A DNA stretch of 64,000 bases from Vibrio sp. HB236076 (GTDB taxonomy: Bacteria; Pseudomonadota; Gammaproteobacteria; Enterobacterales; Vibrionaceae). Each line of letters begins with the position of its first letter. Position 1 is the first letter of the stretch. Below, piece after piece: positions 1-64,000 of this stretch. Position numbers and translations under genes: made by a program. The stretch lies in assembly GCF_040957575.1 (NCBI RefSeq), contig NZ_CP162602.1, forward strand, positions 806,001-870,000, written 5' to 3'. Under the pieces are notes generated by a model, which saw only the letters and a list, made by a program, of their open reading frames with translations, ran no database searches and had not been told where the DNA came from.

Positions 1-126
1 AAATAATTTAATCACTTCTTCTTCACGCCAGACATAAGGACGCTGGTAGCAAGGAATAACGAAACCCAAATCTTTTTTCGCGATGGTTTGTAATGAAAGC
101 AGCTCTGTTTCAACCTTTGAACTCAT
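1..126 (-). CDS. DUF262 (GmrSD-like) protein, N-terminal fragment at window edge
   Basis: Only the first 42 codons are inside the window. The peptide contains the DUF262 hallmark IPCYQRPYVW at about residues 24-33. Its ATG at 124-126 overlaps the TGA of the upstream DUF262 gene as ATGA, which indicates translational coupling in one operon. DUF262 proteins have a ParB/Srx-like nucleotide-binding fold and include the GmrS half of type IV restriction enzymes against modified DNA. Whether this copy is nuclease-linked cannot be judged because the C-terminus lies outside the window. Confidence 0.8.
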   Translation of the reverse strand, partial: MSSKVETELLSLQTIAKKDLGFVIPCYQRPYVWREEEVIKLF

Positions 127-1517
127 GCCGCCTCCGTCATTTCAGTGATATTACGGGTTAATAAGTTAGCAAATGAAGCCGCGTATTGTTCTGGACACAA
201 ATCAATATCAAAATGATCATTTACAGCTTTAATAAATCGCACTTTCACACTGTTAACTTCTTTGGTTTTATCTTTAGAATCTACTAAATTACTGGGATCG
301 ACGACCAAATCAAACGCATCAAAAAAGGCAAAACACTGCTTAGGCGTATAGCTCAAAGCAATCCAGTCCAAAACGGGATAGTCCTTCACAAAACTTGAAA
401 TTGAATTTTCTCTTACCGCTTTCTGATTACTCACTCTGCAGGAGTATATGACTCTGAATAATTTTTTCGCTGCCAACTCTAACTGATATTCTCCAAACTG
501 GCTGATGTACATCATCAGGCACGCTTCATAGAGACCTTGTAAATAGCCACAGCCTTCTAATCCTTTTAGCCAGCAAATAAAGCGGTTGTAACCTTCTTGA
601 TGGGGCAACGTCGGGTTAACCCAGTATTGCTGATATAAGTTTTGGAAATACGCCAGGTAACGAATAGTGTTGATACCCGCATTAAGCGGCTGCCTGACTT
701 CGTATCCCTGTTGTGCGGCTTGTTGGACAACGTCGCCACCAATCCCGGTTAACCGCAGTACTTGACCATAAGCAATGTCATCACCTTCGGTTGTTTGTTC
801 ACCAAGTTCGGAGACAATTTGATCCCTCACCGCTTTTGTCTTCTGATGTGGCGCGAGTTCTCTCATATTCAGTTGTTGCCAATAACGCCCTTTTAAAAGG
901 GATTTGACTGAGTTATCTAATTTACCCAACCCTTCCCATTGGATCGCGAATCTTGATTGATGAACCTTAGGAACAGCTCTTAAGTGATGGGCTTTGATAA
1001 TATCGGGACCACCAAGTCTTACACCGCCAGTGTTTTGCGTTTCAAAAAAGCGGTACGCATCATCCTCTGATTCAGTGACCACCAATGAAAACTGAATACG
1101 CTCAAAATTGATAAGCTTCGCCCACTTGGATTTGCGATCTGCTAACCAATCTAGATTTGTCTTAATTTGTCGTTGGCTAAGGGGTGATTCAAAATGAAGA
1201 TCAAGTTGTAGGTACTGTTGAGAGAGAAAACCGAATATTGCTAACGTAGTAATACGCTGTTGACCATCGATGATTTTCAGTTGCTGTTCATCATGGTGAA
1301 GAATTAGGCTACCCAAATAATACGCTAGCTCATTATGCTTTTGAAAATGTTCTCTTAAATCTTCCAACAGACTGTCAAGTTGCTGACTTTCCCAGCAATA
1401 AGGGCGCTGATATTCAGGGATGACTAACATTCCATTAAGTAGCTTGCCATTACTCGCCCGTATTTCTTGGCCTTCAAAAAGTTGTTGTGCTGAACAAGTT
1501 GCGACACTTACCGTCAT
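123..1517 (-). CDS. DUF262 domain protein (GmrSD family)
   Basis: This 464-residue protein has the DUF262 signature IPEYQRPYCW at residues 33-42, then YLGSLI and the active-site-like DGQQRIT at 84-90. A later block, FFETQNTGGVRLGGPDIIKAH, near residues 157-177 is also typical of the family. DUF262 domains are ParB/Srx-like; in GmrSD the DGQQR motif belongs to the NTP-binding and hydrolysing half. No obvious His-Asn-His nuclease motif of DUF1524 is visible at the C-terminus, so the nuclease function may lie in the partner gene whose start overlaps this stop by ATGA. The ATG at 1515-1517 also overlaps the stop of a decayed gene upstream. Such pairs are common in defence islands; a role in phage or modified-DNA defence is inferred. 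Confidence 0.8.
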   Translation of the reverse strand: MTVSVATCSAQQLFEGQEIRASNGKLLNGMLVIPEYQRPYCWESQQLDSLLEDLREHFQKHNELAYYLGSLILHHDEQQLKIIDGQQRITTLAIFGFLSQQYLQLDLHFESPLSQRQIKTNLDWLADRKSKWAKLINFERIQFSLVVTESEDDAYRFFETQNTGGVRLGGPDIIKAHHLRAVPKVHQSRFAIQWEGLGKLDNSVKSLLKGRYWQQLNMRELAPHQKTKAVRDQIVSELGEQTTEGDDIAYGQVLRLTGIGGDVVQQAAQQGYEVRQPLNAGINTIRYLAYFQNLYQQYWVNPTLPHQEGYNRFICWLKGLEGCGYLQGLYEACLMMYISQFGEYQLELAAKKLFRVIYSCRVSNQKAVRENSISSFVKDYPVLDWIALSYTPKQCFAFFDAFDLVVDPSNLVDSKDKTKEVNSVKVRFIKAVNDHFDIDLCPEQYAASFANLLTRNITEMTEAA

Positions 1518-1728
1518 TTCACATCCTTATGTTTTAATCTTTCAGAAGCTTGCAGAAGTGATGCCTTAAGTACCTCTACCAGTTTAACCATATGCTCAAG
1601 ATGCCAGAAAATATGTTCATGCCAAATACCTTTATTAAACCTTCCACTTTATAGGAGAACTGGATTCGAGATTGTTTCTTGCCATCTAGACGAAGCCACT
1701 CAAGATGATGACTTGCAAAATACACTTT
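1514..1728 (-). pseudogene. Frameshifted C-terminal gene remnant upstream of the DUF262 pair
   Basis: Reverse-strand reading gives a protein-like stretch KVYFASHHLEWLRLDGKKQS followed by RIQFSYKVE in one frame, and then a -1 shift into GRFNKGIWHEHIFWHLEHMV and a tail ending KHKDVK. The tail's TGA at 1514-1516 overlaps the ATG of the DUF262 gene, the usual ATGA operon junction. Two TAG codons block the frame before residue 1, so only a C-terminal part survives. The SRI...EH..WHLEHMV pattern faintly recalls the end of DUF4268-type proteins, but I am not sure. The best reading is a decayed third gene of the DUF262 operon. Confidence 0.5.
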
Positions 1729-1976
1729 CTACTAGTCATCAACTAAAAACAATTACATGCATAAAAATTAGTTTAATATAACCAAAGCTTGTAATCATCA
1801 ATTAATCCTGTTTTTAAACCTATAAGGCTATACCGTTCTTTCACTTTGGGCTGAACTTTTGTTATTCGCTTCAATAAACTCGCCTGCTCTATCACGCTGG
1901 CGCATGGTAACGAGCAAATCGACATACTGAACTCATCGCAGATCACATCACAAAAGGCTCCTGTGTGTTTAGTACT

Positions 1977-2795
1977 TCACTGCCGATTCATCGCTAATTC
2001 CAACGCTCGCCGACAGATGGCAAATTGATCCAGGTTCACTTGCGTTCTTAGCTCACTAAAAGGTTGATCATCAAACACCGGAGGCGCTTGTAGGGTGGCA
2101 GGATTTGCCGACAGAGTTTTTTTATTTCTTTCTAAAAGATTATGTCGGCAACTGGTGCCGCCCGCGTAGTCGGCAGCCATTGCCACCTCCCCCCGGCAAT
2201 CGGTTCCTGCTTTTACTGACTCTGTATCATATGAGTGGTGGCAAACCGTGCCGCTGCTTACTCGCTCAGTTTCATTGACATACCGGCAACCGGTGCCACC
2301 GCCTTGTGGATAAGTCGAGGTTTGTCGGTTTGAGACTTGCTGAGATTGATGGGGATTTGAAGCAGTTTTGAGACCACTTTCTGAGCGCTCTACCCCAGCC
2401 CACTGAGCAGATTTTGTTTGAATACTTTGGCGAGGCTTGGCAGGTAAATCTAAGCTTTTAACGACGCTGTTCGCCTGACTTGATTCATCACTTTGATGCA
2501 TTTGATCGAGATAGGCCTGCTCGATTTTCTTCTCGTTCAAAAAGTAAAAATTGCTGCGCTGACCACCTTTGCCATTGGTGCGGTTTTGAATTTCAATCCA
2601 GCCATGCTTAACAAGATAAGTCAGCTGATTGCGCACCGAACGTTCTGAGATTTCGCACTTAGCCGCTAGGTAACGATGAGAGGGAAAGCACACGCCGTTG
2701 CTATTGGCGTTATCGGCCAGTTTCAGCATTACGAGCTTACTCATGCCAGTGCCAATTTCGATGCAAAACACTTTTCTTAACAGTGGATTAGACAT
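1977..2795 (-). CDS. Winged-helix replication-initiator-like protein with internal repeats
   Basis: This is a 272-residue protein. Residues about 15-85 form a helix-turn-helix of the phage O/plasmid Rep N-terminal type (FPSHRYLAAKCEISERSVRN, then LTYLVKHGWIEI). The middle is low-complexity and polar. Residues 168-214 hold about four 15-residue repeats starting GTxC[R/H] (GTGCRYV, GTVCHHS, GTDCRGE, GTSCRHN). At the DNA level these are palindromic CGGCAAYCGGTGCC units, flanked by a DnaA box and an AT-rich tract, as in lambda O, where the origin lies inside the initiator gene. I infer a replication initiator of an integrated element; a plain HTH regulator is the alternative. The frame stays open for 67 codons after the TGA. 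Confidence 0.6.
   Translation of the reverse strand: MSNPLLRKVFCIEIGTGMSKLVMLKLADNANSNGVCFPSHRYLAAKCEISERSVRNQLTYLVKHGWIEIQNRTNGKGGQRSNFYFLNEKKIEQAYLDQMHQSDESSQANSVVKSLDLPAKPRQSIQTKSAQWAGVERSESGLKTASNPHQSQQVSNRQTSTYPQGGGTGCRYVNETERVSSGTVCHHSYDTESVKAGTDCRGEVAMAADYAGGTSCRHNLLERNKKTLSANPATLQAPPVFDDQPFSELRTQVNLDQFAICRRALELAMNRQ
2110..2145. other. AT-rich tract beside the iterons (candidate unwinding element)
   Basis: This stretch contains a T7 run followed by ATTTCTTTCTAAAAGATTAT and directly abuts the first iteron-like unit. In the direction of the gene it follows the iterons, the same order as in the lambda origin (iterons, then an AT-rich segment). The function is inferred. Confidence 0.4.
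2146..2298. repeat. Five iteron-like palindromic repeats inside the initiator-like gene
   Basis: Fifteen-base units close to CGGCAAYCGGTGCCR lie at 2146-2160, 2171-2185, 2194-2208, 2239-2253 and 2284-2298. Starts are spaced 25, 23, 45 and 45 bp. Each unit is a near-palindrome (GGCA...TGCC). They also encode the protein repeats, so both DNA-level and peptide-level explanations are possible. A consensus DnaA box lies 7 bp beyond the last unit, and an AT-rich stretch lies just beyond the first. Confidence 0.6.
2305..2313 (-). promoter_or_regulatory. Perfect DnaA box TTATCCACA
   Basis: The plus strand reads TGTGGATAA, the exact complement of the E. coli consensus TTATCCACA. It sits 7 bp from the outermost iteron-like unit. 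A 9-base match is expected about once per 130 kb on two strands by chance, so its position beside the repeats is suggestive rather than proof. Confidence 0.5.
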
Positions 2796-3145
2796 TGTTC
2801 TACCTCACTATTTGGGGCTTGATATGTGTAGTTAAGGTTAGCAATTTGTCAGGAGAGCTCAGGTTGGTTTGGCGAGATTTGGATGGTAAGTCAAACAAAC
2901 TACCGCTTAGTGGGGCGTTTTTTGTGATCTAGGTTGAGTGATTGTTATAAATATAATTGGCTGACTTTTCGGTAGAATGAGAATAATAGCCAATACAGGC
3001 CCCATCAACTTCAACCATGCCAATTTATTCGCCGCAACATTTAACCCTCGAATCTGCATTACCACGCATGATCATGGTAACGAGTTCAGTCCTTCAACAT
3101 GAACAACAAACTGCATGGATTATCTTACTCACTATGGTCACGCCC
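2796..3145. other. Intergenic region upstream of the initiator-like gene
   Basis: This holds the 5' region of the initiator-like gene (minus strand) and the 3' end of the 336-aa gene. A plus-strand 51-codon frame (3017-3172) runs through it but has no ribosome-binding site and antisense overlaps the next gene. I see no convincing promoter, terminator or repeat. Confidence 0.4.
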
Positions 3146-4156
3146 TTACGCCTCCAACCTGGCGATAATTGACTCCAACGGCAGGCCCTTTTCCTTAATT
3201 AACATCACCACCGATTCAATATCCTGCTCGCGATTTAACGCCATCGCCTGCTCAATCTCCTCAATTAAAGACAAAGACTGCGCGCGACTTAACGAACGAA
3301 ACTGAGCAATCCGTTCGGCAGAACTCAGCGCCATTAACGACTGCGCCGCTTGGCCCTTGGCTGCTGACTCAACGGCGAGGATTGGCGCCTCAGCTTCTGG
3401 CTGCTCCGACCCCGACTCACCCTGTGAAACGCAAAGCGCCGCCTCTTTAAACGAAGACTCCTGAATCGGATAAATATTGCCCACGACCCCAGCCGCACAA
3501 TCACTCTGACTGACCATTTTCTCCATTTGTGCCACAGGTAATGCATCAGAAGATAACTTCACCGCCTGATAGCCAGACTTGCTATTTAATAAATCAGAAT
3601 AAAACGCCAAGGTCGGCAACATAAAATTTAAATGCTTCAGCAAATGCTGCTCAAACTGCTTCATCTCCTTGGGCTTAACATAACGCTGCTGCTTAGCTTG
3701 CTGTAACCCGTGCGATAACACATGCTTCACCGACTGCAAACGGCTATCAGACACCACCTCAACATTTTTATGCTCAATGACTAATGCCTCTTCCTTCGAC
3801 TTAATCACCTCAAGGCGATTGCGCAGCGACTTAATACAGCCTTGCAACAACTTCTCATCAAAGTTCGACGTCGACACCTGAGCCTCGCCTTTGATTGCCC
3901 TGCTCGAGCCCACCTCCTCTTGAGGTGTGTTTAACGCTCTTAACTCCCGCTTCACCTCAGACATAAAATTATTCAGCGACTTACAATCTGACGGCGTCGA
4001 GCCGGTAAACAATGGCTTAGGCACCCCATCGATCAACACCTTTAAATGATTATTCTGCGCCCGCTCATAGCGAAACGGCGTTTTCGTGCCTAAGGTATCG
4101 CCTAAAAACTTAATCACCCGTTTTTGATACTTGGTGTAATTCGCTTGCTTAGTCAT
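3146..4156 (-). CDS. Unknown 336-aa protein, HicA-like N-terminus
   Basis: I do not recognise a named family. The N-terminal 75 residues (HLKVLIDGVPKPLFTGSTPS, then DCKSLNNFMSEVKREL) have the layout of small HicA-like or dsRBD-like phage and plasmid proteins, which often carry G-H-hydrophobic and TPSD..S..N motifs. The middle is helical and charged, and the C-terminus (residues about 275-336) is a strongly helical, acidic and hydrophobic stretch. Codon usage looks normal for the window. It is transcribed away from the WYL regulator across a 142-bp gap containing two 11-bp direct repeats, so the regulator probably controls it. Together with the initiator-like gene it looks like element-encoded cargo. 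Confidence 0.55.
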   Translation of the reverse strand: MTKQANYTKYQKRVIKFLGDTLGTKTPFRYERAQNNHLKVLIDGVPKPLFTGSTPSDCKSLNNFMSEVKRELRALNTPQEEVGSSRAIKGEAQVSTSNFDEKLLQGCIKSLRNRLEVIKSKEEALVIEHKNVEVVSDSRLQSVKHVLSHGLQQAKQQRYVKPKEMKQFEQHLLKHLNFMLPTLAFYSDLLNSKSGYQAVKLSSDALPVAQMEKMVSQSDCAAGVVGNIYPIQESSFKEAALCVSQGESGSEQPEAEAPILAVESAAKGQAAQSLMALSSAERIAQFRSLSRAQSLSLIEEIEQAMALNREQDIESVVMLIKEKGLPLESIIARLEA

Positions 4157-4183
4157 CGTCTTATGCCCTCAATCTGCTACATC

Positions 4184-4208
4184 ACTTGGCCAATGTGACT
4201 TGACCAAT
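4184..4208. promoter_or_regulatory. 11-bp direct repeat, candidate WYL-regulator operator
   Basis: ACTTGGCCAAT (4184-4194) and ACTTGACCAAT (4198-4208) are 10/11 identical with starts 14 bp apart, in the divergent promoter region between the 336-aa gene and the WYL gene. A second small palindrome, TACAT-AAAC-ATGTA, lies at 4258-4271. BrxR/CapW-type regulators bind repeats in the promoter next to their own gene; the assignment here is inferred. Confidence 0.4.
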
Positions 4209-4298
4209 AGAAACTAAACTCATAATCTACCAACCACCGCGACAGGTAAATACTGAATACATAAACATGTAGCATAACTAGACAGGGATCACCTCACC

Positions 4299-5156
4299 AT
4301 GAGCAAATGGCCAATACGCTGGGATTTATTATTTCGCTACCGCATGATAGAAATTATCGCGCTCTGGGAAGGCCGCTTAACCACCAGCCATTTGATGCAA
4401 CACTTCGGTATTGGCAGGCAACAAGCGTCAAAAGACATCAATACCTACCTTGCCGACATTGCGCCGGGCAACTTGGTGTACGATAAATCCCTTAAAGGCT
4501 ACAAGCCCAGCGACACCTTTGCCCCTGAGCTGACCAATGGCCACGCCGACGAGTATTTACACCTCCTAGCACGCAGCGAAGACATGACTGATACCTTTCA
4601 CGAGCTCAACATGGGCTTTGAGCACACACAGCGCGTACACCCCGTCACTCGCAACCTCTCGGCCCAAGTGCTACGGCCATTGGTACAAGCGATACGCGAA
4701 AAAAAACGTGTCGATATTAGCTACACACCGCTAAAAGATGGCGAACTGGTTGAGCGTATTATCTCACCACACACCCTGGTCTGGACGCCACTGCGCTGGC
4801 ATGTTCGCGCTTATTGTGAACACGCCCAAGATTACCGAGACTTTGTGCTGAGTCGAATTCACGGCACGCCAGACATCAACGACAGCATTCGCTTTTTAAA
4901 AAATTCCGATACACTGTGGAACACCAACATCACAATCAAACTCACGCCAGATACGCGATTGAACGACAAGCAACAAGCGGTGATCGCCAAAGATTATGGC
5001 ATGCAAGACGGGGTACTCGATATTCATACCAATGCTTCCTTGATCCGCTATTGGCTCGATACCTACAACATTGATATTCACACTTTAAAGTCGAGCCCTC
5101 AGAGCCAGCAGATCACGCTAGCAAATTACGATGAGCTGATGCCTTATTTGTCGTAA
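4299..5156 (+). CDS. WYL-domain transcriptional regulator, BrxR/CapW-like
   Basis: This 285-residue protein has three parts. A winged HTH (about 1-65) includes HFGIGRQQASKDINTYL. A WYL domain (about 124-195) has the diagnostic PHTLVWTPLRWHVRAYCE and FVLSRIHG. A C-terminal WCX-like extension (about 205-285) follows. The RWHVRAYC variant of the WYL motif is the form I associate with regulators of phage-defence systems (BrxR of BREX, CapW of CBASS), which repress until a ligand, thought to be nucleic acid or nucleotide, is sensed. The gene starts at an ATG after AGGGA and is divergent from the 336-aa gene. No defence effector lies beside it except the DUF262 pair 3 kb away, which makes this a possible remnant island. 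Confidence 0.85.
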   Translation: MSKWPIRWDLLFRYRMIEIIALWEGRLTTSHLMQHFGIGRQQASKDINTYLADIAPGNLVYDKSLKGYKPSDTFAPELTNGHADEYLHLLARSEDMTDTFHELNMGFEHTQRVHPVTRNLSAQVLRPLVQAIREKKRVDISYTPLKDGELVERIISPHTLVWTPLRWHVRAYCEHAQDYRDFVLSRIHGTPDINDSIRFLKNSDTLWNTNITIKLTPDTRLNDKQQAVIAKDYGMQDGVLDIHTNASLIRYWLDTYNIDIHTLKSSPQSQQITLANYDELMPYLS

Positions 5157-5175
5157 AGAAAACCCAAGGTATAAG

Positions 5176-5514
5176 ACAGTGCAACACAGTTTGGGACAGT
5201 AAAACACAGTCACAAGGAAAACCGAGAAAAAAAACCAAACCTTTATTTTTTGATTTTGACCTTACTTGAGCCTTGAGCTAGATAGAGAAAATAACGGGAC
5301 ACTCACCTATTTCGACGCCTGAAATACATGCGTGTCCCGAACTCTTTGCCTGTTCTAGACTGTCCTTCACTGTCTTAAACTTTTTTACCTTGCCACTTGC
5401 AGCGCAGCGATCTTGAAACGAAGTGATCTTGCCCCTGTGTTTCACTGTCCCACACGGCAAAGTGACTGCACTTCACTGTTTTAAACTGCAGTTTACTGTG
5501 TTTTACTGTCTGTC
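5176..5514 (+). repeat. Composite GGACA repeat element, copy 1
   Basis: The left part has ACAGT repeated four times at exactly 10-bp steps (5176, 5186, 5196, 5206). The hairpin CGGGACACTCA (5295-5305) / TGCGTGTCCCG (5329-5339) follows, with arms matching at 10 of 11 positions. Next come GACTGTCC and ACTGT units, the GATCTTG direct-repeat module (about 5388-5436), and a right array with ACTG at 5465, 5475, 5485, 5495 and 5505. The left array is the inverse complement of the right one. The open frame 5278-5460 on the minus strand is only repeat sequence. Confidence 0.85.
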
Positions 5515-5533
5515 TCTTATGTATCAATAGGAT

Positions 5534-5830
5534 ATGAAAATGCAAAACAACGTCAATCTTCTCGTCACACTGAAAGCGAAGGAAGATAAGCTTTCAGAGT
5601 TTAAGGAAATTCTCGCCAAATTGTGCTCAGAAAGCCAAAAAGAACCCGGCTGTATTGAATACTGCTCAGGTGAAGTGATTGATGAAAACACCTTTTTTAT
5701 CAAAGAGTGTTGGGAAAACGAAGAGGCTCTAGAGCAGCATAAGCAAACGTCTCATTTTCTGGAATTAGGCCCATTGCTCGGTGAATGCACAACCTCAATT
5801 GAACTCAAGCGTGTGCAGTGGAATCAATAA
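5534..5830 (+). CDS. Antibiotic biosynthesis monooxygenase (ABM/YgiN-like) domain protein
   Basis: This 98-residue protein is a single ABM fold: a first strand NVNLLVTLKAKEDKLSEFKE, then the family-typical EPGCIEYCSGE and FIKECWENEEALEQHKQTSH with the conserved E..W.....L..H pattern. Members of this ferredoxin-like family act on small quinones or polyketides as cofactor-free monooxygenases, or have unknown substrates. The cytosolic dimer is the usual form. Translation probably starts at the ATG at 5534, with AGGA 5 bases upstream; an internal ATG lies two codons on. The gene stands alone between repeat copies 1 and 2, like a cassette, with no functional neighbour to suggest a substrate. Confidence 0.8.
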   Translation: MKMQNNVNLLVTLKAKEDKLSEFKEILAKLCSESQKEPGCIEYCSGEVIDENTFFIKECWENEEALEQHKQTSHFLELGPLLGECTTSIELKRVQWNQ

Positions 5831-5857
5831 ATCCTGTCGAATAACAGTGGCAAAAAA

Positions 5858-6018
5858 TAGCGGGACACTCACCAATTTCCACCGTTCAATTTCATGCGTG
5901 TCCCGCACTCTTTTCCGTTCTAGACTGTCTTTAACTTTTTACCTTGCCACTTGCAACGAAGTGATCTTGCCCCTGTCTTTTACTTTGTTTGACTGTACTA
6001 GACTGTCCTTAACTGTCA
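5858..6018 (+). repeat. Composite GGACA repeat element, copy 2
   Basis: The hairpin arms GCGGGACACTCA (5860-5871) and TGCGTGTCCCGC (5895-5906) are followed by TAGACTGTC, a shortened GATCTTG module (one unit, lacking the GCAGCGCAGC part) and ACTGT units. It has the same orientation as copy 1 and lies between the convergent ends of the ABM gene and the exported nicotinamidase gene. Confidence 0.85.
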
Positions 6019-6036
6019 TTTACTAAAAATAGCGGT

Positions 6037-6738
6037 TTAAATTGTTTCTGATGAGATAACTTCAACACCGGACTTTTCAAGTTCTGAATATATTTTCTGG
6101 ATATTTTCTTCACTTGGGTCAACGGCTCTGGTTAAGTCTTTAATAAAGTACGTTTTATAGTCCAAGTTAGCTCCATCAATCGCGGTGGCTTTCACGCAGT
6201 AGTCTGCTGCCAGCCCAACCACATAGATTTCATCCACCTGTTGCGATTTTAAAAAGTCGTCTAGGTCGGTTTTAGCCGATTGATTGTTATCTTTGAAGCC
6301 ACTGTAGCTGTCTACGTTAGGATCCAAACCTTTAAAAGTGGTGTGGGTTATTTTGTCAGTTGTTAGGCCGTTAACAAACTCTGCACCTAATGTATTTTGC
6401 ACACAATGATCGGGCCACAGCACCTGGTCAACTCCACCAAGTACAGACATATCAAACGGTTTTTTTCCTGAATGTTGACTGGCAAAACTGCCATGATTGG
6501 CGGGATGCCAATCTTTTGTTGCCACAACGATATCGAACTTTTCTTGCAATTGATTAATCCCTTGCACGATATCCCTTCCTCCTTTCACTGGCAGACTGTG
6601 CACGACAGAATCCGCCCCTGAAACAAAACAGTTCTGCATATCAACTATGATTAACGCTTTTTTTGCGTAGGTTGGCGTACTAAACGCTAAACTAGAAGAT
6701 AAAATAAACATACATAGGGAAATAATTTTCGTTTTCAT
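6037..6738 (-). CDS. Exported nicotinamidase/pyrazinamidase-like isochorismatase-fold hydrolase
   Basis: This 233-residue protein starts with a clear signal peptide (residues 1-25, ending PTYA). The PncA catalytic set is complete: Asp33 (VDMQN), Lys136 (TFKGLD) and Cys181 (AADYCVK), plus metal ligands Asp76, His78 and His82 in KDWHPANHG. PncA converts nicotinamide to nicotinate and ammonia for NAD salvage and is normally cytosolic; export to the periplasm is unusual. A cytosolic paralogue lies at 52236-52865 and shares the VDQ/VEQ-WPDHC and DSYSGF blocks. The start has AAGGA 7 bases upstream. The gene sits alone between repeat copies 2 and 3 with a GNAT gene. An extracellular nicotinamide-scavenging role is inferred. 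Confidence 0.85.
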   Translation of the reverse strand: MKTKIISLCMFILSSSLAFSTPTYAKKALIIVDMQNCFVSGADSVVHSLPVKGGRDIVQGINQLQEKFDIVVATKDWHPANHGSFASQHSGKKPFDMSVLGGVDQVLWPDHCVQNTLGAEFVNGLTTDKITHTTFKGLDPNVDSYSGFKDNNQSAKTDLDDFLKSQQVDEIYVVGLAADYCVKATAIDGANLDYKTYFIKDLTRAVDPSEENIQKIYSELEKSGVEVISSETI

Positions 6739-6964
6739 CGCTCATCCTTGATGGGTAATTAAAATTCCCACTCTCTATTGCAAGCTTTAAGCCATTGATT
6801 ATATTTACCCTAACATCAAAAGCGCAGTAACGATTACCACCAGCAGTAACAGCGAATACGCACCAAAATAGGGACTTCAATCCCGCTCTTAAGGCACTGC
6901 ACTTTATGTAATTCCTAACTTAGCTGTCCCAAATCAAGCTTCACCGTTCGACACTGAATTTTTT

Positions 6965-7441
6965 CTATAGTCGTTTTTCCATCCGTAAAAGGCCCCAAGC
7001 CTCTCCGTCGAAAAAGCGAGAACCTTTTTCATAAGATGTGACCGTAAAACCCAATGACTCATAGCAATGTATCGCCACTGTATTTTGTTCAAATACAGCT
7101 AATGACAATAAGTTAGCGCTGTGTTTTTCTTTCGCTAAATCAATTAATTGACCAAGCATGAGCTTTGAAATACCCTTACCACGAAAACTGACTGAAACAA
7201 ACACACGACATATTCTGAAGTGAGACTCCGTCACTTTGAATAGTTCTATATAACCCGCACTCTGACCTGAGACCACAAAAATAAAGGGAAATACGTCCGG
7301 TTGCGAGCAATGCTTACTAATTTGCGTCGAGTCCAAAGGGAACTCAAAGTTTGGTCCGCCCCATTGATAGTTCAATTTATCCGAGTCAATCCAACTGATA
7401 AGCAGGTGATGATCGCGCTTTTCAAATGCTCTAAGTTCCAT
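6965..7441 (-). CDS. GNAT-family N-acetyltransferase
   Basis: The 158-residue form starting MELRAFEKRDHH is chosen because GAGG lies upstream, and because a longer frame to 7483 would run into repeat copy 3. The acetyl-CoA-binding motif A is visible as ICRVFVSVSFRGKGISKLML, and the second GNAT block is AVFEQNTVAIHCYESLGFTV. The fold and CoA-binding loop (RGKGIS) indicate transfer of an acetyl group to an amine; the substrate is unknown. The layout resembles RimJ/RimI-like stand-alone acetyltransferases. The C-terminus FFDGEAWGLLRMEKRL is complete. Confidence 0.85.
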   Translation of the reverse strand: MELRAFEKRDHHLLISWIDSDKLNYQWGGPNFEFPLDSTQISKHCSQPDVFPFIFVVSGQSAGYIELFKVTESHFRICRVFVSVSFRGKGISKLMLGQLIDLAKEKHSANLLSLAVFEQNTVAIHCYESLGFTVTSYEKGSRFFDGEAWGLLRMEKRL

Positions 7442-7462
7442 TCTGCCTCTAATGATTTTTAC

Positions 7463-7652
7463 AGGACACCCACCTATTGCCACCGCTCAAATTCATGCGT
7501 GTCCCGTACTCTTTGCCTTTCCTAGACTGTCCTTCACTTTTTACCTTGCCACTTGCAGCGCAGCGATCTTGAAATGAAGTGATCTTGCCCCTGTCTTTTA
7601 CTGTGTTTGACTGTCTAAAACTGTGTCACACTGTTCTAGACTGCCCTTCTCG
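7463..7652 (+). repeat. Composite GGACA repeat element, copy 3
   Basis: The hairpin arms are AGGACACCCA (from 7463) and TGCGTGTCCCG (ending 7506). CTAGACTGTCC, the GATCTTG module (CAGCGATCTTGAAATGAAGT) and ACTGT units at 10-bp steps follow to about 7652. It lies between the GNAT gene start and the promoter of the copper operon. Confidence 0.85.
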
Positions 7653-7665
7653 GTGTAGTATTTTA

Positions 7666-7709
7666 TTGACAGCATGAAAGCTATAGTAGATATTTATTGT
7701 ATCTATAGA
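7666..7709 (+). promoter_or_regulatory. Putative promoter and palindromic operator of the copper operon
   Basis: TTGACA (7666-7671), a 17-base spacer and GATATT (7689-7694) make a plausible sigma-70 promoter. An imperfect inverted repeat, CTATAGTAGATA / TATCTATAG (7681-7709), overlaps the -10 element and the likely start site, where a metal-responsive regulator could bind. It does not match the E. coli CusR box or the CueR spacing rule in an obvious way. Confidence 0.45.
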
Positions 7710-7724
7710 AAATAAGTGTTTGTG

Positions 7725-8096
7725 ATGCGAAAAAAAATGCACACAATTTGGGTGACATTTGTAACGTTAGTAGTTTTAACACTATCTAGCGCTCTCCCTG
7801 CTTCACCTCTTATTTCTGTCAATGCTCACTCATCACCTAAAATGAGTATGGCAGCCGATTCGAGCGGCTCACACTGCGATTCACCTCAACAAAGTATCGC
7901 TAGTGACAACACTATATGCTGTGATGATAAAGCCTCAGAAAACCAATGCTACAGTCATTGCTTCACTGTCCATACTACTTTTACCCCATCGACTTATAAT
8001 TTTTCGCAAAGTTTCGGCCTCGTTCTTATTTCAAAAGAACTGAATAATCAAATTAACTCAATTTCCAGTTCACTTTTCCGTCCCCCTATCGCTTAA
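7725..8096 (+). CDS. Small exported Cys/His protein, CopL/DUF2946-like
   Basis: From the ATG at 7725 the protein has 123 residues. A GTG at 7716 in the same frame is less likely because no ribosome-binding site fits it. A signal peptide or membrane segment (about residues 7-27) precedes a mature part with clustered metal-ligand residues: HSSPKMSM, HCD, ICCDD, QCYSHC. Such proteins precede copper-resistance genes in many proteobacteria (CopL-type); they bind copper or influence expression of downstream genes. The C-terminal RPPIA is a common ending for this group. Position directly upstream of cusCBA supports a copper role. Naming it copL would be over-precise. Confidence 0.6.
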   Translation: MRKKMHTIWVTFVTLVVLTLSSALPASPLISVNAHSSPKMSMAADSSGSHCDSPQQSIASDNTICCDDKASENQCYSHCFTVHTTFTPSTYNFSQSFGLVLISKELNNQINSISSSLFRPPIA

Positions 8097-8216
8097 ATTC
8101 CATCAGATGATCTCGATCATCACTCTCTTTTCACGCGCATTTCCCGCGTGACTCATTCTGTTTGCAAGCGATTAGTTTTGCTAATCACTTACACCTGTAA
8201 ACGATTGGAATTAAAA

Positions 8217-9557
8217 GTGAAAATCAAAACCGTATCTCTAGCACTGCTATTAAATACTGTGCTGACACCTTCCTATGCCAGTGAAGGCCAATTGACGTTA
8301 AATAACATTATTGAACTTGCGGTAGCCCGTGATCAGGGCGTCGTTCAGCTCAACTTACAATCCTTATCACTTAAGGAAACCGGAATCGCCAGCGCAACCT
8401 TGTTAGACCCAAAAGTAAAATTTGGAGTGAGTGGTCTACCTGTCGACAGTTTTCAGCTCGATGATGATGCCATGACCAATATTTCTATTGGACTCTCTCA
8501 GCAGTTCAGCCGTGGCGCCACACTCGATTTATCAAAAAAACATTATCAGCAACAGGCTCAGGCGATGAATTATAAGGCAGATCTGCGAAAACTTGATATC
8601 GCCAAAAGTATTACGCAGCTGTGGATAGAGCTAAACTACCTGACTCGTGAGCGTGAGCTTATTAATGAAATGCATCAACTCATGCAGCAAATGCGCCGCT
8701 TTATTGAGACCAACTACTCGCTCGGTAAAAGTGAAACACAAGACTTGCTTTACGCTGAGCTTCAGGTAAGTCAACTCAACGAGCAAATCCAGAAAAATCG
8801 TCAAATGCAACAGCGTATTCGTGCACAACTCTCTGAGTGGGTGGAACCTGAATACCTTCAACAAGCTCAACTAAATGACTCTTTAGAAAACCACTGGCAA
8901 TCATTGCTCGCTATCGACAAAACCCGCAACTCTGACTCGATGGCGTATTTTGATTTACTGGCAACTCACCCGAAAGTTAAAGCCGTAGAACAAATAATAC
9001 AGAGCAAACAAACTCAAGTGTCTATCGCTGAGCAATCTTACCGACCTCAGTTCGGTGTTGAAGTGGCATATGCCTTCAGACAAGCGAACAGTATGGATGG
9101 ACAGCCCGCATCCGATTTAGTCAGCGCTTATTTAACGATGGATATACCTCTATTCACTGATAAAAAACAAGATCGACAATACTCAGCAGCACAACATCGT
9201 CTTAGTGCGGCCAAATCTCAAAAAGATCGCCTTTTGGTTCAGATGAATGCCAGAGTCAACACTCTAATTTCCGATAAACACAATTTGCAAGACCGTATTA
9301 ACCGCTATCAAAAAGTGTTAGTCAAACAAGCCAAAGAACGTACTCAAGCCATTGAACGTGGGTATGAAAATAATACGGCTCAGTTTAGTGAACTCATTAG
9401 TGCAGCCAAAGATGAGCTCATGATCGCGAAAGAACAGGCGCGTTTAGTGGCCGACATAAACAACACCCAAAATGAACTTGCCTATGTACTCAACCGCTAC
9501 GACCAAAATATCACTGAACTGAGTACCGCTTATGAGCTTGAGGAGAACAATCAATGA
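8217..9557 (+). CDS. cusC: Outer-membrane factor of copper RND efflux (CusC/TolC family)
   Basis: The GTG at 8217 is chosen because it is preceded by GGAA at proper spacing and immediately begins a signal peptide (VKIKTVSLALLLNTVLTPSYAS); the frame stays open upstream to 8148 but reads poorly. The 446-residue protein has the TolC/OEP layout with two long coiled-coil repeats, for example ITQLWIELNYLTRERELINE and the later GYENNTAQFSELISAAKDEL. It should form the trimeric outer-membrane channel for CusBA. Its stop overlaps the cusB start as ATGA. No N-terminal lipobox Cys is visible, unlike E. coli CusC. Confidence 0.85.
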   Translation: MKIKTVSLALLLNTVLTPSYASEGQLTLNNIIELAVARDQGVVQLNLQSLSLKETGIASATLLDPKVKFGVSGLPVDSFQLDDDAMTNISIGLSQQFSRGATLDLSKKHYQQQAQAMNYKADLRKLDIAKSITQLWIELNYLTRERELINEMHQLMQQMRRFIETNYSLGKSETQDLLYAELQVSQLNEQIQKNRQMQQRIRAQLSEWVEPEYLQQAQLNDSLENHWQSLLAIDKTRNSDSMAYFDLLATHPKVKAVEQIIQSKQTQVSIAEQSYRPQFGVEVAYAFRQANSMDGQPASDLVSAYLTMDIPLFTDKKQDRQYSAAQHRLSAAKSQKDRLLVQMNARVNTLISDKHNLQDRINRYQKVLVKQAKERTQAIERGYENNTAQFSELISAAKDELMIAKEQARLVADINNTQNELAYVLNRYDQNITELSTAYELEENNQ

Positions 9558-11257
9558 AATCACTACCTGTAGCTACATTGGCACTGCTTATCGGTGGCAT
9601 TTTAGGTTTTTCCGCAAATCAATACTTTATGGGCGGGCATGAAATGGGCCCAGGCTCTATATCCGATGCAGAAGAAAAAGAACCTCTTTATTGGGTGGCC
9701 CCCATGGATCCTAACTATCGCCGAGATTCTCCGGGCAAGTCTCCAATGGGAATGGACCTTATCCCGGTTTACGATGAAACCTCCTCAAACCAATCAAAGA
9801 AAGGCACGGTTAAGATTGACCCAGCAGTAGAAAACAATCTCGGCGTTAAAACCGCCAGTGCCTCTTTCAATAAATTGACACCGCAAATTGATACCGTGGG
9901 ATACATCAAGTTTGATGAAAGTCGTTTGTGGCAAATCAACAGCCGAGTGACTGGCTGGATAGACCACCTTAATGTGAATACAGTTGGACAACAGGTATCT
10001 AAAGGTGATGTGCTTTTTACTCTTTTCTCTCCTGAATTAGTGAAAGCACAAGAAGAATTGCTCAATGCCTATCGCACTGGTCGTAAAGGTTTGATTAACG
10101 CTGCGAGAGAGCGCTTGGTTGTGCTGGGGATGGATAAAAACCAGATTAACCAGGTGGTAAAACAAGGACGAACGAGCAAAAACATCGCGATAAACGCCCC
10201 TGCTAATGGTGTGATCGCTCAATTAAACATCCGCAAAGGAGGTTACATATCCCCCGCTCAAACAGTTATCAAAGCAGGGCCGCTCGATGAGGTTTGGGTC
10301 GATGTAGAAGTATTTGAGCGTCAAGCACACTGGGTTGAAATAGGCACTCGTGCCTCTATGGTACTAGCCGCTATTCCCGGTCGAACCTGGCAAGGAAACG
10401 TTGATTATATCTATCCCATTTTAGATGCGAGAACAAGAACGCTTAAAGTGCGCTTAACGTTTTCAAACCAAGATGGCCTACTCAAACCCAATATGTTCGC
10501 TAACGTGATACTTCAGGCAGAATCGAAAACACCAGTCCTAACTATCCCACGAGAATCGGTCATTCGTTCGGGGGGGATGACCCGAGTTGTGCTGTCTGAA
10601 GGCAATGGAAACTACCGCTCCGCAAGAATCGAGGTGGGCAGAGAAGCCGGAGACGTTATTGAGGTTATTTCTGGCCTATCTGCAAGAGATAAGGTCGTCA
10701 CCTCCGCTCAATTTATGCTCGACTCTGAATCCAGTCAAACCGCAGAGCTAGAGCGAATCAATGGCGTGCAGGCCAAGAACTCTAGTGTCTGGGTCAAAGG
10801 ACAAGTTACCGACATGATGGTTGGACATCGCATGGCGACGATTAATCATCAACCCGTTGAAGAGTGGCAATGGCCAGGAATGGTCATGAACTTTCACTTT
10901 GCAGAGGGTTTGGATATAGCCATGATTAAACCCGGTCAATCTATCGAGTTTGAAATTCACAAAACCGACTCTGGTCAATATGAAATTCTCGACTTCAACG
11001 TCGGCGACTCTGATATTGCCAACGAGGTTTGGAGCTCTGGGAAGATAAGTATGCTCATGGCCGATTTTGGTATGTTAACTGTCGTGCACGACCCCATCCC
11101 TGATTGGTATTGGGAAGCGGGAGAAATGAACTTCTCTGTAGATGAGAGCATCAACTTAAACCACTTTACCGAAGGGCAGTCAGTTCGGTTTCTCATCAAC
11201 CGATCAGATAGTGAGCCCAAATTGGTTGCGCTTGAGCCAGTCGGAGGCAATCAATGA
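9554..11257 (+). CDS. cusB: Periplasmic adaptor of copper efflux with two C-terminal CusF-like domains
   Basis: This is a 567-residue membrane-fusion protein. An N-terminal membrane anchor (about 5-22) is followed by a metal-binding YWVAPMDPNYRRDSPGKSPM segment (the heavy-metal-binding, HMBD-like motif), HlyD-type barrel-sandwich and beta domains, and a C-terminal extension of about 155 residues. That extension holds two CusF-type OB domains. The first (about 410-478) has INHQPVEEWQWPGMVMNF, matching the CusF His, Trp, Met, Met copper(I) site. The second (about 490-560) has VVHDPIPDWYWEAGEMNF, keeping His and Trp but only one Met. CusF delivers Cu(I)/Ag(I) to CusB, so the fusion probably acts as a built-in chaperone. 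Confidence 0.9.
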   Translation: MKSLPVATLALLIGGILGFSANQYFMGGHEMGPGSISDAEEKEPLYWVAPMDPNYRRDSPGKSPMGMDLIPVYDETSSNQSKKGTVKIDPAVENNLGVKTASASFNKLTPQIDTVGYIKFDESRLWQINSRVTGWIDHLNVNTVGQQVSKGDVLFTLFSPELVKAQEELLNAYRTGRKGLINAARERLVVLGMDKNQINQVVKQGRTSKNIAINAPANGVIAQLNIRKGGYISPAQTVIKAGPLDEVWVDVEVFERQAHWVEIGTRASMVLAAIPGRTWQGNVDYIYPILDARTRTLKVRLTFSNQDGLLKPNMFANVILQAESKTPVLTIPRESVIRSGGMTRVVLSEGNGNYRSARIEVGREAGDVIEVISGLSARDKVVTSAQFMLDSESSQTAELERINGVQAKNSSVWVKGQVTDMMVGHRMATINHQPVEEWQWPGMVMNFHFAEGLDIAMIKPGQSIEFEIHKTDSGQYEILDFNVGDSDIANEVWSSGKISMLMADFGMLTVVHDPIPDWYWEAGEMNFSVDESINLNHFTEGQSVRFLINRSDSEPKLVALEPVGGNQ

Positions 11258-14200
11258 TCCCTAACATTATAAGATGGTCCATCAACAATCGGTTTGTCGT
11301 CCTTATTTTGACTTTGTTGCTCGTTTTTGCCGGTGTGTTTAGCATAAAAAACACCCCTATCGATGCACTGCCTGATCTCTCTGATGTTCAGGTTATCATC
11401 AAAACAAGTTACCCAGGACAAGCCCCGCAAGTCGTCGAAGATCAGGTGACTTACCCATTAACGACAGCCATGCTAGCTGTACCAGGTGCAGAAACCGTAC
11501 GTGGCTACTCTTTCTTTGGAGATTCCTATGTTTATATCATTTTTAATGATAATACAGATATTTACTGGGCTCGCTCTAGAGTACTGGAGTATCTCAGCCA
11601 GGTCTTACCGAACCTCCCTGACAATGCCAAGCCGACACTTGGGCCAGATGCCACGGGTGTCGGCTGGGTTTACAGTTATGTCCTTCAAGACAAAAGCGGT
11701 AAACACGATTTATCTGAGCTTCGAAGTTATCAAGACTGGTTCTTAAAATATGAGCTACAAACCGTTAATGGGGTCTCAGAAGTCGCTACCGTTGGCGGTA
11801 TGGTTAAGCAATACCAAATACACATTGATCCTGCCAAACTACGTGCTTACGACCTCACACTACAACAAGTCAATGAGGCGATTAGACTGGGTAATCAGGA
11901 AACGGGGGCATCAGTAATTGAAGTCGCTGAAGCAGAGCATATGGTACGAACAACGGGGTACTTGTCCGGTATAGAAGATATTAAAGCACTGCCACTTAAG
12001 GTGACCGAAAAGGGAACCCCATTACTATTGGGTGATATTGCTGATATCAATCTGGGGCCTCAGATGCGTCGAGGTATCTCTGAGTTTAACGGTGAAGGTG
12101 AAGCCGTTGGCGGTGTGATTGTGATGCGTTTTGGGGAAAATGCCAGTAATGTCATCAGCAATGTAAAGCAGAAACTTGTTGAGCTTAAATCCAGCCTGCC
12201 GGAAGGCATTGAGATTGTTGCCACTTACGATCGCTCAACACTGATCAATAAAGCGGTCGACAACCTGTGGGAAAAACTGGCGGAAGAGTTTTTTGTGGTC
12301 GCCATTGTGTGTGCGCTTTTTCTCTATCACATCCGCTCATCGTTAGTCATTGCACTTAGCTTACCCGTGGGTATTTTTTCAGCTTTTATCATCATGTATT
12401 GGCAAGGGATTAACGCCAACATAATGTCACTAGGAGGGATTGCGATTGCGATTGGTGCCATGGTTGACGGAGCTATCGTGATGATAGAAAACGTGCATAA
12501 ACATATTGAGCGAACGCCGTTAACAGATAAAAACCGATGGCAGGTCATTGGGAAAGCAGCGCAAGAAGTCGGTGCGCCATTATTTTTTTCACTTCTTATC
12601 ATTACGCTGAGCTTTGTACCGGTATTTGCGCTCGAAGGGCAAGAAGGTAAAATGTTCTCGCCACTGGCATTCACCAAGACCTATGCCATGGCGGCAGCTG
12701 CAGGCTTGTCTATTACTCTGGTGCCTGTATTGATGGGGTATCTGATACGGGGAAAAATTCTACCTGAGCACAAAAACCCCATTAACCGTTTTCTGATCTC
12801 CTTATATAAACCGATACTTAACATCAGTCTTAAATACCCGAAAAGTATCGTGCTTATTGCACTTATCCTGATGTCATCCGCTTATATCCCTATTGCCAAG
12901 ATGGGGAGTGAGTTTATTCCCCCTCTGGACGAAGGCGACTTAATGTACATGCCGACAACCTATCCGGGTATTTCCATCGGTAAAGCTCGCGAGCTCTTGC
13001 AACAAACAAACAAGCTAATAAAAACCGTGCCTGAGGTAAAAACAGTATGGGGCAAGGTTGGCCGAGCAGAAAGCGCTACAGACCCAGCTCCGCTAACCAT
13101 GATTGAGACGGTTATTCAGTTAAAACCGAAAGAAGAGTGGCGTGAAGGGATCACCACGGATTCTCTAAGGCAGGAATTTGACAATCTCATCCAATTCCCC
13201 GGGTTAACCAATGCCTGGGTAATGCCGATCAAAACTCGTATCGATATGTTGTCGACAGGTATTAAAACCCCAATCGGGATAAAAATAGCCGGTCCTGATC
13301 TCAAAGTGATTGAAAGCATTGGGGCGAAGATCGAACCTATCCTCGATACCATTGAAGGTACCGCGTCAGTCTATGCTGAACGTGTCGCTGGGGGCAGATA
13401 TGTGACTATTGATATTAAGCGCAAAGAAGCCGCCCGCTATGGTCTTAGTATCACACAAATCCAGCAAGTAATTTCAACCTCAATAGGCGGTATGAATGTT
13501 GGTGAGACAACGGAAGGTCTAGAGCGTTATCCAATTAATATTCGATATCCTCAGACATATCGAGATTCGGTTGAGAAACTGAAAAATCTTCCACTGGTGA
13601 CACCAAGTGGAGCACATATCGCACTTGCAGACGTGGCGGAGGTCCGTTTTGAAGATGGCCCACCGATGATTAAAACTGAAAATGCGCGTCCAAACGGCTG
13701 GGTTTTTGTCGATATTTCTGGCCGAGATCTTGGTTCGTATGTCGCACAAGCAAAACAAAGCGTATCCGAACAACTGATATTGCCAGCGGGTTATTCCCTC
13801 GCCTGGTCTGGGCAATACGAATACATGGAACGCGCAAAAGCCCGGCTTAGTATCGTCACACCCGTCACCATTGCCATCATCATGTTGCTTTTGTATTTCA
13901 GCTTCAGACGTGTTGGCGAAGTCATGATCATCATGCTCACTCTACCTCTGGCGATGGTCGGCGGACTCTGGTTGATGGACTACCTGAACTACAACTTTTC
14001 TATAGCGGTTGGCGTAGGCTTTATCGCCCTATCTGGTGTAGCGGTAGAGATAGGGGTCATTATGTTGGTTTACCTCAATCAAGCATGGCATTACCGAAAG
14101 CTTGATTTAAAGGAAAACAAAAAGCCTCTAACATCACAAGATTTGCAAGAATCCATAATCGAAGGCGCTGGACTACGCGTTCGTCCCATCATGATGACGG

Positions 14201-14376
14201 TTCTCACAGTCATTATCGGCTTAATCCCAATTATGCAGGGTTCCGGAACGGGCTCCGAAGTTATGCAACGTATCGCTGCACCTATGATTGGGGGGATGGC
14301 CTCGGCGATCATACTCACCCTGCTGGTTCTGCCAGCAATTTTTAAACTCTGGAAACAGTACGAAGTTAACTCGTAA
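11254..14376 (+). CDS. cusA: Copper/silver RND efflux pump CusA (heavy-metal efflux family)
   Basis: At 1040 residues it has the normal length of the heavy-metal RND family. It starts with the family signature MIPNIIRWSINNRFVVLILT followed by NTPIDALPDLSDVQVII. The proton-relay TM4 segment GGIAIAIGAMVDGAIVMIEN contains the conserved Asp, and two 6-TM halves flank large periplasmic loops. Met-rich positions fit Cu(I)/Ag(I) transport. Its ATG overlaps the cusB stop as ATGA. It exports monovalent copper or silver from periplasm and cytosol through CusBC. I see no frameshift or missing block. Confidence 0.93.
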   Translation: MIPNIIRWSINNRFVVLILTLLLVFAGVFSIKNTPIDALPDLSDVQVIIKTSYPGQAPQVVEDQVTYPLTTAMLAVPGAETVRGYSFFGDSYVYIIFNDNTDIYWARSRVLEYLSQVLPNLPDNAKPTLGPDATGVGWVYSYVLQDKSGKHDLSELRSYQDWFLKYELQTVNGVSEVATVGGMVKQYQIHIDPAKLRAYDLTLQQVNEAIRLGNQETGASVIEVAEAEHMVRTTGYLSGIEDIKALPLKVTEKGTPLLLGDIADINLGPQMRRGISEFNGEGEAVGGVIVMRFGENASNVISNVKQKLVELKSSLPEGIEIVATYDRSTLINKAVDNLWEKLAEEFFVVAIVCALFLYHIRSSLVIALSLPVGIFSAFIIMYWQGINANIMSLGGIAIAIGAMVDGAIVMIENVHKHIERTPLTDKNRWQVIGKAAQEVGAPLFFSLLIITLSFVPVFALEGQEGKMFSPLAFTKTYAMAAAAGLSITLVPVLMGYLIRGKILPEHKNPINRFLISLYKPILNISLKYPKSIVLIALILMSSAYIPIAKMGSEFIPPLDEGDLMYMPTTYPGISIGKARELLQQTNKLIKTVPEVKTVWGKVGRAESATDPAPLTMIETVIQLKPKEEWREGITTDSLRQEFDNLIQFPGLTNAWVMPIKTRIDMLSTGIKTPIGIKIAGPDLKVIESIGAKIEPILDTIEGTASVYAERVAGGRYVTIDIKRKEAARYGLSITQIQQVISTSIGGMNVGETTEGLERYPINIRYPQTYRDSVEKLKNLPLVTPSGAHIALADVAEVRFEDGPPMIKTENARPNGWVFVDISGRDLGSYVAQAKQSVSEQLILPAGYSLAWSGQYEYMERAKARLSIVTPVTIAIIMLLLYFSFRRVGEVMIIMLTLPLAMVGGLWLMDYLNYNFSIAVGVGFIALSGVAVEIGVIMLVYLNQAWHYRKLDLKENKKPLTSQDLQESIIEGAGLRVRPIMMTVLTVIIGLIPIMQGSGTGSEVMQRIAAPMIGGMASAIILTLLVLPAIFKLWKQYEVNS

Positions 14377-14440
14377 ACACACTCAAGATCTCCTACTTTC
14401 ACAAAGGGCTATATTAATGAAAACGCAACTGAGGTTTATT

Positions 14441-14941
14441 ATGAAAAAGACAATCAGCACTCTGGTATTAATTCTACTTTCTGGCAGTGTCATTGCAGAT
14501 GAGCAACACAACCACTCTGAAATGGGCGATATAAAAATGGATCATTCTAACATGGCGATGGAAGGTATGTCTGATGTCGGTATGTCTGCAAAAGGTTCCA
14601 AACCAGATAAAGTGGTTTATGTACTCTTATCTGATGATATGACTATTCGCTTCAAGCAAGAGATCACAATTGAGCCAAATGATGTCGTACAGTTTGTAGT
14701 GATGAACTCGGGTAACATTGACCATGAATTTTCTATAGGGAGCCCTGCAGAACAAGTTAAGCATCGAAAGATGATGAAAAGTATGGGAAATCACGATCAC
14801 GACACCGGTAGTAGTGTGACAGTGAAACCAGGCAAAGCAAAACAACTGCTGTGGCACTTCCATGGCGACAACAACATCGAATTTTCATGTAATATCCCAG
14901 GTCATGCAGAAGCAGGAATGGTTAAAACCATAAAAATTTAA
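14441..14941 (+). CDS. Periplasmic cupredoxin-like copper-binding protein (CopI-like)
   Basis: The ATG at 14441 has GAGG 6 bases upstream and starts a classic signal peptide (MKKTISTLVLILLSGSVIAD); ATG 14417 is the alternative. The mature protein begins with a His/Met-rich segment (HNHSEMGD, MDHSNMAMEGM), then a cupredoxin fold with a likely type-1 copper site: His in NIDHEFSIG, Cys in FSCNIPGH, His in PGHAEAGM and the final Met. Such proteins, called CopI in some copper-resistance loci, bind or oxidise Cu(I) in the periplasm. It follows cusA by 64 bp and should be co-transcribed. Confidence 0.85.
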   Translation: MKKTISTLVLILLSGSVIADEQHNHSEMGDIKMDHSNMAMEGMSDVGMSAKGSKPDKVVYVLLSDDMTIRFKQEITIEPNDVVQFVVMNSGNIDHEFSIGSPAEQVKHRKMMKSMGNHDHDTGSSVTVKPGKAKQLLWHFHGDNNIEFSCNIPGHAEAGMVKTIKI

Positions 14942-15115
14942 ACACATCCAAGAAGCTATAATGTAAAGGCTGTGATTTCATTTATGAAACACGAGCCCCT
15001 TAGCAACTTAGTCGTCAAACCTCGCCCAAATGGGCGGGGTATAAGACGTCAATTTCGATAACCTATTGTACCAATCTGACTAAATCACAGATTAAAAACT
15101 CGATAGCGTTGGTCA
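14942..15115. other. Intergenic stretch with a GC-rich hairpin after the copper operon
   Basis: A stem CCTCGCCCA / TGGGCGGGG at about 15020-15039 with a two-base loop follows the cupredoxin gene. No T-run follows, so a rho-independent terminator is possible but not typical. Repeat copy 4 begins just beyond. Confidence 0.35.
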
Positions 15116-15120
15116 AAAAT

Positions 15121-15418
15121 AACGGGACACTCACCAATTTCCACCGATCAATTTCATGCGTGTCCCGCACTCTGTGCCTTTCCTAGACTGTCCTACACTG
15201 TCTTATACTGTGTTTCACTGCCTTCAATTTTTTACCTTGCCACTTGAAGCGCAGCGATCTTGAAACGAAGTGATCTTGCCTCTGTCTTTTACTGTGTTTG
15301 ACTGTCTTACACTGTGTATAACTGTCCTTCACTTTTTACCTTGCCACTTGCAGCGCAGCGATCTTGCAGCGAAGTGATCTTGCCCCTGTCTATTACTGTT
15401 TCACACTGTTCTAGACTG
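15121..15418 (+). repeat. Composite GGACA repeat element, copy 4 (two GATCTTG modules)
   Basis: The hairpin CGGGACACTCA...TGCGTGTCCCG lies at 15123-15167. It is followed by ACTGT units at 10-bp steps, a first GATCTTG module (about 15234-15282), another ACTGT array, and a second module (about 15349-15386, with CAGCGATCTTGCAGCGAAGT). This is the longest copy, an internal duplication of the distal part. Its end supplies the last codons and stop of the ADP-ribosylglycohydrolase gene. Confidence 0.85.
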
Positions 15419-16351
15419 ACTTAACTGCTTACCATAATCCTCAATTTTCTCTCGCCAAGCCAACTTCGCCAGCCAATCGGATGGCAACCCCTCAAGGGAA
15501 TAAAACGCCCCCGCTAATTGACCATAAATGGCGGCTGTTGTATCGGCATCATCACCTAAATTAGCCGCCAACAGCGCCCCTTCAGCAAAATTATCACTGT
15601 GAGCAAAACACCAAAGTGCCGCCTCTAACGCATCGACCACAAAACCAGTCCCATTAATCTCATCGCGCGATTTAGTCACAAACGCTCCTGAGACCAGAGG
15701 GAAAAAATCCTCATGAACATGGGAAAATTGTGCCTCAAGAGAAGCGAACAAAACCGCCTTATCGCGCTCACCATGAAACACCTTATCCATTAAATGTGCC
15801 ATTATTTGACACCCTTGGATCGCTCTTTGCTCAGCGTGGGTCACCACCGAACTTGCTTCTGCCATGGCGAATAAGGTCTCTTTGCTCACCCCTTTCACGG
15901 TTGAAAAGAAAACCGCCACGGGTGCCAAACGCATCAAACTGCCATTGCCCGCAGTATAAGACTCCTCAATACCGGCATTAGGGTCGCCAATATCAAGGTA
16001 ACGATTTATCGCGCTGCTCACGGTATTACCAATATCAAAACAATAGCCTTTGACTGAATTTTCCCCTTCTTCGCGCCAACGAAGGTAACGCTCGATTTGA
16101 TCTTGAGCATCGTGATCACCAACGGCCAGTAAACTCTCGGCCAAACACAGCGCCATCGAAGTATCATCGGTCCACTCACCCGCATTGAGACGAAACGGGC
16201 CGCCACCGACCATATCGGTTAGCGGCACGTAACTGTCTTTGCTCTTAAATTCCAATGTTGTCCCTAAGGCATCACCGAGCGCTAAGCCCAGCATTGCCCC
16301 TTTAGAGCGCGAAACAAAAGACGCATTAGAAGCCATTTTGTTGTTATCCAT
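15401..16351 (-). CDS. ADP-ribosylglycohydrolase (DraG-like) family protein
   Basis: This 316-residue protein has the DraG-family metal-site motifs: GAMLGLALGDALG at the start, GEWTDDTSMAL (about 57-67), GNGSLMRLAPV, and LGDDADTTAAIYGQLAGA near the C-terminus. The acidic residues bind two Mg or Mn ions that position ADP-ribose for hydrolysis. Members remove ADP-ribose from proteins, nucleic acids or small molecules; the target is unknown. The start has GGGG about 7 bases upstream. The last residues SQSRTV and the TGA are repeat sequence (copy 4), so insertion of the repeat trimmed or replaced the original C-terminus. It stands alone between repeats 4 and 5. Confidence 0.88.
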   Translation of the reverse strand: MDNNKMASNASFVSRSKGAMLGLALGDALGTTLEFKSKDSYVPLTDMVGGGPFRLNAGEWTDDTSMALCLAESLLAVGDHDAQDQIERYLRWREEGENSVKGYCFDIGNTVSSAINRYLDIGDPNAGIEESYTAGNGSLMRLAPVAVFFSTVKGVSKETLFAMAEASSVVTHAEQRAIQGCQIMAHLMDKVFHGERDKAVLFASLEAQFSHVHEDFFPLVSGAFVTKSRDEINGTGFVVDALEAALWCFAHSDNFAEGALLAANLGDDADTTAAIYGQLAGAFYSLEGLPSDWLAKLAWREKIEDYGKQLSQSRTV

Positions 16352-16392
16352 TTCGTTACCCCGTCACCATGTTGACTGCTGTACACCATTTA

Positions 16393-16555
16393 CAGGACAC
16401 TCACCTATTTCCATCGCTCAATTTCATGCGTGTCCCGCTGTGTTTACCTGTCTTATACTGTGTCACACTGTTCTAGACTGTCCTTCACTGTCTGTTCCTT
16501 GCCACTTGCAGCGCAGCGATCTTGAAACGAAGTGATCTTGCCCCTGCTTTGTACA
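16393..16555 (+). repeat. Composite GGACA repeat element, copy 5
   Basis: The arms are CAGGACACTCA (from 16393) and TGCGTGTCCCG (ending 16437), followed by ACTGT decamers and the GATCTTG module. It is tandem with copy 6 at a 170-bp period and almost identical over the B and C modules, so it is probably a recent duplication. Confidence 0.85.
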
Positions 16556-16561
16556 AAAATA

Positions 16562-16792
16562 GCGGGACACTCACCAATTTCCACCGCTCGATTTCATGCG
16601 TGTCCCGCTGTGTTTACCTGTCTTACACTGTGTCACACTGTTCTAGACTGTCCTTCACTGTCTGTTCCTTGCCACTTGCAGCGCAGCGATCTTGAAACGA
16701 AGTGATCTTGCCCCTGTCTTTTACTGTGTTTGACTGTCTTGCACTGTGTCACACTGTCCTAGACTGTCCTAGACTCTCCTTCACTGTTCTTT
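16562..16792 (+). repeat. Composite GGACA repeat element, copy 6, with seven-unit ACTGT decamer array
   Basis: The hairpin GCGGGACACTCA / GTGTCCCGC spans 16562-16608. ACTGT decamers and the GATCTTG module follow, then an uninterrupted array of seven decamers at 16723-16792 (six start ACTGT, one ACTCT). A decayed GCGAAGCGACCTTGG module lies just beyond, at about 16795-16809. Confidence 0.87.
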
Positions 16793-16820
16793 GAGCGAAG
16801 CGACCTTGGTTTCCTTTCAA

Positions 16821-18035
16821 TCAATCTGCGTCTCTGACCAAGCGAACCCAGTTATCAATCGAAATATAATCCGACGCCATTTTCGACGCCAATTCATAGT
16901 CACTCGGTTGACCCGCTTTGGGATCACTGCGCTGTGCCCCCGCGCCATGCCAATCATAATAAGTCGTCGCCTGTGAGTTTTTCTTACTCCACGCCTGAGC
17001 GAACGACACGTAATCTGCAGTCCACTTAAAATCCCCTTGCGTGGTACTGGTCCAAAAATAATAACTGTCTTTTGGCGAGTTAAATTGCTTTAACGTGGTA
17101 TTAAAATACGCTGTATTAATGGCTGGGAATTGCGTTTTTTGGTAATCCACTAAGCTTTGTAACTCTTTGGCATTAGGGACGCGCCAATCATTGTGGCCAG
17201 CTAACTTTGATTGCTTAGCGTACTCGAGCGCCTCGACCCAATTCATTCGTTTGCCACTGTCGTCTTTTGCCCACATCAAATGGGTGGACGTATCGGTGAC
17301 CGTGCCATCTTGGTTATCCACGTAATGCATGTCATACAGTGTTGTGCTGCCGCGCACTGCTCGCACAAAACAGCCCGGGACAAACATATTATCAGCGCGA
17401 GTAATTTCTGTGCCGTCATAAAATAGACCGGTTTCATACGACTTAATATGGCCATCCGAGAAGTTAAAGCCAAAAGCCCCCAGCAAACCGCCGTGCTTAG
17501 AAAAATTTTGAATCGCCTCTTTGACATACACGGTACTGGACCAAAATTGCCCCGCGAAAGCTAAATGACGATCGTATTGATAATCAAAGTAATCGGTGTC
17601 GATATAAGGTTTACTGACCCCATCATCCCCGGGTTTGATTAATTGGCCCTCCATGTCCGCAAGCGAATACAACTCTTTGATGGTCGGAATGCGCCAATCG
17701 TCGTAACCGGCCAGCGTCATATTCTCGACATGTCGCTTGGCCTGCTTTAAAGTACGACGCGTGAAGTCATGAGCTTTTTGCCACATCAATCCGGTGTTTA
17801 AATCGGTGACTGTGCCATCGCCATTATCTCGATAGCGCAAACCATGTCCGGGGTGAGAGGCATCCTGCCCGGTATAAACACTTGAAGATGATACCGCCAG
17901 CACCTTGCCTTGTGTATCGTAGTGTTGACGTTGCCCAGTCCCCGGTAGCACAGGTAAAAACGTGTCACCTAAGGCCGGCTGAGTGCTCATCAGTGCTGCC
18001 GTCATCAGCGATAAAGTGGTGATAGAATGATTCAT
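16821..18035 (-). CDS. Exported DUF1566 (Lcl-like) domain protein
   Basis: The ATG at 18035 is chosen because it begins a signal peptide (MNHSITTLSLMTAALMSTQP, then ALGD); the frame runs on to 18119 without a plausible start. The 404-residue mature protein has two related halves, each with the DUF1566 pattern: RDNGDGTVTDLNTGLMWQKA with YDDWRIPTIKELYSL, and DNQDGTVTDTSTHLMWAKDD with HNDWRVPNAKELQSL. Both halves also carry the W-S/T-S-T block. DUF1566 domains occur in secreted or surface proteins, including the Legionella collagen-like adhesin, and their function is unclear. The divergent AraC-type gene 123 bp away may regulate it. Confidence 0.8.
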   Translation of the reverse strand: MNHSITTLSLMTAALMSTQPALGDTFLPVLPGTGQRQHYDTQGKVLAVSSSSVYTGQDASHPGHGLRYRDNGDGTVTDLNTGLMWQKAHDFTRRTLKQAKRHVENMTLAGYDDWRIPTIKELYSLADMEGQLIKPGDDGVSKPYIDTDYFDYQYDRHLAFAGQFWSSTVYVKEAIQNFSKHGGLLGAFGFNFSDGHIKSYETGLFYDGTEITRADNMFVPGCFVRAVRGSTTLYDMHYVDNQDGTVTDTSTHLMWAKDDSGKRMNWVEALEYAKQSKLAGHNDWRVPNAKELQSLVDYQKTQFPAINTAYFNTTLKQFNSPKDSYYFWTSTTQGDFKWTADYVSFAQAWSKKNSQATTYYDWHGAGAQRSDPKAGQPSDYELASKMASDYISIDNWVRLVRDAD

Positions 18036-18158
18036 ATGGATTCTGCCTAAATAAGGAACATGCCAGAACACATTAATTGAACCAAGCACCACTGGCGTCC
18101 CAATGGCGGTGAATGGCACCTAAAAAAATATCAATTTAGCTTTTTAGAAGGACTTACC

Positions 18159-19394
18159 TTGAGTGGTTTTGAAACATTAAATTGGGAAATCAGCCTGTTG
18201 GGTCTTGCTTGGGCGAGCATGGCCATGATCACTTTCGCCATTCAAAGGCCACCAACACACGCGCAGAAAATTCTGTTTCCTTGGCTCATCGTCTTGTCGT
18301 TGCCTTTGATCCATTCCGGGCTAGAATTCCACCATATCGACATCGGACGCTTTTTCTATTTTACCAATCCAACACTGAATTTGTTGCATGGTCCATTGTT
18401 ATTGCTTTATTTACGCGCTTTAACGCAAACCTCACCGCCACGCCTTACCACTTACGCTGCCCATTTGCTGCCAACCTTGGTTTTTTATGCCATGTATCTA
18501 CTCATGAGCCACCCAAGTATTATGCGCCCAGCGCCACAGTTTGACACTCAAGCCATGTTAACCTTCACGGCCAACCCATTCGACCCTTGGTTTTTACCGA
18601 TAATGAAGCACTTTGGCCTGATCAACGCGCTGATATTTTTGGCGTACTCAGTCAGCGCACTGATGGTTTTACACAAGCACCAACAGACGATTTTAGACTA
18701 CTTTGCCAAACTGTCATGGTCACGGCGTTTAGCGTGGGTCTATAGCTTACCGGCCACGCTTGGGTTACTGTCGGTGATCAACCTCCTTTATAACCTCCAA
18801 GACCCCGTCCCCGATACCCTGCCTGTGGTCCGTGTACAATTATTGTCGTTTGTGTTTTTTATCGGACTTCTCACCGTATTTGGGGCGCGTCAGCAACCTG
18901 TTTTTTCCACGCATTCACTGGGTGACCCTACTGCAGCCACTTTCAAGGCGACTCATCAGCAACGCCACGACAACCCTACCCGCCAAACGCCACACCATCC
19001 TACCATTGCGCCACAAGCACGTGCTATCGTAGCGCACTTACAGCGCACTCAAGCCTTCACCGACAGTGAGTTCTCTCTCTATCAACTGGCAGAGCAGCTC
19101 AACCTCCCTTATCGAGACGTATCGAGAACCATCAATCAAGGGCTAGGCAAAAACTTTTATCAATTGATCAACGAACTGCGCCTAAGCAAAGTGAAATCCT
19201 TGCTCGAGTTAGGTGAGAAAGGCACCATCATGTCGGCTGCCATGGCGTGTGGTTTCAACTCAAAATCGAGTTTTAATCGCCAGTTTAAGCAGCGCTACGG
19301 TGTGACCCCGTCACAAGTACAACGACAAGCCAAATTCGACAATCAAGAGAAGGGTGACTCTGCAACTGAGGAAAAGGTCAGCCGGCTAAAATAA
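18159..19394 (+). CDS. AraC-family regulator with N-terminal membrane domain
   Basis: The TTG at 18159 is supported by AAGGA about 8 bases upstream. The 411-residue protein has about seven hydrophobic segments in its first 245 residues (for example ILFPWLIVLSLPLI, LLHGPLLLLYLRAL, LLSFVFFIGLLTVFG). A linker and a C-terminal AraC double HTH follow, with GLGKNFYQLINELRLSKVKS and AMACGFNSKSSFNRQFKQRY. This membrane-bound AraC architecture senses an unknown signal in the membrane or periplasm and acts on DNA directly. It is divergent from the exported DUF1566 protein, the likeliest target. The 3' end overlaps a terminator-like hairpin. Confidence 0.85.
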   Translation: MSGFETLNWEISLLGLAWASMAMITFAIQRPPTHAQKILFPWLIVLSLPLIHSGLEFHHIDIGRFFYFTNPTLNLLHGPLLLLYLRALTQTSPPRLTTYAAHLLPTLVFYAMYLLMSHPSIMRPAPQFDTQAMLTFTANPFDPWFLPIMKHFGLINALIFLAYSVSALMVLHKHQQTILDYFAKLSWSRRLAWVYSLPATLGLLSVINLLYNLQDPVPDTLPVVRVQLLSFVFFIGLLTVFGARQQPVFSTHSLGDPTAATFKATHQQRHDNPTRQTPHHPTIAPQARAIVAHLQRTQAFTDSEFSLYQLAEQLNLPYRDVSRTINQGLGKNFYQLINELRLSKVKSLLELGEKGTIMSAAMACGFNSKSSFNRQFKQRYGVTPSQVQRQAKFDNQEKGDSATEEKVSRLK

Positions 19395-19410
19395 GACGCC
19401 GGCTTTCCTC
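19380..19410 (+). terminator. Hairpin at the end of the AraC gene
   Basis: AGCCGGC (19380-19386) and GCCGGCT (19398-19404) form a 7-bp stem spanning the AraC stop codon, followed by TTCCTCT. The weak T-run makes it a modest candidate. It lies between convergent genes. Confidence 0.45.
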
Positions 19411-19436
19411 TACTCCAAGTTAAAGCCTGGCGGACA

Positions 19437-21392
19437 TTACGCCAATTTTAGCCAATAAAATTGAAAACCACCCAACACCAGTGATTGCTCGTAAAGAGTT
19501 GGTGAGGTGCCCGTCCAAAGGTCGACCAATTGATGATGTACCACATACTGAGATTTGGTCATATCGTGTAAGGAAATGGTCTGCGGCTCGAGCGACATAT
19601 TGGCAATCACATACACCTTTTCTGATGGATTTTGCACATCGTAACGCACAAACCCAAACACGTTATCATTGTTGAGCTCGAGTAACTCGCGATTGTTGAA
19701 ATCGGCAAACGACGGAGTGGCTTTGCGGATCTCAATCAACTTGCGGATATCTTGAAAAATACGTTGTTGTACCGTCCCCTCCTGGTGGCGGCGTTCAAGG
19801 TGTTGCCAATCAAAACGCGGCCTGTGCAACCAGCGAGAATCATGACTCTTTTGCTCGTCAGACTCAAAGGAATAATCGTTGAGCATCCCCACCTCATCGC
19901 CGTAATAGAGCAAGGGAATACCGCCAAAGGACATGATCAGGCTGTGCAGCAAGGTAATGTGACGGCAACAATCGTCGACCCGTTGTGGATCGTCGGATGC
20001 CAGTGCCTGCTCTAACCCCACAAGCGAGGCTAAAGAGCCTGAAATTCGCGCATCACCGGTTTTGTCATTTTGACCAAAAATACGCCCAGTGGCATCCGAG
20101 CTCGGATGTTGACCGGTAAAGTAATCGATGAGAAATTTGCGATGCCAATAAGCGTCATAACCAATGTGGTAAATGTCGTTGTCATCAAAACCAAAACCGA
20201 TGTCATCGTGACAACGCAAATAGTTAAGCCAAGTTGCTTGCTCGAGCTTGCCCGGTAAACTGCGGATCCCTTGACTGAGCAATTTGGCGTTTTTGGTCGC
20301 CACGGCATCCCAAATCAGCGCCATGTAGGTCGCGTTATAGGCAATTTCACACTCTTTGGCCACCACCGCATCTTCACCAAAATACTTGATGATTTCGGTG
20401 GGCGATACGATAGCTTCAGCGATAAACAGCAGTCCCGGCGACACAATCTGACAACAGTCTTTGAACAGTTGTAAAATCAAATGGGCTTCTTCTTCGTTTT
20501 GACATGCCGTGCCCATTTTTTTCCACAAAAAAGCCACCGCGTCGAGGCGCAAAATATCCACCCCTTGGTTGGCCCAGAACAAAATATTTTCCAACATTTC
20601 GATAAACACCGCCGGATTGGTGTAATTTAAGTCCCACTGATAGGAATTAAACACCGTCATCACCCATTTGTTCATCTGCTCATTATAGGTAAAATTGCCG
20701 GGGTCTTGCTCGGGGAAAATATCCGGCATGGTGTGCTCGAACATGTCGGGAATGTCGCGATTATCAAACATGTAATAACAATCTTGATACTGCTTATCAC
20801 CGGCTTTGGCTTTCATCGCCCATTGGTGTTGATCGGACGTGTGATTAACCACCATGTCTAAAGCGATCAAGGTATCGGTTTGATTGCAATGATTGATAAT
20901 ATTAAGCAGTTGCTCATTGGTGCCGACGCGTTCATCGACTTTGCGAAAATTACTCACCGCATAACCGCCATCACTTTTGCCAATTGGGCACTCCATGATG
21001 GGTAAAATGTGAATAAAGTTGACCCCGAGTTCAGAAAAATAGTCGATTCGAGAGGTTAAGTCCTGTAAGTCTTTGGCAAAACCATCGGCGTATAAGGCCA
21101 TCCCAACCCATTTTTGATCCAAAAACCACTGATGATTTTCTTCTCGCTCGCGATCTTTTTTGCGCAGCTCTGGGCTGCGTTCAATGTAATTGATGGTCAA
21201 CACTTCAACTAGATGGCGCAAGTGGGGATAAAAATCATCGCGATTGCCGTACAAGCGTTCAAACAAACCGTGAATGGCGTAAAAGTTCGCCCCTAAGCGA
21301 CTGTAGAAAAAACGCAGCTCTTTTTCGCCCAACTTAGGGGCCAGATCGTCAAAGATTTGATTGAGCAGCGTATGGGAGACGGGTTCATACAT
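19437..21392 (-). CDS. ams: Amylosucrase (GH13)
   Basis: At 651 residues it has the amylosucrase length. A helical N-terminal domain (about 1-90) precedes the GH13 barrel. Conserved GH13 regions: region I ALDMVVNHTS (about 178-187); region II GVDILRLDAVAFLWKK with Asp284 as nucleophile; region III LLFIAEAIVS with Glu326 as acid/base; region IV CHDDIGFGF. Amylosucrase uses sucrose to build an alpha-1,4-glucan and releases fructose; it can also hydrolyse sucrose. Sucrose phosphorylase is about 490 residues and lacks this N-domain, so amylosucrase is preferred. It is the last gene of the sps-spp-fructokinase operon and recycles sucrose. Confidence 0.88.
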   Translation of the reverse strand: MYEPVSHTLLNQIFDDLAPKLGEKELRFFYSRLGANFYAIHGLFERLYGNRDDFYPHLRHLVEVLTINYIERSPELRKKDREREENHQWFLDQKWVGMALYADGFAKDLQDLTSRIDYFSELGVNFIHILPIMECPIGKSDGGYAVSNFRKVDERVGTNEQLLNIINHCNQTDTLIALDMVVNHTSDQHQWAMKAKAGDKQYQDCYYMFDNRDIPDMFEHTMPDIFPEQDPGNFTYNEQMNKWVMTVFNSYQWDLNYTNPAVFIEMLENILFWANQGVDILRLDAVAFLWKKMGTACQNEEEAHLILQLFKDCCQIVSPGLLFIAEAIVSPTEIIKYFGEDAVVAKECEIAYNATYMALIWDAVATKNAKLLSQGIRSLPGKLEQATWLNYLRCHDDIGFGFDDNDIYHIGYDAYWHRKFLIDYFTGQHPSSDATGRIFGQNDKTGDARISGSLASLVGLEQALASDDPQRVDDCCRHITLLHSLIMSFGGIPLLYYGDEVGMLNDYSFESDEQKSHDSRWLHRPRFDWQHLERRHQEGTVQQRIFQDIRKLIEIRKATPSFADFNNRELLELNNDNVFGFVRYDVQNPSEKVYVIANMSLEPQTISLHDMTKSQYVVHHQLVDLWTGTSPTLYEQSLVLGGFQFYWLKLA

Positions 21393-21404
21393 AGTTCACC
21401 TCCC

Positions 21405-22295
21405 TTATAAGTGCCAAAAATTAATAAAATCTTGATAGATCGTTATATCTTCGACCACCGCACCGGGTTGGGTGACAATGTAACCGGCAAACTGATGCGC
21501 GCGCTCTAAAGTCTTTAACCAATCCCATTGGTTGATCACCCCCATGATCACCACAGAGGTGAATGCATCTCCGGCGCCAACCGGAAAATTGGCCTTGTCC
21601 AACGTGTGGAAATCTTCTGCGGTATCAAAGCGTTGATCTTCGCCGTCAAACAAACTCGCCCCTTGAGCCCCGCGTGTCACCAACAAATTAACGATATCGA
21701 GTGATTGCTTTAATGCCAACGCTTGCTCTTGCCACTCCCCCTTCTCAATAGGAGACAAGGTATAGAGCTCATCGAGACTCAACTTGACCAATAAGCCACA
21801 ATGCAAACTGGCCAGAACATCGTCTTTACTCCAATGTGGCGGGCGCAGATTGACATCGATAATGCGATCATCGCGGCTGTGAGTCAGCAAACGATCCAAT
21901 GCCCGTTTCGAGGTGTGATTGCGACACGCCAACGAACCGTGGTAAAAATAACCGCTTTGTGGTTCAGGAACTTGTTGTTCATCAATATCATCCCAAGCCA
22001 CAGGGCCCACGATATCGTAGTGAGGTTCACCGTCGATCATCTCGACCGCCACGGTCCCGGTGGGCAGTTGCGAGTTGATCTGAACGTATTGCTGAGACAG
22101 ACCCCATTCCTGCATTTTATGCTGCAGCGTCTTGCCCAGTTCATCGTCGCCTATCGAGGTGACCAAGTACGGCGAATAACCAAACCCCTGTAGGTGCCAA
22201 GCCACATTTAAAGGGGCACCACCTAACACCGGCGCTTGCTCGGGAAAGCAGTCAAACAACACCTCCCCAAATAAATAGATTGATTGTTGTTTCAT
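21405..22295 (-). CDS. Fructokinase, PfkB family
   Basis: This 296-residue protein begins with the fructokinase pattern YLFGEVLFDCFPEQAPVLGG followed by APLNVAWHL, and carries the PfkB C-terminal signature PVGAGDAFTSVVI with the catalytic Asp. It phosphorylates free fructose to fructose 6-phosphate. In this operon that returns the fructose released by amylosucrase to fructose 6-phosphate, which is also the substrate of sucrose-phosphate synthase. It is called fruK in methanotroph clusters and scrK in sucrose-uptake operons. It lies 12 bp upstream of amylosucrase and 15 bp downstream of spp. Confidence 0.88.
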   Translation of the reverse strand: MKQQSIYLFGEVLFDCFPEQAPVLGGAPLNVAWHLQGFGYSPYLVTSIGDDELGKTLQHKMQEWGLSQQYVQINSQLPTGTVAVEMIDGEPHYDIVGPVAWDDIDEQQVPEPQSGYFYHGSLACRNHTSKRALDRLLTHSRDDRIIDVNLRPPHWSKDDVLASLHCGLLVKLSLDELYTLSPIEKGEWQEQALALKQSLDIVNLLVTRGAQGASLFDGEDQRFDTAEDFHTLDKANFPVGAGDAFTSVVIMGVINQWDWLKTLERAHQFAGYIVTQPGAVVEDITIYQDFINFWHL

Positions 22296-22310
22296 TGAAT
22301 ACTTACTCCA

Positions 22311-23150
22311 TTAAGTTAATTCAAAGCGAAATTGCGGGAAAAAGTGATGCAATCCTTCGATGATCCCCGCACTGTAACAGCCGTTGAGCTCTGGCGATTC
22401 ACCTTTAGCCAAGTACAACGCATCACTGTTACCTTGTTGTTTGGCCATGGCAATGGCTTTACTCTTGATGGTCTCGGTCGCATTGGCCACTAATACCGAA
22501 GGAAAGTGGCTAGCCAATACTTGAATATCATTGCCACTGTCGCCAGAAAACAGCACCTGATTCGGGTCGAGTGCCATTTGCTCAATGACGTATTCTAAGG
22601 CATACAACTTATTGGCTTGGGTTGGTAAAATATCAATCAGACCGTGATTGTCATATTCATTTTCACTGGCAATACAGTGACAGCGTAACTCGTTATCTTG
22701 GATGATTTGCTCATACTCAGCCAACACCCCCTCTAACGCCTCGACCGGTTCGATCATAAAACTCAATTTAAACTCGCCCTGATGAAACTCGTCTTGAGCC
22801 GTCACCTGCTCAGAAAGGGGAAACAAACGACTCATTTGCTCACGCGAATAGCCATCCCAATCTTGGCGAAGGCGCTCACGCCACCCTTGCCACTGCACCC
22901 ATTGCTCACCGTCACGGGAATAAATGCTCGAGCCCACATCGGCAATCAAATAATCAGGTAATGGCAGTTGATATTGTGCGATCGCCTCATCGACCAATGT
23001 TTTATCTCGGCCTGTGGCATAGACAATAATGGTATTCGGGTCTTGCGCTAACCGGTGGAAATGCACCCTCACTCCAGGGGATTCCTGCTGCACGCCATTG
23101 GGTAACAAAGTGCGATCAAGGTCGGTACAAATTAATAGTGGATTACTCAT
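22311..23150 (-). CDS. spp: Sucrose-6-phosphate phosphatase (HAD-IIB)
   Basis: The ATG at 23150 is chosen: GGAGAGGG lies directly upstream and the HAD motif then starts at residue 5. The frame upstream to 23177 is inside sps. The 279-residue protein has motif I LLICTDLDRTLLP with Asp10 (nucleophile) and Asp12, a lysine near VLFSGDSGNDIQVL (motif IV with SGDSGND), and the SPP cap region. It dephosphorylates sucrose 6-phosphate to sucrose. The start overlaps the sps stop by 8 bp, so translation is coupled. Mannosyl-3-phosphoglycerate phosphatase is a structural relative, but the neighbouring SPS argues for sucrose. Confidence 0.88.
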   Translation of the reverse strand: MSNPLLICTDLDRTLLPNGVQQESPGVRVHFHRLAQDPNTIIVYATGRDKTLVDEAIAQYQLPLPDYLIADVGSSIYSRDGEQWVQWQGWRERLRQDWDGYSREQMSRLFPLSEQVTAQDEFHQGEFKLSFMIEPVEALEGVLAEYEQIIQDNELRCHCIASENEYDNHGLIDILPTQANKLYALEYVIEQMALDPNQVLFSGDSGNDIQVLASHFPSVLVANATETIKSKAIAMAKQQGNSDALYLAKGESPELNGCYSAGIIEGLHHFFPQFRFELT

Positions 23151-25308
23151 TACCCTCTCCTGCACCAAAAAAGTCAAAGTGCTCTATCGCTTCCAAAATG
23201 CCGTTGGCGTAATTTTTTTCAGCAAAATAAATCGCTTTTTGTTCTATGTAATCTGAAAGCTGTTCGTGTTTTCGGTTATTGACAATCACATTGAGCATGT
23301 TGCCGCCAAGCATGTCCTCATCGGTCCCTGAGCCGCCTGCAACCAAAATGTTTTGCAGTGGGATTTCCCACAAACGCGCCACATAGCGAAGCGCCAACCC
23401 TTTCGAGGCTCGTACGGGCAGCACATCAATAAAACGCTCATTAGACAAAAACACATTAACGGTTTGTTCTTCCTTGCGAAGGGCGGCAACAATGTCCTCG
23501 TAGGTCACCTCATCGGAGACCATTTCGTAGGCTAATTTAAACTTGCTTTGCTGGTCTTGAGGCAAGCGTTTCAGGCCTTTAAACTTCGACAAGATGCGCC
23601 GTATCGCTTTGCTATTCCAGTTGTGATCTATGTACTGTCGCCAATCGGTACTTGGGTTGAGTTCGCGAGAAAAATAAATTTCGGTGCCCAAACTGCAGAT
23701 CAAAATATCCGGTTTTGGCAAGCCGTGCTTTTTCATCACCGCCAACACACTGTCTAAAGGCCGCGCTGTGGCAATGCCAAACGCACACTCTTTGCGCTTG
23801 CTTTTCATCAGCTTAGAAAAATCTTGTAAGCCATCACTTTGCGGGCTAAGCAAGGTGCGATCTAACCCCGACACCAGCATTCGTGGGACATGACGCGAGG
23901 CTAAACGAATTTCATCTTGGGCAATAACCGTCGCCGGCGTCGAAGCAAGGCGTTTGACTTCTTTGAGGTACTGTTTGGCGTGGTGCTGCCAAGAATATTG
24001 CTCTGCGACATTTTTAATGCCGTTTTGTGAATATTGACGCCACTTGTCGGGGTCAGTTAACAGTGATTCTATAGACTCGCCAATCTGAGTGACGTTTAAA
24101 GGGTCGACCAACAAGCCGCATTGACAGTTGTGCACAATATCGACAGGACCACCGTTTTCGGTTGCGACAAACGGCAACCCACAGGCCGCCGCTTCGAGCA
24201 AAGTCAAACCAAAGGGCTCAGTCAGCGCTGGATTGACGAACACCCCCATCGAATTGGCAGCCATTTTATAAATCATGGGTACTTCTTCGGAAAGGTGGTG
24301 CTTGGGCAACGCGACTTTGCCGTACAGATCGTAGACATCGATCAGCACCATCAACTCGCTCAAAACGCTTTGAGCTCCTTCATCCATTTGGCGCACATCG
24401 TCGCGATTGCCGGCAATGATCACCAAGTTGGCTTTTTCTTGTAACGTAGGATTCTCACCATACGCTTTGAGTAAGGAGGCGATGTTTTTTCGCGGATCAG
24501 GGCGCGACAAGGCCAAGATCATCGGTTTGTCCGCGTCGTCGAGAAAGCGACTGATCGACTTTCGGATCTCCGAAACTGGCTCACCTAACTGCGGCGGGTG
24601 AAAATCATCCAATGACGTCCCGGGCGGGATCACCTTCATGGCATTGGGTTTGTAAAAGTCGTAGAGGTCGTATTGGTCACTGATTTCTTGATGGGTACTG
24701 GTGATGATCATGTCCGCGTTGGCGAGCACGCTTTCTTCGGCATAAATACGCTGAGAAATGTTATATTTTTCTTCAACTTGCTGCCGGCTCATGCCGCTGG
24801 CTAACAAACGTTTTCGCTTATCTCGGCCCAACGAATGGCCCGTGTGCACCAGTGGGATCCCCGTTTGTAAGTGCAATTTTGTCGCGACGTAACCGGCATC
24901 GGCATAGTGGCTGTGCAGCACGTCGGGCATGCGGTCTTGCTGGCGAAAATAATCGAGTAAGTTATCGGCAAAACTGTCGAGATAATCCCAAAGTTTTTCT
25001 TTGGCAAAATAGGTTTCTGAAGGGCCGCCATCAATGCGAACGATCCGGCTACCTTGGTTGAGGGATTCACTGAACGTGGAGTAAATTGCATCGATATGCG
25101 GGTCTTGAATACGACGGGTGATCAGCTCCACTCTGCTCACTTGCGGGTTTTTACCCAGCGCTTTGGCTAAGTCGACTACGTATTTGGTCTGGCCGCCGGT
25201 ATCGGCATCTCGGCCTAATTCTAAATCTGTGCCCCTTATCAATCCATGTATGCTTATTAATGCGATATATAACTCATCTTCCTTAAGGTCTTTCGCACCT
25301 GGAGCCAT
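23143..25308 (-). CDS. sps: Sucrose-phosphate synthase (GT4 plus degenerate HAD domain)
   Basis: This is a 721-residue two-domain protein. Residues about 1-465 are a GT4 glycosyltransferase of the sucrose-synthase/SPS type: GRDADTGGQTKYVVDLAKAL, HTGHSLGRDKRKRLL, SRPDPRKN, and the donor-binding NPALTEPFGLTLLEAAACGL with the E-x7-E pair. Residues about 475-715 are an SPP-like HAD domain whose motif I reads SGLDRTLL, so the nucleophile Asp is Gly and the domain should be inactive, as in plant SPS. The enzyme makes sucrose 6-phosphate from a nucleotide-glucose and fructose 6-phosphate. It is the first gene of the sucrose operon and has its own promoter. Confidence 0.92.
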   Translation of the reverse strand: MAPGAKDLKEDELYIALISIHGLIRGTDLELGRDADTGGQTKYVVDLAKALGKNPQVSRVELITRRIQDPHIDAIYSTFSESLNQGSRIVRIDGGPSETYFAKEKLWDYLDSFADNLLDYFRQQDRMPDVLHSHYADAGYVATKLHLQTGIPLVHTGHSLGRDKRKRLLASGMSRQQVEEKYNISQRIYAEESVLANADMIITSTHQEISDQYDLYDFYKPNAMKVIPPGTSLDDFHPPQLGEPVSEIRKSISRFLDDADKPMILALSRPDPRKNIASLLKAYGENPTLQEKANLVIIAGNRDDVRQMDEGAQSVLSELMVLIDVYDLYGKVALPKHHLSEEVPMIYKMAANSMGVFVNPALTEPFGLTLLEAAACGLPFVATENGGPVDIVHNCQCGLLVDPLNVTQIGESIESLLTDPDKWRQYSQNGIKNVAEQYSWQHHAKQYLKEVKRLASTPATVIAQDEIRLASRHVPRMLVSGLDRTLLSPQSDGLQDFSKLMKSKRKECAFGIATARPLDSVLAVMKKHGLPKPDILICSLGTEIYFSRELNPSTDWRQYIDHNWNSKAIRRILSKFKGLKRLPQDQQSKFKLAYEMVSDEVTYEDIVAALRKEEQTVNVFLSNERFIDVLPVRASKGLALRYVARLWEIPLQNILVAGGSGTDEDMLGGNMLNVIVNNRKHEQLSDYIEQKAIYFAEKNYANGILEAIEHFDFFGAGEGNE

Positions 25309-25341
25309 AGTTTTTCCCCTGTGTTTCTAATCACACGGTAG

Positions 25342-25347
25342 AGTATA
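25342..25347 (-). promoter_or_regulatory. Extended -10 element upstream of sps
   Basis: The minus strand reads TGCTATACT, an extended -10 (TGnTATACT), 34 bp upstream of the sps start. No strong -35 is present; the candidate position falls in the terminator hairpin of the preceding operon. It fits a separate transcription start for the sucrose operon. Confidence 0.45.
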
Positions 25348-25356
25348 GCACAAGGT

Positions 25357-25393
25357 TAAAAATCATGCAGTTAAATAACAAAAACTGCATGAT
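25357..25393 (-). terminator. Rho-independent terminator of the TRAP-marR operon
   Basis: ATCATGCAGTT and AACTGCATGAT (25362-25372 / 25383-25393) form a perfect 11-bp stem with a 10-base loop. On the minus strand the stem is followed by TTTTTAA. It separates marR from sps. Confidence 0.75.
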
Positions 25394-25403
25394 CCGACGA
25401 CTT

Positions 25404-25919
25404 TTACAGCGATCGCACCGCCCGAGAGGCTTGATCGTAAAAGCCCGATAACGTCCGCATCGCGCTGGCAATGTCACCGAGTTGTTCATCCATGCCGAGC
25501 TTTTTAATCGCATCGACCAACAACTGCTCGCGGGTTTCTTTGTAGCGGTTACAAAAATCTTCCCCGGCTTCCGTCACCGAATAAAAAGTATCTTTGCCCT
25601 GGCGCCGACCTTGTACTAGTTCAAGCTTAACCAGTTTGCGCACCGAATAGGACACCGTGTGCAAATCATCAATATTCAGCGTAAAGGCCACATCGGCGAT
25701 GCGCTTAGGACGCTCGCGATGATACACATTGTGCACCACCATAATATCGAGCGGACTCAGCTCAGAAATCCCGGTGGCGCTACTGCAAGATTGCATCCAA
25801 CGATGAAAGGCATTGTTCATCATAGTTAAGGCGTATTCAAATTCACTGAGTGCCATCCCCTCTGCTGTCGCAAGGTGTGAAGAAGAGACAATCGGCCTTT
25901 TAGTCACTGGCTCATTCAT
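25404..25919 (-). CDS. MarR-type winged-helix regulator (COG5631-like)
   Basis: The 171-residue protein has a winged-helix core: ELSPLDIMVVHNVYHRERPK, then RIADVAFTLNIDDLHTVSYS and VRKLVKLELVQGRRQGKDTFY. This recalls the predicted MarR-like group COG5631 rather than classical MarR. It lies 23 bp after dctM in the same direction, so it is probably the last gene of the TRAP operon. The likely target is the pxpA promoter and the dctP promoter, where a 7-bp inverted repeat is found. The effector could be 5-oxoproline; that is inference. Confidence 0.75.
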   Translation of the reverse strand: MNEPVTKRPIVSSSHLATAEGMALSEFEYALTMMNNAFHRWMQSCSSATGISELSPLDIMVVHNVYHRERPKRIADVAFTLNIDDLHTVSYSVRKLVKLELVQGRRQGKDTFYSVTEAGEDFCNRYKETREQLLVDAIKKLGMDEQLGDIASAMRTLSGFYDQASRAVRSL

Positions 25920-25942
25920 AGACCATTCTCCCGTTCTCTTAG

Positions 25943-27244
25943 TTATTTCGTCATTGTCATCGGTAGCCAGGTGACCAACTGTGGAAACGCCGTCACCACC
26001 ACCACCGCCAACATTAACACAAAGAAAAAGGGCAGTGCCGCTTTGGCCACATATAAGATATCTTTGCCGGTCAAACTTTGGATCACAAACAAGTTAAAGC
26101 CAACCGGAGGGGTGATTTGCGACATTTCGACCACCAGCACAATGTAAATACCAAACCACAGAGGGTCGATACCCGCTTGGGTCACCATGGGCAATACGAC
26201 GGACGTCGTCAATACCACTACCGAGATCCCATCGAGAAAACACCCGAGAACGACAAACAAAATGGTTAGGAAAAACAACAGCATGTATGGAGATAATTCG
26301 AGAAGTGCAATGTGCTCTGCCAACATTCTCGGCAAGCCGATAAAGCCCATCGCCACGGTTAAAAAGGCCGCTCCCGCCAAAATAAAAATGATCATACAGG
26401 ACGTTTTCACCGCCCCCATCAAACTCTGGACAAAGGTGTCTAAGGTCAAGGTACGGCTGGTAAGCGCGAGAATCAATGCCCCTAACACCCCAAATGAGGC
26501 CGCTTCTGTTGGCGTGGTGATCCCGCCGTAAATTGAGCCTAAAACAAACACCACCAAACACAAGATAGGGATCAATTTGACCAAGGCTTTGCCCTTATCC
26601 GCCCAAGTGTATTGAATGGTGGATTTAGGGGCAATTCTAGGGTGGGCTAATGACCAATAAATGGTAAACGCCACAAACATCGCCAACAGCATGATCCCGG
26701 GGATGGCTCCGGCGATGAACAGACGGCCAATCGAGACTTCTGCCGACACGCCGTAAACAATTAAAATAATCGATGGCGGGATCAAAAGCCCCAACGTGCC
26801 TGAGCCGGCTAAAGTACCGATCGCCATCTTGTCATCAAACCCTTGGCGCTTTAATTCTGGCAGGGTCATTTTGCCGATCGTCGCTGCAGTGGCCGCCGAC
26901 GAGCCCGACACGGCGGCAAACATGCCACAACTGAGAATATTGACGTGTAACAACGAGCCAGGCACTCGATTGAGCCAAGGGGTCAGGCCTTCAAACAAGT
27001 CTTTAGACAAGCGAGTGCGAAACAAAATCTCGCCCATCCAAATAAACAAGGGCAAGGCGGCCAATGACCAATCTGAAATCGCGCCCCATGTCGTGGTGGC
27101 ATAGATAAGGCCAAACGATTGATTGCCCAGTAAGCTCATGCCGACAATGCCGACAGACACCAAAGACAAGGCGATCCAGGTGCCGCCCGCCAGTAAGGTA
27201 AATAGGACGATCAGGGCTATTACGCCAATCATTAACTCATTCAT
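25943..27244 (-). CDS. TRAP transporter large permease (DctM family)
   Basis: This 433-residue, highly hydrophobic protein has about 12 membrane segments, the normal DctM length. Family blocks include FIWMGEILFRTRLSKDLFEG, SCGMFAAVSGSSAATAATIG, KMTLPELKRQGFDDKMAIGT and the C-terminal FGIYIVLVVEMSQITPPVGF. It drives Na+-coupled uptake of an organic acid delivered by the DctP-type binding protein. Its start overlaps the small permease stop by ATGA. Substrate is not visible from sequence; the adjacent pxpABC suggests 5-oxoproline. Confidence 0.92.
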   Translation of the reverse strand: MNELMIGVIALIVLFTLLAGGTWIALSLVSVGIVGMSLLGNQSFGLIYATTTWGAISDWSLAALPLFIWMGEILFRTRLSKDLFEGLTPWLNRVPGSLLHVNILSCGMFAAVSGSSAATAATIGKMTLPELKRQGFDDKMAIGTLAGSGTLGLLIPPSIILIVYGVSAEVSIGRLFIAGAIPGIMLLAMFVAFTIYWSLAHPRIAPKSTIQYTWADKGKALVKLIPILCLVVFVLGSIYGGITTPTEAASFGVLGALILALTSRTLTLDTFVQSLMGAVKTSCMIIFILAGAAFLTVAMGFIGLPRMLAEHIALLELSPYMLLFFLTILFVVLGCFLDGISVVVLTTSVVLPMVTQAGIDPLWFGIYIVLVVEMSQITPPVGFNLFVIQSLTGKDILYVAKAALPFFFVLMLAVVVVTAFPQLVTWLPMTMTK

Positions 27245-27780
27245 TGGCCTTCTCCTGATATCGTATTTTGCTGTACGAGTTGTTCTTCATCTGAGGCGGG
27301 AATCGCTTCTGCGCCGGTCAGGTAACGAATTAACGTATCCACCACCGATACGGCAAACAACAGCGCCCCCAAGGCGGTAGGGAATTGCACTAACCACAAG
27401 GGCATCGGAATATAGCCGTGAGTAACATCGTCAAATAACCAAGATTCATAGACCATGTAGCCAAGCTGATAGCTCAAATAAACCGACAACACAGAGGCAA
27501 ACAGCAAGACTAAGGATTCAACGATACGCAAATAACGCGCCCCAAGCCGCTGGGTAAACAAGCTGACACGAATATGTGCCCCTTGGCGAAAGGCGTAGGC
27601 CAAGGCGAGAAAACTCGCAGAAGCCAACAGATAGCCGGCCAAATCTTCACTCGATGGAATAGCGACGCCAAACCAGCGCCCCACGACTCGGGCCAAAATA
27701 ATAAGGCAAATTAAAACAATACACAGCCCGGAGACTGCGCCCGACCAGCGGTACAATTTATCCAATCCATCACGCATCAT
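27241..27780 (-). CDS. TRAP transporter small permease (DctQ family)
   Basis: This 179-residue protein has four hydrophobic segments (about 14-34, 48-66, 86-106 and 130-150), the usual DctQ layout, and the conserved GRWFG...SEDLAGYLL and FRQGAHIRVSLF pattern. It forms the membrane complex with DctM. It overlaps dctM by 4 bp and lies 268 bp after dctP; a hairpin in that gap may lower expression of the membrane genes relative to the binding protein. Confidence 0.9.
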   Translation of the reverse strand: MMRDGLDKLYRWSGAVSGLCIVLICLIILARVVGRWFGVAIPSSEDLAGYLLASASFLALAYAFRQGAHIRVSLFTQRLGARYLRIVESLVLLFASVLSVYLSYQLGYMVYESWLFDDVTHGYIPMPLWLVQFPTALGALLFAVSVVDTLIRYLTGAEAIPASDEEQLVQQNTISGEGQ

Positions 27781-27987
27781 CGAACTCCCTGTTCTGCGTT
27801 ATTGTGGTTCTCGTTACTTGTTTTTAGTCTCGGGTTGCTGCGGCACACCCATGACGTAAATAACGGGTCTTCTTTCGTCATTCTCTGACTTGTGCCGTTT
27901 ATCACTTGTTGAATACAGGCTATTTAACACTGCGCAACTCACTTAGTCTGTGATAAAGGTCTGTGATAAAGGCTTGAAAGCCATTTA

Positions 27988-28033
27988 AAAAGCAACAAAG
28001 CGAGCGCTCAGCTCACGCCGTGCGCCCGTTTGC
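27988..28033 (-). terminator. Attenuator-like hairpin between dctP and dctQ
   Basis: On the minus strand an imperfect stem (GCAAACGGGCGC... pairing with ...GCGCTCGCTTTGTTGC) is followed by TTTTTAAA. Such elements after a binding-protein gene commonly reduce read-through into permease genes. A 13-bp direct repeat GTCTGTGATAAAG (27946-27958 and 27959-27971) lies beyond it. Confidence 0.45.
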
Positions 28034-28048
28034 TGTATGATCACAGAA

Positions 28049-29032
28049 TTATTGCTGTGATTGATAATAGCTGTCGAGAACCTGAGATCCGGTCGCGCCA
28101 GCTTCTTCTTTCCATTCATTGGCCATCACAGCACCGATGTCTTGCAGCGAGGCTTTAAGCCCTTCATTTGGCTGTGACACTTCGATACCGTTCTTAGCAA
28201 GCCCTTGAGTTTTTGACACGGTTTCTTCTTCGGCCATTTGCCAACCGCGCTGCTCGGCTTTTTTCGCTGCATTTAGGAGTTCAGTTTGCACTTCTTTTGG
28301 CAAACGCTTAAAGGAGCGCTGATTGACGATCACCATGTTTTTGGGAATCCAAGCTTGCACGTCGTTGTAATAGCTGAGGTAATCCCAGGATTGAGAGTTA
28401 ACCCCTGTGGTGGAAGAGGTGATCATCATGTCGATAATTCCGGTCGAGAAAGCTTGAGGAATTTCGACATTTTGTACTGTGGTTGGCGTGGCTTCGAGCA
28501 ACACAGCCAAGCGAGACAAAGTTGGGCTGTAAGCACGCATTTTGGCCCCTTTCATGTCCTCGACATCCACCACCGCTTGCTTGCTGTAAATCCCTTGCGG
28601 TGGCCATGGCACCGAGTAAAGCAGCATCATGCCATCTTTGTTTAACTGAGCTTCTAACGCCGACTTGGAAGCGTCATACAAGGCCTTCGCTTGATCAAAG
28701 TTGGTGGCGAGAAACGGCAGGTTATCCAACTTATAAATGGGGGCTTCGTTGCCCAAAATGCCAATGAAGACTTCGCCAATTTGCACCTGACGCGTTTTAA
28801 CCGCACGCGCAATTTCAGGGTGTTTGATCAAAGACGAGCCGGTGTGAACCACGATGTTGAGTTCCCCATCGGTCGCCGCTTTCACTTCTTTAGCAAATTC
28901 AACGATATTTTGTGTGTGGTAAGTGGCATCAGGGTAAGGGGTGGCCATATCCCAACGCGTTTCTGCGTAGGCACTGCTGGCACTGAGTAACGTTAACGCG
29001 AGTAGTGACTTGTTCCATTTAGAGCATTTCAT
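28049..29032 (-). CDS. TRAP transporter substrate-binding protein (DctP family)
   Basis: This 327-residue protein has a signal peptide (1-23, ending SSAYA). The DctP pattern includes WDMATPYPDATYHTQNIVEF, VVHTGSSLIKHPEIARAVK, and the signature KMRAYSPTLSRLAVLLEATP containing the conserved Arg that holds the substrate carboxylate. A strong AAGGAG precedes the start. It captures a carboxylate in the periplasm for DctQM. Two pyroglutamate-binding DctP proteins are known from Bordetella, and the divergent pxpABC genes suggest the same ligand here. Confidence 0.9.
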   Translation of the reverse strand: MKCSKWNKSLLALTLLSASSAYAETRWDMATPYPDATYHTQNIVEFAKEVKAATDGELNIVVHTGSSLIKHPEIARAVKTRQVQIGEVFIGILGNEAPIYKLDNLPFLATNFDQAKALYDASKSALEAQLNKDGMMLLYSVPWPPQGIYSKQAVVDVEDMKGAKMRAYSPTLSRLAVLLEATPTTVQNVEIPQAFSTGIIDMMITSSTTGVNSQSWDYLSYYNDVQAWIPKNMVIVNQRSFKRLPKEVQTELLNAAKKAEQRGWQMAEEETVSKTQGLAKNGIEVSQPNEGLKASLQDIGAVMANEWKEEAGATGSQVLDSYYQSQQ

Positions 29033-29198
29033 TGCCTTCTCCTTAGAGTGTCCTTGGCGAATTTCCTTTCCATATTAACCGAGCCGACGGGCAAACAACG
29101 TTCAGTAAGCGTGCGCGACGCTTATTGATGAATTTGATGATATCGCTGCGGCACTGGTCATAAATACGACATTTTTACCCTACCTGCAAATAAACAGT

Positions 29199-29250
29199 TT
29201 GACAACAATTAAAAAGTAATTACGATTTAATTTAAATGCACTTTGCATTT
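29199..29250 (+). promoter_or_regulatory. pxpA promoter with palindromic operator
   Basis: TTGACA (29199-29204), a 16-base spacer and TACGAT (29221-29226) form a sigma-70 promoter pointing at pxpA. Over the expected start site lies a perfect inverted repeat AAATGCA-CTT-TGCATTT (29234-29250), well placed for repression by the MarR-type regulator of the divergent TRAP operon. The rest of the 29033-29397 gap shows nothing else clear. Confidence 0.55.
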
Positions 29251-29397
29251 GTTGGCGAAAAAACGGACGATGCGCCATTCACCTGTACGCAATAAACCGC
29301 GCCCAAAACAGGGCTATTGCGTGTGTAGCGTGGCGGTATTGGATGGATTGTAAGAGACTAAGGTCAGTCTCGTGACAACAGGATAAGGATATTGATA

Positions 29398-30135
29398 ATG
29401 AAATTAAACAGTGACTTAGGCGAGAGTTTTGGCATTTGGTCAGTCGGAATGGATGAAGCGGTCATGCCGCATATCGATATGGCCAACGTCGCCTGTGGTT
29501 TTCACGCCTCCGATCCAGACATCATGGCGCAAACCATACAACGCGCGATCAAACACAATGTCAGTATCGGTGCTCACCCTGGCTACGACGACAAAAAAGG
29601 TTTCGGTCGACGCTCTATCCCCCACACCTTGGACGAAATCAAACACGCGCTCACTTATCAAGTCGGTGCTTTGATCGGCCTATGTCAGCTCTACGGCACA
29701 AGCGTCACTTACATCAAGCCCCACGGCGCACTCTACAACGACATGATGGTCAATGCCGATATTTATCGCGCCATTGTCGAAGCCATCGCTGAAGCAAAAT
29801 TTGATTTGCCGTTAATGATCCTCGCTAAAGCGGATAATCAAGCCTATCAAGCCATTGCTGATCAACACCAGGTTCCCCTATTGTTCGAAGCCTTTGCCGA
29901 TCGGGCCTATACCGAGGACGGCACGTTAGCGTCTAGGCAATTGCCAGGTACTGTGTATCATGAGCCAGAACTTATCATCAACCAAGTCAAACAGTTAGTG
30001 ACACAAGGGACCGTCACCACCATCGACGGGCAAACCTTAGCGTTGCAAGCCGATACCGTTTGTGTTCACGGTGATAATCAAGAATCGATCAACACCGTTT
30101 ACCAACTGCGCCAACTGATTGACCAATGCCAATGA
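29398..30135 (+). CDS. pxpA: 5-oxoprolinase subunit A (LamB/YcsF family)
   Basis: The ATG at 29398 is taken (AAGGA 8 bases upstream); a TTG at 29392 is closer to the Shine-Dalgarno sequence than usual. The 245-residue protein starts with the family signature MKLNSDLGESFG followed by MPHIDMANVACGFHASDP, and has GAHPGYDDKKGFGRR and YIKPHGALYND. PxpA acts with PxpBC to hydrolyse 5-oxoproline (pyroglutamate) to glutamate using ATP. Its stop overlaps pxpB. Confidence 0.93.
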   Translation: MKLNSDLGESFGIWSVGMDEAVMPHIDMANVACGFHASDPDIMAQTIQRAIKHNVSIGAHPGYDDKKGFGRRSIPHTLDEIKHALTYQVGALIGLCQLYGTSVTYIKPHGALYNDMMVNADIYRAIVEAIAEAKFDLPLMILAKADNQAYQAIADQHQVPLLFEAFADRAYTEDGTLASRQLPGTVYHEPELIINQVKQLVTQGTVTTIDGQTLALQADTVCVHGDNQESINTVYQLRQLIDQCQ

Positions 30136-30812
30136 AGATCTTACCTGTCTCTGAATCGTCGCTGATTGTCTATGTGAGCGACGAAATCAACCTCTCGCTC
30201 ATTGCACGCTTGGCGAGATTTACCGACGCCATCGAAGCCCAGTTTGGCGAGGCCATTTTCGATGTGATCCCCTCTTACACCTCGATCTTGATCGACTATC
30301 ACCCGCTGAAAGTCGACCTCGCCAGTTTAACCACATGGTGTGAAGCGCACTGGCCAAGCTTTGCCACATCGCCGCTGAACGCCACCGCGAACACCCTAAC
30401 GCTGCCCGTCTATTACCACCCTGATGTAGCAGAGGATCTCGAACCCTTGGCCAAGCAAAAAGGCCTCTCGGTCGATCAAGTCATCGAGAAGCACACCGGC
30501 CAAGAATACACCGTCTGTGCCATTGGCTTTGCGCCGGGGTTTGCGTTTCTTGGCTCAGTAGACCCCGCCATAGCCACGCCTCGCCACGCCAAACCGCGTT
30601 TGCAGGTGAAAAAAGGCAGTGTGGGCATCGCCGATCAACAAACGGCGGTTTATCCTTTAGACACCCCCGGCGGTTGGCAGATCATCGGCAACTGCCCAAT
30701 CGATTTATTCGACATCGATGCCAAGCCGATGATGCCGTTCAAAGTCGGTGATACCATTCGCTTTGAAGCCATCGACCGCGCCACGTTTTTGCAAATGGGA
30801 GGACAAGTATGA
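30132..30812 (+). CDS. pxpB: 5-oxoprolinase subunit B (KipI family)
   Basis: The ATG at 30132 overlaps the pxpA stop as ATGA; an ATG two codons upstream (30126) is equally possible. The 226-residue protein has the allophanate-hydrolase subunit 1 pattern: ESSLIVYVSDEINL, the VIPSYTSILIDY block, VCAIGFAPGFAFLGSVDP and TPGGWQIIGNCPIDLFD. It forms the PxpB-PxpC complex that works with PxpA. In Bacillus the homologue KipI inhibits the sporulation kinase KinA, which does not apply here. Confidence 0.93.
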   Translation: MKILPVSESSLIVYVSDEINLSLIARLARFTDAIEAQFGEAIFDVIPSYTSILIDYHPLKVDLASLTTWCEAHWPSFATSPLNATANTLTLPVYYHPDVAEDLEPLAKQKGLSVDQVIEKHTGQEYTVCAIGFAPGFAFLGSVDPAIATPRHAKPRLQVKKGSVGIADQQTAVYPLDTPGGWQIIGNCPIDLFDIDAKPMMPFKVGDTIRFEAIDRATFLQMGGQV

Positions 30813-31741
30813 AGGCATTATTAACCGTGAAGCCGGGCATGCAAACTCTCATTCAAGACACCGGCCGTTATCGGGTAGCGCAAATGGGACTCAGCTGTGG
30901 TGGACCGATGGATTTGCATGCTTATTGCTGGGCCAATCGCTTATTGGGCAACGACATATCCAGCCCAACGTTGGAAATTACCTTAGGTAATGCCGCCTTT
31001 AAAGCGCTAAAAGATTGTTGGTTGTCGCTCACTGGCGCGCCGATGCCAGCGGATATCGATGGCAAGCCACTGCACAATTGGCGCAGTTTTTTGCTCAAAA
31101 AAGGTCAAACCTTATCCTTATCAGTCGCCCGAAGCGGCATGCGCGCGTATTTAGCCATCGAAGGGGGATTTGTCGGCGCGGACGTGTTTAACAGCGCAGC
31201 GACCGTGGTTCGCAACCAATTAGGCGGCCACCCTAGCCACCCAGGAGAAGCGCTGAATAAAGGCGATATTCTTCAGCAGCGCCCCGCTTCCTCAAGCATC
31301 GACAAAGCGCAATGGGTCGAGCGCCACTTCACTCGTCACTATGACAGTACGCTCAACATCGCCGTGATCGAATCTTACCAGGCCAAGGACTTTTCCGATC
31401 ACACCAAACGCGTACTCTACCAAAAGCCTTACACCTTAACGCAGCAATGCAATCGTATGGGGGCGTTCTTAGAAGGCGAACCGATTCAAGGTCACGGCGA
31501 TGGTGTGATTTCAGAAGGGATCGCGTTGGGCGCCATCCAGCTGCCCGCGAATGGCCAGCCGATCATTTTACTCAATGACCGTCAAACTCTCGGCGGCTAC
31601 CCCAAAATTGGTTGTGTCTCTAAACTCAGTCTAATGAAACTCGGCCAAGCCCGCCCTGGAGATAGGATCCAATTTTATCGCGCCGATTTGGCATTAGAAA
31701 CCGACAAATACCGCCAGTTTGTCCGCTTTTTTGGTCTTTAA
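30809..31741 (+). CDS. pxpC: 5-oxoprolinase subunit C (KipA family)
   Basis: This 310-residue allophanate-hydrolase subunit 2 protein opens LLTVKPGMQTLIQDTGRYRV and continues with GLSCGGPMDLHAYCWANRLL and LEITLGNAAF. Near the C-terminus it has PIILLNDRQTLGGYPKIGCV. It completes the PxpABC enzyme and overlaps pxpB by ATGA, so the three genes are translationally coupled. A terminator hairpin follows 12 bp after its stop. Confidence 0.93.
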   Translation: MKALLTVKPGMQTLIQDTGRYRVAQMGLSCGGPMDLHAYCWANRLLGNDISSPTLEITLGNAAFKALKDCWLSLTGAPMPADIDGKPLHNWRSFLLKKGQTLSLSVARSGMRAYLAIEGGFVGADVFNSAATVVRNQLGGHPSHPGEALNKGDILQQRPASSSIDKAQWVERHFTRHYDSTLNIAVIESYQAKDFSDHTKRVLYQKPYTLTQQCNRMGAFLEGEPIQGHGDGVISEGIALGAIQLPANGQPIILLNDRQTLGGYPKIGCVSKLSLMKLGQARPGDRIQFYRADLALETDKYRQFVRFFGL

Positions 31742-31752
31742 ACGCCACCTAG

Positions 31753-31785
31753 GGCTCAGAGCCTCTCCTCTGAGCCTATTCTCTA
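31753..31785. terminator. Terminator hairpin between pxpC and the chemotaxis receptor
   Basis: GGCTCAGAG (31753-31761) and CTCTGAGCC (31768-31776) form a perfect 9-bp stem with a 6-base loop, followed by TATTCTCT on the plus strand. It lies between convergent genes and probably serves pxpC. Confidence 0.65.
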
Positions 31786-31801
31786 GACGTTCCTTCAATC
31801 C

Positions 31802-33691
31802 TCAAACTATTTTAAACAAACCCAACTCCTTTTTTTGACGCTCAGCAGCATCGGATAAAGCTTTGCACGACTGCAACGTCTTCTCAATTAACGCCACATT
31901 TTGATGGACTAAGTCGTGCGCCTTGGTGGTATTGAGCGCAATATCTTCGGTAACGTGATATTGCTCTTGTGACGAGGTCGCCACTAAGGTATTGACATCA
32001 GAAATCGCGCTAACGGATGCAAAAATAGCTTGAAAACTGTCATCAATCGCATTGGTGAGATCAACCGATTGACCAATTAATCTCATGTTGTGCTGCATAT
32101 TTTGCTGGGCTTTTTGCGACTGACTCTGCAGTTTTTCAATGATTTGTTGAATATTCACCGTCGATTGCTGGGTTTTCGAGGCCAAACTTCTCACCTCATC
32201 CGCCACCACGGCAAATCCTCGACCGTGCTCTCCCGCCCTCGCCGCTTCAATGGCGGCATTGAGCGCGAGTAAATTCGTTTGCTCAGAAATCGCGTTAATC
32301 ACTTCGGTCACGCTGTCAATCTCTATCGCAAATTGACGCAGTTCATCGATCAATTGAGCGGTCTCAGTAAACGATTGATGCACACTGTTATTGAGTTGAA
32401 TATTTTCTTCCACTTTTTGCTTGCCCTGCTCGACAAATCCTCTTGCTTGCATGGCTTGCTCTTCTGCACTGATGGCTTTTTGACTCATTTCTTGTGAGGT
32501 AGAAGAGAGTTCAGTGACCGCCGTTGAAATTTGCTCGACTTGCGCCAATTCATCTTGCCCGTTGTCTTTGTTGCGCTCCATGGCGTTGGTTAAGTGATCC
32601 GTTGCGCTGGTGACTTGCTCTGAAATAGCATGAGTATTACTGATGAGTTGGCGCAATTGATGATTCAGCGACAACGTTGAATGATAAATACCAGTTTGAT
32701 TGTTAACGTCATTGTCACCGCTGTCTGGCATTCGAAAATCGCCTTGAGCCATCTTCGCTATCATGGCTTCGATGGCCTTTGGCTCGCCACCGACGGGTTT
32801 CAGCACCAATTTGTTGATTAACCAACTGCTCATCACACAGGAAAATAGCAGCATGAAGCCACCGGTTACCAAAGCGCGGATTAATTGATAATTGGCGTCT
32901 GCTTCAATGGTCTCATCGCGGACAAAACTCACATATTGCCAGCCGTTGATGGCAAACTCGCCCCAAAAAGCGGTAAAGTCAACCGATTGGTCATTGACCT
33001 CGGCGGAATAATGAAGTTGCTGATTTTGTGTGCTGAACGCTTGATAGGTCGGTCTTTTGTCTTGAATTTTTTGACCAATGTACTCTGGGTAAGGGGCGTG
33101 AACGATCAACCCTTTGCTGGTATAAATGAATAAGTCATCGCGCTGGCGAGCCGATCCCAATAAATCATCAAGAAACACGCTCGATAAGATGGCAATATCA
33201 CGATTGACCTTAACAATCACACCGACGACTAACTTGCCCGTGGTTTTAGACAAGTAAGGCTCAGAAAAATAATCGTTTTTTCCAAGTTGAAAGACCGCGG
33301 TGTAATAAGGCCGCTGCAAGGCTTGGACATTAAAATCCAATTTGCTTTCGAGATCATAAATCTCACCACTGCGTCTGACGACATAAACCCCAGAGCTGGC
33401 TTTGTCTAATACGGTGTTAAGAGGTTGAAGCGCGAGTTTGGCCTCTGGGCTCAATCCCGATGCGGTAAAATCTTGCTCTTTAATAGCGACAGACGACAAC
33501 AAGGCTTTTAAGTGCTGAAAGCGCTCATGTAACTCAGCGCGGACGGTGGCGTTTTTTTGTTGTAATATTTCTTTGGTAAGCAGCACACTCTCTTCTTTGT
33601 ATGCCATGTAACTCATTGTCGTCAGAACCAAAATAGTCATGACGATAAAACCGCATATCGCCCCAATCACTTGAACTTTAAACTTGCCCAT
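31802..33691 (-). CDS. Methyl-accepting chemotaxis protein with dCache-type sensor
   Basis: This is a 629-residue receptor. TM1 (about 7-30) is followed by a periplasmic Cache-like domain (about 35-265, with [20 protein letters not shown] and [20 protein letters not shown]), TM2 (about 270-292), HAMP, and the cytoplasmic signalling domain. The highly conserved hairpin tip [19 protein letters not shown] is intact, followed by [15 protein letters not shown]. It has no C-terminal CheR/CheB pentapeptide. It senses an unknown small ligand and signals to CheA. It is convergent with pxpC, and co-regulation is not evident. Confidence 0.92.
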
Positions 33692-33838
33692 TTTTCACCC
33701 ATTGCACTTAACCTTGATATATATTGGTATAAGCGCAAGCATGATTCCCTGTATTGATATTTATCATGATAAAGAACGGTAATCGGCGCTGCCAACCACT
33801 TGCTGCTCGATATAGTGATCTGACACACAAGGCTTCAT

Positions 33839-33935
33839 CAGGACAGGCTTCATCGGGACACGCACCAAAATCGCCAACAGGACACGCATTAAAAACGCAA
33901 TCGGGGACACGCACCAAAATCGCAAACAAGGACAC
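33839..33935 (+). repeat. GGACACGCA repeat cluster upstream of the methyltransferase gene
   Basis: Five head motifs lie in about 95 bp: GGACAGGCT, GGACACGCA three times, and GGACACACC. Two share the longer unit GGACACGCACCAAAATCGC. The last copy provides the AAGGA that precedes the methyltransferase ATG at 33942. The motifs are the same head as in the composite elements. Confidence 0.75.
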
Positions 33936-33941
33936 ACCACT

Positions 33942-34433
33942 ATGAATCAAGGCAACGAAAAACCAACATTCGCCATCACAAGGCTCGCGCTCCTGATCCC
34001 GCCCCCGGTACTGCTACTGATTTGTGCCGCTATTGCTTACGGGTTAAGCCATATCAAAGGGTTGAGTTGGGCAATGCCACGGCAAACACTTGTCGCTGTG
34101 GTGACACTGATTTTTGCCGTCACAATTGCGATTGCCGCCCTCATTCCCTTTATCAAACACAAAACGACAATCAACCCACACCATATAGAACGCACGCGTT
34201 ATTTGATTGAGGACGGCATTTACGCTCACTCACGCAACCCGATGTACCTCAGCCTCGCCCTGATTTTATTCGCTTATAGTTATACCTTATCATCGCCTTT
34301 GAGCCTGCTCTCCTGCTTTGTGTTTGTCGCATACCTCAACACCTTTCAAATCGCTCCAGAAGAAGCCCTGCTCAAGCAAAAGTTTGGCGACCAATACCAA
34401 GCCTACTGCGCTCGAGTTAGGCGATGGTGCTAA
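33942..34433 (+). CDS. Isoprenylcysteine methyltransferase-like (ICMT/PEMT family) membrane protein
   Basis: This 163-residue protein has about four hydrophobic segments and the phospholipid/isoprenylcysteine methyltransferase core: LIEDGIYAHSRNPMYLSLAL, followed by EEALLKQKFGDQYQAYCARV near the C-terminus. The RNPMY block binds S-adenosylmethionine, and the E..L...FG..Y..Y motif is diagnostic. Bacterial members methylate unknown membrane substrates. The ribosome-binding site AAGGA comes from the GGACA repeat cluster, so the repeats may influence its expression. It is convergent with the MFS gene 20 bp away. Confidence 0.8.
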   Translation: MNQGNEKPTFAITRLALLIPPPVLLLICAAIAYGLSHIKGLSWAMPRQTLVAVVTLIFAVTIAIAALIPFIKHKTTINPHHIERTRYLIEDGIYAHSRNPMYLSLALILFAYSYTLSSPLSLLSCFVFVAYLNTFQIAPEEALLKQKFGDQYQAYCARVRRWC

Positions 34434-34453
34434 AGCCATGTAAAAAAGCGGTG

Positions 34454-35776
34454 TTATTGAGACAACTCTGGCAATTTATTCGTGACCAATACCCCGACAA
34501 AGGTAAAGACAGCAAACAAGACAATTAAACTCGGCAAAGCCAGTAGCTCGGTCAACAATCCCAAAAAGCTCATCAGTAATAACATCACGCCAATGACCGT
34601 ATTAGAGACGGCGACATAGGTCGTGCGCGTGTTGCCTTCAGACATATCCACCAAGTACGTCTTGCGACCGACGCGTACGCCATCGTGAGCAATACAAATA
34701 CCAAAATAAAGTATGGGCAGGAAACCGCTTAATGCCAACCATTGGGGGGCCAGTTGGGCGATGACAAACAAACCAATACCGATCAATCCACTCAAGCTCG
34801 CGCCTAGCATCATGACTTTACGACTCGACTGATCGGCAAAGCGCCCCCAAAACGGCCCTGAGCACAAAGAGGCCATGCCACTGGCAAACATAAACAAAGC
34901 CAATAACCACATTTGGTTACCGATTTTCTGATGGGCCAGTAAAACGTAATACGGTGCACTCAGTGCGGTGCTCAACAGCAAGGTTCTCGCCAAGACAAAC
35001 TGAAAGAACACCTTGTCGGTCCACAGTAATCGGCATTGTTTCAACGCTTCGAGCAGCCCGTTTTTGCCCCCGTCCGTTTCGCCTTGCTCTTCTTTGATGA
35101 GGCTAAATACCCCCGCGCCTAACAACCATACCGCAGCCGCGCCAATCAAGCTCAACGCATAAAAGACACCATTGCCTTGCCAGTCGACAAAATAAGAGAT
35201 AGCCATCACCCCGGCCAGCATTAGAGTGACTAAGCCTGAACTGCTGCTCGACCACCCATTGACTTGCCCGCGCTGTTTTTTGGGGATGGTTTTGCCAAGG
35301 ACGTCTTTGGCTGCCACTGAGCTTAGTCCCCTTGCTAAACTGAAGATCACCAGCAATAGGATAATCAGTGTCCCGGCGGTTGCCCCGGTAAATAATAAGG
35401 CAACCAGGCCAATCCCGAGTACAGACAACGACTGAATCAGCGCGCCGACGACCCAAGGCCATTTTCTCAGTGGCATTTGCCTGATCAAGCTGGCAATGGC
35501 CAATTGCGGTATCAAGGATCCCGATTCACGGATCGGCACTAACCACGCAATAAACGATGCCGGTACACCAATACTTTGCATGATCCATGGCAAGGTCACT
35601 TTCGGATTAATGAGGGCATCACCAAGCTTGGTAAAAAATTGCGCGACCACCATCTTAATGAAATTGCCCGGCACCACTTTACAGGCGCTATCTGAAATCG
35701 CACGACAAGCCCTGGCGTCTTCATCATTGATCAAATATTCGTATACTTTTTCTAACTTTGGATCTGGCATTTGCAT
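34454..35776 (-). CDS. MFS transporter
   Basis: This 440-residue protein has about 12 hydrophobic segments and a cytosolic N-terminus of about 35 residues. An MFS-type loop is seen as GRFADQSSRKVMMLGASLSG between TM8 and TM9, with WAFGRRADQ-like charge patterns in both halves (KDVLGKTIPKKQRGQVNGWS). The substrate is unknown. It is divergent from gsk with a 118-bp gap, the neighbourhood I would expect in Vibrio. The longer-than-usual N-terminus (DPKLEKVYEYLINDEDARAC) is a soluble segment of unknown role. Confidence 0.8.
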   Translation of the reverse strand: MQMPDPKLEKVYEYLINDEDARACRAISDSACKVVPGNFIKMVVAQFFTKLGDALINPKVTLPWIMQSIGVPASFIAWLVPIRESGSLIPQLAIASLIRQMPLRKWPWVVGALIQSLSVLGIGLVALLFTGATAGTLIILLLVIFSLARGLSSVAAKDVLGKTIPKKQRGQVNGWSSSSSGLVTLMLAGVMAISYFVDWQGNGVFYALSLIGAAAVWLLGAGVFSLIKEEQGETDGGKNGLLEALKQCRLLWTDKVFFQFVLARTLLLSTALSAPYYVLLAHQKIGNQMWLLALFMFASGMASLCSGPFWGRFADQSSRKVMMLGASLSGLIGIGLFVIAQLAPQWLALSGFLPILYFGICIAHDGVRVGRKTYLVDMSEGNTRTTYVAVSNTVIGVMLLLMSFLGLLTELLALPSLIVLFAVFTFVGVLVTNKLPELSQ

Positions 35777-35894
35777 TCCTTGGCCTTTGATGATGAGCTA
35801 AGCATAACCAATTTTGTGATTAAGATCTTTATTCATCCCCTTTGCGTAAATCTGTGCTATATTGCGCGCCTGTTTTTTTCCAAAGCCTGTTATC

Positions 35895-37199
35895 ATGAAG
35901 TTCCCCGGTCAACGCAAATCAAAACACTATTTTCCTTCGTCATCTCGTCCTTTAAATGCCTCTCATGTTTTGCCATTTGACAAAACACCGCGGCCGATTG
36001 TGATTGGCATTGGTCAAACCATGGTCGATATCGAAGCCAACGTCGACGATGCTTTCCTGGCGCGTCACCAACTCAGTAAAGGTCACTCATTAGTTTTGCC
36101 TCATGAGAAAGCCGAGCAACTCTACCAAGAACTTCAACAGCAACATTTAATTACCCATCAGCACCCAGGTGGCACCATAGGTAACACCTTGCACAACTAC
36201 TCGGTGATCGCCGACAGTAAATCAGTGTTACTCGGCGTCATGTCGAAAAACATTGAGGTCGGCTCTTACGCCTACAGTTACCTGTGTAAAACCTCCTCGC
36301 GCATGAATCTCAACCACCTACAAACCGTAGAAGGCGCGATTGGCCGTTGCTATACCTTGATCACGCCAGACGGTGAGCGAACCTTTGCTATTAACGTGGG
36401 TGCGATGAACCAATTACAGCCTGACGCTATTCCCGAAGGCATCTTTTCTAGAGCGTCTGCACTGGTCCTTTCCTCATATCTGCTGCGCGGTGAAAAAGAG
36501 GATCCAATGCCACAAGCGGTAATGCAGGCAATTGAATATGCAAAAGCCAACCAAGTTCCCGTGGTGCTAACCTTAGGCACCAAATACGTGATAGAAAAAG
36601 ACCCACAATTTTGGCAACAATTCATAAGTGACAACGTCACTGTTGTTGCCATGAACGAAGAAGAGGGTTTAGCGTTAACCGGTGAATCAAACCCACTTTT
36701 GGCCGCCGATAAAGCGCTTGAATGGGTTGATTTGGTGTTGTGTACCGCTGGCGAGAACGGCTTATACATGGCGGGATATTGCGATGAAGAGTCTGTAAGA
36801 GAAACGCGTCACGACATCCAAAACGGGCCAATCGAGGCCTACAACCGCCACGAGTTTAGCCGCAGTATGTTAAAAGCCGATTGCGCAAAGCCCGTTAAAG
36901 TCTACTCTCATATCGGCCCTTACCTCGGCGGACCACTCAAAATCAAAAACACCAATGGCGCCGGTGATGGTGCATTATCGGCTTTGCTCCACGACATTTC
37001 CGCCAATGTTTTTCACGCGCAAAAAGTGCCAGACTCACACAAGCACAGTGTTAAATGTTTAACGTACTCGTCCTTGTCGCAAATCTGTAAATACGCCAAC
37101 CGAGTCAGTTACCAAGTATTACTACAGCACTCGCCTCGCCTCAGTCAGTCGTTGCCAGAACGCGAAGACAGCCTCGAAGAAGCCTACTGGGAACGTTAG
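35895..37199 (+). CDS. gsk: Inosine-guanosine kinase
   Basis: The ATG at 35895 gives MKFPGQRKSKHYFP, matching the start of E. coli Gsk; the frame upstream to 35862 is not family-like. The 434-residue PfkB-family protein has QTMVDIEANVDD, GHSLVLP, HPGGTIGNTLHNYSVIADSK and the C-terminal NTNGAGDGALSALLHD with the catalytic Asp. It phosphorylates inosine and guanosine to IMP and GMP in purine salvage. A strong terminator follows. Confidence 0.94.
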   Translation: MKFPGQRKSKHYFPSSSRPLNASHVLPFDKTPRPIVIGIGQTMVDIEANVDDAFLARHQLSKGHSLVLPHEKAEQLYQELQQQHLITHQHPGGTIGNTLHNYSVIADSKSVLLGVMSKNIEVGSYAYSYLCKTSSRMNLNHLQTVEGAIGRCYTLITPDGERTFAINVGAMNQLQPDAIPEGIFSRASALVLSSYLLRGEKEDPMPQAVMQAIEYAKANQVPVVLTLGTKYVIEKDPQFWQQFISDNVTVVAMNEEEGLALTGESNPLLAADKALEWVDLVLCTAGENGLYMAGYCDEESVRETRHDIQNGPIEAYNRHEFSRSMLKADCAKPVKVYSHIGPYLGGPLKIKNTNGAGDGALSALLHDISANVFHAQKVPDSHKHSVKCLTYSSLSQICKYANRVSYQVLLQHSPRLSQSLPEREDSLEEAYWER

Positions 37200-37286
37200 T
37201 TTTACACTGTAAATTGACCTCGACTGCGAACACCGTACTCGACTGTTCACAGTGTTCGGCATCGCGGTTTACCGTCTATTACGCGA

Positions 37287-37331
37287 ATCCCGATTGCGCG
37301 ACCCCTTTGGTAAGCGCAATCGGGGATTTTT
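37287..37331 (+). terminator. Rho-independent terminator after gsk
   Basis: CCCGATTGCGC (37289-37299) and GCGCAATCGGG (37314-37324) form an 11-bp stem, then GATTTTT. The remaining intergenic sequence to glgC (37332-37627) is AT-rich, shows no further gene, and probably holds the glgC promoter. Confidence 0.9.
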
Positions 37332-37627
37332 ATCAATAAGAATATTACTTGAATATAAAATTAATTTCATAAAAATAATAAAAACTCCGCTTTTTCCCTC
37401 ACCACTGACTCGGCTTGATCTTATATTCCCCCAGCCCAAGGTCACTTTTTTCTCAAACTTCGAGTTAGCCCAAATTATCGATTCTCCAGATTGATCAATG
37501 ATAAAGATAAGTGCATTATGATGTGGTCAACTCTGGCTTAACCATTATCAAACAATGACTTCTGGCATTAAATTTGCTTTTTTGCTCTTGTTAACACGAT
37601 AAATATACGAAAAAAAGAGAGAACGTG

Positions 37628-38842
37628 ATGCAAGATACACTCGCCGTCATACTGGCTGGTGGAGTGGGCTCTCGGCTTAGCCCATTAACCGACGACCGCA
37701 CCAAACCCGCTGTGCCTTTTGGCGGAAAATACCGAATTATTGACTTTACACTCACCAATTGCCTGCATTCAGGGCTGCGCAAAATCCTCGTATTGACGCA
37801 AAATAAATCCCACTCCTTGCAAAAGCATTTGCGCGATGGCTGGTCTATTTTTAACCCCGAGTTGGGTGAATACGTGACGGCCATTCCACCGCAAAGGCCT
37901 AAAAACGGCAAATGGTACGACGGTAGCGCTGAGGCCATTTACCAAAACGATTGGCTGCTGACCCGCAGCGAAGCGAAATACGTGGTGGTGCTTTCAGGCG
38001 ATCACATTTATCGCATGGACTACGCGGCCATGGTCGAAGAGCACAAAGAAAACCGCGCCGCAATGACCATTGCTACCATGAAAGTCGCGGCGGAAAAGGC
38101 CAGCGAGTTTGGCATTCTTGGTATCGATAACGACAGTCGAGTGACTTCATTTACCGAAAAGCCTCGTCGACCGGCCACCTTACCCGAGGAGCCACAGGCT
38201 TGTTTGGCTTCGATGGGGATCTACGTGTTTGACATGGATATCTTGCTTGAACTGCTAGAAGCCGACTCGCAAAATCCAGATTCTCAACACGATTTTGGCA
38301 AAGACATCATTCCTCATTTAGTCGCGCAAAATCAAGTTTTTGCATACCAATTCTCGGGTAAAAAAGGCCGTGTCGACAAAGACAGTTACTGGCGTGACAT
38401 CAACGATATCGATGACTATTACCAAGCGAACATGGATTTGCTTGAACCTATCCCACCGATGAATTTATACCAAAAGAATTGGCCAATCCGGACCTATGAG
38501 CGCCAATTGCCTCCAGCGCGCACCGTGTCATCGGGCTCGGGAAATGAAGGCATTTTTATCAATTCCATCATTTGCAATGGCGTGGTCAACTCGGGGGGAT
38601 CGGTTCATCACTCGATCATGTCCGCCAATGTTCGTATTCAAGACAGTGCCACCGTGTCTGACAGTATTTTACTCGATGACGTCGAAGTGGGTGAAAATTG
38701 CCAAATTTCTCGCTGTATTATCGACAAACACGTCAAAATCCCGGCCAATACCACGATCGGATTTGACCCAATAGAAGATAGCAAGCGCTTTCAGATTTCG
38801 GACAAAGGCATTGTTATCATTCCTGAGCACTACCAGTTCTAA
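37628..38842 (+). CDS. glgC: Glucose-1-phosphate adenylyltransferase
   Basis: From the ATG at 37628 (a GTG one codon upstream is an alternative) the 404-residue protein shows the ADP-glucose pyrophosphorylase pattern. The nucleotide loop is LAGGVGSRLSPLTDDRTKPA, the allosteric segment is VPFGGKYRIIDFTLTNCLHS, the site SGDHIYRMDY holds the catalytic Asp, and FTEKPRRP is also present. A left-handed beta-helix C-terminus follows. It makes ADP-glucose for glycogen. No glgA is next to it. ADP-glucose is also a possible donor for bacterial sucrose-phosphate synthases, a link to the sucrose operon 12 kb away. Confidence 0.93.
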   Translation: MQDTLAVILAGGVGSRLSPLTDDRTKPAVPFGGKYRIIDFTLTNCLHSGLRKILVLTQNKSHSLQKHLRDGWSIFNPELGEYVTAIPPQRPKNGKWYDGSAEAIYQNDWLLTRSEAKYVVVLSGDHIYRMDYAAMVEEHKENRAAMTIATMKVAAEKASEFGILGIDNDSRVTSFTEKPRRPATLPEEPQACLASMGIYVFDMDILLELLEADSQNPDSQHDFGKDIIPHLVAQNQVFAYQFSGKKGRVDKDSYWRDINDIDDYYQANMDLLEPIPPMNLYQKNWPIRTYERQLPPARTVSSGSGNEGIFINSIICNGVVNSGGSVHHSIMSANVRIQDSATVSDSILLDDVEVGENCQISRCIIDKHVKIPANTTIGFDPIEDSKRFQISDKGIVIIPEHYQF

Positions 38843-38864
38843 CGCTTCTCGTCGTTTTTTGCTT

Positions 38865-39770
38865 CTAGCTTGCGACTGGATACTCCCGCTCTGCCATGGC
38901 ACCGGGAGTATGAGCAAATTGGCGTTTAAATTCACGACTAAACTGTGAGCTGCTTTGGTAACCCACTAATACCGCGGCTTCACTGACTCGTTTACCCTGC
39001 AATTGAATCAACTCCTTGGCTTTATTAAGGCGCACTTGTTTTAAGTATTGCAGCGGCGGCAAAAAAGTGACCGATTTAAACGCGGTGTGAAAAGCCGAAA
39101 CACTCATACCGACCTCCTGAGCCAAAAAGTTGACCGTAAGTGGCTCGGCGTAATGGCGATGAATATAATCCAAACTGCGGGCAATTTTTGATGCCTTGCC
39201 TTCTTGTCGAGCAAGATTGATCAAGGCCGCACCACTTTCATGCATCAACACTTGATATAGCAACTCGTCCACTAAGGCTTCGCCAATCAATTGTGCGGTC
39301 AGGGGATGATTGAGCGTTTTGGCAATCCGGAGCAAAATCTCGTTGATCTCACCATCTTTTGCGCGGCAGTGTAAACCACACAGCGGGTCTTTTTGCTTGG
39401 CTGGGGCACAAAAGCCCAACTGCTCCAAACGGCTGACACAACGCATTAACCGCGCGCGTGTAAAGTTGACGGCAATCCCCATCAGCGCCTGCTCACCATC
39501 ACACACGGCTTCACACTCTAATGGCAATGGCACGCCAACCACCAAATAATCATTGGCACTGTACTGAAAACGTTGCCCGCCCCCGAACACCGTTTTACGA
39601 CCTGCTGCCAAAGCAATAATCCCCGATTGATACAACAATGGCTGGCGCTCATGGCCGCGTGTGCTGCGATAAATCGACACCCCCTCAATCTCGGTGTGGC
39701 AATTGCCTTCTAGATGACTGAGCTGATGACGTAATAAATATTGGTGTAAATAATGATCAAATTTCAGCAT
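38865..39770 (-). CDS. AraC-family regulator with AraC_N domain (YqhC-like)
   Basis: This 301-residue protein has an N-terminal AraC_N domain (HTEIEGVSIYRSTRGHERQP, YLVVGVPLPLECEAVCDGEQ) and a C-terminal double HTH (LAQEVGMSVSAFHTAFKSVT, and AVLVGYQSSSQFSREFKRQF ending with HTPG). The arrangement matches YqhC, which activates yqhD in response to reactive aldehydes. It is divergent from a YqhD-type alcohol dehydrogenase, which fits the pairing. The end of the gene lies 22 bp from glgC on the opposite strand. Confidence 0.8.
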   Translation of the reverse strand: MLKFDHYLHQYLLRHQLSHLEGNCHTEIEGVSIYRSTRGHERQPLLYQSGIIALAAGRKTVFGGGQRFQYSANDYLVVGVPLPLECEAVCDGEQALMGIAVNFTRARLMRCVSRLEQLGFCAPAKQKDPLCGLHCRAKDGEINEILLRIAKTLNHPLTAQLIGEALVDELLYQVLMHESGAALINLARQEGKASKIARSLDYIHRHYAEPLTVNFLAQEVGMSVSAFHTAFKSVTFLPPLQYLKQVRLNKAKELIQLQGKRVSEAAVLVGYQSSSQFSREFKRQFAHTPGAMAEREYPVAS

Positions 39771-40074
39771 AACGGTGTCATGGTCCTACCGGAAAAAATG
39801 AAACAAAACACGTGTCTGGTGCTTAGCAATGAAAAGACAACAAACACCTTACCGCGTCAAGAACGAGTCGTCACAGCCTAAAGCGGCATGAAGAAACCTA
39901 CCAGTGAAAATTATCACTTTTGTAGAAATAGGCAATTATTTTGGCGAAACCCGCCTTAATAATGCCAACTCCAAACGCTATTATGCACTCACACTGTCGA
40001 GTTAAACCAGCGGGTTCAATCCAGTATCCGTGTTTAACTCTCCCTTAGTGATACAAAAATAAGTGAGTGAAGTT
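39771..40074. other. Divergent promoter region between the AraC-type gene and yqhD
   Basis: This stretch should contain both promoters and the regulator sites, but I see no clear inverted repeat. It includes GGGTTCAATCC, which resembles a tRNA T-arm, but no acceptor or anticodon arms can be drawn around it. Confidence 0.3.
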
Positions 40075-41223
40075 ATGCATTTTAGTTACCACAACCCTAC
40101 AAAAATTCTCTTTGGCCAACAGCAAATCAGCAACATTGCGCAAGAGATCCCGCTTGATAAAAAAGTCATTGTTTTATACGGCGGTGGGTCAATTAAAAGC
40201 AATGGGGTTTACCAACAAGTTGAGCAAGCGCTAAGTGACCACCAATGGATTGAGTTTTCAGGTATTGAGCCCAACCCAACCAAAGAAACCTTAGATAAAG
40301 CAGTCGCTTTGATCAAAGAGCAGCAAGCCGATTACATTCTGGCTGTTGGCGGCGGTTCTGTTATTGATGGTTCGAAATACGTTGCTGCATCGGCTTTATA
40401 TCAAGGTGATGGCTGGGACATTCTCACTGGCGACTATCAGATCGACGATGCCCTCCCCATTGGTGCGGTGTTAACGATTCCGGCGACGGGCTCTGAGTCT
40501 AATGCCGGCGCGGTGATCACCAACAAAGCGCTGCAAACCAAACTGCCGTTCTTTTCACCTAAAGTACAGCCTCAGTTTGCCGTGTTGGATCCCGACACTA
40601 TGAAAACCTTGCCACAACGCCAGTTAGCCAATGGCGTCATCGATGCTTGGGTTCATACTTGTGAGCAGTTTATCACCTACCCTGCTGGGGCCATGGTACA
40701 AGATGGCTATGCGTTAGCGCTACTTAAAGCCCTGAAACAACTGGCCGACAACTTTGAGCAACAAGATGATCAATGGCGCGCTAACTTGATGTGGGCAGCG
40801 AACCAAGCACTCAATGGCTTGATTGGCAGTGGCGTAGCACAAGACTGGGCAACGCACATGATCGGTCACGAGTTAACGGCTCTGTGGGGCACTGACCACG
40901 CGCGTTCGCTGTCGATGATCCAACCGTCTCTGTTACGTGTGACACTTGAGAGCAAAAAAGACAAGCTTGAATTATTGGGCAAAGAAGTCTTTGGGCTAGC
41001 CGATGCCGACGATCTTGCAGAGCAAACCATTAACGCCATCGAAAAACTGTATCTCTCGCTCGACATGCCGATTCGCGTGGCCGATTACGACACCGACCAA
41101 GCACAAGCGATCGACAACGTTCTCAAACAGTTAAAAGCGCACAACATGACCGCCTTGGGTGAGCATAGCCGCATTGATTTAGACGTTAGCAAACGCATTC
41201 TCGATTTGGCCTTTGCAGACTGA
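40075..41223 (+). CDS. yqhD: Iron-type alcohol dehydrogenase (YqhD-like aldehyde reductase)
   Basis: The ATG at 40075 aligns MHFSYHNPTKILFG with the YqhD start; a GTG four codons upstream also fits the frame. The 382-residue protein has the NADPH-binding VLYGGGSIKSNGVY and AVGGGSVIDGSKYVA, the FGIEPNP-like SGIEPNPTKET, and metal-site residues (IDAWVHTCEQ, DWATHMIGHELTALWGTDHA). Such enzymes reduce toxic aldehydes with NADPH. A bidirectional terminator follows. Confidence 0.88.
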   Translation: MHFSYHNPTKILFGQQQISNIAQEIPLDKKVIVLYGGGSIKSNGVYQQVEQALSDHQWIEFSGIEPNPTKETLDKAVALIKEQQADYILAVGGGSVIDGSKYVAASALYQGDGWDILTGDYQIDDALPIGAVLTIPATGSESNAGAVITNKALQTKLPFFSPKVQPQFAVLDPDTMKTLPQRQLANGVIDAWVHTCEQFITYPAGAMVQDGYALALLKALKQLADNFEQQDDQWRANLMWAANQALNGLIGSGVAQDWATHMIGHELTALWGTDHARSLSMIQPSLLRVTLESKKDKLELLGKEVFGLADADDLAEQTINAIEKLYLSLDMPIRVADYDTDQAQAIDNVLKQLKAHNMTALGEHSRIDLDVSKRILDLAFAD

Positions 41224-41252
41224 TATATCAATCTACCTCAATAGCTAGCATC

Positions 41253-41292
41253 AAAAGACCCCAGTCACGCGCCGTGAACTGGGGTCTTTTTT
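41253..41292. terminator. Bidirectional rho-independent terminator
   Basis: AAAAGACCCCAGT (41253-41265) and ACTGGGGTCTTTT (41278-41290) form a perfect 13-bp stem with A and T tails, between yqhD and the convergent S4 gene. Confidence 0.92.
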
Positions 41293-41381
41293 ATTACGTG
41301 AATTCAAAGGTTTATCACTCGAGTTCAATAGGCCTTGGCTTAATTGCAAGCTTGCCTCGTCACTGAGTGTCAAAAGCGGGC

Positions 41382-41921
41382 TTACAAAAAACCAGGAGCT
41401 TTGCGTCCGGTCGAGGCGCGTTGTGAACCATCAGAAGGTGATGAAGACGCCGCTGATGACGAAGACGCTGACTGTGCTTTGTTAGACGGCCCTTTTTTCG
41501 ACGCTGAGCGGCTTTTTTTCGACGTGCGTTTTTGTTGCGCGGCTTTAGAACGCTTGTGCTTGTCTTGCTTATCCGCGGGCGCTGCTAAAGATACGTGCGA
41601 AACCGGTGCATCAAAATCGTCGCCATCTTCTACAGATGAGGTGGATTGAGCCGGCTCTTCAACAGGGCTATCACACACCACGACGTAATACTCACCATCA
41701 AACTCCAAAAAATCACCATCGTACATTTTTCGGCGTTTGCGGGTTTCCAATTCGCCATTAACCGCCACATAGCCTTCGCCAATAAAGTGTTTGGCTTCTC
41801 CGCCGCCGTTGACCACATTGGCCATTTTGAGCACTTTGTAAAGCTCTATCGGTTGACTGCTGACTTCAACGCCAAGGGCTTCAATTTCGATAGCGTCTTC
41901 TTCTGGGATTTCGTGTTGCAT
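41382..41921 (-). CDS. S4-domain RNA-binding protein with basic low-complexity tail
   Basis: The ATG at 41921 is preferred over a TTG four codons upstream. Residues about 1-85 form a YbcJ-type S4 RNA-binding domain: IEIEALGVEVSSQPIELYKV, then NVVNGGGEAKHFIGEGYVAV and NGELETRKRRKMYDGD. The last 95 residues are Ser/Lys/Ala-rich (for example KQDKHKRSKAAQQKRTSKKS) and probably disordered, which YbcJ (about 70 residues) lacks. It is a cytosolic RNA-binding protein of unknown target. The tail could bind RNA non-specifically. Confidence 0.8.
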   Translation of the reverse strand: MQHEIPEEDAIEIEALGVEVSSQPIELYKVLKMANVVNGGGEAKHFIGEGYVAVNGELETRKRRKMYDGDFLEFDGEYYVVVCDSPVEEPAQSTSSVEDGDDFDAPVSHVSLAAPADKQDKHKRSKAAQQKRTSKKSRSASKKGPSNKAQSASSSSAASSSPSDGSQRASTGRKAPGFL

Positions 41922-42175
41922 GATAACTCTCAATTAATGCGATAGGTTCAGTATAACATTGAACGCCACTCAAACGATATCAATACCCGTATCTGTCAAT
42001 CTCACTGTGTTGCTTTCAGTTAACAATACAACACTAAGCGATAGTTCAACGTTGCAAAAGCATACTCTTTCACATTGATTGTTTTCACGTTGATGGTTAA
42101 AAAAGCGCGGCGTTCTGCCACTTGCGTTGGCTCGCTTGACGCTTACATAAGATTTCGTTCGCATCGCGCTTAACA

Positions 42176-43156
42176 TCAACGCCGACGAATTAACTGGCGC
42201 GCAATAAATTCAACCCCGGTGTGGTAACGCTTAGCCGAGGCATTGATGGCCAACTCTGTGGCGCTGTCGGCGATTAACTCAAATTGCTGTGATAACGAAT
42301 TAATTTTAAACGGCAAAAAGTCCAACAAGCGATTATCACCAAAGGTGGCAATGGGCAGTTGATGACTGAGCGTATTGTGATCCACCAGCACATCTAATAC
42401 CCCTTCGAGTAAGGTATAAGATGTGGTCATCACGGCATCGGGCAGTGTGCCTTGCTCAAGCCATTGTGCGAACAGCGCTGAACCCTCACGGCGATCAAAG
42501 TGCTTTCCATAAGCGACTTGCAATTGCTTACCCGCCTGGCGCACTGCTTTCTCCACACCGAGATGGCGCTCTTTAGAAATCGTCAATTCAGGTAAGGCGC
42601 CAATGAGTCCAACGGTTTTGATCGACGGTGACAATATCGATTGCGTTAACTGATAAGCACCCTGATTGTCTTCGCTGACCACACAAGCAAAAAACTCATC
42701 ATCTAAAGGGCGGTCGATAGCGATAACGGGGGTACCGAGTTTTTGTATTGCTAGGTAAAAATCACTGGCGTCGGGCATGGTGCTGGCAACGAGCAATGCA
42801 TCGATACGACGGCTAACTAGAGCCTGCGCGACTTCTTTCTCGCGTTCGTTGTCATCATCAGAGCAGCCTATCAATATTTGGTAACCCGCTTGGCGCGAGT
42901 TGTATTCGAGTAGCTTGGCCAGTTTTGCGTAACTGCTGTTTTCAAGATCGGGAATAATTAAGCCAAAAGAACGTGAGTGTCCTGCTCTTAGTGAACTGGC
43001 TGCCCTATCTGGTTGGTAGTTGTGATCATTGACTACCGCCATGACTTTTTGTTGCGTTTTTGCACTGATTCGATATTGCTGCGCCTTGCCATTGATGACA
43101 TAACTGGCGGTGGTTTTCGATACGCCGGCGAGTTTGGCAATTTCATCCAATGTCAT
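42176..43156 (-). CDS. fruR: LacI-family catabolite repressor/activator (FruR/Cra)
   Basis: This 326-residue protein has the Cra HTH MTLDEIAKLAGVSKTTASYV followed by INGKAQQYRISAKTQQKV, and the LacI-type sugar-binding core (SFGLIIPDLENSSYAKLAKL). Cra responds to fructose 1-phosphate or fructose 1,6-bisphosphate and controls fru genes and central carbon flow. It is divergent from fruBKA, and three Cra-like palindromes lie between them, one nearest its own start, so it probably also controls itself. Confidence 0.9.
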   Translation of the reverse strand: MTLDEIAKLAGVSKTTASYVINGKAQQYRISAKTQQKVMAVVNDHNYQPDRAASSLRAGHSRSFGLIIPDLENSSYAKLAKLLEYNSRQAGYQILIGCSDDDNEREKEVAQALVSRRIDALLVASTMPDASDFYLAIQKLGTPVIAIDRPLDDEFFACVVSEDNQGAYQLTQSILSPSIKTVGLIGALPELTISKERHLGVEKAVRQAGKQLQVAYGKHFDRREGSALFAQWLEQGTLPDAVMTTSYTLLEGVLDVLVDHNTLSHQLPIATFGDNRLLDFLPFKINSLSQQFELIADSATELAINASAKRYHTGVEFIARQLIRRR

Positions 43157-43229
43157 AATAAACGATCCTTTAAAGTGTGCGCATGATCATAGATATCAAT
43201 GCCAAGTGAAAACAGAATTTGCATTATAA

Positions 43230-43245
43230 GCTGAATCGGTTCAGT
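43230..43245. promoter_or_regulatory. Cra/FruR operator 1
   Basis: GCTGAATCGGTTCAGT matches the Cra consensus (TGAAWCG-type half-sites) as a near-palindrome, 73 bp upstream of fruR and on the side away from fruB. Confidence 0.85.
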
Positions 43246-43251
43246 ATAAAA

Positions 43252-43267
43252 GCTGAAACGATTCAGC
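43252..43267. promoter_or_regulatory. Cra/FruR operator 2
   Basis: GCTGAAACGATTCAGC is a Cra-type palindrome with one centre mismatch, 22 bp (two helical turns) from operator 1, so dimers could bind the same face and co-operate. Confidence 0.87.
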
Positions 43268-43390
43268 AGCGAGATAAAAGTGAGGACATCGCCGTTTTGA
43301 TGTTAACTTTGCCTTGTTTTAGGCTTCTCTGTGTTCGATGCGTTGGGGAATGGATTGTTCTTTTTGAGAATGAAAAATTTTTTATCTCAA

Positions 43391-43408
43391 TGCTGAATCG
43401 ATTCAGCA
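43391..43408. promoter_or_regulatory. Cra/FruR operator 3
   Basis: TGCTGAATCGATTCAGCA is a perfect 18-bp palindrome, 83 bp before the fruB start. With operators 1 and 2 it could allow looping across the 335-bp divergent region. Confidence 0.9.
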
Positions 43409-43491
43409 TTCGATTTTTACTGTGATAGGTAAAGTTATTCTTGGTGGCGGCATGGGTTTGCGGCCATCTATTTGTACTACGAGAGGCAACT

Positions 43492-44652
43492 ATGCTGACT
43501 TTAACTTCCGATGACATCACTCTGGGCCAAAGCGCGAGTAATAAACTGGCGGCGATTAAAAATATCGCTCACCAATTACAACAAAGACAACTTGTTGAGC
43601 CCGGATACGTCAATGGCATGCTCGAGCGTGAACAACAGAGCTCGACCTACCTTGGCAATGGTATTGCAATTCCACACGGCACCACACAAACCCGTGACAA
43701 GGTGATCAAAACCGGAGTGAGTATTTTCCACTTTCCGAATGGCGTCGATTGGCACGATGGCAACACCGTGTATCTGGCCATAGGTATTGCGGCTAAATCG
43801 GATGAACATCTATCCATTTTAAAACAATTGACCAAAGTATTAAGTGCCGATGGCATCGATGAGCAACTAAAAAACGCCACCGATAGCAAACAGCTGATCG
43901 AGATTTTACAAGGCAATGCCGCCCTGCCCTGCCACCTAGATGAGTCGCTGATCGCTTTGTCGTTTCCTGCCGACGACATGCTACAGCTCAGTGTCGCTGG
44001 GGCCGGATTATTAAAAAATCAGCAATGTGTCACCGCGACATTTGTCGCTAATGCGATTGACTGTGCGCCCTCCCACCTCGGGAACGGATTGTGGTTAATG
44101 CATTCTGATCAGCACGTCACTCAACCTGCAGCCAGTTTTGTTTCCGTCGCTAAGGCCTTTACGCATCAACAAAAAGAAGTGAAGGGGCTGCTGATACTTG
44201 CCGGCCAAGCGGATGCTTTGCTTCCTCAATTAAACAATGTGGTTGAACTGTTGTGGAACAAGCACCAAGAAACCTTGTTCAATCAAACCAATAAAGCCGA
44301 TGTGGTGGCAACATTGCAAGGCCAAGTGCCGGCAGGCGACACCCAATCTGCCTCAGCATCCCATGACGATAACAACGCACACAGCGCGGTGTTTACCATC
44401 AATAATGCCCACGGCCTGCACGCCAGACCCGGTGCCATGTTGGTTGCTGAAGCGAAGCGTTTCCAAGCCAAAATTCAAGTTGCCAACCTCAATGGCGACA
44501 ACAAAAGCGTCAATGCCAAGAGTTTGATGAAAGTGATCGCGATGGGCGTTCTCAAAGGGCATCAACTGCAGTTCACCGCTCAAGGTGAAGACGCCGCTGA
44601 AGCGCTCGATGCGATTGGCAAGGTTATTTCACAAGGCCTTGGTGAGGCGTAG
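43492..44652 (+). CDS. fruB: PTS fructose-specific EIIA-HPr fusion (diphosphoryl transfer protein)
   Basis: The ATG at 43492 has GAGAGG upstream; the frame to 43441 is non-coding-like. The 386-residue protein has an EIIA-Fru domain (about 1-145, active His in GNGIAIPHGTTQTRD), a linker region and a C-terminal HPr domain (about 300-386, FTINNAHGLHARPGAMLVAE with the active His). It relays phosphate from enzyme I to FruA. It is the first gene of the fruBKA operon, 8 bp before fruK. Confidence 0.94.
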   Translation: MLTLTSDDITLGQSASNKLAAIKNIAHQLQQRQLVEPGYVNGMLEREQQSSTYLGNGIAIPHGTTQTRDKVIKTGVSIFHFPNGVDWHDGNTVYLAIGIAAKSDEHLSILKQLTKVLSADGIDEQLKNATDSKQLIEILQGNAALPCHLDESLIALSFPADDMLQLSVAGAGLLKNQQCVTATFVANAIDCAPSHLGNGLWLMHSDQHVTQPAASFVSVAKAFTHQQKEVKGLLILAGQADALLPQLNNVVELLWNKHQETLFNQTNKADVVATLQGQVPAGDTQSASASHDDNNAHSAVFTINNAHGLHARPGAMLVAEAKRFQAKIQVANLNGDNKSVNAKSLMKVIAMGVLKGHQLQFTAQGEDAAEALDAIGKVISQGLGEA

Positions 44653-44660
44653 GAGTTATC

Positions 44661-45632
44661 ATGACCAGTCACACATCAATGACCGATAAAGTGGTAACCA
44701 TTACCCTCAACCCCGCTTTAGATCTTACCGGAGAGCTGGATACGCTCACGCCAGGGGCCGTCAATCTCGTCAACCGCAGCACGTTGCACCCTGCTGGTAA
44801 AGGGGTCAATGTCGCTAAAGTGTTGTGCGAGTTGGGCGCCAAAGTGACCGTCACCGGGTTTTTAGGTCGAGAAAACCGCGCTCAATTTGATGATTTATTT
44901 CAATCGCTCGGCCTGCATGATGCCTTTATCGAAGTCGACGGCGCCACACGAGTCAATGTCAAATTAGTCGATAAAGAGCGCTCTGTTTCAGACATCAATT
45001 TTCCTGGCGCCTCGATAAGCCAAGCCGATATCGCCCGCTTTGAAACCACCTTATTCGAACTCGCCAAGCAACACGAGTATTTTGTGATTGCCGGCAGCCT
45101 GCCGCCAGGGGTATCGCCGCAACAATGTGCAAAATGGATTGAACGGCTCCAGTCGATGGGTAAGAAAGTCGTTTTTGATAGCAGTCGAGCGGCGCTGTTA
45201 GCGGGTATTGAAGCCAAACCTTGGCTTATCAAACCCAATGATGAGGAGCTCGCCTTCATACTGGATCGCGATGTGAATACGTCAAATGATCTTCTTGAAG
45301 CCATTAGGCAGCTCAACCAACGCGGGGTGAGCAATGTGATTGTCTCTCGCGGTGAACAAGGCCTGCTTGGTGTGTTTCAAGGACAACTCTATCAAGCGAA
45401 AGCCCCCGTCATGCCCGTGGAAAGCACCGTGGGCGCCGGAGACACGTTAGTCGCCGGCCTAACATGGGCTTGCATGCAGGTGATGCCCGTTAGCGAAGGG
45501 CTGGCCTTTGCCACGGCCCTATCCGCTTTGGCGGTGACCCAAGTCGGTGTTGGGATCAAAGACTTCGAACAATTAACAACAACAATAAAACAAACACAAG
45601 TAACGGCATTAAGCCCTACAAACGTGAACTAA
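44661..45632 (+). CDS. fruK: 1-phosphofructokinase
   Basis: This 323-residue PfkB-family enzyme has TITLNPALDLTGELDTLTPG at the start (substrate site), HPAGKGVNVAKVLCELGA, SLPPGVSPQQ and the C-terminal VESTVGAGDTLVAGLTWA with the catalytic Asp. It converts fructose 1-phosphate from the PTS to fructose 1,6-bisphosphate. TAGGAG precedes the ATG. It lies between fruB and fruA. Confidence 0.94.
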   Translation: MTSHTSMTDKVVTITLNPALDLTGELDTLTPGAVNLVNRSTLHPAGKGVNVAKVLCELGAKVTVTGFLGRENRAQFDDLFQSLGLHDAFIEVDGATRVNVKLVDKERSVSDINFPGASISQADIARFETTLFELAKQHEYFVIAGSLPPGVSPQQCAKWIERLQSMGKKVVFDSSRAALLAGIEAKPWLIKPNDEELAFILDRDVNTSNDLLEAIRQLNQRGVSNVIVSRGEQGLLGVFQGQLYQAKAPVMPVESTVGAGDTLVAGLTWACMQVMPVSEGLAFATALSALAVTQVGVGIKDFEQLTTTIKQTQVTALSPTNVN

Positions 45633-45648
45633 AACAAAGGTGAATGTG

Positions 45649-47391
45649 ATGAATATAGCCATTGTGACAGCCTGTCCGAGCGGGATGACAAATAGCTTTA
45701 TTGCGGCCAAATTACTTGAAAAAGCCGCCCAAGAATTGAACTGGACTTGCCAAGTAGAATGCCAATCTAGCCTTACCGGTGGATCGGTGTTGTCTGCTGC
45801 AAGCATCGAGCAAGCGCAACTGGTTGTGATAGCCAGTGATCAAGACATTGATACCACGCGCTTTATCGGCAAACCGGTCAGCAAACTCAGCATTGAAGAG
45901 GTGATAGAAAACCCAACAACTTCGTTGCAACAAGCCAAAGAGCGCGCCAAAGTACTGACTCAAGACCAAGCTTATCAAGCGCCACAAGCACCATCAGCTG
46001 GCGTATTGACGAGCAAAAATGTCGTCGCTATTACCGCGTGCCCAACCGGGGTAGCACACACTTTTATGGCCGCAGAAGCCCTTGAAGAAGAGGGTAAAAA
46101 GCGCGGATACAAGATCAAAGTAGAAACCCGTGGCTCGGTCGGTGCGAAAAACCAATTGACCGCCGAGGAGATCGCACAAGCAGATTTGGTCATTATTGCC
46201 GCAGACATCGAAGTACCTTTAGAGCGTTTCGATGGCAAAAAACTCTATCGCACCAAAACCGGACCGGCGCTGAAAAAAACCGCGGCTGAGATGGACAACG
46301 CGTGGGAGCAAGCGAGTGTTTATCACCACAGCGGTGCGAAAGAAACCAGCTCGAGTGAGTCCAAAGGCGTTTACCAGCACCTCATGACTGGGGTATCTCA
46401 TATGTTGCCGGTTGTGGTTGCCGGGGGCTTGATCATTGCACTCTCGTTTGTCTTTGGTATCGAAGCGTTTAAAGAAGAAGGCACTCTTGCCGCCGCGCTG
46501 ATGACCATAGGTGGAGGCTCGGCATTTGCTCTTATGATCCCCGTTTTAGCCGGCTTTATTGCCTTTTCTATCGCCGATCGTCCAGGCCTGGCTCCTGGCC
46601 TGATTGGGGGTATGCTGGCCAGCACCATTAACGCTGGGTTCTTAGGCGGTATTGCGGCCGGTTTCATCGCCGGTTATAGCGCGAAGGCTCTTGCACAATG
46701 GATAAAACTGCCGGTCTCGATGGAGTCACTCAAGCCCATTTTGATCATTCCTTTTGTCGCCAGTTTGTTTACCGGCCTAGTGATGATTTATATCGTGGGC
46801 AGCCCGGTAGCATCGATCATGGCCGCGATGACAGAGTTCCTGAACAGCATGGGCTCAACCAATGCCGTATTACTTGGTATTATCCTCGGCGCAATGATGT
46901 GCTTTGATTTAGGTGGCCCAGTCAACAAAGCCGCTTACACCTTTGGCGTGGGACTGCTCGCTTCTCAACAATACCTGCCGATGGCGGCCATCATGGCAGC
47001 GGGTATGGTACCGGCATTGGGAATGGGCTTAGCCACCTTTATGGCAAAGAAAAAATTTGACAAGTCAGAGCAAGAAGCGGGTAAAGCCTCTTTTGTACTG
47101 GGGCTGTGCTTTATCTCTGAGGGGGCGATACCCTTTGCCGCGAAAGATCCAATGCGCGTGATCCCTGCGTGTATGCTTGGCGGCGCGACCACCGGTGCCC
47201 TTTCTATGTTAATTGGCGCAAAATTGATGGCTCCCCACGGCGGATTGTTTGTTCTGTTTATTCCTGGCGCTATCAGCCCAGCCATCATGTACTTGGCGAC
47301 CATCGCCCTTGGCAGTGTGATCACCGCAGTGACCTACAGCCTGTTAAAAGTGCGTGGCAGCGCCAGCGAAGCAGACTTGGCCTCTGCCTAG
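45649..47391 (+). CDS. fruA: PTS fructose transporter EIIBC
   Basis: The ATG at 45649 is taken (AAAGG at 45636-45640 is well spaced); a GTG at 45640 overlaps that Shine-Dalgarno sequence. The 580-residue protein has a degenerate N-terminal EIIB' domain (TACPSGMTNSFIAAKLL), a second EIIB domain with the phospho-accepting Cys in ITACPTGVAHTFMAAEALEE, then a membrane EIIC of about 9 segments with GGPVNKAAYTFGVG and FISEGAIPFAAKDP. It imports and phosphorylates fructose. A terminator follows. Confidence 0.94.
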   Translation: MNIAIVTACPSGMTNSFIAAKLLEKAAQELNWTCQVECQSSLTGGSVLSAASIEQAQLVVIASDQDIDTTRFIGKPVSKLSIEEVIENPTTSLQQAKERAKVLTQDQAYQAPQAPSAGVLTSKNVVAITACPTGVAHTFMAAEALEEEGKKRGYKIKVETRGSVGAKNQLTAEEIAQADLVIIAADIEVPLERFDGKKLYRTKTGPALKKTAAEMDNAWEQASVYHHSGAKETSSSESKGVYQHLMTGVSHMLPVVVAGGLIIALSFVFGIEAFKEEGTLAAALMTIGGGSAFALMIPVLAGFIAFSIADRPGLAPGLIGGMLASTINAGFLGGIAAGFIAGYSAKALAQWIKLPVSMESLKPILIIPFVASLFTGLVMIYIVGSPVASIMAAMTEFLNSMGSTNAVLLGIILGAMMCFDLGGPVNKAAYTFGVGLLASQQYLPMAAIMAAGMVPALGMGLATFMAKKKFDKSEQEAGKASFVLGLCFISEGAIPFAAKDPMRVIPACMLGGATTGALSMLIGAKLMAPHGGLFVLFIPGAISPAIMYLATIALGSVITAVTYSLLKVRGSASEADLASA

Positions 47392-47419
47392 CTCGTGTTA
47401 GGCCGCACAAACCTATAAC

Positions 47420-47446
47420 AAAGCCGGCGCATTCGCCGGCTTTTTG
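47420..47446 (+). terminator. Rho-independent terminator of fruBKA
   Basis: AAGCCGGCG (47421-47429) and CGCCGGCTT (47434-47442) make a strong 9-bp stem, followed by TTTTT in total. Confidence 0.93.
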
Positions 47447-47497
47447 ATGACAACCTTCAGTACAACGTTTGGTTAAAAAAGACGGTCACTCAATGGG

Positions 47498-47611
47498 TTA
47501 ACTCGACAGCCAAGCGAGGCAGATCACAATGGCAAACATCACACCAACCATTTTTAATAATAAGCCCATACTGCGAGTTCCGCCTTTTGGCGCTTGATTA
47601 CAACACCCCAT
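47498..47611 (-). CDS. 37-residue single-pass membrane protein MGCCNQ...
   Basis: A short frame encodes MGCCNQAPKGGTRSMGLL, then a hydrophobic segment LKMVGVMFAIVICLAWL, and ends SS. AAGGAGCGGAT directly precedes the ATG, a near-ideal ribosome-binding site. It has a Cys-Cys pair in the cytosolic N-terminus and one membrane helix. I recall similar MGCCNQAP-starting peptides in vibrios, but know no function. It lies between the fruA terminator and the SorC-type gene, in the same direction as the latter and 23 bp after its end, so co-transcription is likely. Confidence 0.78.
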   Translation of the reverse strand: MGCCNQAPKGGTRSMGLLLKMVGVMFAIVICLAWLSS

Positions 47612-47634
47612 ATCCGCTCCTTTGTCCTGTACTC

Positions 47635-48657
47635 TCAATCGAGTGGTTTTACAGAGTCTACCCCTTGCCCTTGGGGTAAGGTCAACTGCCCCATTTGTTG
47701 GTCGAGGTTAAGAACCGTCAGCGCATTGCTGACACTGGTGGCTAGTACATCGATCGCCCCAGTGCGCAAACCGCCTAACAAAGCCAACGGCTTGTTGTTC
47801 TCGGCTGCAATCGCAATCGTTTCTGATACCGAGCGAAAATCTTCGATCCCCAAACCAATCACACGATCGTTCATCACGGTATCGCGAATTTGACCGTGAA
47901 TATCAAAAAAATCATAGCCGGCAAAATCGCCGACGACCCCGTGCTCGACACGCGATGACACGACTTCTTCCGCGGTAAACCAGCCAAGGTCAACCATATA
48001 ACTATTCTCACTCATATCCCCGATGCCCACCAAGGCGACATCGGCTTTGCGCGCCAAATCTAAGGTTTGTTTGACCGTGACATTTTGCATAAAGGCGAAC
48101 TTTTGCTCACGAGTTTGCGCGTACGCTGGAGCGTAAAGTGTCTCTGAGCTGCCGCCGTATTTTTTGGCTAACTGACGACAAATGTGATCGGCGTTAAACA
48201 TCCCACCACGGGGGTGAATACCGCCAATACTACAGACAAATTTGCAATCTCGTGGGTCAATCACACCGGTGTGATGTGCCACAGCCGACACATTTCGTCC
48301 TTGGCCAACCGAGACCACCATACCGGTTTTGAGTTGACTTGATAAATAATTAGACACTAAGCCCGCCACTTGCTGCCTTTGCAGTTCATCATTGGGTTGA
48401 TCTAAGGCAATGAGTGCGCGTTTAATCCCAAAACGCTCAATCAAACGCTGCTCAATTTGGGCACTGAAAACCGGGTGATACTTGACCGTGATTTCGACAA
48501 TCCCTTCCTCGCGAGCTTGCTTTAATAAACGCCCTACTTTGGCTCGTGAAAGGTGGTATTTTTTAGAAATCTCTTCTTGAGTGGCCCCTTGCTGATAATA
48601 AGCAACGGCTATCGCAGTGAGTAAATCGGTTTGCTGATCAAAAGTCGACTCAGACAT
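47635..48657 (-). CDS. SorC/DeoR-type sugar-binding transcriptional regulator
   Basis: The ATG at 48657 is chosen, with AGAGAGA upstream; MWMSE two codons earlier is possible. The 340-residue protein has an HTH (AVAYYQQGATQEEISKKYHL, SRAKVGRLLKQAREEGIVEI) and a SorC-type effector domain with GMVVSVGQGRNVSAVAHHTG, VGIGDMSENSYMVDLGWF and GDFAGYDFFDIHGQI. Relatives bind phosphorylated sugars. No sugar operon lies beside it except fruBKA, which already has FruR, so its target is uncertain. Confidence 0.87.
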   Translation of the reverse strand: MSESTFDQQTDLLTAIAVAYYQQGATQEEISKKYHLSRAKVGRLLKQAREEGIVEITVKYHPVFSAQIEQRLIERFGIKRALIALDQPNDELQRQQVAGLVSNYLSSQLKTGMVVSVGQGRNVSAVAHHTGVIDPRDCKFVCSIGGIHPRGGMFNADHICRQLAKKYGGSSETLYAPAYAQTREQKFAFMQNVTVKQTLDLARKADVALVGIGDMSENSYMVDLGWFTAEEVVSSRVEHGVVGDFAGYDFFDIHGQIRDTVMNDRVIGLGIEDFRSVSETIAIAAENNKPLALLGGLRTGAIDVLATSVSNALTVLNLDQQMGQLTLPQGQGVDSVKPLD

Positions 48658-48793
48658 CCACATTCTCTCTATTGGTATGAGCACATGCTCAATCTATACA
48701 CATGTGTTCAGAATACCATGCCTGTCCGCTTAATCCACTGCAATCACTGCTCTTTGTGTCTTTCAGGATTCGATAACCAGGCTGTCATTTCGT

Positions 48794-49309
48794 TTACTCT
48801 TGAAAAGGAGCAACAGACACCCCTTCTAACAGGTAGCCAGTTTGCGCTAACTCTGATTGGGTGGTCTGGGTTTTCATGACTCCGGTCACATTGACCACAT
48901 CCCATAATTGTTGGATAGGCGCACCGTGCTCGAATTTAACATAGATGATTTGATTTGGCGGCGGTGGCGGGACGTGAATACAAGCACCAAAAAACGGCAC
49001 CAATAAAAACTCCGTTATTTTTTCATTATCACCTTCAAGTGGAATTACAAAACCCGGTATAGTAATTAATTTATTATTAAGGTCATCTCTCACTCCACCA
49101 AATAATAATTGTGCTGGCGCCTCTCCATCGTGATTAATAATTTCTCGCTGTGGCGGAATTGTATTTCTTTCTTCAAAAGGGATTAAGTCTTGCCATTGTA
49201 ATGTTATAACATCCTGTTTTTCTTTGGCCAGCACGAGATTTGCACTCACTAGCCCACTCACAAGCAACATCAAACAAGCTTGATAGAACAATTTAATCAC
49301 ACACTTCAA
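48794..49309 (-). CDS. Exported DUF3299 protein
   Basis: This 171-residue protein has a signal peptide (about 1-28, ending NLVLAKE) and the DUF3299 core: LQWQDLIPFEER, KLITIPGFVIPLEGDNEKIT, FLLVPFFGACIHVPPPPPNQ. Function is unknown; relatives are periplasmic proteins sometimes near metal or membrane-lipoprotein loci. It is divergent from phoA. The Cys in GACIHVPPPPP is conserved in the family as I know it and could bind a metal or haem. Confidence 0.8.
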   Translation of the reverse strand: MKCVIKLFYQACLMLLVSGLVSANLVLAKEKQDVITLQWQDLIPFEERNTIPPQREIINHDGEAPAQLLFGGVRDDLNNKLITIPGFVIPLEGDNEKITEFLLVPFFGACIHVPPPPPNQIIYVKFEHGAPIQQLWDVVNVTGVMKTQTTQSELAQTGYLLEGVSVAPFQE

Positions 49310-49475
49310 AACAAACCCTTATTTATAAAAATCTTGTATGTTTTATTGTAGATTCCAATTAATAAATTTTGATGACAGCGCCATATTTTCATTTTTCCGT
49401 CATCAATAATTCACAGTAATAATTATATTCTATGGCGAAATTAACACGCTATTTATGATAAAAATGGAGTTCTTT

Positions 49476-50954
49476 GTGAATACTCACCCTTTATTGCTCA
49501 GCGCCGCAATAACCTTGGCCATCACCGGCTGCACAACACAACAAAATGCTCATGTTGATGCCCCACAAGCTAACGACCCTTGGTTTACACAAGCACAAGA
49601 CGCGCTTGCCAAAGCAAAAGCCAATCAACCAATTACCCATCCGGCCAAAAATGTGATCTTATTTGTTGGCGATGGCATGAGTGTCGGTACCATTACTGCC
49701 GCCCGTATTTTTGAGGGCCAGCGCCAAGGTTTACTCGGTGAAGAATACCAACTGACCATGGAAACCCTTCCTAACGTGGCCTTGTCGAAAACGTATAATA
49801 CCAACGCTCAAACCCCAGACTCAGCCGGTACGGCGTCGGCGATGGTTTCAGGTGTCAAAACCAAGTCGGGCGTGATCAGCATTAACGACAATGTACAGCG
49901 CGGTTTTTGTACCACTGCCAAAGGCAATGAAGTGAAAAGCGCTTGGGAAATGGGCGCAGAAAAAGGCTTGTCGGTTGGTGTGGTCAGCACCGCTCGCATT
50001 ACCCATGCAACGCCAGCAACAACCTACGCACACAGTGCTGATCGCAACTGGGAAAGCGACAGCTCCATGCCCAATATTGCCAAGCAGCAAGGCTGTATCG
50101 ATATTGCACAACAGCTGGTTAACTTTGATAAAGGCAATGGATTACAAGTGGTCTTTGGCGGCGGTCGCCGCGAGTTTCTCCCTGAGACCGTCGTTGACCC
50201 TGAAGGTAAAAAGGGCAAACGCAGTGATGGTAAAAACTTAATTGAGCAATGGGAAACTCGTTACCCAGATGGCCAATACGTCTACGATAAAAACGGCTTT
50301 GATCAGTTGGGCAAAGACACTACGCGTGCCTTTGGTCTGTTTGAAAGCAGCCACATGAAATACGAAGAGGATCGCGGGGCAGATGAACCTTCGATTGCCG
50401 AGATGACGTCTAAAGCCATCGATATTCTCTCCAACAATCAAGACGGTTATATGCTAATGGTTGAGGCTGGTCGTATCGACCACGCTCACCACGACACCAA
50501 CGCTCGCCGTGCATTGGCAGAAACGGTTGCTTTTGATCAAGCCATCAAAACCGCACTCGAAAAAACCAATCCAGAAGAAACGCTGATCATCGTGACTGCC
50601 GACCACGCGCATACTTTTATTATGAATGGCTACTCAAACCGCGGTAACCCAATTTTAGGCTTAGCTAAACTCGGTAACGAATACAGCGAAGATGAATACG
50701 GCCGCCGTTACACTACCATCAGTTATGGCAATGGCGCGACCGCTGCCAATGGCCCGCGAGAAAACCCAACCGAAGACGAAGTCCTCGCGCTGGATTACAA
50801 ACAGCAATCATTAATCAAGTTCTCTTCAGAAACGCACTCTGGCGAAGATGTGGCTATTTTTGCCAAAGGGCCAGAAGCCTACCTATTCCAAGGTGCGGTT
50901 GAGCAAAATTACATTTTCCACGTGATCAATGAGGCGCTGCAGCTAACTCAATAA
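49476..50954 (+). CDS. phoA: Alkaline phosphatase (PhoA family), predicted lipoprotein
   Basis: The GTG at 49476 is preferred: GGAG lies 6 bases upstream, and the signal peptide then begins at residue 1. ATGs at 49455 and 49464 are in frame alternatives. A lipobox-like LAITGC suggests anchoring to the membrane. Catalytic features are complete: LFVGDGMSVGT (metal Asp), QTPDSAGTASAM (nucleophile Ser), EAGRIDHAHHDTNARR, TADHAHTF and ETHSGEDVAIFA. It hydrolyses phosphomonoesters in the periplasm. The 166-bp divergent gap to the DUF3299 gene has one CTGTCAT half-site but no full Pho box. Confidence 0.9.
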   Translation: MNTHPLLLSAAITLAITGCTTQQNAHVDAPQANDPWFTQAQDALAKAKANQPITHPAKNVILFVGDGMSVGTITAARIFEGQRQGLLGEEYQLTMETLPNVALSKTYNTNAQTPDSAGTASAMVSGVKTKSGVISINDNVQRGFCTTAKGNEVKSAWEMGAEKGLSVGVVSTARITHATPATTYAHSADRNWESDSSMPNIAKQQGCIDIAQQLVNFDKGNGLQVVFGGGRREFLPETVVDPEGKKGKRSDGKNLIEQWETRYPDGQYVYDKNGFDQLGKDTTRAFGLFESSHMKYEEDRGADEPSIAEMTSKAIDILSNNQDGYMLMVEAGRIDHAHHDTNARRALAETVAFDQAIKTALEKTNPEETLIIVTADHAHTFIMNGYSNRGNPILGLAKLGNEYSEDEYGRRYTTISYGNGATAANGPRENPTEDEVLALDYKQQSLIKFSSETHSGEDVAIFAKGPEAYLFQGAVEQNYIFHVINEALQLTQ

Positions 50955-51272
50955 CGGTGAAGATGGTATTTTAGCGCTAACAACCTGGCGTATTTTTGTC
51001 CCCGCCAACACAACCGCCGCGGGGACAAACTTGCACTCTCTTATACCCTAACTGTTTCTCACCTTTTCACAGCAAGACCCCCCCACTCAATGATCGCCCT
51101 CCCAGGCAAGTCGCAATAGCAGTGAGTCACACATCACACCACAAGCCGATTCACTCGTCTTGGTTTTCGCTGTGTTTCTGAGCGGCCTTTGAGCATAGAT
51201 ACCAGTAGTTCATCGAGTTCAACCGTTAGGTACCGGCAGACAAAAACAAGCAGCCAGCCATGACTAAGCCCA
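50955..51272. other. Intergenic region after phoA with a long GGGGACA hairpin
   Basis: TTTGTCCCCGC (50995-51005) and GCGGGGACAAA (51019-51029) form a perfect 11-bp inverted repeat with a 13-base loop and no T-run on either strand. It carries the GGGACA core of the repeat family. The rest shows no gene. Confidence 0.5.
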
Positions 51273-52220
51273 TTAAAACTTCACTAATAAGTGGGCTAAA
51301 AACACCATCAGCGGAATGGTCAATAATGAACACAAGGTGGTGAGAAGCTGAGTCGAGGCGCAAAAAGCACTTTGCCGATAACGCTCACCAATCACAGTAA
51401 ACGTACTGAGCATAGGCACACAGGTGATCAAGACTAAAGTTAAAAACAGCTCAGGATGATCGCGTAATAATGCGTACCCTATCGCCATAGCAATCAATGG
51501 ATGAAGGACTAATTTACCCATTAAGGTTAACGTGACCGCACGCCAGTGGGTTTCACTTAACACCACCGTGGCTAACGAGCCGCCAATCACAAATAACGCC
51601 ACCGCGACAGCCGAAGGGGCCAACAGGTCGAGGGTGGTTTGCGCGACTTGGGGCAAGGTTATTTGAGCCAGGTTGCCGACAATCCCTAACACAATGGCGA
51701 TCAATAACGGATTTTTTATACTGCGCTTTAACACCAACCAAACCTTGGTCGCCAAGCTTGATGATGAAGACGAATGATGATAATCCATCAAAACAAAGCA
51801 GATAGGCACCACAATCAAGTTTTCGACAATTAAGGCCATAGCAAAACCACTCAGCGGCGGATCGGCCAGTATTTGACTGAGTAAAGGAAAGCCAATAAAT
51901 GCGCTGTTTGGCACCACCATACCCGTTACCGATACCGATGTCGTTGGCCAGGGTTGCTTGAGTAATGCAATAAATACGACGATCCCCAAACCGAGCGTAA
52001 CCAAAGACGCACAGATGTAGCTAATAAAATAATTGGGGTTGAACAAGGCTGCCAAGTCTAAAGTGAGTAAGGTTTTTACAATCACAGCAGGTAAAGCGAC
52101 ATACATGACATAGCGCCCCATTTCTGCAAACGTAGTAACCGACAATAACTTGGCCTTAGCACACAAAAATCCGATTAAGATAATGATAAATATCGGGGCA
52201 ATCACACTGAGAAGGTCCAT
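51273..52220 (-). CDS. AEC-family permease
   Basis: This 315-residue protein has about ten hydrophobic segments in two five-helix halves, the auxin efflux carrier layout: APIFIIILIGFLCAKAKLLS at the start, GMVVPNSAFIGFPLLSQILA between helices, and LVLITCVPMLSTFTVIGERY with the C-terminal half-site. Bacterial members transport malate, malonate or other carboxylates. The substrate is unknown. It follows the cytosolic nicotinamidase gene by 15 bp on the same strand, so the two are probably co-transcribed. Confidence 0.85.
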   Translation of the reverse strand: MDLLSVIAPIFIIILIGFLCAKAKLLSVTTFAEMGRYVMYVALPAVIVKTLLTLDLAALFNPNYFISYICASLVTLGLGIVVFIALLKQPWPTTSVSVTGMVVPNSAFIGFPLLSQILADPPLSGFAMALIVENLIVVPICFVLMDYHHSSSSSSLATKVWLVLKRSIKNPLLIAIVLGIVGNLAQITLPQVAQTTLDLLAPSAVAVALFVIGGSLATVVLSETHWRAVTLTLMGKLVLHPLIAMAIGYALLRDHPELFLTLVLITCVPMLSTFTVIGERYRQSAFCASTQLLTTLCSLLTIPLMVFLAHLLVKF

Positions 52221-52235
52221 CGATTCCCCTTTGAG

Positions 52236-52865
52236 TTATTGGTTCAAGTATTGCTGAATTTGTGATGAGGAAATCACCGTTCCCCCTTTGGCTTCAATCT
52301 CTTGATACGCGTTTTCGATATCGCCAGGGCTTAACTCAACACCGCGACAAGCGTCTTTTACTACCGCGGTATGATAACCCAGTCTCAACGCATCAAGAGC
52401 GGTAAATTTGACGCAGTAATCCGTGGCTAACCCGACGATCAAGAGTCGATTAATTCCCAAACCTTGTAGGGCGTCGTCGAGGTCAGTCTTAAATTTGTCT
52501 TGGTTATCAAAAAAGCCGCTGTAGCTGTCAATATCACGGTGCGTGCCCTTGTAGATCACGTGCGCTATGTTTTCGGTTTCTAAGCCAGGAATAAAATCAC
52601 TACCAAGGCTGCCTTGAATACAGTGATCGGGCCACATAATCTGCTCAACCCCATTCACTATTTTGATATCACCGACCGGAGCGCGGTGCGTCGACGCAAA
52701 GCTACTGTGACCACTCGGATGCCAATCTTTGGTAGCCACAACGACATCAACTAATGGCATTAACTGATTGACCACTGGGATAATCTCATTACCGCAGGGG
52801 ACGGCCAATGCTCCTTGTGGTGAAAAATCATTTTGAATATCAACCAAGATAAGCGCACTTTTCAT
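52236..52865 (-). CDS. pncA: Nicotinamidase (cytosolic)
   Basis: The ATG at 52865 has AAAGGA upstream. The 209-residue protein has the PncA set: ALILVDIQNDFSPQGALAVP (catalytic Asp in VDIQND), TKDWHPSGHSSFAS (metal ligands), VEQIMWPDHCIQGSLGSDF, the catalytic Lys in HVIYKGTHRDIDSYSGF and the catalytic Cys in VGLATDYCVKFTALDA. It converts nicotinamide to nicotinate in NAD salvage. No signal peptide is present, unlike the paralogue at 6037-6738. Confidence 0.92.
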   Translation of the reverse strand: MKSALILVDIQNDFSPQGALAVPCGNEIIPVVNQLMPLVDVVVATKDWHPSGHSSFASTHRAPVGDIKIVNGVEQIMWPDHCIQGSLGSDFIPGLETENIAHVIYKGTHRDIDSYSGFFDNQDKFKTDLDDALQGLGINRLLIVGLATDYCVKFTALDALRLGYHTAVVKDACRGVELSPGDIENAYQEIEAKGGTVISSSQIQQYLNQ

Positions 52866-52919
52866 AATCAATCCTTTATTCTCTCTGAAAACCGTAACCG
52901 CGCACCCGAAAACAACGCG

Positions 52920-53648
52920 CTACTTCATAACAAAAAGGCTTTCGTAAATCGCCACACTGCCCGATACCGAGCACAACAACAAGGCTGAATACCTCACGGT
53001 TTGCTTGGGTAAGTGTTCTGTGGTTTTAATCGCCAAAAAGAACCCCGCCATCGTCGCCGGAATCAACGGGACACTCATGTAAATATGTGACCATGTCACA
53101 TGTCCTAATACAACCAAAACCGCAATCGATATTAAAGAGCTGGCAATAAAAAAGGCCGACAAATTGGCGCGCAACGAATGCGCTTCTTGATGTTGAAGTA
53201 ATAACGCCATCGGTGGGCCACCAATCGCACTACTGGTCCCAAATAAACCAGAAAAGAACCCCGCAACCGCCATACGCCTTGGTGTGGGTTCATAGCGAAT
53301 CGGCATTAAACTCACCAACACCGCCACTAACACCAGAACGCCAACCCACATCGACAGCACAGAACTAGAAACCCAGACTAATAAACCCGCGCCCAACAAC
53401 GACCCAGGTACTCTGCCAAGCAGCGCCATTTTCAACTGCCCAATTTTAATACTGCGACGATGACGGACCGCCCCCAACAATGCGACCGTGAACGCACTGA
53501 TAATGATCGGTAAAGGGACCCACTGCGGGTCGAGTATGATCAAGACCGGCGCGGCAATAATTGCCAACCCAAAGCCAATCGCCGTTTGTACATAAGCACC
53601 AATAAAAATCACCAACATCGGCAACCACAATTCCTCTATACTCATCAT
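52920..53648 (-). CDS. TauE/SafE-family transporter
   Basis: This 242-residue protein has about seven or eight hydrophobic segments with AYVQTAIGFGLAIIAAPVLI and SGLFGTSSAIGGPPMALLLQ, the TauE repeat motif in each half. Family members export sulfite or other organosulfonate-derived anions. The stretch for residues about 180-196 is encoded by DNA that recurs almost unchanged as a 48-bp intergenic repeat at 53882-53929 and contains GGGACACTCA, so part of this coding sequence belongs to the repeat family. Confidence 0.82.
   Translation of the reverse strand: MMSIEELWLPMLVIFIGAYVQTAIGFGLAIIAAPVLIILDPQWVPLPIIISAFTVALLGAVRHRRSIKIGQLKMALLGRVPGSLLGAGLLVWVSSSVLSMWVGVLVLVAVLVSLMPIRYEPTPRRMAVAGFFSGLFGTSSAIGGPPMALLLQHQEAHSLRANLSAFFIASSLISIAVLVVLGHVTWSHIYMSVPLIPATMAGFFLAIKTTEHLPKQTVRYSALLLCSVSGSVAIYESLFVMK
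53061..53108 (+). repeat. 48-bp repeat copy inside the tauE gene
   Basis: It contains GGGACACTCA followed by a perfect palindrome ATGTGAC-CAT-GTCACAT and ends TGTCCTAA. It matches 53882-53929 at 47 of 48 positions, in the same orientation. Confidence 0.85.
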
Positions 53649-54332
53649 TTCAGGACAGCCACCTATTTCATCAAAATCATCATTAAACCATTACCCATCG
53701 TGGTCTTCTCAACCCAACCATGTTCAGGACACCCATACATTTACGATCACTTGCAAAGGACATCTCTCGACGCGACACCTACCCGGACACACACAAAATT
53801 TCACAACACTTTTAAGACAACCACAAGCTTCAAAACTGTGCCCCCCATGAATCAACGGGATGGAATCAACGGGACACTCAGAATCAACGGGACACTCATA
53901 TAAATATGTGACCATGTCACATGTCCTAAAAAACGTTGAGGACAGTCATAAAAACAACGACAACGCCATTGTCTAGACAGGCATGAACTTTTAGCCACAC
54001 TAATCTACAACAAAGCTCCGGACACTCAACAAAGATCCGGACACTTAAGGATACATATACTCACAGCAGTTGCGGACAGTCATAAAACAGTCCAAACATA
54101 ATATCAGGGACAGACACCGAGTGAGTTATTGGCAACCACTTTCTCTCACTATCGCACTCAATTTAGGTCCATCGTTCATATCGCACAATAGTGTACTTTA
54201 ATCGGTTGATAAAGGCGTTAACTTTTACAACAATGACAATTATTTAGCATAATCGTCTATCAAAAAGTCTTCCTCTCTCGGTCGCTTATCGATACAATTG
54301 GTTTCACATTAATGTATTAAGGAAGATACCTA
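53649..54332. other. 684-bp gene-free region packed with GGACA motifs
   Basis: Eleven GGACA heads lie on the plus strand between 53653 and 54116 (starts 53653, 53727, 53758, 53785, 53872, 53890, 53940, 54020, 54039, 54074, 54108). Around 53860-53900 an 18-bp unit GAATCAACGGGACACTCA is tandemly repeated. The 48-bp tauE-like repeat follows at 53882-53929. 54117-54332 holds the upstream region of the LysE gene and no further motif. Confidence 0.7.
53882..53929 (+). repeat. 48-bp intergenic copy of the tauE-internal repeat
   Basis: Identical to 53061-53108 except for one base (G to A at position 19). The tauE reading frame is not continued around it, so it is a copied fragment and not a second gene. 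Confidence 0.85.
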
Positions 54333-54950
54333 GTGAACAGCGCGTTACTTGCCATGTTTATCCCAACCTTTTTCTTTGTATCAATCACCCCTGGTATGTG
54401 CATGACTCTGGCATTGAGTTTAGGGATGAGTATTGGCTATAAACGCACCTTGTGGATGATGGCCGGCGAAGTTGTTGGCGTGGCGTTAGTGGCTATCGCC
54501 GCCGTCATTGGAGTAGCGACAGTGATGCTCAACTACCCAATGTTGTTCATTGGATTTAAGATCATAGGGGCGAGCTATTTATTCTATTTAGGAGTTCAAC
54601 TTTGGCTTTCAAGAGGCAAATTGGCTCTTTCTCAAGAAACCAAGACTCAACAAGGCACAGATTGGGAGTTGGTTGTGCAAGGTTTTGTTACCGCTATCGC
54701 CAACCCTAAAGGCTGGGCATTTATGGTGTCTTTGTTACCTCCATTTATCGACCAAAGCCATGCTCTCACACCACAACTGGCTTTTTTAGTTTCCATCATC
54801 ATGTTATCTGAGTTCATCTGTATGACATTATACGCCACTGGCGGTAAAGGCTTAAAAAAACTCCTCGGGGATGACAAAAACGTACGCTTGATGAACCGCA
54901 TTGCCGGCTCACTGATGATGATGGTTGCCATTTGGTTAGTCATGAGCTGA
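54333..54950 (+). CDS. LysE-family amino-acid exporter
   Basis: The GTG at 54333 has AAGGAAG 8 bases upstream. The 205-residue protein has about six hydrophobic segments with the LysE/RhtB motif FFFVSITPGMCMTLALSLGM near the N-terminus (normally TPGP; here TPGM) and VTAIANPKGWAFMVSLLPPF. Members export amino acids or homoserine-type molecules by proton antiport. It is convergent with fecD at 13 bp. Substrate is not evident. Confidence 0.88.
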   Translation: MNSALLAMFIPTFFFVSITPGMCMTLALSLGMSIGYKRTLWMMAGEVVGVALVAIAAVIGVATVMLNYPMLFIGFKIIGASYLFYLGVQLWLSRGKLALSQETKTQQGTDWELVVQGFVTAIANPKGWAFMVSLLPPFIDQSHALTPQLAFLVSIIMLSEFICMTLYATGGKGLKKLLGDDKNVRLMNRIAGSLMMMVAIWLVMS

Positions 54951-54963
54951 TCAAACCTCTGAA

Positions 54964-55917
54964 TTACTTCATTTTAGACAATAAATACAAAAAATACGGC
55001 GCCCCTAACAACGCCGTCATAATACCAGCCGGGATATCCAGGGGCGGCGAAATATTGCGTGCGAGCAAATCGGCAAACAGTAGCAACAAACTGCCGACTA
55101 ACATGGAAACTGCGATCAGTTGGAAGTGATTTCCCCCCACGAGACGACGAGCAATATGAGGCGAGACCAATCCCAAAAATGCCAGTGGACCACAAACCGC
55201 CACCGACACCGACGTTAGCAAGACCGCGAGTAATAATACCCCCAACCGTGTCTTGTTGACTTTCACACCCAGGTTAATGGCTTTTTCATCTCCAATCGCA
55301 TATAAGTCGAGTCTTTTACTACAACTGATGGCCACAGGTAACAGCAGACACCAAGGCAGCAATAACGTCACTTGAGTCCACCCTCTTGCCCACAAACTGC
55401 CCGTCAGCCACAGCAGGGCCTGGTTAATATCCACTTTTTGCGTCAGCATTAAAAAATCGATGACTGATCCCAAAAGCGCAGCCAAAGCGACTCCGGTCAA
55501 TGCAAACTCAATAGGCTTGTGTAACCGACGACAAAACACCAATAAAACCCCCGCAGCAACCAAGCCTCCCACAAGCGCCACCCAGGGCAATAAATACACC
55601 GAGCCATTCGGCATATAGAGCATAAAAAAGACCGCAGCCAGACCGGCGCCATGGCTGATCCCTAAAATATCAGGCGATGCCAATGAGTTTCTGACCACGC
55701 CTTGGACCAATGCACCAGAGGCACCTAAGAAAGCACCAACCATGAGTGCGAGTAGTACCCTTGGCAACCGATAGTCATACAAGGTAAATTGATGAGCAGA
55801 ATCACTGGGCTGCCAAAGCTCATGCCACGCTAAATCAACGGCGCCCATTTTTAAGTTGGCGATACATAACGCCATAATGCCAAGGGAAAGATAAAGATAC
55901 ACAGAAGATTTTTGCAC
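54964..55917 (-). CDS. fecD: Iron(III)-siderophore/dicitrate ABC permease (FecD-like)
   Basis: This 317-residue protein begins at a GTG whose G is shared with the TAG stop of fecC. About nine hydrophobic segments and the FecCD signature are visible: YRLPRVLLALMVGAFLGASG, LASPDILGISHGAGLA, CGPLAFLGLVSPHIARRLVG and ADLLARNISPPLDIPAGIMT. It pairs with FecC as the inner-membrane channel. The expected next gene, the fecE ATPase, is absent: the convergent LysE gene starts 13 bp away. Confidence 0.85.
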   Translation of the reverse strand: MQKSSVYLYLSLGIMALCIANLKMGAVDLAWHELWQPSDSAHQFTLYDYRLPRVLLALMVGAFLGASGALVQGVVRNSLASPDILGISHGAGLAAVFFMLYMPNGSVYLLPWVALVGGLVAAGVLLVFCRRLHKPIEFALTGVALAALLGSVIDFLMLTQKVDINQALLWLTGSLWARGWTQVTLLLPWCLLLPVAISCSKRLDLYAIGDEKAINLGVKVNKTRLGVLLLAVLLTSVSVAVCGPLAFLGLVSPHIARRLVGGNHFQLIAVSMLVGSLLLLFADLLARNISPPLDIPAGIMTALLGAPYFLYLLSKMK

Positions 55918-56906
55918 TACTTCTTCCTAACCAAATAAAAGAAACTCGGAGCGCCAATTAACGCAATAATCGCCCCAGCAGGCGTCTCTATGGGATAGGC
56001 CACCCAACGACTTAATACGTCGGCAGTTAAGCACAGTGAGCCACCAATTAAAGCGCTAATTGGGATGATGAATCGATGATCGTACCCAATCAAATAGCGT
56101 GCTAAATGTGGTACTAATAAACCAATAAAGCCGATGCTGCCCACCGCGCTGATGCAAACGGCAACCATAACTAAAATGATGAGGCCTGTGACCCATTTTA
56201 TCGTATTCAAAGACAAACCTAAGCTCTGCGCATTTTCTTCGCCAATCGCTAAGAGGTTGAGTTTTGGGGAAATAATCACTGACAATAACAAACAAATCAG
56301 TAATGGCAAAGTGATGGTTTGTAAGGTGGGCCAATCAGCACTGATCAATGATCCCGCCAGCCAAGCGAGAATATTGGCCGCTTTTTCTTCTTCAAGCAGC
56401 ATAATTAATTTGGTTAAGGACATGCACAAAGCCGACACCGCAATCCCGGCAAGAACAAGCCGTGCTCGATGAGAAGGGCCAGACAATACCCCGCCGAGCA
56501 ACATGACAATGCACCATGCAAGGCAACCGCCAATCATTGCCGCAAAAAAAGAAGAAAAAACACTATCAAAAGCCCATACTGTCGTGACCAAAGCAACCGC
56601 GAGAGAAGCCCCTGCATTCACACCTAACACACTTGGTGAGGCTAAAGGATTGCGTGTCATTGCTTGCATCAACACCCCGGCAACGGCAAGACTGGCTCCG
56701 ACCAACCAAGCCGTTATCGCTCTTGGTAAGCGAATTTGTTCAACGATCATGGCTCCCATCGTCGTCGGCTCAAAACTTAAAGCATCCTTTATATCAATGA
56801 CGCTTATGTGGATGGGGCTAAACGTTCGCAAGCTGAAGATCAGCATAACAATGCTTATCAATACAAACCCCAAACACAGACTGCTAAAACGAAGATTAGC
56901 CTTCAT
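55917..56906 (-). CDS. fecC: Iron(III)-siderophore/dicitrate ABC permease (FecC-like)
   Basis: This 329-residue protein has about nine or ten hydrophobic segments and the FecCD pattern: IRLPRAITAWLVGASLAVAG, NPLASPSVLGVNAGASLAVA, GSIGFIGLLVPHLARYLIGY and PIETPAGAIIALIGAPSFFY. It resembles E. coli FecC along its length, including LLEEEKAANILAWLAGSL. The start overlaps the fecB end by 11 bp. Confidence 0.87.
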   Translation of the reverse strand: MKANLRFSSLCLGFVLISIVMLIFSLRTFSPIHISVIDIKDALSFEPTTMGAMIVEQIRLPRAITAWLVGASLAVAGVLMQAMTRNPLASPSVLGVNAGASLAVALVTTVWAFDSVFSSFFAAMIGGCLAWCIVMLLGGVLSGPSHRARLVLAGIAVSALCMSLTKLIMLLEEEKAANILAWLAGSLISADWPTLQTITLPLLICLLLSVIISPKLNLLAIGEENAQSLGLSLNTIKWVTGLIILVMVAVCISAVGSIGFIGLLVPHLARYLIGYDHRFIIPISALIGGSLCLTADVLSRWVAYPIETPAGAIIALIGAPSFFYLVRKK

Positions 56907-57831
56907 GGTTTGACTGACTCAATAAGTCTAACACCTGTTGTGCAATCAGCTCTGCTGAGATAACACTGCGACTTCTCGACCACAGCTGCCCGTCAACCAG
57001 ATACATTTCCTCGGATTTAGCGGCCGACATAAATTGCCATAAAGGCTGTGTTTGCCATTGCTCAAATATCGGTTCTGACGACGCTTTAGCATAAAACAAG
57101 ACATCTGGATTGACGGCAAGAAACTGCTCAAGGTTAATTTGCTGAGTGGCCATTTTTTTTGCAAAGAAAGGAGGATTTTGAAATCCAAGCGCCTTTAGGA
57201 CACCACCGGCATAAGACATGTTAGGGTGCGCCGAAAAGACGTTCTCAAGTGCTGAACCAAACAACGCAGTTTGACCATTCATCCCCATCGCATTGAGCTG
57301 TTGTCGATAGCTCGCCATACGTTGCTGGTGCAGTGCCAGGCGTTTTTTCATCACACGGCCACGACCAACGACGTCAGCGATAATTTGAGCAGACGCTAAG
57401 TTATTTTGATAAGTCTCTCTTCTCGAAGCCAACATCAGTGTCGGTGCTATTTTTTCTAAATCTTTTTTGATCGCAGCATGCCGACTCGGATCAGCAATGA
57501 TTAAGTCTGGCGCCAATTCAGCGATCACTTCCAGGCTTGGTTGTGCTCGACTGCCTACCGAAGTCCAAGCCCCAAAGTGCTGGCGAACTTGAGGTATTAA
57601 ACGATTAGGGTCATTATCGTCGGCAATACCAACCGGCGTAATATCGAGCAATGCCAAAGCCCCAGCAAAAGAATATTCCAAAACAACAATGCGTTTGGGC
57701 TGACTATCTAACGTAAAAGTACCTTGTTGATCTTGCACGGTAACCGGAAAAGACTGAACGCCAAAAGAGCTAAGAATCAAAATTGAAAGCATTACCAAAG
57801 GCATAAGCCAAGTAAAAAAAGGACGAGTCAT
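56896..57831 (-). CDS. fecB: Iron(III)-dicitrate-type periplasmic binding protein (FecB-like)
   Basis: This 311-residue protein has a signal peptide (about 1-27) and a class III binding-protein fold. Its first half follows E. coli FecB closely: VQDQQGTFTLDSQPKRIVVL, GIADDNDPNRLIPQVRQH and SVGSRAQPSLEVIAELAPDL with IIADPSRHA. It should deliver ferric citrate or a related siderophore to FecCD. No fecA receptor or fecI/fecR is upstream; the region there is repeat-filled. Confidence 0.88.
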   Translation of the reverse strand: MTRPFFTWLMPLVMLSILILSSFGVQSFPVTVQDQQGTFTLDSQPKRIVVLEYSFAGALALLDITPVGIADDNDPNRLIPQVRQHFGAWTSVGSRAQPSLEVIAELAPDLIIADPSRHAAIKKDLEKIAPTLMLASRRETYQNNLASAQIIADVVGRGRVMKKRLALHQQRMASYRQQLNAMGMNGQTALFGSALENVFSAHPNMSYAGGVLKALGFQNPPFFAKKMATQQINLEQFLAVNPDVLFYAKASSEPIFEQWQTQPLWQFMSAAKSEEMYLVDGQLWSRSRSVISAELIAQQVLDLLSQSNHEG

Positions 57832-58269
57832 GATGATATAGTTTCTAAATGAAAATTATTATGATTTAACCTCGACATTATGCCCTAGCTTCAACTCAAA
57901 GGCGAGTTGCGGCTGAGAATTTACTCAATCACCCGCAGCGACACTCCCCAATCTACAGGACAGTCAATATCTATAGGACAGTCAACAATCTCTATCAAAC
58001 GGTGAAAAAATACTGTGGGACAGTCACAAAATTAACCGTATCACACCCGGAGCAGTTTCCCCTTCTGTAAAACCACCTTAAACGGCTTCATTATTACTTA
58101 ACTGAGAACAAGTGATCATTGGGACAGTCATGATCACTAGGCTGTTAACCATTTCTTTTACCAACAAAATATTATCTAAATCTTACCAAATGCTATTGAC
58201 ATCTTTGACAGTTTTCAACAATGCGTCTAATGTTATTACTGTATATAAAAACAGACTGGACATACTGCC
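57832..58269. other. Gene-free region with GGACAGTCA motifs upstream of the transposase
   Basis: Four GGACAGTCA motifs lie at 57958-57966, 57976-57984, 58018-58026 and 58122-58130, all on the plus strand, pointing at the RAYT gene. The last is the loop of a 9-bp stem (58111-58138). A partial ACTGGACATAC motif sits just before the transposase ATG. Confidence 0.75.
58111..58138 (+). repeat. Hairpin with GGACAGTC exposed in the loop
   Basis: AGTGATCAT (58111-58119) and ATGATCACT (58130-58138) form a perfect 9-bp stem around the 10-base loop TGGGACAGTC. It is a plausible single-strand substrate for the adjacent transposase. Confidence 0.65.
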
Positions 58270-59262
58270 ATGACTCAAGCTCGTTCTTCGCTGATTTCTC
58301 TGCAAGACACACCTTATTACCACTGTATCTCTCGTTGCGTCCGAAAAGCGTATTTATGCGGCGAAGATCAGCAAAGTGGTCAGTGCTTCGATCATCGTAA
58401 AATATGGCTAATAGAGAGAATCAGGCTACTATCTCAAGTATTCTCTATCGATATTTGTGCCTACGCCATTATGTCTAATCATTATCATTTAGTGCTTCAC
58501 GTCGATGAAAAAAAAGCAAAAGGCTGGTCTAATTATCAAGTGATACAACGTTGGACCAAACTTTATCGTCCTTTGCCCTTGATAGAGCGATATTCAAACA
58601 ATGAATTGACGGAAAAACCTGAAATAGATTGTGCGGAGAAAATAATTCATCAATGGCGAGAAAGACTGATGGATATCTCATGGTTTATGAAAAACCTTAA
58701 TGAGTACATTGCTCGCCAAGCCAACAAAGAAGACCAATGTACCGGACGGTTTTGGGAAGGACGCTTTAAATCTCAAGCTCTACTTGATGAGCGGGCGCTG
58801 TTAAGTTGTATGGCTTATGTAGACTTAAACCCGGTACATTCAGGCTTAGTAAATCGACTCGAGGACAGCGAATTTACCTCAATTTATGAACGATTACACG
58901 GTTATGCTTGCAAGCAAGATTCGGGGAGAGGGCAAGTACAAAGCCTGGCTCGAACAAAACTGTTTGGGTTTTTAGGCAATCAAAGAGCAAAACAGCCGTG
59001 TAAAGGGTTAGCATTTTCATTACTTGACTATTTTGAAATGGTTGACGTTTTGGGTCACGCCATTCGACCAGATAAATGTGGCTCATTACTTGTTAGCCCT
59101 TGTACTTTACTCCAAGAACTTCAACTCGACAGTGACGAATGGTTAACTATATCAGCGCAATTTGGCCGTCATTTCACCTGTGCAGTAGGTGGAATCAATG
59201 AGCTTAGATACTTTGCACAACACACTCGGCGAGCCTGGGTCAGGCAAGTACGCATTAGATAA
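58270..59262 (+). CDS. REP-associated tyrosine transposase (RAYT, Y1_Tnp family)
   Basis: This 330-residue protein has a Y1 transposase core (about 10-200): YYHCISRCVRKAYLCGED, the metal-binding HUH motif at His71/His73 in AYAIMSNHYHLVLHV, the likely catalytic Tyr146 in NLNEYIARQANK, and GRFWEGRFKSQALLDERALL followed by AYVDLNPV. E. coli TnpA-REP is about 165 residues, so this belongs to a longer subgroup with a C-terminal extension of unknown role. RAYTs cleave single-stranded REP hairpins at a conserved head. GGACAGTCA motifs lie on the plus strand upstream and mostly inverted downstream, which makes this family its probable substrate. It is a single-copy gene here, with no IS ends. Confidence 0.9.
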   Translation: MTQARSSLISLQDTPYYHCISRCVRKAYLCGEDQQSGQCFDHRKIWLIERIRLLSQVFSIDICAYAIMSNHYHLVLHVDEKKAKGWSNYQVIQRWTKLYRPLPLIERYSNNELTEKPEIDCAEKIIHQWRERLMDISWFMKNLNEYIARQANKEDQCTGRFWEGRFKSQALLDERALLSCMAYVDLNPVHSGLVNRLEDSEFTSIYERLHGYACKQDSGRGQVQSLARTKLFGFLGNQRAKQPCKGLAFSLLDYFEMVDVLGHAIRPDKCGSLLVSPCTLLQELQLDSDEWLTISAQFGRHFTCAVGGINELRYFAQHTRRAWVRQVRIR

Positions 59263-59839
59263 CAATAACTTAATACCGATGAATTAGCCTGGGCAGAGCG
59301 CTACCCCTGTTTATTGTCTCACTTACTGATTTATTGTACCAACTCACATCAGCGACCTAAACGTTGTCTCACATACCCAAGTCATTCCCCCAATCAAAGT
59401 GAGCAGGCGATCGTATGATCGTTTTATGTCAAAAACTCAATTTATAAGGACAATTTATAAGGACAGTCATCTTCCACTGTCACACATCATGGTAAATAGA
59501 AAATAAAATTATTAATTAACATACTTATTTAAAATGATTTTTTAAAAGTTTTTAATGTTGAGAATAAAATGTTTTCAGGGTATTAATTGAGTGTCCATTT
59601 TTCCGTTGCTTGAGCTTGTGAGCTGTCTCAATATGCTTTGAAGAGATACTCACCTACTTTTTGACTGTACTATTGAACTTGGACAGTGCTATTGAACTGT
59701 TCTGCTGAGTTTGATGTGATTAAACTTTCTGTGTGTCCACAAAAAAGAGTGATTGTGGATGTTAGCTGCTCACAAAAACATGAGTGTCCCCTTGATGAAT
59801 TTATGAGTGTCCACCTGATTTTTCTATTGTCTCGATCAA
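59263..59839. other. Gene-free region downstream of the transposase with inverted motifs
   Basis: A tandem AATTTATAAGGACA (14 bp, twice, about 59439-59466) ends in GGACAGTCA at 59461-59469 (plus). Further on, TGAGTGTCC (the complement of GGACACTCA) occurs at 59588-59596, 59781-59789 and 59804-59812, and TGTGTCC near 59733. No gene is seen; a short minus frame is only repeat sequence. Confidence 0.7.
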
Positions 59840-60736
59840 TTACTGTTTTAAACGCCATGGTGCATGGTAAACATTAAACGTCTCTGAGCGGGTAAACCCA
59901 ATCAGCGTGAGATCAAAACGCTGGGCAACTTGAATCGCTAGACTCGACGGTGCACCGACAGCGATAATGACACAAACGCCCGTGACCAACGCTTTTTGCA
60001 TCAGCTCAAAACTGACACGCCCACTCAATACCAATACCCCTTGGGGATGCCACCGCTCGTGAGTAAGAAGATACCCGGTCACTTTATCCAATGCATTATG
60101 GCGTCCGACATCTTCCATGACGCATTGCCAATCACCTTGTGACCAATAACCGATGCCGTGAACGGCCCCCGTGGCAGCAAAGAGTACTTGTTGCTCTTTG
60201 AGCTCGTTGACAAGTCGCTTGACTCGTTCTGGTTTCAACCAATGCGAAGCCGTGTCTAAACAAGGCGAAAGTGTCAGCTGTAATCCTTTTAAAGTGTTTA
60301 TACCGCAAATACCACAACTGGAGTGACTGACTTGATGGCGTGAACTCTGAGCGAGTTTTGGCACTGTATCTGGCGTGAAGATCACCAATTGATGATTGGC
60401 AGACCAGGTAGTGTGATCGTCATAATCTTGGATAACTTGGACAGAACAAAGAGAATCAATCACACCTTGGTTAATCAACAAACCGCGAATGAGATAAGTA
60501 TCCATACCTGGCGTTCGCATCGTGACAAGCCATGGTTTGATGATTTCCTTATCCCCTTCCTGCCATTGCAAGCTAATTTGTAGCGGTTCTTCAACGATCA
60601 CTTGATCGATACTTTGATTCGAGTGATTAATGTGATTGATATGGATCTTGGCCACATCCGCCAATGCTTTGGTTGTCATAACGCTATCGAGCCGCCAATT
60701 TAAAGTGCTCAAAGGAACATACTCTGAGCTTAGCAT
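59840..60736 (-). CDS. fdhD: Formate dehydrogenase accessory sulfurtransferase
   Basis: The start is uncertain: the ATG at 60736 gives 298 residues, and the ATG at 60679 (MTTKALADVAKIHI) gives 279; neither has a clear Shine-Dalgarno sequence. The FdhD pattern is intact: VEEPLQISLQW, PGMDTYLIRGLLINQGVI, HSSCGICGINTLKGLQ with the paired cysteines that take sulfur from IscS, FAATGAVHGIGYW and MEDVGRHNALDKVTGYLL. It sulfurates the molybdenum cofactor of formate dehydrogenases. No formate dehydrogenase gene is in this window. Confidence 0.9.
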   Translation of the reverse strand: MLSSEYVPLSTLNWRLDSVMTTKALADVAKIHINHINHSNQSIDQVIVEEPLQISLQWQEGDKEIIKPWLVTMRTPGMDTYLIRGLLINQGVIDSLCSVQVIQDYDDHTTWSANHQLVIFTPDTVPKLAQSSRHQVSHSSCGICGINTLKGLQLTLSPCLDTASHWLKPERVKRLVNELKEQQVLFAATGAVHGIGYWSQGDWQCVMEDVGRHNALDKVTGYLLTHERWHPQGVLVLSGRVSFELMQKALVTGVCVIIAVGAPSSLAIQVAQRFDLTLIGFTRSETFNVYHAPWRLKQ

Positions 60737-60876
60737 CAGTGCAAGTATTTGAGACTCCCGTGGCTTTACATTAGATTTACACAGCTAATACGTTGATTTA
60801 CGGTTTTTTTCGTTATAATTGACCGATACTTTTCTTTTTGGTCCTCCAGTTACATGGCGATATGCCGTAGACACTT

Positions 60877-62052
60877 ATGAAAAAACAATCCAAGTACCTT
60901 CTATTTATTATCGTCTTTATCGCGCTCATCGGTGGCACGGTTTATTTTTATTGGCGCCCTACCCCAGCTCCAGAATACGTGACCGAGCCCGTTCGTTACG
61001 GCTCAATTGAACAAACGGTCCTCGCCAATGGGATGATCCACGCCTCTAAACTCGTTTCAGTGGGTTCACAAGTGTCTGGCCAGATCAAAACGCTCGCCGT
61101 ATCGCTAGGTCAAAAGGTAAAAAAAGGCGATTTAATCGCTCAAATCGATGATTTAACCCAGCGCAACACCTTAAAAGAAGCTCAAGCCTCATTGCAGAGT
61201 ATTGATGCACAACTTAACGCCAAAAAAGCGCAAATCGAACAGGCAAAACTCGAATTTGAACGTCAGACTCGAATGTTAAAAGACAAGGCCAGTTCACAAG
61301 CCGACTTCGAGTCGGCCAAGGCGACATATCAGGTCTATCAGGCTGAATATCAACAATTATTGGCGGAAAGAAAGCAAGCGGTGATCAGCGTCGACAGCGC
61401 CAAACTCGATCTTAGCTACACCACCATTACCGCCACCATGGATGGCACGGTGGTTTACACCAGTGTATCTGAAGGCCAAACCGTCAATGCCAGTCAAAGT
61501 ACCCCGACCATTGTCGAGCTTGCCAATCTAGACCAAATGACCATCAAAGCGGAAATTTCAGAAGCCGATGTCATTAATGTCAAACCCGGCCAAGCGGTGT
61601 ACTTCACCATTCTCGGTCAATCTCAGCACCCCTTTCACACCACAGTGCGCGCCATTGAACCGGGTCCTACGTTGATGGATGGCGATGACAGCGATCTGAC
61701 CTCAAGCGATGATGATGCGATTTATTACAATGGGTTATTTGATGTCGATAACCCAGACCAACAACTCCGTATCGGTATGACAGCGCAAGTCTCTATTGTC
61801 CTTGAGAAGGCCGAACACACGTTACTGGTGCCCGCTCAAGTACTGAAACCTGGTAAAAGGCCTGGACGTTATAATGTGCCTATCCTTGAAGATGGTCAGC
61901 TAGTCAACAAGCCGGTCAAAGTAGGCATTAACAATAAAATACAAGCACAGATCTTAGAAGGGTTAAACGAAGGGGATCGCGTTATCTTGGGTGCACCTTC
62001 ACAAAATGCAAGCCAGTCTGGACGTCGCTCTGGCCCACCAATGAGGTTTTAA
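60877..62052 (+). CDS. macA: Periplasmic adaptor of a MacAB-type efflux system
   Basis: This 391-residue protein has an N-terminal membrane anchor (about 6-27), a lipoyl/barrel-sandwich half (GQVSGQIKTLAV-type SVGSQVSGQIKTLAVSLGQK), a coiled-coil hairpin (SLQSIDAQLNAKKAQIEQAK and onward) and beta domains with YTTITATMDGTVVYTSVSEG. The C-terminal domain has LVNKPVKVGINNKIQAQILE. It links MacB to an outer-membrane channel such as TolC. macB follows 3 bp downstream. Confidence 0.9.
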   Translation: MKKQSKYLLFIIVFIALIGGTVYFYWRPTPAPEYVTEPVRYGSIEQTVLANGMIHASKLVSVGSQVSGQIKTLAVSLGQKVKKGDLIAQIDDLTQRNTLKEAQASLQSIDAQLNAKKAQIEQAKLEFERQTRMLKDKASSQADFESAKATYQVYQAEYQQLLAERKQAVISVDSAKLDLSYTTITATMDGTVVYTSVSEGQTVNASQSTPTIVELANLDQMTIKAEISEADVINVKPGQAVYFTILGQSQHPFHTTVRAIEPGPTLMDGDDSDLTSSDDDAIYYNGLFDVDNPDQQLRIGMTAQVSIVLEKAEHTLLVPAQVLKPGKRPGRYNVPILEDGQLVNKPVKVGINNKIQAQILEGLNEGDRVILGAPSQNASQSGRRSGPPMRF

Positions 62053-62055
62053 TTG

Positions 62056-64000
62056 ATGAGTCATCCACTATTACAAGTGAAAGGGTTGTCGCGTCACTTC
62101 GCAGCAGGTGATCAATCCTTGACTGTCCTCAACTCGGTTGACCTAATGGTAGAGCGTGGTGAAATGGTGGCGATTGTCGGCGCTTCTGGCTCAGGTAAGT
62201 CAACATTGATGAATATTCTTGGCTGCTTAGACCGGCCCAGTGAAGGCGACTATTGGATTAATGGACAGTCAACCAAATCCATGAGCCCTGATCAATTAGC
62301 CGCACTGCGCCGGGAATATTTTGGTTTTATCTTTCAGCGCTATCATTTGTTGAGCGATCTCGATGCCATTGGCAATGTCGAAGTGCCGGCTATCTACGCA
62401 GGCAAAGACAAAAGTGAGCGTCAGCAAAGAGCGGAATCTCTCCTAACCCGTTTAGGCCTAGAAAGCCGCCTTGATCACAAACCCAGTGAGCTCAGTGGGG
62501 GTCAGCAACAAAGAGTGAGCGTCGCTCGAGCCTTAATGAACGGCGGTGATGTCATTCTTGCCGATGAACCCACAGGGGCTTTGGACAGTCACAGTGGCCA
62601 AGAAATGATGGCCTTGTTACAAGAGCTCCATCATGCCGGCCATACGATTATTTTAGTTACTCACGATATGGATGTAGCCCAGTTTGCCGATAGGGTGATT
62701 GAAATTAAAGACGGGGAAATCATTCGCGATACCCAAAATCGGCAGAATAACGACGATTCCGATAAAAAACAGTCACTAGAAAAGCCCATAGCGACCTCAA
62801 AAAGTGCCGTCAGTTTGGCGATGGAATCACTGCGTGAAGCGTTCAAAATGGCAATCTTATCCATGGCCAGTCACAAATTACGGACATTTTTGACCATGCT
62901 GGGCATTATTATTGGCATCGCATCGGTCGTTTCCGTCGTGGCACTAGGGACAGGATCACAACAATCTATATTACAAAACATTGCGTCATTGGGAACCAAT
63001 ACCATTGATATCCGGCCCGGTACTGGCTTTGGCGACCGCCGGTCAGGTCGAGTGAGAACGCTCACCGCTTCTGATGCCCAGGCACTGACTCATTTATCTT
63101 ATGTTGATAGTGTCACCCCAAGCCTCAATACCAGTGTCACGGTCCGCTATGAAAACCAGGCGGTCACTGCGACGGTCTCAGGCGTGGGTAAAGATTACTT
63201 TCGCGTCAAAGGTTACCAGTTATCACAAGGGCAATACTGGGATCAGCAAGACGAGCAAAACTTGGTACAAAACGCGGTGATTGACAATAATACCTTAAAC
63301 GAAATGTTTCCTAATGCCAGCCCAATTGGCGAAGTGATCTTTGTGGGTACGCTACCCGTTAGAATCATTGGCGTAACCAAGAAAAAAGAAAGCGCGTTTG
63401 GCAATGACGATGCGCTAAAAATCTGGCTGCCCTACTCAACGGTGTCTGGCCGTATGGTTGGTCAACACTACCTTGACTCCATCAGTTTACGCATTGCCGA
63501 TGACGCACCGAGTAATGCCGCAGAGCAAGGGATCATCAGTTTGTTAACCATGCGCCATGGCAAACAAGATTTTTTCACCATCAATACCGATACCATCAGG
63601 CAAAATATTGAAAAAACCACCTCTACCATGACCTTACTGATCTCGGCTATTGCGGTGATTTCATTGATTGTTGGAGGGATTGGGGTCATGAACATTATGC
63701 TTGTTTCCGTCACTGAACGCACCAAAGAGATCGGGGTGAGAATGGCCGTTGGCGCTCGGCAGGGTGATATATTACGTCAATTTCTCATCGAAGCCGTGTT
63801 GGTGTGTTTGATCGGTGGATTACTGGGGGTATTGCTGTCTTACTTGATTGGCTTGGCATTTTCTGCCTTTGGGTCTCATTTCACGCTCATTTACTCCACC
63901 AGTTCCATCATTGCCGCCTTTGTTTGTTCAACACTGATTGGGGTTTTATTTGGCTTTTTACCCGCCAAAAATGCCGCCAAACTCGACCCTGTTGATGCCT
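62056..64000 (+). CDS. macB: MacB-type ABC exporter, 3' end cut by window
   Basis: The frame runs from the ATG at 62056 off the window edge; 648 codons are present, about the normal MacB length, so only the last few residues are missing. The N-terminal ATPase has Walker [12 protein letters not shown], signature [15 protein letters not shown] and Walker [15 protein letters not shown]. The membrane part has TM1 after [20 protein letters not shown], a large periplasmic domain, and three C-terminal helices with the [20 protein letters not shown] coupling helix. It exports macrolides, lipopeptides or toxins with MacA. Confidence 0.92.

Follow-up and report, generated by a model that had tools for sequence, protein, structure and literature searches.

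The window, i.e. the whole 64,000-nt stretch of Vibrio sp. HB236076 DNA that was analysed, contains a gene for a RAYT-type HUH (Y1) transposase, accompanied by short motifs that begin with GGACA, here termed "heads" (Table 1). The product displays the motifs H71-Y72-H73 and Y183-V-D-L-N-P, in which H71, H73, Y183, N187 and P188 show no variation across 58 aligned sequences. It thus combines the HUH motif with the single catalytic Tyr and the Y---NP signature of RAYT/TnpA_REP proteins (class 2 TnpA-Y1); its predicted structure exhibits the TnpA_REP fold, and cognate repeats, likewise typical of this group, both adjoin the gene and are dispersed in the genome. The scores against curated profiles are below the respective cut-offs (22.1 bits versus 23 for Pfam Y1_Tnp, PF01797; 51.2 bits versus 80 for NCBIfam REP_Tyr_transpos, NF047646), and therefore the assignment rests on the motif, the fold and the homologs, some of which are named RayT. 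The spacing between HuH and Tyr is 110 residues (183-73) in a protein of 330 aa. In the structural model, the strand 16-21 is followed by the helix 43-57, and the strand 72-78 is followed by extra helices and then by the helix 136-154; the additional segments of the model appear to be insertions between beta1 and alphaA and between beta3 and alphaC, the naming of the elements being ours. A PDB sequence search with the protein gave no match up to E 0.1, and the search of phage records revealed no RAYT homolog.

Table 1. Transposase gene, heads and head-derived repeats in the window
Feature	Positions	Strand	Evidence
Palindromic head doublet GGACACTCA...TGCGTGTCC	5297..5337	.	pattern match
Palindromic head doublet	5863..5903	.	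pattern match
Palindromic head doublet GGACACCCA...TGCGTGTCC	7464..7504	.	pattern match
Palindromic head doublet	15125..15165	.	pattern match
Palindromic head doublet	16395..16435	.	pattern match
Palindromic head doublet, 24 nt 3' of the composite's CTTGAAACGAAGTGATCTTG box	16565..16605	.	pattern match
Exact tandem duplication of GAATCAACG plus GGACACTCA (9 nt + head)	53863..53898	+	sequence
GGACACTCATATAAATATGTGACCATGTCACATGTCC: GGACA to TGTCC unit with inner palindrome	53890..53926	.	sequence
Upstream head GGACAGTCA (1)	57958..57966	+	pattern match
Upstream head GGACAGTCA (2)	57976..57984	+	pattern match
Upstream head GGACAGTCA (3)	58018..58026	+	pattern match
Upstream head GGACAGTCA (4, 58122-58130) inside 9-bp perfect inverted repeat AGTGATCAT/ATGATCACT	58111..58138	+	sequence
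RAYT-type HUH (Y1) transposase gene, 330 aa	58270..59262	+	ORF, profile matches, alignment, fold
Tandem pair of head starts, unit CAATTTATAA followed by GGACA, period 13	59438..59465	+	sequence
Downstream head GGACAGTCA, not converging	59461..59469	+	pattern match
Downstream converging head GGACACTCA (TGAGTGTCC on +)	59588..59596	-	pattern match
Downstream converging head GGACACTCA (TGAGTGTCC on +)	59781..59789	-	pattern match
Outermost downstream converging head GGACACTCA (TGAGTGTCC on +)	59804..59812	-	pattern match

The arrangement reported in the initial annotation, with four plus-strand motifs upstream of the gene, one more plus-strand motif downstream and at least three inverted ones, was located in full. 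Matches to GGACASKCA in the window number 33, with 1.82 expected and at most 6 among 100 shuffles. The heads of the dispersed family do not constitute one sequence but fall into several classes. The left edge of the tandem pair downstream of the gene lies 10 nt 5' of GGACA, and the GGACACTCATATAAATATGTGACCATGTCACATGTCC unit has a near-copy at 53069-53105. At 33841-33940, five consecutive GGACA-headed units (GGACACGCACCAAAATCGC and variants) immediately precede an ATG, and no RAYT gene was noticed near them.

Analysis of the complete genome of this strain (3.88 Mb, two contigs) revealed ten matches to the RAYT protein; nine correspond to genes, and the tenth, of 38 residues, falls within the gene that is most broken. 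Instead of one enzyme with one head, as originally proposed, there are thus nine paralogs, three of them with internal stops, and several adjoining head classes. Comparison of eight of these loci shows that GGACA is followed by GT/CT, CC, GG, CA and other pairs, and that the class differs by paralog: the window copy has GGACAGTCA/GGACACTCA, L002 mostly GGACACCCA, and L007 GGACAGGCA on both sides. The heads of L008 (GGACACACA) occur on a single side only and in both orientations, and the broken paralog L006 has none of the head classes beside it; both observations count against the explanation favored below.

To describe the flanks of the family we used 160 distinct loci matched by tblastn (duplicate contexts removed) in Vibrio, Marinomonas, Marinicella and an Alcanivoracaceae MAG. 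When all 5-mers were counted without assuming a motif, the bias toward converging orientation was strongest for GGACA (544 converging versus 90 diverging occurrences, in 147 and 61 of the 160 loci, respectively). The aligned heads read about TTAnnA-GGACA-NN-C[AG]-C[CT]TTAA, with TTA at -6..-4 as general consensus and A as the commonest base at -1. The most frequent head classes are CA (63 loci), GG (28), CC (16) and NGCCACC (15); eight loci have none, and classes are mixed within loci. The GT[AG]G foot 5' of a hairpin, which defines canonical GTAG REPs, was not found: the top converging words are GGACA-based, and neither GTAG nor GTGG is among those listed. The initial annotation placed a hairpin beside the head. 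We considered the head as a hairpin foot or loop in general, for which 58111-58138 is a good case, yet covariation across 464 heads is weak (one diagonal, z 4.7), and hence single heads generally lack a proper hairpin.

The head class tracks the protein tree, with 24 changes compared to 34.7 +/- 1.4 in shuffles (0 of 2000 as low), for the 72 proteins with a clear head class among 100 retained after thinning of 150 intact ones. This was a quick tree (LG+G4 without mixture), in which 32 of 97 inner branches are under 80 and a warning concerns the long branches L007 and L008, which meet. When labels are shuffled only within genomes, 24 or fewer changes occur in 132 of 2000 cases, which is not significant; together with the mixing of classes within loci this led us to reject a strict code of one head per enzyme. 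In a set from a plasmid collection (12 of 13 records, V. tritonius left out; six genera), head-like words defined by a loose pattern converge on both sides of eight loci and on one side of one, and are absent from three, with four of the 12 also having diverging matches or none to compare; in Pseudoalteromonas the word is often AGACACCCA. One family member (L226) resides on the Shewanella decolorationis plasmid pNi1-3, which is typed as conjugative and is a possible route between species.

The distribution of repeats was compared with that of the gene in 118 genomes of the window's genus, the gene being scored as a match of the window protein at E 1e-3. It is present in 44 of them, including four weak cases (best E above 1e-20). 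GGACACACAC occurs on average 17.7 times in the genomes with the gene versus 2.1 times in the 74 without (Mann-Whitney 3e-11), while its reversed control shows no difference (3.5 and 3.0). Counts of at least 12 and twice the control are found in 21 of 44 genomes with the gene versus one of 74 without, and each of the top 20 counts belongs to a gene-bearing genome. Palindromic doublets of any class number 110 versus 8 (reversed control: 9 and 23), with at least one in 26 of 44 versus 7 of 74 genomes (p 8e-10; 2e-9 with the window's own genome removed). The repeats are thus, for the class tested, not equally common in relatives lacking the RAYT, and the enzyme and the dispersed GGACA-headed family occur together, as had been anticipated. 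This does not extend to the window's own class, GGACASTCA, whose group ratio to the control is 0.95 in RAYT genomes and 0.75 in the others; it exceeds the control only in a few RAYT genomes, first of all in the window's own (96 versus 32 for the reversed pattern, the maximum of the 118), which is consistent with class-specific repeats, short of proof. Exceptions without a detected gene are G004 (12 GGACACACAC) and G115 (75 GGACASTCA, control 47). In the latter the matches are divided unequally between the strands (47 plus, 28 minus), and GGACASTCA shows strand asymmetry in G045 (40 forward, 14 reverse). For six genomes scored as gene-less we considered whether their repeats could stem from a RAYT remnant, and only G001 has a broken one of 47 aa (E 5e-4); the match in G024 is doubtful (E 0.025), and no remnant was found in G004, G115, G033 and G056.

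That the head begins and ends palindromic elements is confirmed by six doublets in the window and by 27 pairs of the form GGACANNCA-N8..38-TGNNTGTCC in its genome, compared to none for the reversed pattern. Several lie near a paralog of the same head class, e.g. the GGACACACA pairs at 1297796, 1298591 and 1303292 of contig C1 surround the gene at 1298839. Head doublets are also part of a long composite element, which among the 118 genomes searched is confined to this one: its CAAGATCRCTKCGYTNCAAG box (CAAGATC) has 56 occurrences here and none in the other 117. The box precedes a GGACA doublet by 24 nt at four places (16565 in the window; 496203, 499793 and 506401 in C1), the other window boxes listed being placed differently. 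Since the box is found in one of the 118 genomes, the composite is linked to the RAYT solely by its built-in head doublets. Inside the composite repeat carrying this box there are ACAGT/ACTGT arrays (15190-15330, 16435-16520 and 16700-16790) with a spacing, judged by eye, of ~10 bp, i.e. one helical turn; GACTGTCC, the complement of the head, does recur within the ACTGT arrays.

The clearest case of spread of the whole unit comes from G102 (taken as Vibrio gallicus), which has nine copies of a ~1.29 kb unit, each at a different place; relative to one of them, the other eight show 92.9-96.6% identity. We compared nine left and eight right ends (the right head of L044 is altered). On the left, homology begins 8 nt before the head (A at -8 in 8 of 9 copies, the commonest base at -9 in 5 of 9); on the right it stops ~1-2 nt past the inverted head, where all eight ends have T at -1 and six of the eight have C at -2. 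The two ends are not equivalent, because the right one lacks a comparable outer 8-9 nt (eight of nine right ends compared). A 9-nt target-site duplication was rejected, as the 9 nt before the left head are not repeated after the right one (by eye), and no base-exact empty site or clean junction was found among G102 relatives. In L045 a second, 5'-truncated copy (3208-4082 in gene orientation) starts about a dozen bases after the first unit. Some other genomes contain 18 or more RAYT copies. On the Pseudoalteromonas megaplasmids of two strains the gene lies between an isocitrate dehydrogenase gene and genes for acetolactate synthase; a third strain lacks it, and the region is shorter there. This insertion-sized difference (L174/L176 versus L180) was rejected as an exact empty site, because the flanking sequence differs too, the gene-less locus also being distinguished by extra flank.

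We consider it probable that this locus represents a RAYT unit that is autonomous and self-spreading. The gene for an HUH single-tyrosine transposase would lie between inward-facing recognition sites of its own product, GGACA[SN]C[AG], on both sides, with nicking 5' of the head and with doublets and tandem copies as consequences. The enzyme probably recognises a single strand of ~24 nt, roughly TTAnnA-GGACA-NN-CA-CYTTAA, and would nick it ~8-9 nt upstream of GGACA, which would yield Tyr-5'P together with a free 3'-OH. Where inverted heads are paired, the stretch between them would move, either as an autonomous unit with the gene inside, or, if there is no gene, as a palindromic doublet of ~27-56 nt. 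At a single head, extension of the 3'-OH over a certain length and religation to the 5' end would create a tandem duplication whose 5' edge is preferred and whose 3' edge is ragged, and arrays of heads would grow in place. Of this, the converging flanks, the association of the repeats with the gene across genomes, the spread of whole units that end at heads, the preferred edge and the fold are observations, and nicking with its position, the single-stranded substrate, the extension step and the mobility of the doublets are inferred. Points against this explanation are the failure to find a base-exact empty site, the non-equivalent ends of the G102 units, the larger group of left edges at 0..-2 described below, the weak head hairpins, the non-significant shuffle within genomes, GGACASTCA counts that do not exceed the control in RAYT genomes as a group, and the repeat-rich genomes G004 and G115 with no gene detected. 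A cut by an HUH enzyme leaves Tyr-5'P and a 3'-OH able to prime replication or to rejoin. Both fates have been suggested to serve the spread of REPs, according to the available text of PMC8266576. The fuller proposal, namely that this RAYT lineage combines continued spread of the whole unit with the production of further copies of its recognition site in place by nicking 8-9 nt before the head, extension and religation, is put forward tentatively, as somewhat less than an even chance. Because the left and right heads are complementary on one strand, they could pair to form a large hairpin out of the unit, with 8-9 nt as its 5' foot; such a structure would resemble a REP (foot plus hairpin), and the short doublets might be the same hairpin with a small loop.

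Of the 160 loci, 154 have sufficient flank to be searched for close direct repeats (exact, at least 14 nt long, within 160 bp). Such repeats were found beside 86 of these loci, in none of 154 Markov shuffles and in 5 of 150 far-flank stretches, which hold more coding sequence; in 66 of the repeat-bearing loci they span a head core under a loose criterion (GACA or CCACCC lying between the two copies). Repeats that include a head have their left edge 8-10 nt upstream of GGACA in 30 of 58 locus-sides (binomial p 2e-8 versus an edge uniform over 0-15), with right ends from +5 to +141. The same left edge is found in 17 of 32 locus-sides with pure tandems and in 18 of 35 of a subset chosen on the right side only (p 1e-5 each), the counts of head pairs being limited to the anchors GGACA, AGACACC or GCCACCC and including several locus-sides per genome. 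The 8 nt before the head give the impression of copies and not of a conserved motif, because they are shared by adjacent heads (0.61-0.74) and not by different loci (0.26-0.39), and less by opposite ends of one locus (0.29-0.55). It could be argued that the shared -8..-1 segment is the outer edge of a binding site, kept by selection according to the specificity of each enzyme and involving no cut, the duplications being older and only the site having survived. Such an origin, which we regard as unlikely, agrees with the general consensus TTA at -6..-4, shared by opposite ends of one locus as well (0.48-0.55), but not with positions -3, -2, -7 and -8, alike in adjacent heads (0.61-0.62) and less so at the opposite ends of the same locus (0.29-0.40), since the site kept for one enzyme should match at both ends. 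The identical edge of the pure tandem copies also speaks against it. If the copies are instead products of nicking and extension by the enzyme, the left edge of the G102 units at -8 would point to the same nick place as the tandem edge.

The ends of the unit bear on a further possibility, namely that the heads are only regulatory or binding sites (e.g. for autoregulation) or an old REP population, that the gene moves otherwise, and that the tandems result from slippage or recombination. Its chances appear slim, even though the head hairpins are weak, 8 of 160 loci have no head class and 3 of 12 plasmid-collection loci have no heads. We compared 149 pairs from 84 loci, which are overlapping and hence not independent. 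The start of homology falls within -12..+1 of a head in 110 of the pairs, and its end within -1..+10 in 67, so that it mostly stops at heads, with a bimodal left edge (a larger group of 49 pairs at 0..-2, and 29 pairs at -8..-10). Moreover, slippage fails to explain the preferred start at 8-10 nt combined with ragged right ends, and close direct repeats are concentrated in the near flanks (86 of 154 against 5 of 150 far ones, where more is coding). An ordinary domesticated REP/RAYT pair, with a static gene and only short palindromes moving, is the least credible reading: it accounts for the fold, the catalytic motif and the palindromic doublets scattered in the genome, but not for nine diverged paralogs here, 18 or more copies elsewhere and nine near-identical ones in a single genome, nor for top converging words listed without GTAG or GTGG.

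A self-spreading unit of this kind would matter for the question of how REPs originate and spread, which the well-studied RAYTs leave open because they appear domesticated and do not move their own genes. Here a multi-copy, recently spread RAYT lineage makes the recognition site, the likely cut position and the growth of arrays readable from sequence. If the proposal is true, it provides a direct, sequence-visible route for the growth of REP-like arrays and mosaic clusters, from which paired heads would then move as doublets.

Among known systems, the IS200/IS605 family shares the HUH-Y1 chemistry and fold; according to the available descriptions (PMC2817692, PMC6006769), the hairpins of its members are subterminal and their termini are free of inverted repeats, whereas the ends here are inverted repeats. 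The GTAG REP/REPIN-RAYT systems of E. coli, Pseudomonas and others have, in the sources at hand, a similar HUH single-Tyr enzyme, a conserved head, singlets and inverted doublets, and nicking beside the head has been shown for their enzymes (PMC8266576, PMC2817692); they differ in the head, which is GGACANNCA here instead of GT[AG]G, and in the solid hairpin that single heads here lack. For RAYT genes no IS-like mobility was found in the available part of PMC2817692, and REPtrons in general show no apparent transposition as a unit in that of PMC6006769.

The designation "new REP-type system" is too strong, because RAYT relatives flanked by inverted repeats are already known as TIRYT/TIRtrons, with a GGGGWSAS motif and some repeats dispersed as families, dimers and clusters (PMC3733652, accessible text). 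Inverted repeats flank the gene here as well, and the last six letters of the TIRYT consensus GGGG[AT][CG]A[CG] overlap GGACA[CG], the leading GG not being general in our loci. Spacing and length point to another subclass for our proteins, 20 of 26 TIRYT being assigned to subclass 2.1 in the available text of PMC6006769; the main text of PMC3733652 does not contain the word Vibrio, and its accessible portion describes neither spread of the unit nor an edge 8-9 nt outside the head.

The closest counterpart is subclass 2.3 of TnpA-Y1, which, in the available part of PMC6006769, comprises proteins of ~325 aa with a HuH-Tyr spacing of 110, insertions and a long C-terminus. Copy numbers above five occur in Chromatiales and Alteromonadales, and recent spreading was suggested for the subclass. 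Our protein agrees in length and spacing, Y---NP, long C-terminus and, as far as the structural model indicates, the extra beta1-alphaA and beta3-alphaC segments; several copies per genome are another shared feature, and Alteromonadales are among the published hosts. The same portion of that paper reports that the genes lack identifiable flanking REP-like structures and that copies from one genome are not highly conserved, in contrast to the converging heads in 147 of 160 loci and the nine near-identical copies in one genome found here; the missing solid hairpin at single heads may be why the flanking repeats had escaped notice. No paper on GGACA heads in Vibrio was found among the matches listed from the open literature (subscription papers excluded). 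As far as the compared papers show in their available parts, the heads of this subclass, the variation of head class among paralogs, the evidence for spread of the unit and the edge preference of the tandems are new. Our analysis thus supplies flanking repeats for a subclass published without them, and a substrate ready for in vitro tests.
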